DNA of 64,000 nucleotides from positions 349,665-413,664 of the forward strand of contig LODT01000034.1 of NCBI GenBank assembly GCA_001606155.1, written 5' to 3'. The translations under genes were made by a program, and so were the position numbers. This DNA is from Tieghemostelium lacteum (Eukaryota; Evosea; Eumycetozoa; Dictyosteliales; Raperosteliaceae). Positions 1-64,000 of the stretch are shown here, in pieces. The notes beneath the pieces are model-generated. The model searched no databases. It saw nothing but the letters and a program-made list of their open reading frames with translations, and was not told the DNA's origin. The stretch's first letter is position 1. Every line of letters begins with the position of its first letter.

Positions 1-261
1 TACATTTAAACAATATAATGCAGTTGCAGATGATAAACATTCAGGAGTGGTAGCTTTAAAAAATTGTACAGTGGTATATAACATATCCTCAATTTCAGAT
101 TGAGTTTGGTTACTTGGTATATAAATGGAAGTGTAGTTTAAAAATGGCGAACATAATGATGAAGTATTTAGAACTTCACATGTACCATTGTAGTCAAACG
201 CATTAACTTGAATTGAAATAAAATACAAAAAAATTATACATAAAATATTAAACTTTATCAT
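1..261 (-). CDS. Frizzled-type cysteine-rich domain protein (5' end only)
   Basis: The frame opens with ATG at 261 and runs without a stop to the window edge, giving 87 residues. Residues 1-22 form a hydrophobic signal peptide. The rest fits the start of a frizzled CRD: a Cys pair with the short 'CSPFLNYTSIYIP' stretch between, then 'NQTQSEIE' and a 'PEC' motif, which is the usual spacing in dictyostelid frizzled/smoothened-like proteins. Such proteins are extracellular or seven-TM cell-surface receptors. The membrane part, if any, lies left of the window, so a purely secreted CRD protein is also possible. It is divergently arranged with the transporter gene starting at 771. Confidence 0.7.
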   Translation of the reverse strand, partial: MIKFNILCIIFLYFISIQVNAFDYNGTCEVLNTSSLCSPFLNYTSIYIPSNQTQSEIEDMLYTTVQFFKATTPECLSSATALYCLNV

Positions 262-770
262 GACTGAATTGACAAGTTCTGTTAGAGTATTTGGTGACAA
301 AATATTTTAGTTTTGTATCAAAAGTCGTCTTTCTACGAAAACTTGAAAAAAAACATAAATATCAAATGGAATCTCGGAAATTTCGTGCTTATGACCCACT
401 TTAAATCACAAATATCTTTTAAACAAAACCCATTTTTTTTTTTTAATAAAAAATCATTAAACTTAAATACGAATATATATTTCTGTTTTCTATTAATATA
501 ACTTTGTAAAATTAATAAAAAATAATTTAATTAAGTTTAAATTATTTTTAATTCAAATTTTCGTGTTTAGATTACATGGTGTAAGTCTTTCAATCTTGAT
601 TGTATAAAAATTCACATAATTAGATAATCAGATCATCAGACAAAAAATAAAAAAATCTTTTCAAAAATAACACCACGTTAATTTCCGTTTGAGAAATCAA
701 AGAAAAATAAAGTTTTTTTTATCTTTTATCTTTTATTTTTTAAAATTGGAGTAAAAGTGTAGACTTGAAT
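262..770. other. Divergent intergenic region
   Basis: About 500 bases of AT-rich DNA lie between two divergent starts. It holds homopolymer T/A runs and no convincing coding frame; the 62-codon frame at 313-501 has no family resemblance. It must hold the promoters of both flanking genes, but I see no motif I can name. Confidence 0.6.
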
Positions 771-2733
771 ATGGGTGCCTATAAAGATGAAGATCACGCA
801 GAGACAGCCAATGAAGTCATTGCAGCCAAAGGTGTATATCTGAAAAGAAAGTGTCAAGATTGTTTCTTTTTACTTTTATTTTTAGCATTTTGGGTTGGTA
901 TGATTGTTATTGCCGGTATTGCTGGTAAAGAAGGTAATCCACAAAGGTATATTATTTGTGAAATTTGATTTCGCACAAAAAAAATGAAAACTAATATGAT
1001 TTTTGAAATTTATTTTTAGATTGGTTGCAGGTACAGATTCATATGGTAATATATGTGGTACTGATAATATAGCAGATGGTGTACTATTACATAATCAATC
1101 TAGAGATTTAAGTAATGCCAAAAATGTTTATTTTATTTATTATACAACATATGCAGTCTATAGAGTTATATGCGTTGAGGCATGTCCAGATGTAACAGTA
1201 GATGTACCTGTAAATGCTAGTGATTTGATTTGTGATTATGATACTGTTCCATCACTGGACCAGATCTATCCAAATGGTACATGTTGGCCAAAATATGCAG
1301 CATCACCAGTACTGAATAGATGTCTGCCAACAGCTCTCAGTAACACTTCAGAGACAGTCGCTGATAAGGTATTCCAAATTATCAATGACAGATTCTCAAA
1401 GGATACAACAGTAAAGATTCTATCCGATTTGGTTAGATCTTGGAAATACTTGATCATTGGTGCTGCCATTGCATTGGGTATCGGTTTGTTTTGGATCTTT
1501 TTAATGAGATTCTTTGCAGGTGTCATTACATGGACTACTATTCTATGTGCATTGGCATTTATGGCTTTGTTGACTGCACAGGTTTACTTCCAATGGCAGA
1601 AGGCACAGGACGCAATTGACACTATTCCACCACAACAAAGACTAGAGATGCAATATGACAATGTAAAAGCACTTAAAGTTATTTTTATCATTTTATGTGT
1701 ACTTTCTGGTTTGTTCCTTTTGATTGTAGTTGCAATGTTAAAGAGAATTAAGCTGGCAATTCGTATTATAAAGGAAAGTAGTAGAGCTATAGGTACAATG
1801 CCATCTATATTCTTTTTCCCAATATTTATATTCTTTTGGTTATGTGTATTCATTATCTATTGGGTAGTTGTAGGCTTCTATTTGGGAACTGCAGGTGAAC
1901 CTACCTATTCCTATAATGCTGAATACGATGTCTATACATTTACCGGTTATGAAGCAAACAAAAAGATTAGATATTGTCAGATTTACCATTTCTTTGGTTT
2001 ACTTTGGACATTGGCATTCATATTGGCAGTCAATCAGACTACTATAGCAGGTGCCATTTCATCATGGTACTGGGTTAGAGATAAAAAGGATACACCTTAT
2101 TTCCCAGTTTGGTCATCTTTTGGTAGAGTTTTAAGATATCATTTAGGTTCATTGGCATTTGGCTCATTGATTTTAGCCATTATACAATTCATTCGTTGGG
2201 TTTTAAGATATCTAGAAAAGAAATTCAAAGGTAAGGAAGAGAATTTTGCAGTATTTATTGTAAAATGTTTAAATTGTATATTTGGCTGTTTTGAACGTTT
2301 CATCAAGTTCCTCGATAAGAATGCTTATATTATGATTAGTATCTACGGTTACTCGTTCTGTGAAGGTGCTCAAAGAGGTTTCACTTTAATTCTTTCAAAT
2401 ATCTTACGTGTTGGTGCTGTCAATATGATTGGTACATTCTTAATGTTCTTAGGTCGTATTTTAATCACTGCTGCCACTGTTGGTATAAGTTTCTATCTCC
2501 TTGAAAGAGTTGATGATTTGACATTCTATGTCATTCCTGTAATTTTAATTGGTTTCATTGCATTCTTTATTGCCTCTGGTATCATGTCAGTCTATGACAT
2601 GTCAATTGATACCATCCTCTTATGTTTCTGTGAAGATTGTGCAAGAAATGATGGTTCTGATTCCAGACCTTATTACATGTCAAAATCTTTACGTAAATTT
2701 GTAGATGGTAAAGAGAGAACAAAATGTTGTTAA
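771..2733 (+). CDS. Choline transporter-like protein (CTL/SLC44 family)
   Basis: Two exons, 771..946 and 1020..2733, encode 629 residues. The intron runs from GTATAT to TTTTAG and splits an Arg codon. Splicing restores the signature 'GTDSYGNICG' at residues 63-72, just after the first TM segment (about 31-50), as in other CTL proteins. A large Cys-containing extracellular loop follows, then roughly nine more hydrophobic segments. The C-terminal part has the family-typical Cys-rich 'FCEDCARNDG' stretch. The family acts in choline or related amine transport in plasma or organelle membranes. I chose ATG 771 because the in-frame codon at 765 is TTG. The family call is firm; the substrate is inferred from the family. 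Confidence 0.93.
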
Positions 2734-2866
2734 TCTCCTACACATTACTCATACTATGTATTGTAATTAAAAACCTTGTAAAAATAAACCATATATATCA
2801 ATCTTTTTTCAAACAAAAGATTATAAATTAAAAATAAATACAATTATTGGGAATATTTATTTATAA

Positions 2867-3561
2867 CTATCTCTGCCAGATGGTCATACCTTTTCTATCT
2901 ATAATCTTTTCAAAATATTTTTTGGGTAATATACCATCAATACCATTAGTGAGAGCAACATCATTTGCAGATAAAAAGAATTCAATACCATCATCTAATG
3001 CTAACTGTAAATCAATTATAATAACCATATCACAACCATTTCTCATACCAGAGGTAACACCACCATTGTCACCAATGGCAAAATGAATCATATTTCTGTC
3101 CATCTTATTTAACCCTTTTTCCAAAATGGATACTAAATGTTTTTTATAAGTTCCATGTATAACCATGGAATGTGTAGCTGGTGGTATTACAGGTATATCA
3201 TTTACAGTATTTACTTTTCTTAATTCTACATTATCTACTTCCTTTAGAGTGTGTCCTTGATTGGCTCTAATCATCATCTCACCATTCACCAATTCCATAT
3301 AATAACGTTTCTTGTCATTTGTATCTACAACATGTTTAATCATTTCAATTGTTACACCTTTAAAATTTCTATTTGCTAATAAATCTGTAATCTTTACAAA
3401 ACCATCATTTTGTATAGGTAGTTTTTCTGCAAGTGCGCCATGTCTATTTATATTTAATAATATTAGATTTCTTTACTTATAATCATATTAAATTATAAAT
3501 CTTACCTTAATATCCAAGATAAAGTTTTGGAAAGTTTTACTTCTTGTGCTTTAGATGACAT
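2867..3561 (-). CDS. tRNA 2'-phosphotransferase (Tpt1/KptA/TRPT1)
   Basis: Exons 3506..3561 and 2867..3443 (minus strand) encode 210 residues. The intron (GTAAGA..AATAG) splits an Arg codon, and splicing creates 'SKTLSWILRHGA', the N-terminal family signature. Further on are 'DGFVKITDLL', 'RANQGHT', 'HGTYKKHLVSILEKGL' and a 'GMRNGCDMVIIIDL' segment. The order and length match Tpt1 proteins, which transfer the splice-junction 2'-phosphate of ligated tRNA to NAD+. This is the last step of tRNA splicing by the 5'-phosphate (fungal/plant type) ligation route. The gene is convergent with the transporter at 2733, with about 130 bases between stops. Confidence 0.92.
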
Positions 3562-4219
3562 TTTATTTTAATTTTAATAGTATCTAATGTCTAAAGGATT
3601 GATTTTAAATAAATAATTTTATTTTACAAAAAGCTTATATCTTAAACTAAAGAAAAAATAAAGATTTTTTTTTTATCATTTTCTCACAAAATTTGGCATA
3701 TTCAAAGAAATATATCTTAAATTAATTTAAGATTAATTTATAATATATATAATATATTATTATTAACAATAGTTAAGATGAAATGAAATGGTTTGAAGAT
3801 ATTTTTCAATTAGATTTTTTTTTTTTGTAAAATATGATGAAATGTAATTTAATGTCTAATCAAGAAAGACAATAAAAACAATTTTTAAACATAAAAAAAT
3901 AAAATAAAAATTTTATTTGTTAAAAATTTTAAAATATAACAGTATAGATCAAAATCGATTAAGTATTGATAAAATTTAATTTTAATTATAAAGTGTTATT
4001 AATAGATTGGTTATTAACTTAACTTTGAAGTAATAAATAAATATTTAAAGATTATAAAATGAAATGGCGTCAATTAATAGTAAATAAAAATTATTTTTAT
4101 TGGGGATTGCTAATTTCATGAGATACAGATAATGTATTAATAATAATATACTAAATATTATTTTTCAATTCATTTTATAAAGCTATTTTTTTTATTAAAA
4201 TCAAAACCAATTTTTAGAA
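3562..4219. other. Intergenic region holding one copy of a dispersed repeat
   Basis: No coding frame is visible. It contains a perfect 20-bp palindrome at 3714-3733 and, from about 3770 to 4170, a sequence that recurs in inverted orientation at about 34660-35030. It also serves as 5' flank for both the phosphotransferase and the racemase gene. Confidence 0.6.
3770..4170 (+). repeat. Dispersed AT-rich repeat, copy A
   Basis: Reading forward from about 3890, this stretch shares an ordered string of blocks with the reverse complement of 34660-35030: 'AAATTTAATTTTAATTAT', 'ATTAATAGATT', 'AACTTAACTT', 'AATAAATATTTAAAGAT', 'ATAAAATGAAATG' and 'TCAATTAATAGTAAA'. Spacing is similar throughout. I judge about three quarters of bases identical over some 240 bases by eye; outside that core the match is weaker. 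No coding capacity or terminal repeat is visible. Confidence 0.65.
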
Positions 4220-5191
4220 ATGGAGGGCCCAACCAACTATGCAGTTAATTTTAATGAAATAAAAGAATCACATCAAAGAATTAAGGATTTTATACATTTG
4301 ACACCAGTTTTGAGTAACTCAACCATTAATGAACTCTCTGGAAAACAGTTATATTTCAAATGTGAAAATTTTCAAAAATCATGTTCATTTAAATTTAGAG
4401 GTGCCTCTAATGCCATCTTAAAACTGAGTGAAGAGGAATTAAAGAGTGGAGTTGTTACACATTCATCAGGTAACCATGGTCAAGGATTGGCAAAAGCAGC
4501 AAAAATGAAGAATACAAAGGCATACATAGTAGTACCTTCGAACGCACCTCAAATTAAAATCAATGCCATCAGAGACTATGGTGCTGAAGTGGTATTATGT
4601 GAACCTACTTTAGTAGCAAGAGAGACAAACTGTCAGAATCTAATTGATAAACATGGATGTACTTTAGTTCACCCATTTGATAATGAATCTATCATTCAAG
4701 GACAAGGAACTGTTGCTTTGGAACTTTTAGAACAGGTACCTGATTTAGACTGTATTGTATGCCCAGTTGGAGGTGGTGGCTTACTTTCTGGAATTTGTAT
4801 TGCCGCAAAAGCTATAAAACCAAATATAAAAGTTATTGCAGCTGAACCTGAAGGTGCAGATGATGCTTTTAGATCAAAACAAGCTGGTTCAGTTCAAAAA
4901 CACAGTGAAAACAAACCAAATACTATTGCAGATGGTTTATTAACTACAGTAGGTTCTAGAAATTGGCCAATTATTCGTGATCTTTGTGATGAAATTATTA
5001 CAGTTTCTGATCAAGAAATCAAAGAGGCAATGAGATTGATTTGGGAAAGAATGAAAATTATAGTTGAACCATCATCAGCTACTGCATTGGCTATTACACT
5101 TAAACAACAATTCAAAGACAAAACAGATCTAAAGAAAGTTGGTATTGTAATATCAGGTGGTAATGTTGATTTGGATAAATGGAAATGGTAA
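4220..5191 (+). CDS. Serine racemase / serine-threonine dehydratase family
   Basis: A single-exon gene of 323 residues, the usual length for eukaryotic serine racemase. It is a fold-type II PLP enzyme. The lysine that should bind PLP lies in 'SFKFRGASNA' (about residue 53), followed by 'SSGNHGQGLAKAA' for substrate carboxylate and ring contacts, and the Gly-rich phosphate loop 'GGGGLLSG' near residue 190. A C-terminal 'VISGGNVD' segment matches the Ser-containing PLP-nitrogen contact of this family. It interconverts L- and D-serine and also eliminates water to pyruvate. Threonine dehydratase is the main alternative, but there is no C-terminal ACT regulatory domain. ATG 4220 follows a T-rich leader. 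Confidence 0.92.
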   Translation: MEGPTNYAVNFNEIKESHQRIKDFIHLTPVLSNSTINELSGKQLYFKCENFQKSCSFKFRGASNAILKLSEEELKSGVVTHSSGNHGQGLAKAAKMKNTKAYIVVPSNAPQIKINAIRDYGAEVVLCEPTLVARETNCQNLIDKHGCTLVHPFDNESIIQGQGTVALELLEQVPDLDCIVCPVGGGGLLSGICIAAKAIKPNIKVIAAEPEGADDAFRSKQAGSVQKHSENKPNTIADGLLTTVGSRNWPIIRDLCDEIITVSDQEIKEAMRLIWERMKIIVEPSSATALAITLKQQFKDKTDLKKVGIVISGGNVDLDKWKW

Positions 5192-5287
5192 ATTACTTTA
5201 TTCATTTTACCATTTCCTGCATTTATTTAATCAATTGATTATCTGTGTGTTTAATAAAATCCAAAATGAATTGGATCTATCTCTAAA

Positions 5288-6780
5288 CTAACCTGTCCTA
5301 GTTTTAAATATTGAAATTAGGTGATTATACCTATTTTCAATTTGTTTTGGAGTTTTACTTTGTATTTTGTTTTCAGATATCCACAACCAAGTACTTTCTC
5401 CAATACCTTTCTCTCTAATGGTAATTAATATTATTTTATCTTCATCTTTTGTCCATTTAACCAAAACACCATCCAATAATTCCAAATTATCAGATAATAC
5501 ACCATCTCTTGTCTGACCATTACCATTCTCCTGAACTACTGTAGATATTGGTTTCTGAGTTTCTACTTGTTGATTTTGAATTGGAGTGGGAGTAGGTACC
5601 AAAATTGGTGGTTGAACTGTTACTTGTTGTTGTGTTTGTGGTGGTTGTACTTGATATTGTGTTGGTACTGGTGGTTGAACTATGCTACTACTATTATTAT
5701 TGTTACTGTTATTTGATTGATTTTCATCAACATAATAAGTTTCTTCATTATCATCTTGATCAGGTCTTTGATGTTTTGGTTTTCTTTTGGTTGAGGACCT
5801 GTTGGTTTTTGGAGTACGTTCATGTCTTTGTCGTTTAATGTAAGCAGATTGAAGGAATTTAGGATCTCTATTGGAAAAGAGATTTGCAATTTTGTTGAAA
5901 TCAGTTCCATAGAGTTCAACACCTTTTTTAAGAGTTTCATGTTCAGCTTCAGAGAGTTTAGAACTGCTGTACATGAGTTGTTTAATTTCAGTATCTGCAC
6001 TGTTTCCAGCTACTAATTTCTTGTAGCGATGAAATATCTGATCTTTGGATTTAGAAGGAAGCAAATGAGTGATAATATCCTCCCAATTACAAGTACCATA
6101 TCTCTTTATACCAATAGCCAGTAATTGATCCTCACCAGGTGTGAATTTCAATTGGTTACCAATGATAGACTTGAAACAAAACTGTTTATTTACATGATCT
6201 GCAAAGGTATCCAAAATGATTTCCATAGTCTGAAAAGTAGGTTTTCTATCCTCTTTTAACATTGCCTTCAAAGAAGGATGTAATTTCAATAGTTCTGAAT
6301 CATAATAGGATTGAACCATCTGCTTCTTTACCGATCTAGTTAAAACCTTACTAGGAGACTCCAATTGTTGAAATATAAACTTTTTCAACATTTCCTTTTC
6401 CAAATGATTGGTGTGACGAGTGTAAATCTCATCCATCATCTTTTCACATTTCTCTAACATTTGATTGTGGTCAGGTGATATAGGTTGCTTCAAAAAATAC
6501 CTATACTTTTCATAGTGAGCTTGTTCTGTGCTATTTTGTGTTTTTTTTAGAATACTATAGTTTTGTGGGTTGGTCTGAATCCTCAGTAACAAATAGACTT
6601 GCATAAGCAATTGATAGTGTATAGTTAGTTGATTCTTTAGTTCATCTAATTGTTCATTGGTTATATTTATATTTGGAAATATTGGTTTACTTGGTGATGT
6701 AGTATTCATTATTGTTGATTTTACTTTATTATTATTAGCAGCTATACTACCAATTGGAATTTTAAATGGTGTTGATATTA

Positions 6781-6852
<72 letters not shown>

Positions 6853-8108
6853 TGTTCTTTGTTGGTGTTGATGTTGGTGTTGTAAAAGTAGTAATTGTTG
6901 AATCAATAAAATTGATTTCAGGTAAAGGTAATATTTCTACAGTTGATGGCATGGATGCAATCTCTGCAATCATATCATCAGTTAAGTCATATATTGGTTG
7001 TTGCTGTTGTTGATGCTGCTCTTGATGTTGTTGTATTTGTTCTTGATCTTGTTGGTGTTGTTGGTATTCTATAGTTGAATCTATATCCATAGATTGGTAA
7101 AGTGAATTATATACAGTTTGTGGTGCTTGTTGTGGACTATCGAATAGTTTTACTCTTTTAGAGTAGTTACTACCTATATTTAAATTATTATTATTATTAC
7201 TATTATAGTGATATTCATCATCATAATAGTTATCATTAACATTATAGATGTTGTAGTCTTGTGGATTTTCACTGAGTAGTAAGGAACTACTACTATTGGT
7301 ATTATCAATAACAAAATTGCAAGCCAACATATCAAAAAATTCATTATTATTAATAACATCGTCTTTTGCTTCATTTTCTATAAAATCCGAAACCAAAGCT
7401 TGCATTTCATCTATGAAAATTAGTGGCAATTAGTATCAAAGTGTATTAACATTATGTTATTATACACCTACTCGAAGGATTATCATTATCAAATTCAGTA
7501 TTTTGTTGTAATTGTTGACTAAATGATAATTGTTGGTTATTTTCATTATTCTCCGTAGTGTTGGTATTATCACTAGTATTGTTATTATTATTATTATTAT
7601 TATAAAAATTATTAAAATCTTTATTGGAATCTAATAATGATGGTTGATTATCTAGATTAGATTGTTTTTCATCACCTGTATCATCTGAAGATGAATCCTC
7701 GTCATCTTCATCGTCATCTTCATCTTCATCATCCTCATGTGGAACATAATCTTGGTCATCGTCATCATCTTCCAATGTATTATGATTTTGTAAAGATAAT
7801 AGAAACTTATGATAATAGTCATTCTGACTATCAGTATAAACACCTAATGTGTTACTATCTTGATTATCTTCTAATGGTGGGAATATGTTACCCAAGTCAT
7901 CTGATATATCCTTTTTATTAGATTTTGAAGGTGACTGTTCTAGATCTAATCCATTACTATTATTACTACTATTGTTATTATTGGAAAGACCATCATTTAT
8001 ATAATGGTCATTAGGTAGTGTTGTATCTATAGCTGTTTCTTTACTTAAATCTAAATCTACCTCATTTGATGTCAATAACATCTTTGTTGGAGATATTTCT
8101 GTATTCAT
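5288..8108 (-). CDS. Acidic poly-Asn protein with Myb/SANT repeats, GON4-like
   Basis: Exons 7472..8108 and 5288..7410 (minus) join in phase through donor GTAGGT and acceptor CATAG, giving 919 residues. The first exon is acidic and low complexity (Asp/Glu runs around residues 115-140, Asn runs). The second starts with a long poly-Asn tract encoded by about 25 AAT repeats. SANT-type repeats lie at about 630-680 ('FTPGEDQLLAIGIKRYG'), 695-745 ('LSEAEHETLKKGVELYG') and 862-915 ('KWTKDEDKIILITIREKG'). The first resembles the GON4L SANT-like segment, whose proteins are chromatin-linked transcription regulators. A nuclear role is inferred from the SANT repeats. A Gln-rich stretch (residues about 590-610 and 820-850) is typical of dictyostelid regulators. 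Confidence 0.8.
6776..6856 (-). repeat. Trinucleotide (AAT)n tract coding for poly-Asn
   Basis: An almost pure ATT/AAT array lies inside the SANT protein gene and is read as Asn on the minus strand. This is a simple-sequence tract of the type common in dictyostelid regulators and is likely length-polymorphic. Confidence 0.95.
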
Positions 8109-8763
8109 TATTATTATTCTACTTTATTATCATTTATGTGCTGTTTGTAAAGAAAGTGAAAAAACAAACTTTCTTTTTTAAAAATTCAAATTATGTTAAA
8201 TTAGATGCAGATTTTAATAAAATTCAAATTTGAATTTCAACGGTATTTATTTATATTATATCATGATATTCACTTATTCTGATTTTTCAATAACATTTTC
8301 AACAATTAAACAATTGGAAAGCACTATTGTTGAATATTGGTTTGAGTTTTCCCTTTAGGCTTTAGAATTTTGTGGGGTATGATAATATGTATTTGAATTT
8401 TCTTTTCTCCAGCATAACTTTAGTGAAAAAAAAAAAAAAATAAAAATTATCTAGTTGAATAGGCTCTTCCTATTACATTTTTGATGACTCAAAAAGAATG
8501 AAATCCCTCTATGTGGTATTCCCAAAGGGTATCACATGAGAAGGGAACTTATTCAATATAAGGTTGGAGTTATTCGTTTAAATCAACTATTGGTCATGAT
8601 TTTACAATTTTCATGTAAGCAGAAAAATGAAGAAGAAATCAAATACAACTGTTTTATTCAAGTCAAAGACAGTGATGGATTCTATATTTCAAATAGGAGT
8701 TGATTTCTTTCATTTTTTATTATTTTATTATATATTTCTTTTTGAAAATTTTATTTTTTATAA
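8109..8763. other. Intergenic region with short coding-like remnants
   Basis: Two short plus-strand frames stand out from the AT-rich background. One is an ATG frame at 8263-8358 (31 codons). The other is an open stretch at 8488-8700 reading '...GIPKGYHMRRELIQYKVG...'. The second is unusually free of simple sequence for this genome. Neither joins in phase to the gene at 8764 by any splice pair I found. They could be remnants of an earlier N-terminal exon or of an unrelated dead gene. Confidence 0.35.
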
Positions 8764-10802
8764 ATGAATAGCAATAATAATAATAATACACAACCAACAA
8801 GTTTTACCGAGATTGATATACCAAAGGAACATTGGGACAGTAAATCAGTTCTAAAATGGTGTAAATTCATTGAAATACCTGAAAAGGATTTATTAATTTT
8901 TAGAGATACTGAGTTAGATGGATTTAGTTTAGTATACTTTAATAAATCTGGAGATTTAATAAAACAATTAAGGGATTTTGGTGTATCAAATTCTTCTTCA
9001 ATTAGAATTTTTGCAAAATTCAATCCACCAGAAACACAAGGTAAACTAAACATCTATCATATTCTAAACACCTTTTGTTCATTTTTACTAATATATTTTT
9101 TACATAAAATTCAATACAATTAAACACCTATTGACATTCAACTACACAATAGGAATGCAAGGTATGTAGATTGCTTGAATAATGTAAAGTATTTAGGTGT
9201 TGAGACTAGATATTAACTTAGTAATAATTAGCTGATAAACGTTGGACATTTGTAGACCCAGTAAATCAAGGAAACTATTATCACATTGATCCAAAACATT
9301 TACAATTGGATATTTTATATAGTAAAGCAATCGAAGGTGGGAGTTGGTTAGTTCAGGGGTCATATAGAAGTGGCAAAACAACCCATATGATGGCACTTGA
9401 AAAACAAATTCAAAAAGAATTTCATCCAATTATTTTAACTTTGAACCCTTATATTGACATTTGGAAAAATATATCAGGTGTAATCTCAATAGATTTCCCT
9501 GATTGTGGGCCTATTAAAGATGTCCAGGAATTTAAAGACAAGTTTCTCGCCAATAAGAAGTATTTTGGAGGGAGGAAAGTAGTTTTATTATTTGATGAGT
9601 TCCAATGTTTACTTGATACCGAAGAGTACTTTGAATTCTGCTCAGTAATGAAATATATAATGGATAACAGAGCCAAATATAACATGCAAGCCATTTTTGG
9701 TTTCGGGACATTTAGAACTATTAAATTGGCAAAATTAGATAGCAGAATTAGTTCATTTCATATGCCAGAAACAACTATAATAGAACCACTTCCAGAGAAA
9801 TTGGTATATAAACTACTCAATGAATGGGCAAATACTATAGGAATGATAATTCCACCGTTAATTCTGAAAGAAATATATATAACTATTGGTGGGTATGCAG
9901 GCCTTCTTGGACTGGTGGGATTAGCTCTCCAGAGTTCAACTAGTGTAACTGAACTTAAGTCGAGCCATAATAAAAATATGACAATGAACCAGTGGTTGTT
10001 TATTCGTGAACAGACTTCTAGTAATTTACAAAATCAACCTCAATTCCAGAAATTAGCTGAAATAATTTCAGGTGACGAGAAAATTTCAAAACTTGCAGAA
10101 TATATTTTATATCGTCCAGAACCATTCTTTTGCTCACCAGAAAATATTGAATATATGATGACTCTATCAGATTATGGGCTATTAAGACAAGATAGTAAAA
10201 AAAAAGAATTTTATCTTTCCTCTCCATTAGTCAGAGAGTTCTTATTGGCCAAATACTACAGAAATGTTGGTACGGTTAACTTTCCTGATCATTGGGAAGA
10301 AAATATTATTCCATTCTTAAAAGAAATAGTAAGACACCTCCGTTCCAGAGAATTTCCCCTCCCAGAAACCCAAAACTTCACCACCAAGTTTACTTCAGAA
10401 TACACTTTCCAAGCTGAAATTTTTGCTATTATTAAAAATGGAATCAATGGATTATATAATTCTCCATATGTTATTTCAATAGAAGCTAAAACAAGTGGTA
10501 TGGGACACAGAAGAGCAGATATTTTGGTTAGAAATGGAAAAAGAATTATATTTGAATTGAAATCTGGTTTGAAATGGGAGAATGCTGATTTAGCTCAACA
10601 ATCTGTAATACAATTGGATAGATATGCAGAGGATTTTCAAGTTCATACAGCCATTATATTAAATTTAGTACCCAATGGATCAAAATTTTCTCATATAGAA
10701 TTTATCCATAATCAAGTTAAATATTTTATATTCGAGGTAATTTTTGATGGAAACACATTCACACTCAACACAAAAGAAAATATTGAAGCCACTTTGAAAT
10801 AA
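8764..10802 (+). CDS. SAM domain - P-loop NTPase - PD-(D/E)XK nuclease-fold protein
   Basis: Exons 8764..9040, 9153..9161 (a possible 9-nt microexon) and 9232..10802 give 618 residues. Residues about 18-90 form a SAM domain ('VLKWCKFIEIPEKDLL', 'LDGFSLVYF'). A P-loop ATPase follows, with Walker A 'GSYRSGKTT' and Walker B 'VVLLFDEFQCLL', and a winged-helix-like middle region. The C-terminal domain has the nuclease-fold pattern E (in 'FQAEIFAII'), D (in 'HRRADILV') and ExK ('IIFELKSG'). The NTPase plus restriction-endonuclease pairing is that of the Crinkler/AAA-ATPase-like group, whose members act on nucleic acids in the nucleus. The SAM domain sits where those proteins have a ubiquitin-like header. 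Splicing without the microexon also keeps frame. Function is inferred. Confidence 0.8.
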
Positions 10803-11414
10803 ACAATTTTTTTATTCCCATCATTTCCAATCTCTAATATCAATCAAAACAAATATCTCAGAACAAATAAATACCATAATTATCAATAAATCAATTAACC
10901 CTCCTATAATATTAAAATCTATATGAATGTGGATGTCAATAGGATTTTTTATAATAAATTCCTTTCTTTTTTCAAATCGTTTGTAGAGGCAATGTATCTG
11001 ATCAAAATCTGAAAATTAAGTTTCATCTATTATAGATTTTTTGAATGTTTGTAGTTTAATAGGTATCATTCGATTGTGTAAACATCTTTTTAAAAATTAA
11101 CCGTGGAAATCACATATGTTTGTAGTGGTGTATAACTATACATGAAAGTTGTTTAAAATATGTATTAAACTGTAAACTGTTTATTTATATATTCATTATC
11201 AGTTTAGTATAATGCTTCATCATTGATACCATTCCCACCATGAAGTTTTAAAATTATAAAAAGAATATTCAAACTGAGAATAAAATTATAAAATTTATTG
11301 TGGAACCACATGGAAGGTATCCAAAGCAGATATTTTGAAAATATCTTCAATAAAAATGAATGAAAATTTTAACGTATCAAAAAAAAAAAAATCATTTCAT
11401 CATTTTTATCAAAC
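10803..11414. other. Intergenic region, nothing recognised
   Basis: About 610 bases of AT-rich DNA. I see no coding frame, RNA gene or repeat shared with the rest of the window. A poly-A run lies just before the start of the next gene. Confidence 0.6.
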
Positions 11415-14400
11415 ATGACGACAAAAGCAAGTGTTCTGTTAATGTTGGTATTAGCATTGATATTTGTAAATACCATTCAATGTACAGTGACTATAAGTTC
11501 ATTTCAATTCTCTGAAACTGAGTTATATTGGACTACTCCCTATGTACCTTCTACAACTCTGACCCTTGGTGTTGAAACTTCAGGTAAAGATAGTATCACT
11601 GAAATTTCTGATGGATATCTAAATATAAGATTAGGTGAATTCCGTGTACTTAATCTTCAATTTACACAAGTGAACTACTTTGATGGTGGTGATAATTATC
11701 TGAATGTTACCATGTGTATTCCAGTTACACTTATAGAGGCTTGTGGTATAAATATGAATGAACAAAGTAGTGAATGTGAACTATCAGTTACTGTAAATCT
11801 TCGTGATGGAAATCAAGTGAATTTCAATTCAAAATTCCTTCAAAGATTTCCAAAAGGAACTTTAACAGCATACCAGAATATTCAACCTCCACAATTGAAT
11901 TCATTTAGTGTAACTATTCATCCAGATGGTCCATTAGCTACATTTGAACTCTCTGTCAGTCACTTTGGAATCGGTATGAGAAGTATAGTCATTGACTATT
12001 CCAATGGTACTGCATATAGTTCTCTTTGCATAAACACATTCCAAACTATAAACGGACTCTATTACTCTGAGGTTATATTACCAATTGCAACCATGGGACT
12101 GTTTTATACCATTGAAGGTGTGACTTTAAATGATTTTGAATATAATGAAGCTAATCTAGATGCTGATCAGATGCTTACTCTATATGGTGTATCAAATTTC
12201 ACTGTTATTCCAACATTCCAACCAACAGCTTCAGGTGAACCATTATTCACACACCAATATGAAGATTTTGGTACCTTGTCATCTAATGTTCTCACCAATC
12301 TCCTAGTACATGTCTTTCTAATAGATCCAACAGTTACAATAACATCTAACCTCTACAATGTCTGGGACTGCTATAATAACTACCAAAACTCAACATATAT
12401 AATAGTTAATTGTCCAATGCTACCAAACCAATCAACTGAGCAATATTTCATTGCTATCAATGCCAATAATCTTTTAGGAGAGACATATGCAGTTAGCATT
12501 CCATTCCAATATAATAGTATGTATTTCAATCATATTAAGATTATAAAGATATATATTAATATTTTAGAATACTAGATAACAATAACAAGTTACCACAGTT
12601 TATAGGTGCTTCATTTTCAGTGGATACTATATACCAATTGAAACCATTCTTTCTAGAGATGAACTATACATTTACAACATGGGCATCAACTATAAATGAC
12701 TTGTATATTCAGACTGATGATGGACAACCTGACCAAAACTATCTAGTTGATTTCTTGGTGAGTGGAAATGCACAAAATGGTACCATGTCAATATATGTAC
12801 CTTTTGATTGTAGATATCAGAGTATGTCTAAATACCAAATAGGAATATTTGATTCTAAGGGAAAACAAAGTTTTTCAAAGGAAATAGGACCTGAAACAAC
12901 AGCACCTACAACACATTATGAAACTGAGTTCTTTATGACATTTAATCAAACTGTATTTGATTTGTCATTGTATGGTAGTAGTGTTATACCATTCCTATTG
13001 ACTAGTGTCTCACCAAATAACCAAGATTTAATATGGAATAGCGAAGGTACAATTCAAGTATGGTCCCTAGATTCAACTATAAACTATCCAACATCATCAG
13101 GCGCTACTGATAGTTTTGATTTTGAAAATGGTGAAATTTCACGTACCAATACTTCAATTCAATTTGATACCTTTATTCAATTAACTGCACAATCTATTGG
13201 TATTGTTCAGTTGTATGGTCAGACATCTGTTACCTTCTTAATAGGATCAGCAATTGATATTACCCAATACCTCTTCACTCAAAGCTGTTTTGATATTAAA
13301 CCAGTACAATTCCAAGAGACTTTGCTAGTAGATTTCTCAGTGTCACCTTCACCAACTATTCAATCCTCCATTACTGATTCCATATCATTTTCAGCAGTTT
13401 TCAAAGGTGATCCAGTAGTTGCACTGAATGTTACATTCTATGAGAGTAAAACCATAGTTCCATGTTCACTTGATTTGCTAAATGAACAGAGTTACTATAT
13501 ATCTACATTTACATGTACAATGGTAACTCAGAATATGGAAACACAGCTATTGTTTATATACCTATCTGCCGAGATCAAAGGTACATTATTTTCAGTATAT
13601 AACTTGATGTTACAACAGTCATCATTCCCATCAGTTTTGAATATAACAGGTCCTGTATCAAGTGGAATGGTTCCATCAATTGAATCACTAAACACCCAAT
13701 TCAACTATGAAACTAATAATATTACATTGGATTATACTATATCAACACCAGATGATATTTCACTCATTGAAATTCAAGTTCATGTCCTTTCACAGAGTAT
13801 TGAAAGTGCTACATTCTATGGAATATATTCACCAGTTTACGTAGATTTTCCATACCAAACCAGTGGAACACTGAATGTTGATCTATGTTCTTTGCAATCC
13901 TTTTTATATGCATACCAATCCATAGGACTCATGATTAGATTAGTTGATACCAATGAAGTATTCTATGATTTTCCAATGGATACCTTAGTAGATATAGATC
14001 CAAGTCTAAATTTGACTGTGAATCCAATGGGATGCGATTTCAATGGTCCAAGACTTGTGAATATCTCTATAGTTGGTGGAAACTCTATAGACACCAGTAC
14101 AGGACCTGTTGATCTTAATATTCAATTACAAATCACAGATGACATTTCAGGATTCCAGTATTTGATCTACACTGTAAAATCAATTGAAACTTCATTAAGC
14201 AACTATTTCTACTATAGTGGCAACCTAACTAGTTCATCTATAGTCAGTGGTAATATTAGAAATGGTATCTATGAGATTAGTGCTATACCAATAGGTCAAT
14301 ATACCACAGGTCAATTTAGAGTTGATATTGAATACCTTAGTGATCAGTCTGGCAATCAACGATGGTTTACCTACGAGAACATTAATATAATAACACAAGG

Positions 14401-14779
14401 TTCAAATATATTCAATGTCACATCATCCACTGTTAAACAAGTCACAAATACACAACTAACATCACTTTCAGTGACTTATAATAGTAACCAAACTCTAATT
14501 AATTTTGGTATTTCTGTAGAAGGAACAGTATCATTTGTCTATATCTATCCAATGGGAACTAGAGAAACTGTTATTGAAGCAAACTTAAACCCCATTAATA
14601 ACCAATTCCAAATCATCAACTATCAACCATCTAATCTACCATCAGGCCTCTACTACATCTCAATATGTATGACTTCTTTTGAATCTTTATCAACCACATG
14701 TCTATCATATCAAGATTTATTAAATGCTGGATTACCAAATTCCTTCATTTATATAAATGACTATTATCAATTTTTTTAA
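11415..14779 (+). CDS. Large secreted or surface protein, family not recognised
   Basis: Exons 11415..12516 and about 12606..14779 encode about 1,091 residues. Donor GTATGT leaves phase 1. Acceptors at 12605 (TATAG) and 12620 (TTCAG) both keep frame, so five residues are uncertain. Residues 1-23 are a clear signal peptide. The rest is beta-rich with many NxS/T sites, few Cys and repeated tracts resembling tandem beta-sandwich domains. There is no clear TM segment, GPI signal or EGF repeat at the end ('YINDYYQFF'). The style matches dictyostelid extracellular adhesion or allorecognition-type proteins, but I cannot place it in a named family. It could be truncated at its 3' end, as surface proteins of this kind often carry a C-terminal anchor. 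Confidence 0.7.
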
Positions 14780-14888
14780 TTAAAAATAATAGTTTAATAA
14801 AAATGAGAGCTTTTGATTTACGAAAGTCTTCATTGCAATTGAGAGTGCGTGGGTGAAATTTACAAAAATTTTTTTTTTATTATTTTGA

Positions 14889-16043
<1,155 letters not shown>

Positions 16044-16116
16044 AAAAATCTAAACAACACTATAGACACTATACAAACTACACAATATTTTTATTTTTAA
16101 ATTTTAAATTCAATTA

Positions 16117-16419
16117 TCAAAAAGTACAATAGGTAGTGATAAAATCTAGTTCTTCATCATACATTTTACATAGAATCTTATTTATATCTTCAATAGTCAG
16201 AGGTTCATTTTGAATTGAGGTACATTGAATATCATAATGGATTTGGGTATGTTGGTTAATTGGAAGTTCTGTACAGTTTGTTGGTTTATGTTCATTTAAA
16301 AGGTTTACAATAGCCATTGGATTTAAGCATAGATTATTTTCTACAATTCTTTTTTCATTTTTATATTTTATAACAAATTTACTTGGAATTGATTCTATTA
16401 AATTATTTTTTATATCCAT
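16117..16419 (-). CDS. Small protein of unknown function
   Basis: A complete ATG-to-stop frame of 100 residues, with no low-complexity runs and a plausible AT-rich 5' flank. It has no signal peptide or TM segment. The sequence has several Cys and a hydrophobic C-terminal 'LDFITTYCTF'. I do not recognise a family. It lies tail-to-tail with the alcohol dehydrogenase. The balanced composition suggests a real gene, though it may be one exon of something larger. Confidence 0.5.
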   Translation of the reverse strand: MDIKNNLIESIPSKFVIKYKNEKRIVENNLCLNPMAIVNLLNEHKPTNCTELPINQHTQIHYDIQCTSIQNEPLTIEDINKILCKMYDEELDFITTYCTF

Positions 16420-16561
16420 TCAAATTGCTCTTACCTATTATTGCTTAATGTTACATTTTAATTTTATTTATTTAAATACAATTGTGCCTCTTTGTCAAAT
16501 TGCTTTTGTGAACTATTTTGACAAAAGATATTTTATAAAAATATCGCGATGATTGTCAAAT

Positions 16562-18209
16562 TTATCGTATCAAACCAAGTAAAGAAAAATTAATTTCTGT
16601 AAATTTACAATCTTTTGGGATAATATGTCCTGTATGAAACCCCGCTTTCAATGATTGGAGACTAGGTGGAAGATGAATTAATGGTTTAATATAGTTATTA
16701 CCTAAGGTTAAGGATCTTAGTTGTTGGGGTAAGACATTTGGTAAAAATTTCTTATTGAAATGGTTACCAAACTCTAGATATCGGAGACTAGTTGGTAATG
16801 TATTGGGTTGAAGCTTTTTTGTAAATGCATTACCCATCAATAGAACTTCAATAGAGTTTGGAAGTGATCCAGGTTGAATTGGTTTATCGAATCCACCGAA
16901 TTTCAAGTTCTTGAGGCTCTGTGGTAATAGTCCTACTGGTAACTCCTCATTGAATCCTCCAAGATCCAATGTGGTTAAATACATTGGGAGTGATCCCATT
17001 TCAATTTTATCACGAAAATTGCTACTGAGTATCAAAGTTTTTAAAGATTTAGGAAGAACTCCAGGTTCAATGGGTGTACTATAATAATTACTGAATTTAA
17101 GAGTTGTGATAGTATTAGGTAACATGTCAATTGATAATGGACCTGAATTGACAAAATTTTTTAATACCTCTACACCTTCTGGTATAGATCCTGGTTTTGA
17201 TTTTAAAGAAAATTGGCTCTCAAGAGTTAAATTTCTATATGACACTGATTTTAACCCTTTTGGGTTACATCCAGGTTGATAGTTAACACTCTTTTCATAG
17301 AGTACTAAATGTGTGAGTTTCTTTGCAATACTATCACAAAGCGGTGATTTAAGTTCCCTTGTGAGAATCAATTTAAATTTATCTATAGAATTACTAGGTA
17401 GATGAAGCTGTAGATTTTCATAGAAAAAGACTTTTAGTTTTTTTAAAGAAGATGGAAGGGTGCCAGGTAGTATATCATGTGAATAGGATTCTGAGAGTTT
17501 CAGTATCTCTAAACTTGGTGGAAGAACACCAGGTGATATCTTACTATTAAATTGATATTTAACTTCCAATCTTTTAAAATTTGGGCAATTTGAGAATAAT
17601 TCTTTTGTAAATTGATATTTATAGTCATTTAGAAATATCAATGTTTCTAAAGAACTAGGAAGCCATTTTAAAGGTGAAGTAAATAAATTTCTAAATGTAA
17701 TTATCTCAACTGACTCTGGTAGTGATCCAGGTTCCAATGAATCTAAAGATTGCAAGATACCAAAATCCACAGACCTTAGACCCTCTAGAAAAGTTCCAAC
17801 AGGAACCTTAACAAAATTTGAATGGAAAACCACTACATTTTGTATCTGAATTTTCTTTGATATATACTTTAGAAATAATGGGAATTCTTCTACAAAGGAA
17901 AAGACTAGTCTATTGAATCTCTTTGGTAGATAATCACTAAGATTTTGAGCATCAATATCACTCAATTGTTGAAATTTATGAATTGGAAGTTGACTGAATA
18001 TTAACCTATTCTTAATCTTTTCATTCATTATTTTACAAGTTAAACCTATATTTAATAAAACTATATCTAATTCACGTTTCCTCTCAAAATATCTACATAT
18101 TTCTAATATCAAAGGTATAGGTAACCTATAGTCTATAATAATACTACATTAGTATTCAAATAAAGTTATTTTTATATAAAAATGAAAGATTATTACTGAT
18201 TTGATTCAT
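16562..18209 (-). CDS. FNIP-repeat (IP22/LRR-like) protein
   Basis: Exons 18197..18209 (13 nt, four codons plus one base) and 16562..18132 give 527 residues beginning 'MNQINYRLPIPLILEICRYF'. The main exon has no ATG at its head; the short first exon with donor GTAATA and acceptor TTATAG supplies one in phase. The N-terminal 60 residues look F-box-like. From about residue 110 there are some 15 FNIP-type repeats with the recurring core 'PGxLPxSLxxLxL'. Such proteins are a large dictyostelid family of predicted protein-interaction scaffolds, probably substrate adaptors when joined to an F-box. The substrate is unknown. Confidence 0.88.
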
Positions 18210-18376
18210 TTATCAAGAATTTAAAAAAAAATAAAAATAAGTTAGAATTTATCCTACAAAACTGTAATCCATTGAATTGTTAATTATTGATATAGGATGT
18301 GTGTGGTTTATTATGTACTGATTTATTTATAGAAAATGGATGTTTTTTTTTGAATATAACAATAATTTTAATTGAA

Positions 18377-19297
18377 TTAGTTAACTTGCATTTCAACAGG
18401 TTCATCACTTTCCAACATATTCAAATATGGTAAAGTTGCTTCCTCTTCAATTAAAGTGAAAGGATAGTTTTCACCAACAACACCAATAGAAACATTTTTT
18501 GAATTTAGGCCAGTGTCATTATTTGGAATTGTCTCTCTGAGTGCACGCAATCCGTGTAAGATCAATTGTTCTAAAGTACATGTTGCAAATCCTTCAAAAT
18601 TCTTTTCTAAATAGGTTTTGGCAGATTGTGATCTGCTACCAATTGAAATGGCTTTATAATCATAAAAATTACCTGATGGGCAAGTTTGAAAAATGTGTGC
18701 TCCCAATTGATCGTAACCAGCAACTAATAAACCAACACCATATGGTCTTCTACCATATCTCTGTGTGTGTACTTGTGATTCTAATAATTTACAATTACAT
18801 TAAAAAAAAAAAATTAATTTGAAATTTAATTAATTGTTGTTCACACCACTCCACAATTTTCTATCTAATAATAGATAAAATTAAAGTTCTCTTTTTTCCT
18901 CTATATCTCTAAAGATTATCTATTATTTTCAAGATGTACAATGAAAATACTTACTATCAGCTACTTTGGTAACTAAACGTTCTACTCTAATATCAGATTC
19001 GTAAACGTATTTATAGTTGGCAGATTCATTTCTCATGTAATTACAAAGGACTCTTGCATCAGCTGTCAGACCTGAAATTAAAATACCTATATGATCATCT
19101 ACTACAAAAAGCTTTTTTTGATAAGATCCTAACTCTGAACTTGATCTCTTTAGGGATACTACAACTGCAAATTTATTTGATTTTAATGCAACACCTGATC
19201 CACCCTGTTTAACTGCTTCCATTGCATATTCAACTTGATGAATACGACCAGTTGGACTAAATGTTACAATTTCTGAATCATATTGATTACGATACAT
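18377..19297 (-). CDS. psmA1: Proteasome subunit alpha type-1 (20S core alpha6)
   Basis: Exons 18955..19297 and 18377..18780 (minus) splice in phase (donor GTAAGT, acceptor ATTAG) to 248 residues. The alpha-subunit N-terminal signature is 'FSPTGRIHQVEYAMEAVKQG'. Also present are 'VDDHIGILISGLTADARVL' and, across the junction, 'DKSQVHTQRYGRRPYGVGLL', followed by 'CPSGNFYDYKAISIGSRSQ'. These fix it as alpha6/PSMA1 rather than another alpha subunit. It forms part of the outer ring of the 20S proteasome and has no catalytic Thr, as expected for alpha subunits. The C-terminal tail is short and acidic. Confidence 0.95.
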
Positions 19298-20115
19298 TCT
19301 CTATTTGTTTGTTAATATATTTACAAAAAAAAATTAATAAAAATTAAAAAAAAAAAATTTGATGATCACAAAAAAAAAAAACAAAATTAATATTGAACTA
19401 AATCGGTTTATGGTGGCTAAATATCAGAATGTGAATTATTCAGAAATCTATCTGATTAAATTGATTAGGTGAATGAAAATCATGTACTGTTATATCATGG
19501 TTTACTCTAAACCACTCTTGATATATTAAATAGTCCTGCTGATCTATAAATATGGAGCAGAATGTCTATTAGATACTGTTAACATTCCATTCTGAACCTC
19601 AACTTCAAAGTGATGAATCATCTTTTTACATTTACCTTCAATTACTTTTTGTTTTTTTGATTTACTTAAAGAAATCAATAATTATTGGAAAAAGGTAAGG
19701 TCAAACTAACAGGAGGTAAATAAATTAATAGACACCCCTAAATGTACAGTTCAGAATATATATTTACAATTGAGTTTTAAATAAAAAAAAAGAATAAATT
19801 ATATAAATTTTAAAAAAACTTGGGATTATCAAGTAGGAATATTCGCTTAGCTCTTTTCCTCAATTAATGTTTCAACTAATTTCATATTATATTATTATTT
19901 TATTTTTAATTAATGCAGAAAAGTAGAGGAAAAATCTAGAAAATTTTTTTTGATATTTATGAAATTTATCTGTTGTATCGATAGCTTGAATAAACTGTTG
20001 AATTGATGAATAAACTTATAAAGGAACTGATGGTAATATACCGCACAAATGTTAGATCAACTATTAAAGGATAATTTCATAAGAAAGAACCATTTTATCA
20101 TTGATCAACTGATTA
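19298..20115. other. Intergenic region with a weak coding remnant
   Basis: Most of this 800-base stretch is AT-rich filler. On the minus strand, 19544-19676 is open for 44 codons and reads like ordinary protein ('KCKKMIHHFEVEVQNGMLTV'). A second frame continues the protein-like text just past its stop ('YLIYQEWFRVNHDITVHDF'). This looks like a decayed gene end. I cannot assign a family. Confidence 0.35.
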
Positions 20116-22188
20116 TTATAATATAATTTGATCCACTTTTCCGTCTTGGTAGTGAATTTTATAGGTTTTAAAATCAGTTGAATATGTGATGATACATAAG
20201 TTGGGATCAGCAATATTAGGTGGATTATTCTGGTACAACATTTCAGATGAAAAGTCAATGATTATCCAATCTTTAATCATTGTGTCCAACAAGGGAACAT
20301 ATATACCAATATATGTAGCATTTTGACCTGATCTAGATGTAGTATTGGTTTTGGTTGTCTTGAATCTATTCAAGTGTTCATCCGTACCTTTTCCTTCTGA
20401 TAAGAGCTCTATTCCCCAATTATAAGGTGGTTCAACATAGAAATCAATCTTTCCATCACTACCGTTTCTTCCTCCAGCATTAGGGACTATAATGGGACCT
20501 AAAATATTTGAAAATGCACAATATAATTCCATTTGCCAAACACTCTCAAGGGATTGAACATTTTCATTGGGTAATGAAGCCCTAGCGGAAAATTTGGATG
20601 AAATAACATAAGGTCTAAAGTACTTAATAGCACAAAAAATGAGTTGTTTTAAACCAATTAAACCCTTTTCAATTTTCTCATCAGATGGCCAATTTTTACC
20701 ATACCTCTTTACCAAATAACATCGTCTAAAAAGTGGAGAGGGGAAAATGAAGTGACTATTTTGCTCTTCGCTCATGATTAAGTACCCATCTTTTATTAAA
20801 GATTCTAAGTCAGGGTTTCCGATATGGCTTGCTTTAATATAGCCATTTTCAGTCACAAGATCCAAAATTTTCAACTGGTTTTGAGAAAAGTTAACATCAT
20901 AACTAGGAGATCCCCTAGATTCAGCCAAATATTGAGAGTATTCACCAGACATTAGATAGTTAAATACCTTGGCAAAATCAACCTGTGATTTTATTTGTCC
21001 AGAAGGTGAAAATTTTTCCATAATACCATGAAGAGATCTATTGACAATACCAACATGTCCAATAGAGTTGGTCCATAAGAAATTGTAGATTTCTTTGGGT
21101 ATTTGGAAATATTGTTTTGAGAAAAAGTCCAAAAGTTGAGTGAATTCTTCATGATTAAAGAATAAAAAATTACTACCTAATACCTTGGTATCATTTAGTA
21201 CAAATGGTGTGTGAGCCTTTCCTTGCTTTTCTCCATATGAAGCTAAAATTAAAATGTGAATGTTTGTTGTTAGACATTTGAGAAAGGGCCAAAATTGGGA
21301 GTGATATTCAACATCATCAGATTTGTAAATCGCTTGAGCTTCATCAATTATTAGATAGACATGCTTTTTAGTGGATACTTTTAACCAGTCTCTAAAGGAC
21401 AAACCAGTATAAAGTGTCCACAAATCGTGAAATCCCTTATTGTGCCAACCAAATGATATTCTTCTAACATAGGATACTGGTTTTTGATCCTTATACTTTT
21501 CATTCAAATATATCTCCAATAATTGACCAACAGATGTTTTGCCAGTAAATGGTGGTGATCTAATAATAACTATTGGATTTTCTAACATTGTATTAAAAAT
21601 TTCCTCAACTAGTTTGTTTCTAGGAACTACCAGTTTATTTCCCCTTATACCCTCAAATTTGTTACCACCTTCATTCTGTAAATGAAAATATTCACTAGGA
21701 ATAGGTGTACCTCCAGGACTATAAGTTACTATTGTTAAAATCGAATTAATATCATCTAAAAAGTATACAAAAATCTACATACCTTGCTTTCCTTGGGGAA
21801 CTATTGTGGTTGAACAGGGGTTAAATTGATTTTAATTTTACAAAAAATATTAGTATATGAATAAAAGGCATTGTAATTAGTGGGTTGTTTTGTTTACAGT
21901 ACTTATAGTTGTTTTAATTTTAACTCTAAGTCGAATATAACTTTGTGTACCATCATCATAGCTGTTTACTAAAGTATTTAACTTTGTAATTGGAGATAAG
22001 GGATCGCTCTCTTTTTCTCTTGAAGTAGGTGTTTTAAAGACTTGAACTATAAACAATGAGTCTATAGGTTTACCCATAGTTTTGTTAATATATTCTCTGA
22101 CCTGTGAAATATTCTCTTTTTCTACCATGGTTAAACTATTTTCAGTGGAATCTTCTATCCAAACAGGAACACTTTTATCTGTATTCAT
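20116..22188 (-). CDS. Crinkler-type protein: ubiquitin-like header, P-loop NTPase, REase-fold C-terminus
   Basis: Exons 21898..22188, 21779..21800 (22 nt) and 20116..21755 (minus) give about 650 residues. The first 97 residues match the Crinkler header: 'VPVWIEDSTENS' followed by a ubiquitin-like strand order. The middle has Walker A 'SPPFTGKTS' and Walker B 'VYLIIDEAQ'. The C-terminal domain has the Crinkler nuclease pattern: E in 'VWQMELYCAF', D in 'DGKIDFYV' and E-x-K in 'WGIELLSEGKG'. In the wider family these proteins enter nuclei and act as DNA-targeting effectors or as intracellular conflict proteins. In a free-living amoeba the role is unknown. The microexon is inferred because joining exon 1 straight to exon 3 breaks the frame; a weak alternative donor (GTACTG) would avoid it. 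Confidence 0.82.
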
Positions 22189-22429
22189 GATATAATTGTT
22201 GGTGAATTAACTAAAAAAATTGTTTATTTATTTATTTTCCTCACAAACATAAATTATATTAACCGCCCACTTTGGTTAATCTTTTCAAATAATATCAATA
22301 AATTAAATAAACAGACCTATTTTATGCATGATACCACTCCTATTTAATATAATTGTATTTAATTTTAAAAGAAAATAATTTAATTATTGGTTCTAATAAT
22401 ATATAAAATTTTTAATAGAAAATATTTCT

Positions 22430-22700
22430 AATGAAAGTATTTGAGTTTGTATAGATACCATTATTTAATTTGGATACTGGTTATAATTGGATTGATAAAG
22501 TTAGATAAAAAGTTGGTATATATGAGAAATACGGATAATTGGCAAAGAGTAATTGGATTTACGATAATGATGAAATCGACCAAATTGATCCCCACAAGGT
22601 AGAATGACTTTGAGAATATACTGTTAAATTCAATATTGGGATGTCAATATAATCTCCAAGAGGATAAAGGAAACCTTACAGAAATGATTGAACTAACTGA
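22430..22700 (+). repeat. Direct repeat module, copy 1
   Basis: Copy 1 shares long identical runs with 28440-28745 on the same strand, including 'ATAATTGGATTGATAAAG', 'TTAGATAAAAAGTTGGTA', 'TGATGAAATCGAC' and 'GAGGATAAAGGAAACCTTAC'. Order and spacing are preserved, with small indels. The plus-strand translation hints at a coding ancestor ('YDNDEIDQID'), but several stops are present in both copies. Confidence 0.8.
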
Positions 22701-23005
22701 ATATGAATCATTGTAAGAATTGAATAGACTCAGCGAGGCTTTGATTAGAATTCGTCAGGAAATTCAAGAGATTCAAGACGGTAAAACAGATAAATTAGAA
22801 TGTACTTGTAAATGCTCCTCATATTGAGAAAGAAGTCATCTGTGATAAATGGTCACATCCATATTCAAGAGAAAAAGATGCTTTCCGGTCACATTCAACT
22901 AAAGAATCTAAATTCTGACCAACTGTTGACAGAGTTGATAACGTATTTGGTGATAGAAATTTAGTTTGTTCTTGCAATACTCCAGTTTTCCCTGACTAAT
23001 CCAAT
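22690..23005 (+). pseudogene. gcvP: 3' remnant of glycine decarboxylase (glycine cleavage P-protein)
   Basis: Across two frames the translation follows the extreme C-terminus of the glycine cleavage P-protein: 'MIELTEYES', then 'ALIRIRQEIQEIQDGK', then 'NAPHIEKEV', 'DKWSHPYSREKDAF', 'PTVDRVDNVFGDRNLVCSC'. These are the family's last 100 or so residues in the right order. At least two in-frame stops and one frame change interrupt it, and nothing of the preceding 850 residues or the PLP lysine region is present. The intact gene should be elsewhere in the genome. P-protein is the mitochondrial PLP enzyme that decarboxylates glycine. Confidence 0.85.
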
Positions 23006-23108
23006 TCTTAATCACAACAAATAAACACACAATTATTCGAATTAATTAATTAATAATTCTAATGTATACAAATTTAATTTTTATTTTTATAACAATACCT
23101 AATATAAT

Positions 23109-23720
23109 TTATATAGAATATTGACTATAATAAAGGAGTGGGGTTTTAGGAGTAGAGTTTGGGTAATTATTAGGTTGATTGCATAATGGTTGTTGTGGTA
23201 GAACATTTTGAACTGGTTGAATAGGATTTGAAGAACCATCATCCGTTGGAATTGGATAACCAACTTCTATACGATAATGAACATGACGATATTTCATTTT
23301 CTTAATATATGTAAATGTGAATCCATTAATTTGATATTGTAAATTTAAAAGATCAGTGCATTCTCTCATTTTTTTAGTTTGTAAATATTCCATTGAAACA
23401 GTATAACACATACAAACCAGTGCAACTACACATAATATACCAACTCCTGCACATACTATTGCTCCACTTGAAATGTTTTTAAAAAAAACAGGACCAAATA
23501 TCATCGTTGCTAAAGCTATGACTATTCCCAACATACACACAAATATAGCCCATCTTTTAATTTGATAATCAATAAATACTTGATTGTAACGGTTAACTCC
23601 ATCTTGTACCATTGCAATTTGTTCAGAAGACAGTGGGTGCATTATAGCCACTTTATCAAGTGTAAAACCATTCACATATCTATATCTATAAACCTTATTT
23701 AATTTAAAATATGCTTGCAT
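23109..23720 (-). CDS. Two-TM membrane protein, unknown function
   Basis: A single exon of 203 residues. Two closely spaced hydrophobic segments lie at about 57-80 and 84-108, with a basic and aromatic stretch on each side. The C-terminal 50 residues are Pro/Asn/Gln-rich and probably disordered. The hairpin arrangement would place both termini on the same side, most likely cytosolic. I do not recognise the family. The frame is intact in a region otherwise full of decayed genes, and the composition is normal, so I take it as a real gene. Confidence 0.65.
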   Translation of the reverse strand: MQAYFKLNKVYRYRYVNGFTLDKVAIMHPLSSEQIAMVQDGVNRYNQVFIDYQIKRWAIFVCMLGIVIALATMIFGPVFFKNISSGAIVCAGVGILCVVALVCMCYTVSMEYLQTKKMRECTDLLNLQYQINGFTFTYIKKMKYRHVHYRIEVGYPIPTDDGSSNPIQPVQNVLPQQPLCNQPNNYPNSTPKTPLLYYSQYSI

Positions 23721-24580
23721 TTTTATATTTATACATATATTAAATTATTTGTTTAATTTTAGTAAAAGAAAATAAAAAATGTTCTTTCAACTGTATTAGT
23801 AAAATTCTTTGTTTTTCAAGAAGATTTTTAAAAATTGATCTGATTGTTAAATATTTAAGCTTAAGCTTGCCGATATTTTGTGTGTAAATAAAAAAATCTA
23901 GATTACATTTAGGGTTCTAAAGTTTATCAAAAATTGATAAAAAGTTTGTGTTGTTTTATACTTTTTAGCCAAAATGACCAATGATTGAGAAAAATTCATT
24001 AAAGTTTTTACCATGACATACACATTTGAATGAAGTACGATGTTCTCGAAACACATAATAGTCATATTATTGACAGTACCATATTTCACATCGTGGCAAT
24101 CTTTGTTCACCAAGTTTATTATAGACCAGAAACATTCTTGTAGATATACAGTTTTTCATGGTCTTAAGCTTCAATAATTAAGCAATGGGTATTATCTTTT
24201 TGTAGCTAATGTAGAATTTTCTGCATAAAATTTTATTATCTATTTTACCTGGTATTCTTTTCTTTAATCCACCTTATCCATGTTGAAACAATTTTTGAAA
24301 CAAAATCATATGTGTCGCTGTTAGAGGATGAGGAAGTGAAAGAGGTAGAGGAAGTGGTGAAGTAAATTAATTCTAACTTTCTTTTTCTAGCTTCTCCTAT
24401 ATATTTATTTAGTGTTCCTTCATCTGAACAACTATTTAAGCAAACAAAGGTCCTAATAATTAATATCTAGATATTGTACAGTTTTTATTGGCGTTTCAGA
24501 GAATGTATTAATTTGACAATTTTCAAATTTACTAGTAAATTTAAGTGTTTAGTTAGTATCATGATAGAAAATATTGTATA
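23721..24580. other. Intergenic region, no recognised gene
   Basis: A minus-strand frame at 23898-24113 (starting with GTG-type codons, no good ATG context) reads fairly protein-like but matches nothing I know. The rest is AT-rich. A HindIII-like inverted 'TAAGCTTAAGCTT' lies near 23858. It could hold the decayed 3' flank of the polycystin pseudogene to its right. Confidence 0.4.
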
Positions 24581-24589
24581 TTAATTCCT

Positions 24590-25960
24590 TACTTTTTTAG
24601 TTGTGTGATATTGAGATCTGGTGTTAATAAAAAGTTATCATTGGGACCAAGTGCAATAATTTGGTTTACAATGTCATTGATATCGTGAATTTGATAGAAA
24701 TGAGTGATTGAGAATAGGTATCTTTGGGTTTAGTTAACATGTAATCTTTCATTCCTTTCTTTTTCTCAATTGTCTCTGAGATTTGGTTGAATGAGTTGGA
24801 GATGATAGCTACAAATACATTTACAAGAATAAAGAACACAAAGATGGCGAATAATAGATAATAGATTGGACCCAATGCTCTGTTAGTTGCTGCCATTTCT
24901 TCATAATTTGGTGGATTACCAATAATAAATTGTAATAATGTACCGAGTGAATTTACAAAACCATCAAATCCACTCATATTGGTACCAAATGTTGTCCAAC
25001 CTGAGAATAAGAAATCCAAATGTAATTAGCTGTACTTTTGCCTGTGACAATGTGATCCAAATCACATATAATCTCTTGTGTACAATTAAAAATCCAAATG
25101 TTTTGAATGCCAGTAATAGAATATTAATAGTACTGATTTGATACATTACTAGAGCAGTTTGACCTAAATTCTCTAAAAATGTTGGATAGGTATCTCTAAT
25201 ATCATCAATTTTACCAGAATCTCTATCTTTATCTGACAAGAATGCAATATACAATGCAATTGATGTAATAAATAACTAATTTCATAATTTATTAATAATT
25301 ATCATATTTAATTTCCAAATACTTTAATTACTAAATACATACAACAAAATTAACCAATTCTACCAAATGTTTAATATGTGAAAAGAAAAATTTTAATCTA
25401 TTCAATTGAGCATGAATATATGCTTCATTGATGAAATTGAAAATATAATAAATGAATTTCGCAAATACCTCTAAATGTATCTATTGGTTTAAGGTACATT
25501 TGAATTCTAAATGTTCTCATTGAATAGTATGGATTAACTTCACCTGATGCTGTCCATTCTGTTAACTAAAAATATTTTCAATTTGTATTAATATAACAAA
25601 TTCAATTAATAACATTTTCTAATACATACTAAAGTTGTTGAAGTAGCTCTAGTTTGGAAAGCTAAATTTAAAGTTGTAAATGAGATCATTACAGCTCTAG
25701 TTTGAGTTTAGTTAAAGAAACCATTGTCAATGAGTGACTGTAGATCCAGTGTGATATTAACCATTGGAATATCAATAAACCCACTTAAAACAAAACTCCA
25801 AGAAAGGTTGATCAAAATAAGAGAGTTTTGGATTAAGTTACACTTACTTTTATCAATTATTATTGATCCAGATAGCGGTTCCCACTTAGATCTGGAAAAT
25901 TTCTTATCCAGATGGCAACTGGAGTCCACTAAGTGTATAACGCTACTGTTATACCTGTAA
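24590..25960 (-). pseudogene. Polycystin-2 (PKD2/TRPP) family pseudogene
   Basis: Separate exons on the minus strand line up with a polycystin channel in the right order. First come ectodomain pieces near 25700-25930 and the region 'TQTRAVMISFTTLNLAFQT', interrupted by an in-frame TAA near 25707. Then come voltage-sensor-like segments ('FKTFGFLIVHKRLYVIW', 25050-25260). Last comes the pore/S6 part ('ATNRALGPIYYLLFAIF', 'ILVNVFVAIISNSFNQIS', 24740-24990). At about 25010-25030 the S5-pore part is shortened and the frame changes, though an AG acceptor-like site (TTCTTATTCTCAG) there leaves a small chance of an intron. Another frame change lies near 24720. The N-terminus is missing. I judge it dead, but note that splicing could rescue part of it. 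Confidence 0.75.
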
Positions 25961-26724
25961 CCTAATATTAATTTTACCTCTTACTTTCATTCGTTATTGT
26001 TTCATGTTCCTCTCTGGGTAAAAAAATATGGCTGGAACCTAGATAAATATTCAAATTTTGCGTTAGAATCGATTCACCTTTGGTTAAAGATTTATAAAAG
26101 TGGTGTATTTATAAATATAATAATTATGACCTACTCGACGTATTTTACTCTATATAAACCATTTATGTTGTTAAAGCCATGATACCAGGTATTTAAATAT
26201 TTTTGTTGTTGGCACAAAGCATCAACCGGTTGGCATAATTTAAAGCAATTTGAATGGATATGTCGAGGAGGAAGAGGAGAAGTGACAGGGATAACATTAT
26301 CACCATATTTTTTTTTTATATTTTCCAAAGTTAATATGTTTTATAGTTCCAATATTTACAGGTTGATTAATACCACCATCATCACTTATCCCACTGTGTT
26401 GTCCTTCGATTTTGTGTAGTATGTGATTAAAAAAATTTTGTAGTAATTGTTGTTTTGATAGTGAATTTTTTCCTTGTCTATTTTTGCTGGTCCTTTTTGG
26501 ATATAAATCTTGTTCACATTTTTATAATCATGGAAGGATTAGATATTGTAAGTTTTTGATCAAAGTGTGTGGATTGAATTATAGTACACCACTTTTTAAA
26601 AAAAAATAAAATATTTTAACATATTAAACTTCAAATAAAAAAATTTAAATCAAAAAAATTAAAGTTTTTATTGTTTAAATAGGTTTCTCTCCAAATAAAT
26701 CAAAATATTTGCAATAATAGAATT
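25961..26724. other. Intergenic region with a possible minor coding remnant
   Basis: On the minus strand, 26131-26330 is open and reads protein-like ('PLPPRHIHSNCFKLCQPVD'), perhaps a further piece of the neighbouring dead gene or an unrelated remnant. No family is recognisable. The part next to severin (26560-26724) is A/T-run-rich and probably holds its 3' end signals. Confidence 0.35.
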
Positions 26725-27831
26725 TTACTTGGTAAAGAATTCTTCAAACAAGACATTATCACCTCCACATATGAAACGAATAACTGGGGTATAAGGTGGA
26801 AGACCAGTTGTCTTAATGAATTCACTTGCAAAAGAGAAAGCTTTTTTCTTCTCGGATAAAGATGCCTTATTACCAACCCAAATATAGATTTCAAATCCTG
26901 TAGAAATGATAAAAACATCATTGTCATCTAAAAGTGAACGTTTAATATTTTTATCTCTGGCAATTTCTTTAAATTCTAATTTTCCACTTGCATCAGATAA
27001 TTTACAGAGAACTGATCTGCTTCTTCTGTCATTTTCTAGATCTGATCCTCCAGCTGCAGCATCACTGACTGGACCTATTCCACCAAGTAATTTGAAAAAT
27101 TGTGCAGGTGAATCAGATTCTGCAGTTACAGTCACTTCTGGTAATCCCCTACGATCGGATTTTATAGCATTTGATAAGGAACAAGCTTTAGCTTTTTCAC
27201 TTGGTGAAGACTTGGAACCAGTCCAAACAATTATCATGAGTCCAGCATCAAGGATAAATACATCACCAGAGTTCAAAGCACGGTATGTTAATGGAACCTC
27301 TGTAACTGTGACATTTTTTTTACCTTTGACATGGAGGAGACGAGGTCTGTATTTTTCTGGTTGAGTGTGTTTGAAAGCTGATTCAACACCGCCATTGAGG
27401 ATAAATATGGTGTTTTCTGGGAATAGGGCAAGGAAATCATCACTTTCATGTCCTTGGATTTGACGACCCACTATTGGATCTCCTCCGAGGAAATCATCGA
27501 GTTCAGTAGCCTTAAAACCAGCAGTGGCTGATTCGTCGGTCGATGTCAATTGTCCTAGCCAGAAATAGATAGCATGCTTGGGAGAAGCATCGCTGGTGTT
27601 GAGGATAATATAGGAGTCTCCATCATAGAATTTACCATACTGACTCTTGTCCCATGGTACAACTTTATAATTCTCGATTCTCCAGATTTCTAAACCTGGA
27701 GTCTTTCCAGCAGTCTTCCATTGTTCTTCCAATGCAGCTTTGTCAGAACGACACTTTTTATCTAGTTCAGAACTAAGTTGAGCAATATTTGATTGATTAA
27801 TATCAAGGGATTGTTTTGTTTCATTAGACAT
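26725..27831 (-). CDS. sevA: Severin (gelsolin-family actin-severing protein)
   Basis: A single exon of 368 residues, close to the 362 of Dictyostelium discoideum severin. It has three gelsolin repeats: about 50-150 ('GLEIWRIENYKVVPWD', 'GDSYIILNT', 'IYFWLGQ'), 170-265 ('LHVKGKKNVTVTEVPL', 'FILDAGLMIIVWTGSKSS') and 290-365 ('DNDVFIISTGFEIYIWVG'). Severin is a Ca2+-activated cytosolic protein that cuts actin filaments and caps barbed ends. The N-terminal 45 residues contain the typical segment with a central Glu/Lys-rich helix. The stop is followed by AT-rich sequence with likely poly(A) signals. Confidence 0.97.
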   Translation of the reverse strand: MSNETKQSLDINQSNIAQLSSELDKKCRSDKAALEEQWKTAGKTPGLEIWRIENYKVVPWDKSQYGKFYDGDSYIILNTSDASPKHAIYFWLGQLTSTDESATAGFKATELDDFLGGDPIVGRQIQGHESDDFLALFPENTIFILNGGVESAFKHTQPEKYRPRLLHVKGKKNVTVTEVPLTYRALNSGDVFILDAGLMIIVWTGSKSSPSEKAKACSLSNAIKSDRRGLPEVTVTAESDSPAQFFKLLGGIGPVSDAAAGGSDLENDRRSRSVLCKLSDASGKLEFKEIARDKNIKRSLLDDNDVFIISTGFEIYIWVGNKASLSEKKKAFSFASEFIKTTGLPPYTPVIRFICGGDNVLFEEFFTK

Positions 27832-28183
27832 CTTTGTATGCTATAAAAATAATTGAATGAATGTTTTAAAGTGAATGATTTAATTTATATAACAAGTGGA
27901 AATTAATTAATTTAATTTTTGTAAAAAAATTTAAAAATGAAATAAAAATAAAATAAAAATGGGGTATAAATGAATTGAAAATGACTATCCAAACTACAAA
28001 CAGGTACAAAATTTTGTTATGTCACCATTTAATAATTTGATTGGTTGTTAACACATATTATTTTTTTTATCACTTGCTCCTATTAATAATCTCATTTTCA
28101 GTAATAAATGTTTCAAACCGCTTTATTTATTTATTTTTTTGTAAATTACAAAAATCTTTAATTAATTAGAACCCCTTTCTTTG
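27832..28183. other. Intergenic region upstream of severin
   Basis: AT-rich 5' flank of severin. Near its right end 28164-28200 can form a stem of nine base pairs (ATTAGAACC with GGTTCTAAT). The right half of that stem is also the end of the coding remnant at 28184-28381, so the hairpin may be chance. Confidence 0.4.
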
Positions 28184-28381
28184 TTAAAAAGGTTCTAATG
28201 TGTGTGACCAAATTACAAAAACATGTTCATTACCATGTTCTCTATATTGTTTGAATGCAGAGACAAACATTTTGAGATCCTCAAGTCTGACTTTTAGGTG
28301 TTGGATGTGGTGAAAGTGTGATACCAGCCTATATGGCTTAGTAATAGTGAGGTCAAAAGAGATGTTCCATCGATAACTTTG
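28184..28381 (-). pseudogene. Orphan coding remnant, 3' end of an unknown gene
   Basis: A 65-codon open frame without ATG ends at a stop at 28184. It reads like well-ordered protein: 'NISFDLTITKPYRLVSHFHH', 'LEDLKMFVSAFKQYREHG', 'VFVIWSHTLEPF'. A TAA lies directly upstream in frame, and I find no acceptor that would link it to another exon. It abuts copy 2 of the direct repeat. I do not recognise the family. Codon use is like the host's, so it is probably a broken host gene end. Confidence 0.5.
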
Positions 28382-28439
28382 TTAAGAATAAAGCTATTTG
28401 TAAAACTTGATTAAATGACGAAATATTAATATTAAAATT

Positions 28440-28745
28440 ATTAGTAAATAAATATTTTCTAATGAAAGTAATAGATACCATCTTTTAATTTGGATATTTG
28501 TTATAATTGGATTGATAAAGTTAGATAAAAAGTTGGTATATATGAGAAATAAGGATATTTTCAAAGAATAAAGAGTATTTGGATTTACGATATTGATGAA
28601 ATCGACGAAATTGATCTCCACCAAGTAGAATCCACATGACTTGGACTTTGGAGAACATATTGCTAAAATCAATGTTGGGAAGTCTATCTCATCTCCATGA
28701 GGATAAAGGAAACCTTACAGAAATGATCCAATTCAAAGAGCTCTT
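28440..28745 (+). repeat. Direct repeat module, copy 2
   Basis: The second copy of the module at 22430-22700, same orientation, 6 kb away. It includes the shared end block 'GGAAACCTTACAGAAATGAT', after which the two copies part. In copy 1 glycine decarboxylase remnants follow; here unrelated DNA leads into the 3' end of the minus-strand secreted gene. It carries small insertions relative to copy 1. Confidence 0.8.
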
Positions 28746-28770
28746 GATCAAGAATAAATATTACAGTTTA

Positions 28771-29781
28771 TTAAAGTGAAACCATATAGTATGAACCGGT
28801 AACTGTAGAGTTACTCTGGTGTCCTATAACATAGGTCTTGGAATACTGAGTTTGTGTATTTAATATAGAAATTGTATTCTGTATTCTATTTTCAGAAGGA
28901 TCCGTCACCAATATAATAAATTCATCAAATGCCAAAAATGAGAAATTTATATCAGCAACAGCTTTAGGGATTTCGGTGACCATTTGTACATCACCACTCA
29001 TATCAATTTTATAAACCATCAGAAACCCAGTGTCTTCAGAGACAGCATATAGAGTATCATCAATAATCACCAATTGAGAAAAATCATAGGATATAAAATA
29101 TGAGTTTATCGCACCAGAACTTATATTATACATATATATATAATCATCCATATAATCATGATCGAGGTTTACAATGAATTGTGATGTCTGTTGATTGAAA
29201 AGGGAATCTGTAGCAGTAGAGTAATTTGTAACTAAACCATCTATACCTCTGTCTTTAAATGCCAGATATTCAAAATCCCATGAAAGTATGGTACTGTTAT
29301 AGGATGAATCGATAATATCCAAATCATCTGAACTATCGTATTTAAAACCACCAGTTGAAGATGTAGGAATAGCACCAATTCTAATGGCAGTTGCATATAG
29401 TACACCTGTGAGATCATCGTATCCCAATGATCCAGATATTATATTATAATTGTAACCTGGATATTGCATGGATTTGTATACTGAAAACTCACTATTTGCA
29501 AACTCCAATGATACCAATGTTAATGATCTGGAATCTGAGCAAGCTATCATTAAAGATGAACAGTTTACCCATAGAATATCCAAAGGTTCTCCATAATTTG
29601 TATTTGGTGGAAACTTATAGTTTTCAATTGGGAAATAACTTCCATTTTGTAAATCATATTTTGATACTACATATTGTCCTGAACTATAAAATATACCCCA
29701 TAGGTAATTTGGTGTTACATCGTTTCTAACTAATTTAACTGTACATATTACTAATATTACTATAGATAAGAATTTGTTCAT
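28771..29781 (-). CDS. Secreted protein of unknown function, beta-propeller-like
   Basis: A single exon of 336 residues beginning with a signal peptide ('MNKFLSIVILVICTVKLV', cut near residue 20). The rest alternates short beta-strand-like runs with Asp/Ser/Gly turns and has phrases such as 'GVLYATAIRIG', 'LVIIDDTLYAVSEDTG' and 'FLAFDEFIILVTDP' spaced about 45-50 residues apart, as in blade repeats of a propeller. It has several NxS/T sites and few Cys. No TM or GPI signal is visible. I do not recognise a named family; extracellular location is inferred from the leader. Confidence 0.65.
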   Translation of the reverse strand: MNKFLSIVILVICTVKLVRNDVTPNYLWGIFYSSGQYVVSKYDLQNGSYFPIENYKFPPNTNYGEPLDILWVNCSSLMIACSDSRSLTLVSLEFANSEFSVYKSMQYPGYNYNIISGSLGYDDLTGVLYATAIRIGAIPTSSTGGFKYDSSDDLDIIDSSYNSTILSWDFEYLAFKDRGIDGLVTNYSTATDSLFNQQTSQFIVNLDHDYMDDYIYMYNISSGAINSYFISYDFSQLVIIDDTLYAVSEDTGFLMVYKIDMSGDVQMVTEIPKAVADINFSFLAFDEFIILVTDPSENRIQNTISILNTQTQYSKTYVIGHQSNSTVTGSYYMVSL

Positions 29782-29977
29782 TTGATTATCTTAACAATCA
29801 TAACACTGTTTTTTAAAAAAAATGAAAAATAATCTTGATTTCTCAAGTAAATTTTGATTGAAAATTATTATTTTTAATTATATTTTTATTTTTTTGAAAG
29901 AACTACACTTACAACCAGATCCAAATCTGAATTAATTCTTTTTTTTTTTTTTTTGGTCTAATAATGATCATTAACTG

Positions 29978-30545
29978 ATGACGAATAGATATTGGGATTA
30001 TAGTATTGAAAACTGTAAAAGAGCACTACATGAACTATATACGCTTTGCCAAGATGAACAATCAGTTGATAAATGTGACTCAGTTTTAGAGGTACTCAAA
30101 TCTACTAGTTTGAATTTTCAAGATTTAAAATCAACACTGTTTACATCTATCAATAGTAATGCAGATAAAGAGAATGTGAAATTAACATCACAACTAAAGA
30201 GTTCTTCAACAGGAGGACTAAATGAGGAATCTATTGAAATTAAACAAACTCCATCCTCACCTGTTCAGGAATCCATTAAAACAAATAGTATCACACCTGA
30301 AAGTATTATACTTCATCCTATTTCCTTAGATTCTTCTAAAAAATCAAACTCTTCATCTACTCTACCTAATCTCATAACACCAATAATAACAACTACAACA
30401 TCAACAAATACATCAATAGCACCAACTACATCAACAACAGAACAATCAATGAAATGGTCAGATAGATTAAAATTAGCATTGAATTTAAATGATAACCCAA
30501 ATGATCTTGATTTAAGTAATGATAATGATAATGATAATGACAATG

Positions 30546-30578
<33 letters not shown>

Positions 30579-32818
30579 GTACTAAATTAAAAGAAACATA
30601 TGAGAATAAACAAAATCAAGCAAAGATAAAAAGAGAAGAAATTTTAGATAAAAAGATTAGTGGTGTAATTACAAATAGAACAAGATTGAATGAATTTAAT
30701 AAGAGAAATGAAGAAAATAAGGAAAGAAAAAAGATATCAATTGAAGCTAAACAAGGTCGTGCTGATCAGTTACATGACCAACATATTACACAAATTAAAC
30801 AAAAGGCTAATTTTGAAACTAAAAAAGTGGAGGAAATGCAATGGATTACCAATCAGTCTTCTGAGTCACACAAGTATTTCAAACAAAAGAAATTTGATAA
30901 GTTAGAGGCTAAAAGAAAGAAATTCATTGAGGAAAAGAGAAAGAAGTCTTTGGATTCTGCTACTTTGAGAGAGGAGTCAGCAACTAGAAGAAGAAAGCAA
31001 ATTGAATCATCTCGTGCTCAGATTCTACTTGGGTACATGCCAAATTCTCCACCAATATCTGAGGATCCTAACAGAAAGATTCGTAGATACTGTAGATATT
31101 GTAATGTTTTGATTACTAGTGACGAGTTTTTAGAGAACCATTTACAAGATCCTAGACATCAGGTGAATTTTAAAAAGGGTAGAACAGCAACACAGGTGGG
31201 TACAGAGGATGGTGCATTGGTGTTGGTTACTCTACCTTTTGATTTACTTTCCACTCAGTTACTAGCACCTATATCTAAAGAGGAAATGGAAAGAATTAGA
31301 GAATTGGAGAGTGAGATGAAACCTACTATTCAGAATCTACAAAATAATGTATTTTCAGAGAAATTGTATCAGTTGGATTATAATGAAAAGAAATTAATTC
31401 TATCACCCTTGTCTAATGGAACTAATATTGCAATTTACGAGAAAGTTCTAAATGAATTTACTAATCTTATTGCAAAGAAAGATTATGAGAATCTACAGTT
31501 TCTTCTAAATGATCTATTGATATTATTGACAAAACACAACCAATACAATGACTATATTTATTTTACAAAAAATGGTGGTATGGTTAATATAATGAAGATT
31601 TTAAATGAATTTCATAACCCACCTTCCAAGTATGTATATAATTTACATCTTTTTCAATGAATATTACCCATTCCCCACACTTACTTACAAATTCATCACT
31701 AAAATAGTTTAATTAAATTATCAATTGAATTATTATTGATATTATGTAGATGTGAAGCCAATTTAATTTATTTTATAACAACACCAGGTGGAATAGTTGG
31801 TATTTTAGATATGCTCTCTGGTAATATACTATCTAAACCTGATTTAGTATCTCCTTTTTTACCTCCACTTTTGAAACTTTTAAATAGGATCATAACACTC
31901 AAAGACCTGGATATGCAAGGTCATTACAAGACCAATGATTTCAAAATGGATTTGATTAGTTATATCATTGGTCAATGTATATTTGAAAAACTTGAACTTA
32001 AACTACCTAGACACATTCAACTCGGTCTCTTAGATAGTAATGTAAACTCAACCATTTTTGCACAAGAAGTTATTAGACTACTTCTAAATATATCCATGTA
32101 CTATCTAGAGTTGAAAAAGAGTAATATATCTTCATTTCTTCCACCGATACCTGAGAGCCAAAACTTTCTATTGACACTAAAGAAAACCAATCTCATTGGA
32201 ATATTGTCACTTCTCACATCAACACTGTTGAGAACCACCAAGAAACCAGTTGCTAACTCTACTATTGAGATTTCAAATACTCTACTTCAGCTGGTGAACG
32301 ATTCATTACAATTATTTATCAAATTGTCTATCCTAGATCTACCATTCATTCAAAGTTTTCTAGGATCTGATGATTACCAAATTGAATTCTACCATTTTGT
32401 TAATCATCTACTTAGATATACAACACAGAAGACTAATTTAAATAATAACCTGAATGGAACTCAACAGAATCCTATTCAAATTCAGATACTAGATAGAATT
32501 ATAGTACTTTTAGGATATTATAGTATTAAAAATGAAAGAAATCAAGAGATTCTTCATTGGGGAGAACAAGAAACCATTCTTCATAAGCTATGTACTCTTC
32601 CTTTAGTTTATTATTTTGATAAAGACTCTACAAAATCTAATATCATCTATCCAACATTAATTACATTGTGTCTCAATAATAGAAATCGTATTCTCATTAA
32701 ACAAGAACTCTCCATAGAACTTTTAAATAACTATTACAATGAGCATCACAATAATAACACAATGAATGAACTCTTATGCTATTTAAATTTAAATAAAGAT
32801 CCTTTTATTATTGATTAA
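29978..32818 (+). CDS. SCAPER-like protein with C2H2 zinc finger
   Basis: Exons 29978..31629 and 31708..32818 join in phase (donor GTATGT, acceptor AATAG) for 920 residues. The order is: an N-terminal helical segment ('YWDYSIENCKRALHELYTLC'), a low-complexity Ser/Thr region, an Asp/Asn repeat near residue 180-205, and a long Lys/Glu/Arg coiled coil (about 210-360) ending 'SSRAQILLGYMPNSPP'. Next is a zinc finger 'YCRYCNVLITSDEFLENH' at about 369-392, then a helical repeat C-terminal half. This order fits SCAPER, a cyclin A/CDK2-binding protein of the ER linked in animals to translation-coupled mRNA decay and ciliary function. Family assignment is by architecture and the zinc finger, not full alignment. 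Confidence 0.72.
30511..30585 (+). repeat. (GATAAT)n/(AAT)n tract coding Asp-Asn then poly-Asn
   Basis: Alternating Asp-Asn codons pass into a pure Asn run inside the SCAPER-like gene. It is a simple-sequence tract of expected dictyostelid type. Confidence 0.9.
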
Positions 32819-32920
32819 ATAACCAATTCATTTAAAAAGAATAGAATTATCATAACTTATCAAATTTAATATTATATTTACAATTTTCTATCTTATTTCA
32901 AATAAATTATTTATTCATTA

Positions 32921-33676
32921 TTATTTTTTAAATTTACCACTTGAATTCATTGAAGGAAAATCATTTTCAGATTCAATAGAAGGGGTTGATGAAAATGTAG
33001 CTCCAGTTTGACTAGTTGGTTTTAAAGATTGATTAGGTGTATGAACACTTGAAATCTGTGCCCATGTTAATCCTGCTGGTTTTGGTGAAACCACTGGACC
33101 ACCACCAGATGTAGTTGTTGTAGTTGTTGTACTTTGAACAACAGGCTCAACAACAGTCGATGTGGTAGTTGGTAAAACAGCAGAAACTTTTGAATTCTCT
33201 CTATCCTCAACAGTGTTGCTAACTGATGAATTTGCAACTTCAGATAACACAAAACCATGACAATTCATAGGTGAACAATAACAAGCTAGAATTTTACCCT
33301 TAAGTTCATCTTTAGCCTGTTGAAATAGTTTAGCTTGTTCAGGAGCAAATAACCAATCTCTATATTTCTTTACACAAGTGTTTCTGTCACCGTGTACACC
33401 AACTCTGAATTTATTACCCCACTTAAAATCTGTTTTTGGGTCCATTGAAGGATTAAATCTTCCAACATAGACATCATAGGGTTTCTTACTGACATGTACT
33501 ACATAATGTTGATAATCTTTATTGTATAAATACACACCATCGTTAGTCACTGATTGTGAGTTTTCCAATGGTTCAACTTCTTTTTTATGATATTGACTGT
33601 TTTTAGTACCACCTGATGTGCTAGTTGGCTTTGATGTTGGTTTATAGTAACCAACCGATTTCTTTGACATCGCCAT
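32921..33676 (-). CDS. DUF4326 domain protein
   Basis: A single exon of 251 residues. The conserved domain is at about 58-150: 'VVHVSKKPYDVYVGR', 'FKWGNKFRVG', 'YRDWLFAPEQ', 'LKGKILACYCSPMNCHG'. These are the hallmarks of DUF4326, a small domain with conserved Arg, Gly and a CxC..CH cluster that suggests metal or nucleotide binding; its activity is not established. The N-terminal 45 residues and the C-terminal 90 are Ser/Thr/Pro-rich and likely disordered. It is tail-to-tail with the SCAPER-like gene, about 100 bases between stops. The start is MAMSK; the second ATG two codons later could also serve. Confidence 0.85.
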   Translation of the reverse strand: MAMSKKSVGYYKPTSKPTSTSGGTKNSQYHKKEVEPLENSQSVTNDGVYLYNKDYQHYVVHVSKKPYDVYVGRFNPSMDPKTDFKWGNKFRVGVHGDRNTCVKKYRDWLFAPEQAKLFQQAKDELKGKILACYCSPMNCHGFVLSEVANSSVSNTVEDRENSKVSAVLPTTTSTVVEPVVQSTTTTTTTSGGGPVVSPKPAGLTWAQISSVHTPNQSLKPTSQTGATFSSTPSIESENDFPSMNSSGKFKK

Positions 33677-33913
33677 TATTCAATGTTCATAAATGAAAAA
33701 AAAAAAAAAAAAAAATTTTAAAATTAATCATCACAATTTGTGTTATGCAGATTTTCTATATCTTTTCCCCACTTTTCGCATAAAATTCCAAAAATATCGT
33801 GATCATTTCAAATAAAATGATGGGATCTATAATCAAAGTGACACTGAAAGAGATAATTTTATGTGTTTTGTACAGTAACTCTAAAGTTTATTATCTAGAG
33901 AGTTAATAAACAT

Positions 33914-34595
33914 CTAAACATTACAACCTGGTGGCCATGACAATTGTTTTCCACCAATGATATGAATGTGTAACCATCTTACTGATTGACAACCATGTAC
34001 ACCTTCATTTATAACTAATCTGTATCCATCAATACCTTTGATTTCTGCAACTTTTGGAATTGTTACCATCATGTGTCCTAATATCTTTTTATGTTCTTCA
34101 CCATCTAGGTCTAGTTTATACTCTAATTAGCATTCTCTCTCTCTACTGACTATTTACTATTGTTATTATTTCATTATTATACATACCACTTACACCACCA
34201 ATTGGTTTTTTTGGAATAATTAGACAATGAACAGGTGCACATGGTGCAATATCATCAAATACCAAACAAAGATCATCTTCATAAACTTTTTTACATGGAA
34301 TTTGTCCAGCTACAATTTTAGCAAAAATTGTATCTTTAGGATCTTGTCTGTTAGCTTCTGCTGTAGCTCCTGGTTTTGACATGTTTTGTATATTCTCTTT
34401 GTTGTTGTTAGTACTAAATAAGAGTTTCTGTTGATTTGAACTTTTAAAATTTTGATTATCTATTAAAATTGATTTACTAGATAAAATACTGTGTTTAATA
34501 TTTTTTTGGTTGTAGAAAAAAACTGATGAACTAAGTGATAAGTTTTTTCTTTTACAAATTGAACTCACACCTAAATAAACCCTGCTGAAATTCAT
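33914..34595 (-). CDS. HINT-type histidine triad nucleotide-binding protein
   Basis: Exons 34187..34595 and 33914..34122 (minus) join in phase (donor GTATGT, acceptor AATTAG) for 205 residues. The HIT core is complete: 'DTIFAKIVAGQIPCKKVYED', 'CLVFDDIAPCAPVHCLIIPK', 'HKKILGHMMVTIPKVA', 'NEGVHGCQSVRWLHIHIIGG' with the HxHxx triad, ending 'WPPG'. HINT proteins hydrolyse AMP-linked amides. Residues 1-70 precede the normal start and are basic, Ser/Asn-rich and nearly free of acid at first, like a mitochondrial presequence. A second ATG ('MSKPGATAEANRQDP') begins where short HINT proteins normally begin. ATG 34595 was chosen because the codon before it is TTG. Confidence 0.9.
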
Positions 34596-37500
34596 CAAAA
34601 AATTTTAATAAAAAAAAATAAAAAAATCAACAATATTTCTTTTAATATAATTCAACTTTATTATATATTGAAGATATATATATTTATGAGTATACTAATA
34701 TTACTAATCTGTTTTCATTATCAATTTTAGATATTTAAAAATCACCAATAAAAATTGGTTTGATTTTACTATTAATTGATGTCATTTCATTTTATTATCT
34801 TTAAATATTTATTTATAAAGTTATAACTTTGAAGTTAAGTTCATAATCTATTAATACTTTAAAAAATAATTAAAATTAAATTTGGTCAATACCCAATCGA
34901 TCTTCATGATATTTTAAATTTTTGTACAAATAAAAATTTTTTTTTTTTTCCTATAGTATTTCTGTTTGCAACATTGTTTTTATACATTAAAGCTTTTATT
35001 GTCCATCTCATTTCATCTTTTTTATATTTTCGCAATGTTACTTCTACATTATTTAATATTTCAAAAATTTTTTATTGTGTTGTCTAGATTTGTATTTGCA
35101 TATCTTTAAATTTCAGTTTAAATTAGATGGGATCTTAATATTATAATATTAACAAAATTGATTTTACCTCAAATAGATTGTGAATTGTTCTTTAATACCA
35201 GTACTCAGGATATTACAAAGATAGGTCTTATAAGATCATTCATTACTTTCATTTAAATTGTTAAAAATAGACTTCTATCAAATTTTGCCAAAGATTGTAA
35301 ATATGTTTAACAATTTTAAACAAAGGTTAGTGAATATAATAAAGATAGATTTTAAATGGTTAATTATCTTTTCAACAAAAAACATTAAATCATAAAGAAA
35401 TATTTTTATTACTAAAGTTAAATATTTATATGAAATAACTACCAAGATGTAAAATTATAGGTATTTAATTGAAAGATTAACCGTTGACCCATTTACATAT
35501 AGACTTATTATAATCCGTAGGAGCTCACATTTACATATGCACATATAGTACATTATAATTAAATGGTTGACCAACAAAAAGGCAAGTATTATTGGCAATT
35601 AAGTATCAAGTTCAATAGCTTATTTTTAAAATTTGGTTAATGGATTTTTACCTGTGATAAATACAATATTTAATCTTATTACAATGAAACACAATATAGA
35701 TGTAGCTCGAGCAATTTATACAAAGAAATTTATAGTTTCACAGCTAGTTACACTTATATATATTTCAGAAACATATTTATTTTATGAAGGGAAAAATATA
35801 AGGGTTTTCTAATTCTATTTAGATTAGTCATGGTAGAGTAGAGCTGGGGTAGATTAAGCTATAGATGTGTTAACAGCTATCGATGCATATTATTTAAATC
35901 CAAGTTGAATTCAAAATTATAACATTCAGCTACTATTCTTTTAGAATTTCAACATATTTATCATTTAGTAAAAATATCTAACAATCAATTCAATATGTCA
36001 ACAAATTCAATTGAATTCGTTATGTATTTATACATTATTCATCCCAATAGAAAGTGTCCCAAAAGTTTTTCCTGCAAGTTAACATAAACACATCCTAATA
36101 ATTAGAATTAAATTTTTGCCACATCATGATAAAAATTAAAAAAAATAAATTTGTAATCAGCTATTATTAATTAAATTTGTTGGGGTTTTTTTACATGTAT
36201 ATATACTTATTGGATTCCATTTTCAACTTATATCATAATACATCGTAAAACAATGTTAATCAAAAAACAAAAAAAATTTTTTTCTTCTCATTTGTTTTTT
36301 TATTTTTTCAACTACATTAAAGTAATAATTGTGATTACATAATTATTATTTGTTCACTATTAAAATTTTTGGAGATATGTAATACTTGTAAAATTCCTTC
36401 TTTGTTTTTAATTATTTATTTTTTAGATGTACTATGAAATACAGGTTTCTATTTAGTATCAGATTTATTTTTAATCAATTTAATCACCACCATCATTATA
36501 TGGAACCAACATTAAGTTAGGAACTGTATTCATTATTAATATATTGATCACTACCAAATTTACTTAAATAATACAATTTTAAGTGCACTTAAATAATTTA
36601 TATTATAATATTCATCTACATAACTTTTCAAAAGAAGAAACAACTAGTACTACAATTGCGACAGGATCTACAATTCATTTTATTTAAACATTGTGATAAC
36701 GAAACAAATTAACAAAATTACACAGAATATTGTTTTTATTTTATTTAAAGGAACAACTTAACTTTTTAAGATTATATATCCTGATTATTATTTATAGTAT
36801 ATCAATAACTTATATAGATCACATAAATTGCACAGTGTTGTCTATTTTAAGCCAATTAAGTTTTATATAGGTAAAATATTAAAAAGAAATTGAATAATCT
36901 CTAAACATAGTTATTTAAGCCTGGAAACATAATGACAATAATCTTTACATCACAATCAACATATCTATTTTATTTATGCGCTCCCATTAGTTATCGAGGT
37001 TCCTTAAATTGTTATAAGGAAGAATCCTTTTTTTATAGCACAATCTAATTGAATTTATAAAAGTTATCTAAAGACTAACAGAATATAATATTTTTATAGT
37101 CCACATATATTCTATAATTTCAAAAAAGAATTATTTTATTATTTAGAGCTTAAAATTTACAGGTGTTCATCTAGGTTATGAAAAACAGACTTTGTTAACT
37201 AGGATATCTATTTATAATATCTACGTTGATTAATATTATATTAGGGAAGATTATTGTTAGAAAATAGGTAATTTCAAAATTGTAAATGTTATTTGAATTA
37301 ATTTTTATTTAGAGAAAAGCCAATGAATTTAGTCAATAGTGATGTTTAGGACCACTCCATAATCTGGTTGTAATTGTTGAAATAATGACTGGGACATTGA
37401 AAGTTTATATAGCGACTGAAATGTTAAATAAAAGACATTTTTAATACATTCTCCACTAAAAACAATCTATAAATCATTCTCATACACTTCTTTGGATCTC

Positions 37501-38186
37501 ATCTTTAAATTTCACAACTTTTCTCACAAGAAATACAAAATAAATAAAAGAAACAAAAGATGTTCATTTGATAAGGTCCTCTATTTATTTAAAGTTAAAA
37601 TTTCTTTTGAACAAATTATTCAAAGTGTCTGTATACATGTTCAACATTTACTTTATGAGTTTGAAGAATAAAATACACAAAGTAAAATATCTAACCAAAG
37701 TGGGAAGATATTAGAAGTCCTATTAGTGTGTAATAACAAAGTTTATTTGACCTAAATTGTAAAGATATTGTAATGTTGAAAAAATGTGAGATTTAAACAA
37801 TCTTAAATTGAGATAGATATATAATATTAATCCAAGAAAGTATAGTATAGCAACATTGGTATTACAAATATGGTTTAAGATATTTATTATTTTTTAAATT
37901 TGAATGAACAACATTTGTTTGAATTTAAAAAATATCAATTTTGAGTTGTTTGATATTTTTTTTTTAATCATTTTTTGGATTTTAACAAAAAAAATTGATC
38001 AATCTCACCAATAACCAATAAAAATTAAGGTCCCACGACCTTTGGATTTTAAAAAAATGAAATTTTTTCTAGAAACTTATTTAGTTCAGCTAATATTAAT
38101 TTAAATTAAAAATAAAAAATTTTATTTTTTAAACTTGAACTGAGTTTTAAATAGCTATTTTTATTATAGAGAATACTCAAATAATA
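34596..38186. other. Long gene-free stretch (3.6 kb)
   Basis: By far the longest stretch here with no credible gene. It holds the inverted repeat copy at 34660-35030. From about 35050 to 37900 the sequence is less AT-run-rich than other gaps in this window. It has mixed composition, stops in all frames and no frame above about 60 codons. I see no terminal repeats, target-site duplications, tRNA or rRNA. It may be long-decayed coding or element DNA, or a noncoding transcript region; I cannot tell which. Confidence 0.5.
34660..35030 (-). repeat. Dispersed AT-rich repeat, copy B (inverted)
   Basis: The reverse complement of this stretch follows 3770-4170 block by block (see copy A). Small indels separate the blocks, so the copies are not recent. 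Confidence 0.65.
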
Positions 38187-40422
38187 ATGATTTCTTTAAA
38201 TGATAATTTTTATTTATTAAATAAGAATGTATATAATAATAATAATTTTTTAACATTATTAAAGTCCAATAATTTTTTGGTATTAGGAAGAACCAATAGT
38301 TCTTTTAATAAAAGAGAACTCATCCAACATATATTATTATCATTTCCATGGATAAATGTTGACCAAAAAAATCATATTGTTAATACTTTAAAATTATTGG
38401 ATTATTTCTTGGTTTTTGAAAATAACAATGAAATTCTGAAATTAAACCCAGTCATTTACTCACTACAACACAACCAAAATGAAATTTCATTTAAAAATTG
38501 ATATTTTTGGGATATTCTAATGTATGTATTAATTATTCATTAATTTAAATATCTCTTCTTTTAATTATTTAAATGTAAAAAATTGAAAAGGAAAAATGTT
38601 TTTTAGAGTCCAACTACAAATTTTTTAATTGCTTTGATGAAGAAGAATTTATAGATATATGTAAAACAATTGGCTCTGATGAATTTTATAATAATATAAA
38701 ATTATTTAAATTATTCATTGATGGTCTAAATAAACCTGGTAGTGAAAATTTACCAGATGATGGATTTCTAAAAGATTTTAAAGATAAAGCGTTAACAGAA
38801 ATAGAGAATTCACAACATTTTAAAATACCTGTAGATATTACAATTGAAAATTTAAGTTCAGGTATATATCTAAATATTAAATATAAAATATTAAAAAGTG
38901 GTTACTAATAATAAGTAATCTATTTTAGAAATCTACCATCTTCTAACAGGTTATGTTCTAAATGAAATCAACCAATACAATAGTAAAATTTTTAGTGATC
39001 AAATTGGTGGTGTTGGTGGTATATTATATAATATTCTAGAATTGGATTATATAAGTACAGATATATTACCAGGAACCGCAAATGCATATCTTGGGAATTT
39101 AATTAAGTATAAACTTATTACTCAGAACAATCAAACAGAACACATAGACTTCAAATTAGTTTGCTATGGAGATTTTACCTTTGAAACACCATTACCTAAA
39201 CCATCTGATATTATTATGGTAATTATTTTATAGTATAAATTAAATAACAGTTTTTAACATTCAACAATAGGTATCTAGGGAAAAAATTGATAAATTCTTT
39301 AATAAAAAGAATATTATATTATTTCTAATGTCACATTCTAAAAATGAAGAAAGTGTTAATAAGTATGGTTTAGAGGAATTAGTTAACAAATCCAAGTCTA
39401 CATATACATTTCAACCAGATAAAAACTTTGTAGAAAATAGAAATTCTTCAATTATAAACAATATGGAAAATCAGTTCAATGTAGAAACAAATGATCCAGA
39501 AGTATGTATTAAATCCGTCTAATGTATGAATTATGTATTAATACATAAATTAGAATTTTATGTGGATTCAAGATTCCTCCAATATAAATTATAAAAACTT
39601 GGAAATTCTAAGAAGAAAGACTAAGTTTCACTGTCCAGTTTTTAAAGTCAATGAAAAAGAAATAGATATATCAAATCAATTGGGAGAACAATTTAAAAAT
39701 CTTAGAGTATTTGAAATTCTAAAATCACATATATATACAGATTTAGAAAATATTATTATAGCTGGTATATATGCTAATATGTTAGAAAGACTATCAGTAG
39801 ATCTAGAAAATAATATAGAAATAGTTTCAGAGTTACTCTATAATGTAAATTTCTGTTTAAATTGGATTGATTTGGATGTAGAGTTTTTTGATAGCCTTGT
39901 TAATTCCCTCTATTATATATCTCATCACCAAAATGAAAAATTTAACAAAAAAAGAGAGTTTATATTTAGTTGTGTAAGTTTAATAATTTTATAATTTAGG
40001 AATTGTAACAACAATACACTAATTTTAGTACCTTTAGATTATTAAAAATTTATTTTTAAGAATGACTAAAGAAGTTCTTAACCAATATCATTATAATATA
40101 TTTGGTATTTTATTTACAATTTATAAATACAATTTAATAGGTTATAAGAAGTTAGATCGTCTTTATAACAAATATTTGAGAAATCTCCTCTCAAATTTTG
40201 AGATATCAAATTTTAAATCAAATATAAAAAAATATAAACTAATGCAAGAAAATTTGTTATTGTTAAGAGAGGCTGTTAAAAAATACCCAAGAAAAAACAA
40301 AAAAATATGTAATTGATGAAAATGATGAATATAGTTCATATGATAAAACAATGGATGATGGTGAAGATGATGAAACCAAATCTCAAAGCTTTTTTAATAG
40401 ATTTTTAAATAAATTTTTTTAA
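38187..40422 (+). CDS. Multi-exon protein of unknown function, with a probable frameshift near its 3' end
   Basis: Internal exons are well supported by phase: about 38607..38861, 38929..39218, 39271..39501, 39554..39973 and 40038..40422. The last exon reads '...YPRKNKK' and then stops, but the frame shifted by one base at an A run (about 40299-40305) continues to a natural end 'NRFLNKFF' at 40422. The 5' exon is uncertain: 38187-38501 opens with ATG and fits in style, but no strong donor links it in phase to 38607 (a weak GTCATT at 38451 would). The protein would be about 550-650 residues, helical, Asn/Lys-rich, without TM or signal. I do not recognise the family. The A-run shift could be a sequencing error. 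Confidence 0.55.
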
Positions 40423-40450
40423 TTTTTCAAATTCAACTTCACACACATAA

Positions 40451-41652
40451 ATGAATTATTTGTTTATTTTGATTATATCTACTGTAATATCTACAATTGT
40501 TGTTTATACTCTAGATGTTTGGAGATTAAGAATTCAAATATACCCAATTATCAAGAGATTCTTTACATTTTATTATCATTTACTTTATAAAAGAGACCCA
40601 AACAACAACAAAAAGATTGCCAAATCTAAAAGGCATCTAGACGAATGTTTTATTGATGAATTTGGTAGAGTGTTTAGCACATTTATGATATAATGAAGTC
40701 CTATTTTTTAATACTTATATAACACAGGATGGAATGTATTCATTCGTGGTTTAGGAGTTAATATTATTGTACAGATTTTTATACAACTACTCATAGCAGT
40801 ACTCTATCATCCATTGATACTGTGGCGTTCTAAACCCTATTCATACTATACAGAATTGGAATTGGGGAATGTCACAGAGTTTGATATGAACAATAAATCT
40901 ATCATTCTTACCATTTTATCTAGTGTCTCTATTGGTATAGTAGGTGGGTTTGTAACCTTTCAATCACAGCATTTCAGTATAGAGTTACAATTTCAATTTG
41001 AAAAACTACAACCACATCACAGGAATACTAGAGTGAAACATAAACATGATCATGTGAATTTCTTTTAATTAAAAAAGAGACTATTGATAGATGGGGGAAT
41101 GAAAGATGGATATCAAAGATTCACAACCTACTTGGAGATTCTCTATTATCAATTTTAAATGAAACTCTATTTTATTGTATATTTTTCTTAATATTTGAAC
41201 AATTGAATTCATTTCAATTAGCACAGTTTATAGCTACACAAAATCACACCTCAACTCTAAATAACAGTAATATCAAAGATCATTTATTTAAATATTTTAA
41301 AGACTACTTTTTGTATAGATCACCAATAGTACTTTTAATAATTTCAAGTTTCCTATCAGTACTAATAACCAATCCACTCATTGTCTTTCAAATTCAATCA
41401 CAAACCTTCCAATTTGGTTTGCTATTACTAAATCAATTATTTCCAAAAGACATTACACAAAGACACGACAAAAACGATGAAGAAGATCTTATATCATTTA
41501 CAAAAAAGTTTAAAACGCTTTACAAAAAGTACCAATACACTGGTATCATTGGAAGATTCTTAAATATCTCACTAAAATTTATAATTATCTCTTTGTGGTT
41601 TGATTTTCTAAATTCATCCAATACACCATCAAATACAATTCAACAACAATAA
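40451..41652 (+). CDS. Divergent mitochondrial-carrier-like membrane protein, frame interrupted
   Basis: Exons 40451..40664 and 40728..about 41040 join in phase (donor GTAGAG, acceptor ACACAG). The frame then shifts near 41040-41070, and the remaining 190 residues to 41652 are in another frame. Carrier-like signatures are 'YTLDVWRLRIQ' (for PxDxxRxRxQ), 'GWNVFIRGLGVNII' and 'TNPLIVFQIQSQTFQFG'. These suggest a highly derived member of the SLC25/MTCH group in the mitochondrial membranes. Six hydrophobic segments can be counted over the whole locus. No intron long enough explains the shift, so it is either a real lesion or an assembly error at the T/A runs there. Substrate cannot be inferred. 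Confidence 0.5.
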
Positions 41653-41732
41653 TAATAAAATAATCTTTATTTTCATTATTGTAAATATATAAATATAATA
41701 TAAAGGGTAAAGGTTTTAAAAGTTTTATTTAT

Positions 41733-43830
41733 TTATTTTGATGATTTAAATTTTTTGGCAGGTTGTTTAGATGGTTTGTTATTTTTAGAGTTGTTGTTGT
41801 TATTATTGTTTTTGTTGTTTGGTTGTGGTTTTTGTACTTTTGGTAATTTTGGTAGTGGAACTTGTCTTTCACCTTCTCTTGGTTTACCATTGACATCTTT
41901 ACCTTCAGCTAATTTATTTCTCTTATCCATAAGAGCTTGGTTAGATTCTTGTCTTTGTTTGTTGGTATCTTTAATCTTATTGTAAAGCCACATATCTTTC
42001 TTTTTAATCATAGATTCAGCCAATTTAGTTTCCTCTTCTTCTTTCTTTTGTTTTCTCAACTGTTCTCTTTCTTTTTTAGTTGGTTCTTTTTGGACTACTG
42101 GTTCATCTTCATCCATAGAGTCTTGATTGTTATCTTGGTCATCATCTTCATTGTCACCATCTTTCTGAGGAACATCAGGTTGTTTTCTTTTCTTATTCTC
42201 TTGTTGCATTTCTTGGAGATAACGTTGTTCAATACGTCTAATATTTTCATCGTCTTCTTCCATTTCTTCATCATCTTCACCACTGTCTTCGTCTTCTTGA
42301 TCTGGCATCTCTTGATCTTTCTCTTTCATGGAATCAAAATCTTTTTGATTAATAAGAGCATCCAAAGCAGCTTTACGTTGTGGAATATAAGAGTCATCTT
42401 CATAGATAACAAATGGTGATAAATGTGGTGGTGGGATTAATCCTGGACCATACTCTTGAACTGGTAGTAAGTATCTATTATTAACGCTATCGAATACCCA
42501 TTGTGGTTGAATATATTCTCTGGTTGGATATAATTTCTCTAAGGATTTTCTATCTACAATCTGATGTGTAATCTTATCGTCATTCTCTGCATAGTCACCA
42601 CCTTCCCAACTGACTTTACCACCAAAGGAGGTAATGATAAACTCCAACATATGCTTTGGAACCTCTCTGTTGAGGTAAAAAACAAATCCATCAAATAGTT
42701 TACTGGAATCAAAGATCTTTGGAATACTTGATAGATCATCTTCACCATCTTTAACTAGACCTTCAAAATCTTTGGCAACACCTTTAGAGTTGATTTCAAG
42801 GTTATTCATTTCATCCTCTTCTTCAACTTCTTCTGTTTCTACTTCGTTGATTTTTCCCAATTTGCTTTCCAATTTCTTTTGACTTTCAGATTTCTTGGTT
42901 TGATGTTCTTTTGTGGTTTTTTTAGTGGTTGTGGTGGTTGTGGTTGTGGTAGTAGTGGCTTTAGGTTTTCTCTCCAAAATAGAAGCTAATGAATCACCTT
43001 TACCCAATTTAGATTGATCATATCTTGGTGGATATTGTAAACCAATAGAGGAAAAGAGACGATAGTTAACAAAACGCATAAGAGTTTCATAAAATTCTAA
43101 AAAGTTAATCATTACACCATAGTCTACATTCTTTTCCTTTTTGTTTACATAGTTTAGTGGAGCAATCCAAGTAATGGTTTCACCCATAATCTCTGCCTGG
43201 TAGTAAACACCTTTAATGGATAAAAAGACTTTTCTCAAAGACTGACTCTTCATGACATAGTATTGGAATTCACGAGCCAATGTCTCACATCTTGTAATGT
43301 GACCATCTTTAATCTCTGCAGAGGAGTCCAAAGATGCAAACAAATGAACCAATGACAAACAGTCATCTAGATCCTTTAGTGCATCTTGGAAAGTTGGATA
43401 ACGTTCCTTTACAATGTGATCCAATGAAAATTCTGGTAAACTCTTTTTAAATGATTTTAATGCTCCAAATTCTTTTCTATCTTCTAATTTCTTTGATTTG
43501 ACTTTAGCTGCTTTTCTAGCTCTAATAATATCAATCAATTTCTCATGTTGTAAAAATCTAATATCTTTAGCATAATAGTATGTCTTTGACTTTCCCTTTA
43601 ATTTCTTTCTTGGGTTTCTTGGATGTATACCTTTTATAATACATAATTTTCTATATTTAACAATATCTTCAATATTAATATTTATATTAATCCTATGATA
43701 AATCTGTTTTACTATTTCCATACCTAAAGACTTTTAATGAAACTTGTAATTTTTTGGCAGCTTCATTTCTGGTAATGAATCTTAGGTTTTCACCTTTATC
43801 TCCCTTCTTAAATTTTCTGAAACCACCCAT
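41733..43830 (-). CDS. pes1: Pescadillo homologue (60S ribosome biogenesis)
   Basis: Exons 43724..43830 and 41733..43650 (minus) give 674 residues. The short first exon supplies 'MGGFRKFKKGDKGENLRFIT' and splices through an Arg codon to 'KLCIIKGIHPRNPRKKLKG'. The pescadillo N-terminal domain covers residues 1-280. A BRCT domain is at about 350-450 ('LFDGFVFYLNREVPKHMLEF', 'QPQWVFDSVNNRYLLP'). The C-terminal third is an acidic and then Lys/Glu-rich coil, ending in Asn/Lys low complexity. Pescadillo works in the nucleolus with BOP1 and WDR12 (PeBoW) in 27S/32S pre-rRNA processing. Poly-Thr and poly-Asn runs are dictyostelid additions. Confidence 0.96.
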
Positions 43831-44234
43831 ATTTGTTTATTTATCAAAAAAACAAATAGATTTGTGAATAATAATAAAAAACGATTGATTCTCGTTTTTT
43901 TTGTTTTTTTAATTTTTTGGGTAACGATACGAAAAATAATTTGTAAATTGAGATGAGATGAACATATAATTTAATTTATTTTCAATTTCTTTGTTTGATC
44001 GGATTAGATGTATGAAAATTACTCCAAATGAAGAATCTTTTGATTTTTAAACACTTTCAATCTCTCAATTAACTTAACCTATATTCATTACTCTGGTCTC
44101 CCGAAAATGCAAAAAAAATAAAATTTAATTTAATCTATTGTAATAATTAGGAAAAAAGATATTACAAAGAACGAAAATAAATACCATAGGTCATTAATAA
44201 TAATAATAATATATTATTAAATTTATATTCGAGT
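43831..44234. other. Intergenic region, nothing recognised
   Basis: AT-rich 5' flank of pescadillo and 3' flank of the ferric-reductase-like gene. Poly-T and poly-A runs and an (AAT)n stretch at about 44195-44210 are visible. No coding or RNA signal found. Confidence 0.6.
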
Positions 44235-46946
44235 TTAGAAACCTTCAGTGTATACAACAATGTCTGAAATATCATTCCATAGGTGTTGTTTTGATTCCAT
44301 ATTACTTGCTCCTACAAATATAAATGAGTGAAACTTCTCACCTGGTCCTTTATTCTTAGAATAAAATGGTTTAATACCAATAATATTTTCTTCAGAATCT
44401 GATTTAATAATTTCACCAATATTGCCCTCATAGTTTCTCAAAATGTTGAGTTTTTTTGTAGGTTCTATAGGTGGATTTGTAGAGTCTGTAGTTGGATTTT
44501 TAGAGTCTTTAGGATTTGTAGAGTCATTAGGTGGATTTGTAGAGTCATTAGGTGGATTTGTAGAGTCTTTAGGTGGATTTGTAGAGTCTTTAGGTGGATT
44601 TGTAGAGTCTGTAATTGGTTTTGTAGAGTCTGTAATTGGTTTTGTAGAGTCTGTAGTTGGTTTTGTAGAGTCTGTAGTTTGATTTTTAGAGTCTTTAGGT
44701 GGAATTGGTTTAGCAAATATTAAATATACATTACAATTAAGTTGCATTGTACTGTTATTATTTGAGTCCAAGAGTCCAACTACATGTTCTAAAAGTATTT
44801 GATCGTTAGTTGTAAAGAATAAATATAGATTATTTATCTTTTCAGCATCACCATAGGTATTCTTTAGTATATGAAAATATACTGAAAGACAGGTTGTCAC
44901 TCCTGTACCGGAACCATATAGGAATAGATTTGATTTGTTATCTGTATTGGAAGAAGAAAATCTTCTTCGAATTTCAGATAAGCCAGAATTGAAACTGGAT
45001 TGATAGAATCCATGGAAAGGAACTTGAATACCATCTTTTAATACGGATAGTCCTGTAGTAAAGCTACCAATAATTCTTATTACCATAGATATGATAATAC
45101 CACCAGCATTATTACAATGATTTGGCTTTACAAACACTGTAAATGGATGACCATGCGATAGCATGGAATAGGGATGATATAGGAGTATAAAGCTACCAGC
45201 GTGTGGTGGGTATGCATTGGGTAACTCTAAATCCAAACACAAGTACTTACCTTTGGTTTCTATGTTTTTAATTGTAGCATACATTATTGGTTTCCAAATT
45301 AAATGGAAGGTATAGATAATCGCTAGTAATATTGCAGTTACTATAATACTATAATCACCATAAGGATAACCAATAATTTTAGCAGAGCCATGGAACGCAA
45401 ACCATACAATCATGGTTGCAGCACTTATATGGTGAATTCTCAGACCATATTTTGTTTGACGAAACGATCCTCCGATTATTGCTACCACCATACACACTGT
45501 CATAAGGATACCGGTAACAACTGGCACATTATTTAAAGCATATATTTTATTGCCACCAATCGAAATGTTTGGCTCTTTGTACCATGTTGCTATGTGGCAC
45601 CCAATATGAGTAAGTGCATCGATCAATAACATATATGCCATTGATTTGTGGAAATGAATCTTATTGGACGAGTGTTGTGGGAGACTATGATTGAAGTAGT
45701 GGTACATTAGTTGTACCAAACTGGAGCATATGGAAACCATCAAACATATTAGATCAATGGTGGCCCAAAATGCAAATAACCTTGCAATCAATATGGTAAC
45801 TGGTAAGTCAGACGGAGTAGTGGATATTACAAATCCACCAGATGTAACTCTTAGAGAGGCAATGAGGCATTGTAAGATCAATTGAGATGTAGTTCTTATA
45901 TCAACTGATTTCGCAAATTCTTCTTTTGTTTGTTTTTTAGGGATATTCCTCAAATGAATGACCATTGGCAGAAACTCAGTTACCACTTCTCTAGCAACTG
46001 AAAAGAAAGGGTCCTCGTTGTAATCTGTGATAAAATAAATAACATACGGAGATATAATGAATTGATATATATCTATGCCTATTCTAATGGAGAGTCCACC
46101 TAGAACAATCATGGTCAATGTACCATAACCTTCAACATTACTAACATTATTATAAATGTGTGATCTTACGTGTAGACCTGACAGTATTACCATCGCAATG
46201 GCACTTCCTAAAAACACACCAACTGCCATTGTAATACCTTTCGATTCTAAAGATATTGGATCTTCGTTACCAAAATTTCTAAACCAAGTAACAAGAATAA
46301 GAGTTATTGCACTTAATAATAATAAGATTTTGAATATATTGGCTGTAGAAGTGACTGGTGTACTAGTTATAGATGTTGTTGTAGTTGGATTTGGGGTCTT
46401 TTTATTAATATTATAATATTCATTTAAAAGGACCCAGCAGAAATAATAAGAAATTGCAAACGATAAAATACTAAGGCTCCCAACTATTCTATTTAGAGTT
46501 CCGAATTCACTTTCATAAGATATACATCTCATTATATTCTCACAGACTCTCAATAAACTGATGAGAAGTGTCAATTTTAATGACTTTTTAAATTCCGTAA
46601 TATCTCTTTTAAACCAAATTATAATAGTTAAAATAAAAGATATTGAAAATAAAAATCCATTTAAACTAGATCCTGCGATCCAGATAGCAATCTAAAAGTA
46701 TTTCAAAACAACTATATTAATATTGATTGCTATTTGGTTTAAATTAAATATATTTACCTGATTTTTATAGAATTTACAGAGCATGAATATCCCAACAATA
46801 GCACTACAGGGCACGTAATTAATAAAAAAATTCCAAATATGAATTTTATTTTCACTTAATTTATTGTGAGAAGATAAAACATTTTCTTCATTATTAATAC
46901 TTTTATTATTTTCTGTGATCAAAGGTTTTTTTTCATTATCCTCCAT
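44235..46946 (-). CDS. Ferric-reductase/NADPH-oxidase-like membrane oxidoreductase
   Basis: Exons 46758..46946 and 44235..46691 (minus, phase 0) give 881 residues. The N-terminal half has about ten hydrophobic segments. A ferric-reductase-type core lies at about 420-540, with paired His suited to two haems: 'HFHKSMAYMLL', 'ALTHIGCHIATW', 'LRIHHISAATMIVWFAFHG'. The soluble half resembles the FAD/NAD(P)H part: 'HPFTVFVKP' and 'FLYGSGTGVTTCLSVYFHIL', ending 'FIFVGASNM'. It would carry electrons from NAD(P)H through FAD and haem across a membrane, to iron or oxygen. The usual RxYS/T FAD motif is weak. A Pro/Thr/Asp/Ser repeat interrupts the nucleotide-binding half. Donor, acceptor and product are inferred from the family. 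Confidence 0.72.
44465..44700 (-). repeat. Coding minisatellite, 7-residue period (x-x-D-S-T-N/K-P)
   Basis: About eleven tandem 21-base units (one shortened) encode variations on 'PPKDSTN', 'TTDSTKP' and 'PNDSTNP' within the ferric-reductase-like gene. Neighbouring units are nearly identical, with blocks of the TTDSTKP type and the PPKDSTN type, suggesting recent unequal exchange. Unit length is a multiple of three, so copy-number change keeps frame. Confidence 0.95.
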
Positions 46947-47270
46947 TTTAAGTATCTAAAATAAAAAAAATTCTTTTATTTTTTATTTTTTTTTGTAAAA
47001 ACCGTAACCCAAAAATAAATCAACTTTGAAGTTCTTTTAAATTTTTTTAATTTAAACAATAAAGGATTTACAGGATTGGACATCAAGAATTAATTTAACT
47101 TTTAGATATTTCTGATTTAATTAAATTGGATACTAGTACTAATATAAAATAAAAATTAATTTTTAAAAGTATAGATTTTGAATGAATAGTTTTAATATTT
47201 TATTTCGTTGAATATTAATTTGTTAAACCGAAATCTAAATCAAACCTAGATGGTGTATTGTAACTATATA
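46947..47270. other. Intergenic region, nothing recognised
   Basis: AT-rich flank of the ferric-reductase-like gene. Right of about 47250 protein-like minus-strand fragments begin (see the broken gene at 47260-47860). No RNA gene is visible in this stretch. Confidence 0.5.
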
Positions 47271-47860
47271 TATAATTGAAATTAATAACAACTTTACCTG
47301 TATCAAAGATAGCAGAATTTTATGGTAAACCGTGATAGAACTATTTGCTAAAAATGGGATTGCATTATCGATAATTAATTTATAAGAGTTATTAATTGGA
47401 ATATTATTTTATAAGTACCTGTGGAATCAGTAGTTTTACTGGCTAATATTCCTTTTGTAGGACTACCCGCTGAACTTAAGCATATCAGTAAGCGGAGGAA
47501 AAGAAACTAACTAGGATTCCGTCAGTAACTGCGAGTGAACACGGATTAGCCCAATCCTGATCTTAATGAACCATTGTTATTATTATAGAATTTAATTGCA
47601 CCTTCATAGACAAGTTGAAGATCATAGGAAGTTACGACAACTTCTGGGAAACCTGGACACCAAGACCTACCTGCAGTTTCATCGTGACCAATTGGACCAT
47701 ATCTAAAGCTATCATTCTAGAATTCACCCTTTCCTGGTCCTTCAGTTTGATTTTTAGCTCCGGAAGCTGCTAAATGAGAACCCAAGGTGCAAATTGCAGA
47801 TGGACACCAGAGGTATCAATATTTCTACAACCTCTAGTATAGTTAAATGGTATTGTAAGA
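47260..47860 (-). pseudogene. Broken host gene split by an rRNA fragment
   Basis: Minus-strand fragments in different frames read like extracellular protein. At 47580-47850: 'CPSAICTLGSHLAASGAKNQ', 'RYGPIGHDETAGRSWCPG', 'VVVTSYDLQLVYEGAIKFY'. At 47260-47450: 'ASKTTDSTGTYKI' and 'DTGKVVINFNYIYSYNT'. A piece of LSU rRNA sequence lies between the two parts. At least one stop and two frame changes are present. 'TTDSTGTY' is reminiscent of Cna-B-type repeats in colossin-like proteins, but I would not name the family on that alone. Confidence 0.5.
47458..47566 (+). rRNA. Truncated LSU (26S/28S) rRNA 5'-end fragment, not functional
   Basis: The core 'ACCCGCTGAACTTAAGCATA' followed by 'AAGCGGAGGAAAAGAAACTA' is the invariant 5' region of eukaryotic LSU rRNA. 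It runs on through 'GTAACTGCGAGTGAAC' to about 47566, then ends abruptly. Only about 110 of several thousand bases are present, with no ITS2 or 5.8S to the left. It is a stray copy of rDNA embedded in a dead gene rather than part of an rDNA unit. Confidence 0.93.
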
Positions 47861-47863
47861 ATT

Positions 47864-49915
47864 TTAGTCATTATTTACAGGTTCACTTTTAACTTTAATT
47901 CTGTCATTTACATATTCATTATTGGTATGACAGTGTGAATTTTCAACAGTTACATTTCCATGGTGATGAGGGTGTCCGTTAGTTGACGAAGCTATAGATG
48001 ATTTTGATCGATTTTGATTCATTTGATATTGAATCAATTGTTCTTTTGGATATTTGCTGTTAATTTTATTATAGACAACTTGCTTATTTTGTGAAAACCA
48101 AGGGTTTTGACTGGTCAGATAGACACCAGCAAAGATAGGTAGATAATTTAGTCTAGTAGCTTCCCATGTATTCTGAAATATATTATAACTGAGCATATAG
48201 TTGCTAGCTAGAAAATAGATGTTATCACCACCATCAAAAACCATAAAACCTTGAGAAATTTGAAGATTTGGTGCATGTTCAGGTGGAATGGTAATCTCTT
48301 CAATATAGTTTGAAGACAGATTAAATTTAAAAAAACTATTAATGGTTGTGAAGAATATCCAACCAAGGTCACTGTCAAATGGTAGTATAGAAGGCACATA
48401 ACAAAAAGAAAAAATATCATTTACATCGGGTATATAGATTGGATGAGATGTAGGATAATTACATTGCAATTGAGTATTAAATATCCTAACTTCAATATTA
48501 AGATCAGTTTCATTCTTGGGTATCAGATAGATGAGTTCAAGTGCCGATTTAAAATTTACATTGGATATATCACCACTACCAGTGTACTCGCTGAACCTTG
48601 TTCCTTGTTGAACTAGTGAATTAGACCTACAATCAATCTGGTCAAAACAGAATTCATTAGAACCTGTAATCTTGTAAATTACATATATACATTCATCCAA
48701 TGTTACGTTGGAGTAGATGACATTAATCACCTCGTAATTGAGTTGGCTCTTTTGAAGACCATTATTCGTAGTGTAGATATAGTACTCCTTACTTTGCAAT
48801 AGAAATATAAATACACAAACACCAGACCCAATGATTTTCAACCCAAATGGATTTTCTACAATTTGACTTGGAATTTGAGTGAGTAGTACTTTAGTGTCTG
48901 ATCTAACTCTAGATGCACTCAACCAACCTACATAACCAACACCAGTCACCAATACAGTCTCTATGAAATATATTGTGGTAGGTGATTGAATATTCCGTTG
49001 CTTGTTTTGTATAAATCTATGTGATGCTGAGAATTTATAAAAATGTATTCTATTTTGAGTTGGTTCACTTGGATCTTGATCGGTGCTACCCTCTATTTCA
49101 CAATACTTATAAATACAGATATCATTTACTGAAAGTGTGGGTGTTGGTGGTATTTCGAGATTATATTTTTCAAGTTTTGGTAGAAAAGATAACACTGCAA
49201 TTTTAGTTCGATTAAATGATCTGTCTTGAACTTGTATATCAAATATATCATTTACTTTTGTTTCTAAATTGGATTTTTGATTCTCAATTACCTTTAGAGA
49301 ATCATTACACACCTTTTGGTTGTATTCTTCTGAGTCTTGAAGTTGTTTTTTTATATCTTCTAGTTTTTTATCTACTATATTACTATAAGTGACTTTCAAG
49401 TAATCTCTAACCCTTTGAAAATGGTCTCTGTTGATAAGCCTTAGACTGTCTTTTAGATACTGTTTTCTATTTTCCAATCTATTGAGTCTCTCAAACATTT
49501 CGTTACTGAGTTTATCTAATCTCTGATAAAACATCTGTACCACTTGAATACCTTCTTCAGATTCAAATGGCATTATATAATCATTCTTATGTAAGAGATC
49601 CTTTGTACATGCATGACAAATTGGTTGTTCACAATCCCAACACCAATAGTCTAGATAGTAATCTAAATGAGTATTGCATCGTACATTACTCCTTTCAATA
49701 ACTTTACATTGATCAATTAGTTTGGTCATTCCCAAATTTACAGAGAGGTCTTTAGTTGTACTGATCTTTTTACAAAATGGACATTCTAATTGTTCAAGTT
49801 TATCCTTGAGTGTGTCTACACATTTCTTACAAAGAATATGAAAACATTTCAAATTCAAAGGTTCATTGTAAACATTCATACAATGCAGACATACTATTGT
49901 TTTATCTATATCCAT
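47864..49915 (-). CDS. RING/B-box (TRIM-like) zinc finger protein
   Basis: A single exon of 683 residues. The RING finger is at about 9-50 ('CLHCMNVYNEPLNLKCFHIL' to 'CPFCKK'). A B-box is at about 78-115 ('CNTHLDYYLDYWCWDCEQPI', 'CHACTKDLLHKND'). A long coiled coil follows at about 125-235. The last 430 residues hold a beta-rich region, perhaps a propeller-like interaction domain. The order RING, B-box, coiled coil is that of TRIM E3 ubiquitin ligases. The C-terminal domain is not one of the usual animal types (PRY-SPRY, NHL), as is common in dictyostelid members. Ligase activity is inferred. The C-terminus has a His cluster ('HPHHHG'). Confidence 0.83.
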   Translation of the reverse strand: MDIDKTIVCLHCMNVYNEPLNLKCFHILCKKCVDTLKDKLEQLECPFCKKISTTKDLSVNLGMTKLIDQCKVIERSNVRCNTHLDYYLDYWCWDCEQPICHACTKDLLHKNDYIMPFESEEGIQVVQMFYQRLDKLSNEMFERLNRLENRKQYLKDSLRLINRDHFQRVRDYLKVTYSNIVDKKLEDIKKQLQDSEEYNQKVCNDSLKVIENQKSNLETKVNDIFDIQVQDRSFNRTKIAVLSFLPKLEKYNLEIPPTPTLSVNDICIYKYCEIEGSTDQDPSEPTQNRIHFYKFSASHRFIQNKQRNIQSPTTIYFIETVLVTGVGYVGWLSASRVRSDTKVLLTQIPSQIVENPFGLKIIGSGVCVFIFLLQSKEYYIYTTNNGLQKSQLNYEVINVIYSNVTLDECIYVIYKITGSNEFCFDQIDCRSNSLVQQGTRFSEYTGSGDISNVNFKSALELIYLIPKNETDLNIEVRIFNTQLQCNYPTSHPIYIPDVNDIFSFCYVPSILPFDSDLGWIFFTTINSFFKFNLSSNYIEEITIPPEHAPNLQISQGFMVFDGGDNIYFLASNYMLSYNIFQNTWEATRLNYLPIFAGVYLTSQNPWFSQNKQVVYNKINSKYPKEQLIQYQMNQNRSKSSIASSTNGHPHHHGNVTVENSHCHTNNEYVNDRIKVKSEPVNND

Positions 49916-50134
49916 CTACTTTATCTCTTCCATAAATCTATATTTTTAACTCTGTTACGAAAACAAGACGCTTCAAATAAAATGTTTTTGCAAATGCAAA
50001 AAAAATCTCTAACTACACCAAATTTGGGGAATATATATTTTTGTAAAGTTTATTATATTTGTAGTTGTTTTGTTTATATATAGTTGATGGTGAAGAAAAG
50101 TTTAAAAAAAGTGGAGTGGGAGTCATCTAAAATT

Positions 50135-52805
50135 TTAGATGGATTGTTTTGGTTGAGAAGTTGCCGATTCAGCATTAAATACATTCAATGAGAGTGGTGG
50201 TGGATTGGTTTGAGCTTTTGGTTTGATTTTAATTGGTTTACTTACAATATTTGGATTACTTAATGATTGAATAGTAGGTGATATTGGTGTCATTGTATTA
50301 TGTGGACTGTTATTTCCACTATTGTTATTGTGAGCCAGAGGAATGTGATGAATTGGTTGTGGATGATGGTAGTGAACCTGATGATTAACCATGTGATTGT
50401 GTGGTGGTAGAGGTGGCTTGGTAGCTGTGAGTTCTTTTGGTAACTGTTCAGTCAAAAATGTAGTATCAATATTCTTGAAATTTGCCAAAGTATTTAAAGA
50501 CTTCAACAAGAGATGTAACTCTTCAGTCAGAGTCTCATTTCTGAAACATCCTCTTACATCTGGAATATTAGTCTTTTTGATATCATTTCCACAGTCTTTT
50601 TTCAAGTAGTCTGGACCCAACCAATGACTCTTTACATTATGTTCAAAACCTGATTGTATTACAGAGTTCTTAGCAATCTCACAGATATCACAAGGAGAAA
50701 GTCTCCAAACTTGAGTAGCAATACTGTACTCTTCCATCAAAGGTTCTTTTGTATAGTGGAATTGTAATGGATCATCAGTGGAGATGGACACATTTAAACC
50801 ACGTGCAAAGAACACTGGGAATGGATTTCTATGATATGTCAAAAACAGTGAGTTATTAGACAATGGTGACATTGCAATACCAATCTGACAGAGGTAGTAC
50901 AAATACTGTAGTACCGGTGTCTTTCTGAGATTGATACCATGGTTGATACCATGTGCCAAAAAGAAAGCAGCACCCATATGATCAACTTCACCAGCTTCTC
51001 CGGAATGTGGTCTCAAAGCAAGAGTATTCAATCCTTTTTCCTCACGGAATCTATTGAGTGTATGCAAATTAGCATACAGGTAGAAGAGATAGTAGGTATA
51101 TGGTGGATTATGTTCAGTCACCCAGTCTTGTGGTGCTGGGAATTTTTCAGTGAATTTCTTTTCAAATTTACTTTCGTCATCTACACAATCTATACCTACA
51201 ACTTGTTGAAGGAATAAATGAAGTTTAGGATGAGTTGATGGATCTTTTGTAACCTCAAACAATGGATGGAATATATTATTCAAAAAGTCCTGGAATGTAG
51301 AAGTGGAAGTCTCTCTATAGACATCATAGAGACGAGGAATTTGAATGAGCCAACGAGCTTTAGTGCTAAACAATTCATTATCACAAACCCATGATGACAA
51401 TGTATCCCATTCGCTCATCTTTCTTCCGTAGATTGACAAACGGTATTCTGCAGACTGATATTTGGATTTTTCTAAATCTTCAAATACCTCTTTAGTAATC
51501 TCAGCTAGATATTTACCCTTGATCAAATTATCAGTCTTTAAAAATATCTCTCTGAGTCTTGATTGTCCACATGGATTATACTTTAGATTGAATTTATCAA
51601 ATCTATGAAAAGTATTATTATCAGCATGTACATCCAATGTATCAACACTGAGTTCTTCAACATTTAAATTCAAACTCTTAAACACCTCTGATAATGTTAA
51701 ATATTTATCATCTCTAAATATTACAATTTCCTATATAGTATCAATCAATCTTAGTAAATCCATACATTCAAACTTTTTTTTTTACATTTAAAATTTCATA
51801 TTCTTACATTTGGATTTTCTTTTAACTTTCTTTTAATGAATTTTAATAAATGTTTCTGATTCATTGATGATGAATGGTGAACGTGAGTGTCTACTTTTCT
51901 AACATTATAAAAATCTCTATGTGGTGCAAACTATAGTATAAATGAATGAAATGTTAATTAATTGGATGATTTATAAAAATTGGGTGTGGAGGTGTGGTAA
52001 TTAATCAATTGACATTACCTTTTGGTGAGATAATTCAACAGAATCATTTAATAGTATATGCATATTAAATTTTGATTCCAATAGGCGTAGTCTTTTAAAA
52101 CAAAAAGTTTTTGCAGGACCATAAGAACAAAGTTTCATTAAATTATTTAATTCTCTATAATAAGAATTCAATGTGTGTTCTAATGAATGTAATGGTTTAT
52201 CCTGTTTCATTTCCTCTTCATTCTTGTAGACAAAATAAACACCATTAACTGGTTTAAAAGTATGCTAAATTAAATAGGTTTCTTATGTTAATATAACAAA
52301 CTCCTTTTGAAATGACTTTCATTCTAAACATACGTCAGTAGCTGTTAAGGAGTTTGGATCAGCTACAAATGGATTGTAAGGTGGTTTCTCTCCAACTGGT
52401 GCATCAGCTTTCCATATTTTTGGTTGATATAGGTATTTTCTTCTGGAATTGATGGCATCCAAAAGTTGTTCTGCAACCTCTGCATATTCCTCAATATCCT
52501 TTTCAGACTCATTAGTTAAAATTATTCTCTGAAAAGTGACATCCTTTTTTGCCATTTTAAAGGTAAATGAATTTATTCTTTCCTGTTATGCATGTATCCC
52601 ATAGAATGTATTAATACCCTAAATTCTCTTTAGCAGGGTTATATATATATATATATTTTAAATTTTAATATCTTACTTCTTCCATGTAGTTTCTATAAGT
52701 AAAATGACTGTCATGGGATTCAGTATGTACTTCTTCATGGTCAAATTCATCGTGTTCATGATAGAATGATACTTTGGGAGATGATCCTCTAAGTGGTGTT
52801 GACAT
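50135..52805 (-). CDS. amdA: AMP deaminase
   Basis: Five exons, all splicing in phase 0: 52677..52805, 52334..52582, 52019..52264, 51808..51930 and 50135..51730 (minus), total 780 residues. The first metal-binding motif is in exon 4, '[20 protein letters not shown]'. The active-site core is in exon 5: '[20 protein letters not shown]' and '[20 protein letters not shown]'. The enzyme deaminates AMP to IMP in the purine nucleotide cycle. The N-terminal 120 residues are variable, and the C-terminal 100 are His/Pro/Asn-rich low complexity. Exon 2 was joined at acceptor AACAG 52583-52584, which keeps frame with the short exon 1; that junction is the least certain. Confidence 0.93.
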
Positions 52806-53518
52806 AATTATTACAAATTTACAGTATCAATAATAATTTTATACAGTGTGGTATATTATATATATGGTGAGGGGGTGTTATGAAATATTTTAAATTAATA
52901 TATACAAAAATTAAAATATCTATAAATAATTTGATTTCAAATTTTCAAAGCAAAATGAAATATGGAAGAAAAAAAAAAAAAAAAAGAAATTTAAAAACAA
53001 ATTTTTATGATTTGCCCCACCAACTATATATGTCCCTTTTCTGAAATGTTTTTTATAATAATATTAATACATAATCTATATACAATCTAAACTTATTGTA
53101 ATTATTTTAAATTCTATTAACTATATTACAAATGATCAATACAATATTGTTGATAATTATAAATCAAAAACTGTTTAAATTTATATTTTAATTAAAAAAA
53201 AAACTTTTAAAAAAAATACTTTAAATGGTGGGGTGGGTGATAATAACTATAAATAATAAAAATTACAATAACAAACACATCAAAAGACTGTTATAACATG
53301 TTCAAATTTGTAATATTATGTTATAACATAAAAAATTATTCCTGAGATATTTAGAAATTGAAACACAATCAAGATTTTTTACGATTTTTTTTGGGATGAA
53401 AAAAAAGGAAGTCTCAAAAATAATTTGATATTTTTTTACTGCACAAAACCAAAACTAGTCACAGAGTCAATTCATTTAAAGAGGGACTTTGAATGAGGGT
53501 TTTTTCTACGAGACTCAC
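52806..53518. other. Divergent intergenic region
   Basis: About 700 bases of extreme AT content between AMP deaminase (-) and the kinase (+). Long A and T homopolymers occur (for instance the A run around 52965-52985), as is typical for dictyostelid promoters. No coding frame or RNA gene is visible. Confidence 0.65.
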
Positions 53519-56500
53519 ATGAGCGAAATACTTGTAAATTCAAAAGATGATGGATCATCAACTAGTATCAATAATGGTGGTATTGTGAATGATGATGACC
53601 CAAATTCTAAAATCTATATAAAACCACAAAGACCTGATAGAAAGATGTCTTCGATAAGAGAGAGATACTCGTTAAAGTATACAGGAAGTACACCATCATC
53701 TCCTATTAGTACTTCTAATAATGGTCAGAAGGATAATATGTATAATATAGACAGTTCATTTTTGCCATCTTATTCCAATCAACCTTATATCGGTAGTGTT
53801 ATGCCTCCTGAGGTTGAATTGGAGGTCGCTAGTAACCATTATGACAATGACTCTGATACCGATGATGAAGAGGACGATTATGAAGAGAGAGATGGTGAAG
53901 GCTACACACATCAGACATTACTAGAACAACAACTGCAGCAACAAAAGATGGTGAATGGAAATAATTTAGATGAACTACAGAACCTTATTCAAACACTGAT
54001 GGATGATGGTAACACTTCTATAACGGATAAGGACCTTAGAAAATGCGAGAATGAGTATATTCAGTATCAAGAGATGATTCAACAGCAGGAACAGTTGGAG
54101 AGAGAAAAGAAGTTTATTGAAGAATTTCAGAGAGAGCAAAGAGAGCTAGAGAAACTGGCAAAAGTGGAACAGGATAGACTTATAGAGGAAGAGAAAAGGA
54201 GAATTGATCAACTCTTTAGAGAGGGTCAAGAAGATCAAATTCAAGAGGATGATGATACTGAATCGGAGACTAGTTCATTTCGTACTGCTACTACTACACC
54301 AGGTGGAGTTGGTACTCTACAAAACAGTTCATCAAAATCACCACTACTCGATATCGGTCTTGAATACAAATATCGTATTAAACTAGAAAAAAATCCAAAA
54401 GATTTTAAATCTCTTATAAAGTGGGGTAATTTGATTTTCAAAAAAATCAAAGAACAATTGGGGGGTTATGACATTGATGTATGTTTATTGGATTGGAATG
54501 AAGATCTTATTCCAATTCCAGCACAGTCTACACAAGCACCTCCAAATACACCATTTACAGACTCACTGCAATCCTATCTCCTCAAAGAACCACTCTTTGA
54601 TGCATGTTCTAAATACCAACATGCACTTCAGTTAGCTGGTGGTCAAAACACTGTAATTTCATTTAGCTCCCTACTGAATTTTGATATAAACAATTCATTA
54701 GCTGTACAACAACAATCTTCAACATCAACACCAACATCTCCAACATCATCAACAACACCAACAAACGTTTCATTAACTAATTCCTCTATTTCAACAACAA
54801 CAACATCAACTACTACAACAACATCAACTACAACTACAACAACAACAACTACCAAACCAAAATCAGGTACAATTACAAGAATGTTGAGAGCAGTTTCATT
54901 ACCACCTCCTCCACCAACACCAGGAGTTGAAGATCCCAATTCTCCATGGTCAGATTTTAATTTGTGGTTAAAGTGGGGTGACTGTTTGTTTTTACTTTGC
55001 ACATTTTTAGAATTACCAATGTATAAATCAACTTGTGAAAAATATTATAAATGTGTATTGTTACTACAAAGACTACAACAACAGCAACAACAAAATGGTA
55101 CTAGTGCAAATACAGTTAAGGCATTGGCAACAGTTCTTCGTAAATGGGGTATAACACTAAGTAGATATTCCAGACGTATGAAATGTCAATTTCTAATGTC
55201 AGAGTGGTCAAATGAAGAGAATATTCAAGTTGAGGAACTTTGGAAGATTCTTCACAGTCAGAGTATACAGTCATTGACATATAGTCAGAATAGCTATCCA
55301 TCACCTTTGACAACCTATCATTTGGCAACTGCTTTCCTCAGACATGGTGTGACTTTAAATCAGTTTGGTGGACAGAGAGCTCATATCTATGGTCTTGTAA
55401 TCAAAGCTTGTGATCTCTATAGACAGTGTCTTCAAGATCCAGAGGAATTTTATAGTACCTCTGGTAATATCGAACCTCTTCTAACTCAATCTACATCAGA
55501 TGCCAATAGATCACCTTCTCAACAGAAACAATTTGGACCTCAATTCAGTGATGTTGAGATTCTAAATGATCTCCAACTTGCAAGATCAATTGAAAACTGG
55601 GGTAGAGCATTGGACATTCAAATCTCAGTTAAACTCAGTGAAGAAGAGTCTATGGAGAAAGAAGAAGATGATTTACATGCTGTTGATGAGTATCTAACTA
55701 CCTTCTCAAAAGTCATTTGTAAGGGTATTGTTCCATCTCTTGAAGGAATTGTTAATCTATGTTTGAATTCCAGACAGGCTATACAGTATAAAGCCATCAA
55801 TACTCTATCTGTTCTATGTAGATCTAAGGAAATTGAAAAATTACCAATTTATCAAGAACTTGTAGAACATTTATCAAAGGTTGAATCATTTGTTTTCAAA
55901 CGTGATGATGCAGAATCACTTTTATCTCAACAGAAAACATTAAAATCCATGCCACCTAAACTTCAAGCCTATGTCAGAATGTCAGGTCTCTCCGAAGAAG
56001 AGATTATGAAGAATTTTGAAATTGCTTGGAATTCCATTTATTTCTTGACTAAAGACACTATACCCAATCAACCTATTCCACCAAACTACTATCGTTCCAA
56101 TAAGAAAAACAAAAAGAAGGGTGTAATCAACACCAGCTCTGACAATGTAGATAACAGTCAAACTAAAGCACCAATACTACCATCATTGCACAGATCCAAT
56201 ATCACATCACTCATCATCACTCCCTACACAGAAAACAGTCCAGAACCAAAATTCACAAGTCAAAGACCACATTCAACCATTGCATTTAAAAAACATACCA
56301 TCAATAGTTCACAATCAAAAATTCTAATTGAATCAATACAATTTACAAATAATAATAATAATAATAATAGTAATTATAATAATAATAGTAATAATTTAAA
56401 TAATAGTTTTATTAATAATGGTAATGGATGGAATCTTACATTACCATCAAAGAAACCAACAAGAAGAGCTACTATATCATTGATTAATTCTGATGAAGAT

Positions 56501-57571
56501 GCGCTGAAGAAGAATATATCAGTTTCAAAGTACATTCCATCGGATGTCAAGAGAACTACTGTGATATCACCACCATTAAGTCGGTGTGATGAGTCTATTT
56601 TCAGTACTGGTAATCCGTTGGCATTATTTAGAGATAAGGTTAAATTGGGTACTGGTGCTTTTGGAAATGTTTTTTATGCCATTAGAAAACAAGATAACAA
56701 ACCAATAGCTATAAAGGTACTAATGGAGAGAACAAAGAAAGGATCTCCTATCATTCCAGAACTCTACATTCACTCGGCATGCAATCATCCAAATATAGTA
56801 AGTTACTATGAAAGTTATCTCTGTAAAGGTCACCTTTGGATTATCATGGAGTATTGTGATGGAGGCACAGTTAGAGACTTGATTCAAGATGATTGGAAGA
56901 ATAATCAAGCAATGATGCAACCTAATCCTCTAGAAGAACCTTTAATTGCATTCATTACCAAACAGCTCTTGGAAGGGTTAATCTATCTTCGTGCCAAAGG
57001 TATCATACATCGTGATATCAAATCTAGAAATATTCTACTTACTCGTAGAGGTAAAGTTAAAATTGCTGATTTTGGTCTGGCAACTTGTTGTTCATTAGGT
57101 AGAGGTCGTACCAGAATGTGTGGTACCATGGGTAGAATTGCTCCTGAGATTGTTCGTCGTGAACCATATGACACTCAGGCTGATATCTACAGTTTAGGTT
57201 GTCTCCTAGTTGAATTAGCTGAAGGTATGGTACCCTATGGTAAAGATTCTTCCCTCAAAGCCTTATTTTACACTGCCATCTATGATTACAAATTATCAAA
57301 TACTGCAAAATATGTATGTATAATCTGTGTACTCAAATGACATTTAAAGGAATATATTAACATTTAGATTAAATAGTCAAATGAATTTGTAGATTTCTTG
57401 AATCTATGTTTATTGTCAGATCCATTTATTAGACCAACACCAGAAATGTTATTACAACATGCATTCTTTAGCATACATTCTCAAGAGAAAGGTAAACAGA
57501 TTCTATTGGAAAAGTTTAAAGGTCAGGATGCTCGCAAGAATATGATTTTAGAAAATTTTGTTCCATTTTAA
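53519..57571 (+). CDS. Large Ser/Thr protein kinase, STE-group-like
   Basis: Exons 53519..57313 and 57377..57571 (phase 0) give 1,329 residues. ATG 53519 is chosen because the upstream in-frame codon is TTG. The N-terminal 1,000 residues contain acidic, Gln/Glu coiled-coil (about 190-250), Thr- and Asn-rich segments plus conserved helical blocks between them. The kinase domain is at about 1038-1310: 'LGTGAFGNVFYAIRKQ', 'AIKVLM', 'HRDIKSRNILL', 'DFGLATCCSLGRGRTRMCGT', 'RIAPEIV'. All catalytic residues are present (VAIK-type Lys, HRD Asp, DFG Asp). The 'GT' activation segment and alpha-C features point to STE20/MEKK-like kinases. Pathway cannot be told from sequence. Confidence 0.9.
54786..54855 (+). 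repeat. (ACA/ACT)n tract coding poly-Thr
   Basis: A Thr-rich simple repeat inside the kinase gene, preceded by a Ser/Thr/Pro-rich run from about 54718. The neighbouring Gln run at 55075-55092 and Asn run at 56346-56420 are similar features. Confidence 0.9.
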
Positions 57572-58078
57572 AATATCATGCCATTCTAATGTAAAAATAC
57601 TACCACTATACTCATAATTTATTAACTATTTAACAATCAAAAATAAAAAAATAATTCTAACAACAACATCACAAACTACAGAAAACAATAAAAATTAATC
57701 AAATCCTATTGCTCTTGTCAAATACACTAATTAATTTATTTAAATTTATTAATTTTAAACCCAATTTCATGTATTCATGATTAATTTTGTATATTCATAT
57801 CAAATGAATTCAGTAATGTGTAATTTAATTGTTCTTCAAAAGATTATTTTCAAGCACTTATGATTTGAATAACAATGAAAACAAATAAAAAATTGATTTT
57901 TTTTTTTTTATTTTTTTTACAGTTACTTTTTTATTTGATGATCAAATTTGAATTTTAATATTTGTATTTTATAATAATAGGCTTTGAAATTAAATAAATT
58001 TCAAATAAAACGAATTCAATAATATATAAATTATAAAAATTCAAAAAGCACACAAACACAGACACAATAACAAATAGA
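57572..58078. other. Intergenic region, nothing recognised
   Basis: About 500 bases of AT-rich DNA between two plus-strand genes, with A/T homopolymers (57893-57915). It must contain the kinase 3' end signals and the centractin promoter. Nothing else visible. Confidence 0.65.
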
Positions 58079-59302
58079 ATGACATCAGTAGAATTTTCAA
58101 ATCAACCAGTGGTCATTGATAATGTATGAATGTTAAAACAGGTATTGGATGAATAACAATAATAATAATTATATATATATTTTATTGAAATTTAGGGATC
58201 AGGTATAATAAAAGCAGGATTTGCAGGAGAAGACCCACCATCATTTATATTCTCATCATTGGTTGGAAATCCAAAATATAAAAAAGTAATGGGATTAAAT
58301 GTAGAGAATGAATCAAAATTCTTTGTAGGAGATATAGTACACGATTGGAGAGGTATATTAAAACTTAAACATCCAATGGAACACGGAGTTGTAACAGATT
58401 GGGAGAATATGGAAAGAGTTTGGACACATACTTATGATCTACTGAAGATTCAGTCTTCTGATCATCCTATACTATTGACTGATTTACCACATAATCCACG
58501 TCTACACAGAGAGAGAGCAGCAGAGACATTTTTTGAGACCTATAATGCACCAGCACTCTATTTTTCAATACCTGCTGTTTTGAGTCTCTACGCAAGCGGT
58601 AGAACAACTGGTATTGTTTGTGATTCAGGTGACGGTGTAACTCATGTTGTACCTGTATTTGAAGGTTTTGCACTACCACATGCTATTACTAGAATCGATT
58701 TGGCAGGTCGTGATATTACAGATCATTTACAACTTCTTCTTAGACGTTCAGGATACAATTTCAAGACCTCAGCAGAGAGAGAGGTTGTAAGAATGATTAA
58801 AGAAAAGTCTTGCTATGTAGCTATCAATCCTCAGAAAGAAGAAGAACTTTTAGAACCTTCTACTAGTAGTTCTAAACCTGTACAGTCACCTTACACTCTA
58901 CCAGATGGAAATAATATCGAATTGGGTGCTGAGAGATTCCGTGCCCCTGAAATCCTATTTCACCCTGACATTATCGGTGATGAATCTTTGGGTATCCATC
59001 AATGCCTTGATTCATCCATTAGAAAATCTGATATTGATCTCAGAAAAACTCTGTACTCGAATATCATTTTGGGTGGTGGTTCCACTCTATTTCAGGGTTT
59101 TGGTGATCGTCTTCTAAATGAAGTCAAAAAATTAGCTCCAAAAGATGTTAAAATTAAAATCACTGCTCCACACGAAAGAAAATATTCTGCTTGGATGGGT
59201 GGTTCCATTCTTGCCTCTTTAAGTACCTTTAAAGATATTTGGGTAACTCGTCAGGAATATGAAGATGAAGGTGCTTCTATTTTACATAGAAAGATCTTAT
59301 AA
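58079..59302 (+). CDS. arpA: Centractin, actin-related protein 1 (dynactin filament)
   Basis: Exons 58079..58123 (15 codons) and 58196..59302 give 383 residues, slightly above actin length. The first exon ends in 'QPVVIDN' and joins to '[15 protein letters not shown]', the phosphate-1 loop; phosphate-2 is '[18 protein letters not shown]'. '[20 protein letters not shown]' and '[20 protein letters not shown]' are actin-superfamily landmarks. '[20 protein letters not shown]' favours Arp1 over actin. Arp1 forms the short filament of dynactin, the dynein cofactor for microtubule motility. A 16-residue insertion relative to actin is visible around residues 245-260 (Ser/Thr-rich). Confidence 0.93.
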
Positions 59303-59478
59303 AAAAACAAAATACAAACAACAACAACAACAACAACACAACCCAAAAGACAAAAGAATATTAATAATAGAAATAGGAAGCCATATCCACAAAATCACAA
59401 TTGAAAGTTTCTCTGTTTGAACAAACAAAAGGTAACAACATTTAGCTAATAGTTATAATAATAATAAAAGTTTATATA
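59303..59478. other. 3' flank with (CAA)n run
   Basis: A short convergent spacer with a (CAA)n simple repeat near 59311-59337. It lies between the stops of centractin and pantothenate synthetase. Confidence 0.6.
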
Positions 59479-60366
59479 TTACAGTATGAGAACATCTATC
59501 AATCTAGTCTTTCTCTTTTCACCTGAAAAGAAGACCGCCAATGATAAAACTTGACCTTTTGAAACTGGAGTTTCTTCTGTAGTTTCATTACCATTGATTG
59601 GTGAACTTAAACTTATATAATCAATCTTCATTAATGGATTAGATTCAATTAATGTAGACAATGATTGTATTAGTTGTGATCTTGTAGTGTATTTTTCTAG
59701 ATTTTGTTGAATGGATAGCATGGATTGGTAGATTAAAGTTGCTTGTTTTTGTTCTTGTTCTGTTAGATAACTGTTTCTACTTGACATTGCTAATCCTGAA
59801 TTCTCTCTTTTTGTATCACAAATTTTTACTTTACAATCTATATTCAAGTCCTCCACTAATCTCTTTATGCATATACATTGCATGGCATCCTTTTGACCAA
59901 AGAATGCTATATTAGGTTTAACAATCAGTAAGAGTTTAGTTACAACCGTAGCAACACCACGGAAATGACCAGGTCTTGCAATGCTCTCTAAAACAGGTGC
60001 CATACTCTCCACTGTTACATAAGTTGAGAAATCTTTTGGATAGATTTCCTGTACATTTGGTAGGAATAGTATATCAGTTTTGGCATCCTGTAGGTATTTA
60101 GTATCTCTCTCCAAGTTCACTGGATAACTTGACAGATCTTCATTGGCATTGAATTGTGTAGGATTTACAAATATTGAACAAACTACTATATCACATCCTG
60201 ATAACTTTGCTTGTTCAATTAATGATATGTGACCTTCATGAAGGTATCCCATGGTGGGTACAAATCCAACTGTTACCTCATAATAAGGTTTTCCTTTCAC
60301 ATTTAACTTCTTTTCATGTATAGCTAATCTTAATGATTCTATAGTTGTACAAATATTTAGTGACAT
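59479..60366 (-). CDS. panC: Pantothenate synthetase (pantoate-beta-alanine ligase)
   Basis: A single exon of 295 residues, near the bacterial and plant length. It belongs to the adenylyltransferase fold with the HIGH-type motif in 'VPTMGYLHEGHISLIEQAK' (about 34-52). It has the ATP-site 'KPNIAFFGQKDAMQ' (about 150-163) and the KMSKS-like 'SGLAMSSRNSYLTEQE'. Pantoate and beta-alanine contacts are in 'IFVNPTQFNANEDLSSYP'. It makes pantothenate (vitamin B5) from pantoate, beta-alanine and ATP in the cytosol. No transit peptide is visible. Animals lack this enzyme, so its presence shows the amoeba can make its own coenzyme A precursor. Confidence 0.96.
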   Translation of the reverse strand: MSLNICTTIESLRLAIHEKKLNVKGKPYYEVTVGFVPTMGYLHEGHISLIEQAKLSGCDIVVCSIFVNPTQFNANEDLSSYPVNLERDTKYLQDAKTDILFLPNVQEIYPKDFSTYVTVESMAPVLESIARPGHFRGVATVVTKLLLIVKPNIAFFGQKDAMQCICIKRLVEDLNIDCKVKICDTKRENSGLAMSSRNSYLTEQEQKQATLIYQSMLSIQQNLEKYTTRSQLIQSLSTLIESNPLMKIDYISLSSPINGNETTEETPVSKGQVLSLAVFFSGEKRKTRLIDVLIL

Positions 60367-60605
60367 TTCTGTTTATCTCGCTATAAAGTATATCAATTTT
60401 ATTTTAAATAAATTAATTTTTAAAATTTTTTAAATTGATCGAAGTGGAAGTGCATCATTTTGGGAATTTACAAAAAACCCCACAACATCATATTTTCCCA
60501 TCAGAGGATAGAATTAACCTCTTTTTTTATTCTTTTTTTTTTTCTTTGTTGTAGTAGTAGTTGTTGTTTTTTTTGAAGCTATTAATTGACTAATTAGTAT
60601 AACAC

Positions 60606-61584
60606 TTACTTTGTGTGAAATTTCCCATACATACCATTTGATCCAAAAAATGAACTTATATTTAAAGTATCTTTTGTTTTTGAAATTTTAGCTGTAGTAC
60701 TATTATTATTGTTGTTGTAATCTGAATCATTATCAGGAAGCACAAAATCACTATTTTTTAGATGGAAAGCTTCCAATGTATTGTAGGTTGATTTTGGGAA
60801 TGTTTCAATAACCAAAGTATGTCCAGTTACTGTCAAACCATCATATTCACCACCATTATATTCTGCAACACTCTGTATTTTTTCCTTATAACCTTTTTTT
60901 TTATCGCTCTTTGGTCTTAGTTCAGTTTGTTTTTGTTGTTGTTCAGCTTGTTCAGCTTGTTCTATTTCTTTATCATATTTAGTCTCTATAATCTCCTCGG
61001 GTTTTGGAAGAGGAAGTTGTGTAAATGAAAATTTCTTCCTATTTTTATTATTCATATCATCTATTTCTTGTTCTTGTTCTAATTCATTAAAATCCACTTC
61101 TGAATCATCATCATCAATAACTACCACATCTTCATCGCTGTTGTTATTGTTCCTCTTCTTCTTTATCTTATCTATATCTATTACGTTCTTTGATTTTAAA
61201 AAAGCCTCACTTTTAACAAATATACAATATTTTGGGAAAGTCGGTGTAAACTTATAATTAAAACTAAAATCAGTTAGACAATACAATTTTGACAGAGTTG
61301 ATTGTTCAACTGTTAACAGTGTATTTTGATAGTTTCCATGTAGACTCATAATATGTTTACATAATATATTTTGAGTTGCTGTTATCAGTTCCTAAACCAA
61401 GTCAATCAAATGGTATGGTTAATTTAGCAATTTCTCAATTATACCTCCTTAAACCCTGTTAACCTACATGAAACTGATATTCTGTAAACTGTTTATGGTC
61501 ATGTAATATCAATAGTAAAGGTACAACATAATATTTTCCAACTCTAATATAAAAGTAATTTCTCTCTTTATATGTATTATCCAT
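60606..61584 (-). CDS. Acidic/basic protein of unknown function
   Basis: Exons 61468..61584 and 60606..61391 (minus; donor GTAGGT, acceptor GTTTAG, phase 0) give 300 residues beginning 'MDNTYKERNYFYIRVGKYYV'. The N-terminal 100 residues are globular and hydrophobic ('VPLLLILHDHKQFTEYQFHE'), followed by an acidic stretch ('VVVIDDDDSEVDF'), a Glu/Gln coil and a conserved-looking end 'NISSFFGSNGMYGKFHTK'. A GTAAGT donor sits exactly at the stop. Beyond it (60545-60590) a Thr/Lys-rich frame continues, so a further short 3' exon ending in poly-Lys is possible, but the gap is too short for a normal intron. I do not recognise the family; a nuclear protein seems likely. Confidence 0.6.
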
Positions 61585-61609
61585 CTAAAAAAAAAAAACA
61601 AAATTCATC

Positions 61610-61745
61610 AAATTTAAAAAATGCATATCCCACAAATATAATCCAATAACAATGATTATCTAAGAATTGTATAAATATAATTAAAATACCAAAAATTAAA
61701 GCAAATGAAAGATTAAACCAATAATAATAATCAAATTTAAAAAAA
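61610..61745 (-). pseudogene. Relic third copy of the tandem membrane-protein family
   Basis: The minus-strand translation ('SFALIFGILIIFIQFLDNH', 'WIIFVGYAFF') follows the second hydrophobic hairpin of the protein at 61868-62393 (compare 'WALIIGIIITFIPFLDIH', 'WYIFVGYAFL'). Only this central piece survives, without start, first exon or the C-terminal end. Confidence 0.8.
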
Positions 61746-62680
61746 TACTTAATATATTTATTAATGATTATACATTGGGTTATATTTTACTAATTTGCCA
61801 TATATATTTTAAAATTTGGAAAGATTGATTGATCAGGTTTGGATGGAATAATCATTTTTAAGTGGATCTACTCTATATAGAAATTTTCATTAACTTCATC
61901 CAAAAATATTTTTCTTGTACGGTAACATATCATCAAAAATGCATAACCTACAAAAATATACCAAAAAGAAGAATGAATATCTAAGAATGGGATAAATGTA
62001 ATTATAATACCAATAATTAAAGCCCATGAAAGATGTAACCAATAATAAAATTCAATTTTTTTTCCAATTAGATATCTGTTTGGTAACAATGCTTTATATT
62101 CATCTTTGTTAGGAACATTAAATTTCAAACCCAATAACCATTTCATAAAATTTGTAAAGGTCTCTGAAAATGCCACTATACAAATCATATATGAATTAAA
62201 AAACCATTGTCCACCACCAAACCAAACTCTAATCACATAGAATACTATCAAAACTAAATCAAAGTTAATTCTTTTAGAAATTCCTAATCTATATTATTAT
62301 AATTTTATATTACATACCATTTAAAAACAACCATCTTATAACATAATATTCTTGAGATTTTTCTTCAAAAATATTAGATATCTTATTGAACATTCTAATA
62401 GTGTTAGAAAATTTATTATAGCGAAACACACACACAAAAAATTTATTTGATTTCGAAATTCATTAAAAAAAACACCTTGATATTGTAAACTTTAATTAAA
62501 ATAAAAATATCAAATATAAATTTGTAATAGTTATTTATTAAAAATATCAAATTTAAAAAAACTACTTAATATATTTATTAATGATTATACATTGGGTTTT
62601 ATTTTACTAATTTGCAATATATATTTTAAAATTTGGAATGATTGATTGATCAAGTTTGGATAGAATAATCAGTTTTAAGT
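61735..62680. repeat. Tandem duplication units of the membrane-protein locus
   Basis: The 3' flank of copy 1 (61735-61870) and that of copy 2 (62560-62685) share nearly identical runs such as 'TTATTAATGATTATACATTG' and 'TTTTAAAATTTGGAA'. The duplicated unit therefore includes intergenic DNA and is about 825 bases long. Confidence 0.85.
61868..62393 (-). CDS. Small membrane protein, tandem family copy 1
   Basis: Exons 62318..62393 and 61868..62283 (minus) give 163 residues. Donor GTATGT and acceptor AGATTAG join 'WLFLNG' to 'ISKRINFDLVLIVFYVIR'. Four hydrophobic stretches make two hairpins, separated by a conserved polar loop 'KFNVPNKDEYKALLPNRYLI'. It ends 'EVNENFYIE'. There is no signal peptide; both termini are probably cytosolic. 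The family is unknown to me. The second copy starts about 290 bases further right, and their 3' flanks are also alike, so the duplication unit is about 830 bases. Confidence 0.75.
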
Positions 62681-62682
62681 GG

Positions 62683-63205
62683 CTATTCAATATAAAAAGC
62701 TTCATTTATTTCATCCTTAAATATTTTTCTTGTACTGAAACAGATCACCAACAATATATATACTACAAGAACAGGCCAAAAACAAGGAATATCTGAGTAT
62801 GGTATAAATGTAATTATAATACCAATGATTAAAACCAATGAAAAATGTAACCAATAATCAAATTCAATTTTTTTTCCTATTAGATATCTGTTTGGTAACA
62901 ATGCTTTATATTCATCTTTTTTAGGTACATTAAATTTCAAACCCAATAACCATTTCATAAAATTTGTAAATCTCTCTGAAAATGCGAATACACAAATAAA
63001 ATATGAAACTAATGGCCATTGTCCACCACTAAACCAAACTCTGATCAAATAGAGTACTATCAAAACTAAATCAAAGTTAATTCTGTTAGAAATTCCAAAT
63101 CTATATTATTATAATTTTATATTATATACCATTTAAAAACAACCATCTTAAAATTTGATATTCATGAGATTTTTCTTCAATGATATTAGATAACTTATTG
63201 AACAT
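62683..63205 (-). pseudogene. Small membrane protein, tandem family copy 2, with lost splice acceptor
   Basis: It is about 80% like copy 1 by eye, with an intact second exon frame (62683 to about 63095, 'FSGGQWPLVSYFICVFAFSE') and an intact first exon (63130..63205). Copy 1 uses the acceptor AGATTAG, but here the equivalent reads AGATTTG. The only remaining AG (TATAG, six bases upstream) puts the second exon out of frame and hits a stop after about 12 codons. Unless a splice site I have missed is used, no full-length product can form. The long intact second exon suggests the loss is recent. Confidence 0.6.
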
Positions 63206-63651
63206 TCTAATAGTGTGAGAAAATTTAATATATAGTGAATCACAAACACACACAAAAAATTTTGGTTGACATTGAAATTGATGAAAAAAAAAATATTAAT
63301 TAATTTATTTAGATAAAATTTTAATATGGTGAACTACACATAAAATTTAATTTTCAAAGTTTATTGGATTTTGAACTTCCTCATAAATTTATTGATATTT
63401 TATACTTTATTTAAAATATGGATTGGGAAAATACCAAGGATAGATGAAACCAATTATTCTATTGGAATTAAAAAATCTCAAATATAAATTAGTAATATTT
63501 ACTAAAAATGTAATATAAGCTCCTCAAAAAAAAATAGAGAGAGTCTGATTCCTTTTTGGAGGTCTGATCAGTATCACTCAGGGTAATGTATTTTATATCT
63601 ATGCATATTATATTTATTCAAGTTTAAACTACAGGGAGGGTGGTATTATAT
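63206..63651. other. Intergenic region, nothing recognised
   Basis: AT-rich DNA between the tandem family and cytidine deaminase. It carries 5' flank sequence of copy 2. A less AT-rich piece at 63500-63640 ('GGAGGTCTGATCAGTATC') has no coding frame or named RNA motif that I can support. Confidence 0.55.
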
Positions 63652-64000
63652 CTATTTTTGAGCACTTTGGGCTTCCAAGTCTTTAATAGTAAAAGAACCT
63701 GGTAACAATTGAGAAGATGATGTCTTAAAAATAGTCTTATCTGGTTTAACACAATAAACTTCAAAATCACCAAACTCAATTCCAAACTGTCTACAAGCAC
63801 CACATGGTGTAATAAATCTATCTATAACATCACTATTTAATTAAAAAGTACATATAATTAGCAATCTGACCTATGAGAATATGTGAATTTAAGATGGCAA
63901 AATCCTCTAGTGTGGAGTTTGATTATCATTGTGTATACATACGTTGTAACAACAATTGCTTTATATTCTTTGGTACCTTCAGAAACAGCTTTGGTATAGG
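63652..64000 (-). CDS. Cytidine deaminase (3' part)
   Basis: Two exons are in the window: 63943..>64000 and 63652..63832 (minus, donor GTATGT, acceptor AAATAG). They read 'YTKAVSEGTKEYKAIVVTT' joined to 'DVIDRFITPCGACRQFGIEF', ending 'EAQSAQK'. The PCGACRQ motif carries two of the zinc-binding Cys of cytidine deaminases; the first zinc ligand (in a C/HAE motif) should be in the part beyond 64000. The enzyme salvages cytidine and deoxycytidine to uridine forms. The C-terminal 'LLPGSF' is the normal family end. Confidence 0.9.

What the first reader, a model, noticed from the sequence alone, without database searches (positions are those of the whole stretch)
8764..10802. SAM domain in the header position of a P-loop NTPase/REase-fold protein
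The gene has the NTPase plus PD-(D/E)XK core of Crinkler-type proteins, but its N-terminus is a SAM domain instead of the ubiquitin-like header seen in the second gene at 20.1-22.2 kb. This suggests an exchange of the adaptor domain: a self-association or signalling module (SAM polymers) coupled to an ATP-driven nuclease. Such a layout resembles prokaryotic and eukaryotic conflict systems, in which oligomerisation triggers nuclease activity. I do not know of a described system of this type in amoebae.
Basis: partly seen in the sequence, partly recalled or inferred. Interest (0 to 1): 0.72.

Follow-up and report, generated by a model that had tools for sequence, protein, structure and literature searches.

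The report
Amoeba nuclease with swappable SAM head
A slime-mould gene that joins a SAM-like interaction domain to an ATP-driven nuclease core is one of dozens in its genome that share exchangeable front and back parts joined at a common intron, a layout resembling Crinkler-type conflict proteins.

Summary
The gene is real: exons 8764-9040, 9153-9161 and 9232-10802, 618 aa. Its body is a P-loop ATPase plus PD-(D/E)XK nuclease with key residues intact, alignable end to end with headerless bacterial proteins (AAA_35, PDDEXK_9-like) of Poribacteria. The N-terminus is most likely a divergent SAM domain: Pfam finds nothing in this protein alone, but family profiles, SAM domains of the same genome and a second, clearer SAM header group support it. 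No usable structure model was obtained, and the weak one was not all-helical. The header is not a one-off: 41 matches (40 places) occur in the genome, and in the loci read it precedes six unlike body groups, while three body groups carry two or more header types. Between loci that differ in both parts, a 110-140 nt intron plus microexon is shared at about 80% identity, and homology starts and ends there. This supports header exchange by recombination at a conserved intron. Replacement changes run near the neutral ratio while long frames stay open, as in fast-evolving conflict genes. Best reading: an intracellular Crinkler-RHS-type ATP-dependent nuclease that its SAM header assembles or aims. 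Assembly, activity and defence role are inferred, not shown. New variant of a known kind.

The parts
8764..9040 (+). exon 1: SAM-like (SAM-1) header, about 92 aa; core W24..V..WC..I..IP..D..I......LDG..L......L...L.D.GV....S.RI
   Evidence: gene model; for the SAM assignment; for 41 matches E<0.01 in the genome
9041..9152 (+). intron 1, the conserved cassette shared across unlike headers and bodies
9153..9161 (+). microexon GAATGCAAG (probable)
9162..9231 (+). intron 2, starts GTATGTAGATT like other family members
9232..10802 (+). exon 3: P-loop NTPase plus PD-(D/E)XK body (P0001), stop included
9357..9383 (+). P-loop GSYRSGKTT (P0001 residues 44-52)
   Evidence: invariant G49 K50 T51 T52 with four bacterial relatives
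9579..9602 (+). Walker B VVLLFDEF (residues 118-125)
   Evidence: invariant D123 E124 F125
10398..10562 (+). PD-(D/E)XK motif stretch: E391 ... D431 ... E443-x-K445
   Evidence: invariant with bacterial relatives; D431 and E443 invariant in seven family bodies, K445 lost in the sister group
21783..21800 (-). 18-nt microexon of the second gene (probable), same context as in the first gene

Best explanation
The gene encodes an intracellular 618-aa Crinkler-RHS-type (CR) protein: a divergent SAM header, a short linker partly coded by a microexon, an AAA_35-like P-loop ATPase and a PD-(D/E)XK nuclease. It belongs to a large family in this dictyostelid genome in which header exons and body exons are exchanged by recombination at a conserved intron-microexon cassette. 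Shown from sequence: gene, body anatomy, header copies, mixed header/body pairs, homology limited to the cassette. Inferred: the SAM header assembles or targets the protein, ATP binding or hydrolysis gates the nuclease, and the nuclease cuts foreign or mobile nucleic acid inside the amoeba, so that header exchange re-aims one nuclease core to new triggers or places.
For: Body: four Poribacteria proteins (best tblastn covers residues 113-468, E 4e-7) align end to end and share P-loop, Walker B, E391, D431, E443, K445; three of the four were scanned and all three pass AAA_35's cut-off, two with sub-cut-off PDDEXK_9. Header: 41 matches E<0.01 in 40 places. SAM: hhalign against 14 SAM domains of the genome score 24.2 against a maximum of 13.6 in 60 column shuffles; a genome scan with SAM_Ste50p gives 10 hits, 7 at SAM-1 and 3 at SAM-2 headers, none over cut-off; L069-type headers match a canonical SAM at E 1e-5 among 14 sequences; L049, with 22.5 bits to PF00536 (cut-off 23), sits before the same intron. 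Exchange: between loci with different header and body, 76 of 87 pairs share the cassette (median 80.7%), and 1 of 76 extends over 30 nt into the header; same header with different body, 71 of 72 do. L070 and L073 share 561 nt at 88% starting at the intron but have different headers. Frames stay open although 13-20 stops would be expected in nine of the 12 body pairs.
Against: Pfam finds no SAM in this protein; its own header has no BLAST match at E<=0.05 to the 14 SAMs. Without the two SAM-2 members the profile score is 19.9 against a shuffle maximum of 18.9 in 200, and against the SAM-2 pair alone 17.0, below the shuffle maximum of 20.8. The single-sequence AF2 model of the header, pLDDT 54, is mixed alpha/beta rather than all-helical. 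No test of expression, assembly, ATPase or nuclease activity. In a sister body group the catalytic lysine is lost. Replacement changes are mostly not below neutral, which also fits relaxed constraint.
Confidence: 0.6

Rival explanations
1. Selfish or transposon-derived family: the genes spread and recombine like retrotransposon hot-spot (RHS) genes and have no host function; the nuclease core acts in the spread or is a relic.
For: Many copies and broken copies: 7 of 42 header matches have stops, C11, C23 and C42 copies of this body are broken. Retrotransposon-like frames lie downstream of the header in L061 and L052. dN/dS near the neutral value.
Against: Long frames (500-650 codons) stay open where 13-20 stops would be expected for nine of 12 body pairs, though pairs were picked for long frames; two group C pairs are clearly under purifying selection. 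No terminal repeats or mobile-element genes were looked for systematically at each copy.
Confidence: 0.25
2. Secreted effector: as in oomycetes, the header carries the protein out of the amoeba into prey, competitors or hosts.
For: The oomycete CRN header is said to serve secretion and translocation (PMC5289972, section 11).
Against: The header starts with an Asn-rich stretch and shows no hydrophobic signal-like segment by eye; no signal-peptide program was on hand. A SAM domain is typically intracellular (general knowledge).
Confidence: 0.08
3. The header is not a SAM domain but another small fold, for instance one more divergent ubiquitin-like header like those of the sister genes.
For: Mixed alpha/beta elements in the weak AF2 model; short last segment before the Pro/Thr-rich linker where SAM domains have a long helix; shared Thr-rich junction with the other headers.
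Against: Profile comparison with three other header groups is at background while that with SAMs is not; SAM_Ste50p scan and canonical SAM matches.
Confidence: 0.2

Closest known systems
Crinkler-RHS-type (CR/CRN) proteins of oomycetes, fungi, trypanosomes and free-living eukaryotes (Zhang et al. 2016, known here through the review PMC5289972)
   Same: Header plus exchangeable C-terminal body; P-loop NTPase plus REase-fold nuclease as a common body; recombination at the header/body border; bodies of bacterial origin
   Different: SAM-like instead of the LFLAK/Ubl header; border lies in a conserved intron with a microexon; headers and several bodies of this genome match no Pfam family
Bacterial AAA_35 (PF14516) plus PDDEXK_9-like proteins of Poribacteria
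   Same: End-to-end alignable body with identical Walker and nuclease residues
   Different: No header domain; about 21% identity
SAM (sterile alpha motif) domain proteins
   Same: W..E.V..W...IGI .. I......DG..L .. L...LGV .. R pattern; profile similarity to SAM domains of the same genome
   Different: Below Pfam cut-offs; insertion before the fourth helix; short last helix
Prokaryotic and animal conflict systems with adaptor plus STAND/AAA NTPase plus effector
   Same: Adaptor, NTPase and nuclease in one chain; rapid exchange of parts
   Different: Recalled resemblance; no oligomerisation-triggered activity shown here

Membership tests
Crinkler-RHS-type (CR) protein | P-loop NTPase coupled to REase-fold nuclease as C-terminal body | tested here: met
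   catalytic and Walker residues invariant with bacterial relatives
Crinkler-RHS-type (CR) protein | modular N-terminal header exchanged between bodies | tested here: met
Crinkler-RHS-type (CR) protein | direct sequence relation of this body to described CRN bodies | not tested
   no CRN protein was at hand in the collections used; Zhang et al. 2016 not held
Crinkler (oomycete type, PF20147 header, LFLAK motif; name recalled) | Ubl/LFLAK header | tested here: not met
   Pfam finds 0 families in this header and 0 in the second gene's header
SAM domain | match over a curated SAM cut-off | tested here: not met
   no match over cut-off for the SAM-1 group
SAM domain | homology to accepted SAM domains by profile | tested here: met
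   weakened when SAM-2 members are removed
SAM domain | five-helix fold | tested here: inconclusive
   AF2 pLDDT 54, mixed elements
PD-(D/E)XK nuclease | D...(D/E)xK residues on an alpha-beta-beta-beta-alpha core | tested here: met
   residues; order of elements H389-409 E415-423 E427-434 E439-445 H453-477 in a low-confidence model, pLDDT 37

The most novel reading that the evidence does not exclude
The conserved intron-microexon cassette is a dedicated recombination hub that lets one amoeba genome assemble a combinatorial repertoire of ATP-driven nucleases, each with its own sensor or assembly header (SAM-1, SAM-2 and several others), a germline-diversified innate defence comparable in logic to exchange of domains in NLR or polymorphic-toxin families.
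Probability: 0.3. Interest if true: 0.85.

Novelty: new variant of a known kind. Interest (0 to 1): 0.6.

Why it matters
It shows, in a free-living social amoeba, header exchange in a Crinkler-like family caught at DNA level: unlike headers and unlike bodies joined at one intron. That gives a tractable, non-pathogenic organism in which the purpose of Crinkler-type proteins outside infection can be tested, and a candidate link between SAM-driven assembly and ATP-gated nucleases in eukaryotic conflict.

Tried and rejected
Pfam, NCBIfam, PADLOC, PHROGs and PDB searches of the slime-mould body alone gave no significant filing; the best were PADLOC LeoB E 3.1e-4 and PHROG 6891 'ATPase' E 0.0027, both partial and not used. 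PDB search with the header profile gave 3 hits, the top two SAM proteins (liprin-beta-1, 2dkz; that 2dkz is a SAM domain is recalled) at E 0.73 and 0.86, not significant. Viral contigs held no relatives of header or body. Both AF2 models were too weak (pLDDT 54 and 37), so no fold search was run. A first idea that the intron is more conserved than the exons was dropped: in 91 pairs of 14 loci the header exon averages 78% and the intron 75% identity, against 49% for 400 bp upstream. A first reading of positive selection from dN/dS (header values up to 2.7) was dropped after a neutral expectation from the intron spectrum: normalised ratios 0.43-1.31 for 12 body pairs and 0.50-2.17 for 12 header pairs; one body pair above neutral at p 0.04 uncorrected, two body and two header pairs below. 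Pairs were picked by me from long frames, so frame retention is biased upward. In one search unknown labels were counted as labels; one search repeats the count on the 20 loci with known header and body (dropped: L057, L063, L014, L074, L051), setting L073's body from its match to L070. An exact pattern of the cassette end with up to 3 mismatches found 0 matches in the window.

Full report
Where it lies. The window is G000:C29:349665-413664 of a 23.33-Mb, 43-contig genome. Codon and base make-up fit a dictyostelid; the size fits D. lacteum, now Tieghemostelium lacteum (54 contigs, 23.4 Mb in PMC4931340, passages seen). The species name is an inference.

The gene. ATG at 8764; donor GTAAAC at 9041; acceptor at 9231; stop ends at 10802. 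A 9-nt exon at 9153-9161 fits between two introns and gives 618 aa. Among 25 held family loci, 15 show a non-zero microexon in the same place and 14 of the 15 have a length that is a multiple of three (one, L067, has 14 nt; L069 has zero; nine showed no such pattern). The second family gene of the window (22188-20116, minus) shows the same microexon context. Splicing itself was not tested.

The body. The last exon (P0001) has a P-loop GSYRSGKTT and a Walker B VVLLFDEF, and near the C-terminus E391, D431 and E443-x-K445. Pfam, NCBIfam and PDB gave nothing significant for it alone. With an alignment of seven family bodies, a scan of bacterial genomes returned four loci out of 295 candidate stretches, all labelled Poribacteria, tblastn E 4e-7 to 2e-5, best match residues 113-468. 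These are headerless proteins of 530-558 aa that align end to end with P0001 at 21% identity, with all the residues above invariant. Three of the four were scanned: all three pass the AAA_35 cut-off, two match PDDEXK_9 below cut-off. The second AF2 job gave pLDDT 37, too low to use, though its elements H389-409, E415-423, E427-434, E439-445, H453-477 have the order expected for a PD-(D/E)XK core. In the sister group of bodies (L014, L015, L017, L018, L056) the ExK motif reads E-I-V, so the lysine is lost there.

The header. 42 matches at E<=10 and 41 at E<0.01 occur in the genome, in 40 places since two at C23 overlap; 7 of the 42 contain stops. Is it a SAM domain? For: of three PDB hits with the profile two are SAM proteins, not significant (one of them recalled as SAM); SAM_Ste50p matches 3 of 22 members, best E 0.0046, SAM_PNT 1 of 22; profile comparison with 14 SAM-like stretches of the genome, 12 of them over the Pfam cut-off, score 24.2, P 3e-4, maximum of 60 shuffles 13.6; comparison with the three other header groups at background; a genome scan with SAM_Ste50p gives 10 hits, 7 in SAM-1 and 3 in SAM-2 headers; headers of L069 and L070 match the canonical SAM of L036 at 35% over 54 aa, E 1e-5 among 14 sequences. 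A second header group, SAM-2 (8 places), has two members just under the PF00536 cut-off or weaker (22.5 and 19.2 bits); L049 of this group precedes the same intron and a body with a DIIISL..HIELKKG motif. Against: Pfam finds nothing in this header; PF00536 hits none of the SAM-1 places; DUF995 matches 3 of 22; none of the ten SAM_Ste50p hits passes the cut-off and they cover about the first half of the model; without L049 and L051 the score is 19.9 against a maximum of 18.9 in 200 shuffles, and with these two alone 17.0 against 20.8; this gene's own header has no match at E<=0.05; the AF2 model is mixed alpha/beta at pLDDT 54. I put the SAM reading at about 0.8.

Exchange of parts. Twenty regions with SAM-1 headers were fetched, half of the places. 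A cassette of the form GTAAACTAAACACCTATCACTAAT...CACAATAG, microexon, GTATGTAGATT follows the SAM-1 header in 15 of the 20 (not in L052, L053, L058, L062, L064). Frames behind the headers fall by BLASTP into six groups that follow SAM-1: A/B (this gene, L065, L056, L017), C (L053, L058, L068, L069, and the window's second gene), D (L054, L055, L059, L070), E (L060, L071), F (L066, L067) and L052. Some of these are short or broken. Three groups carry more than one header type: A/B (SAM-1; the header of L007 and L018; that of L015), C (SAM-1; the second gene's header), and the L070 body (SAM-1; the second gene's header type in L073). On 20 loci with known header and body, pairs that differ in both share a match at the cassette in 76 of 87 cases, median identity 80.7%; the match begins at the intron (median 12 nt inside it) and ends 112 nt past the donor; 1 of 76 runs more than 30 nt into the header. 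Pairs with the same header and different bodies: 72 of 85, upstream median 289 nt, 71 of 72 over 30 nt. Pairs are not independent. Clean examples: L070 and L073, 561 nt at 88% from 1 nt before the intron, different headers; L015 and L018, 881 nt at 86%, different headers. In L056 and L017 the match stops about half-way through the intron (52-56 nt), as a breakpoint inside the intron would give. A genome search with the cassette scored 40 of 79 candidates, all 80-98% identical over the matched stretch: 17 lie behind SAM-1 headers, 1 behind SAM-2, 1 behind the second gene's header type, 21 behind others or unread sequence, so more header types are likely.

Selection. For 12 body pairs the ratio of replacement to silent changes, divided by a neutral expectation from the introns, is 0.43-1.31; two pairs of group C are below neutral (p 0.0026 and 0.00093). 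For 12 header pairs it is 0.50-2.17, two below neutral. Expected stops under neutrality are 3.4-19.7 per pair and 13-20 for the nine pairs other than L053/L058, L060/L071 and the two half-length W1/L065 comparisons counted as one gene... in numbers: eight pairs lie between 13.4 and 19.7, four between 3.4 and 6.2. Frames were picked for length, so this is support, not proof, for function. For this gene and L065 the ratio is 0.96-0.97 and 10.9 stops would be expected in all over both lineages; this gene has none, L065 is broken. Proven positive selection is not claimed.

How it may work. Shown: anatomy, intact motifs, exchangeable headers. Inferred: ATP-bound assembly through NTPase and SAM, nuclease action on nucleic acid in the cell, header as aim or sensor. 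The review PMC5289972 (section 11 read) reports that in CR proteins the REase is thought to be the toxic part and NTPase its regulator, that bodies are of bacterial origin, and that headers vary; passages in PMC6131194 report dimer formation and nuclear location for one fungal member. Zhang et al. 2016 itself was not held.

Novelty. 'crinkler' with 'SAM domain' gives 0 papers in the held library, with 'exon shuffling' 2 and with 'dictyostel' 6 (listings seen, not opened). Crinkler-type proteins in free-living eukaryotes and recombination at the header border are in print. So this is a new variant: SAM-like header, intron cassette as joint, dozens of copies in an amoeba.

Noticed in passing
L061 (from about 1240 nt after the header at 4467) and L052 (about 2327 nt after the header): Retrotransposon-like frames (reverse-transcriptase/RNase H-like and integrase-end-like, recognised by eye) lie downstream of SAM-1 headers.
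   Followed up: no
C31:363871-364817 (L014, L062): A sister body with the intron cassette but no recognisable header in front, while an orphan SAM-1 header lies nearby on the other strand.
   Followed up: partly
C11:503715-505285, C23:445029-446398, C42:964918-965406: Broken copies of this body; of the three SAM-1 plus A-type copies seen only the window's is intact.
   Followed up: partly
C2:1329821, C31:408416, C19:409405, C40:48896, C24:18751, C34:221982, C33:612549, C2:343339: A second, clearer SAM header group (SAM-2) of eight places in the same kind of short exon.
   Followed up: partly
L014, L015, L017, L018, L056: Sister bodies have lost the catalytic lysine of the ExK motif (E-I-V-A-H), so they may be inactive or use another residue.
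   Followed up: no
window 20116-21774, minus strand: The second gene's C-terminus has a D-F-Y-V...W-G-I-E-L-L stretch that recalls fungal and oomycete Crinkler nucleases (from memory, not tested).
   Followed up: no
L075 and L076: In two Poribacteria records the headerless relative sits in the same place, between a similar upstream gene and a pyruvate-dehydrogenase-like gene (by eye), with no mobile element beside it in the frames listed.
   Followed up: no
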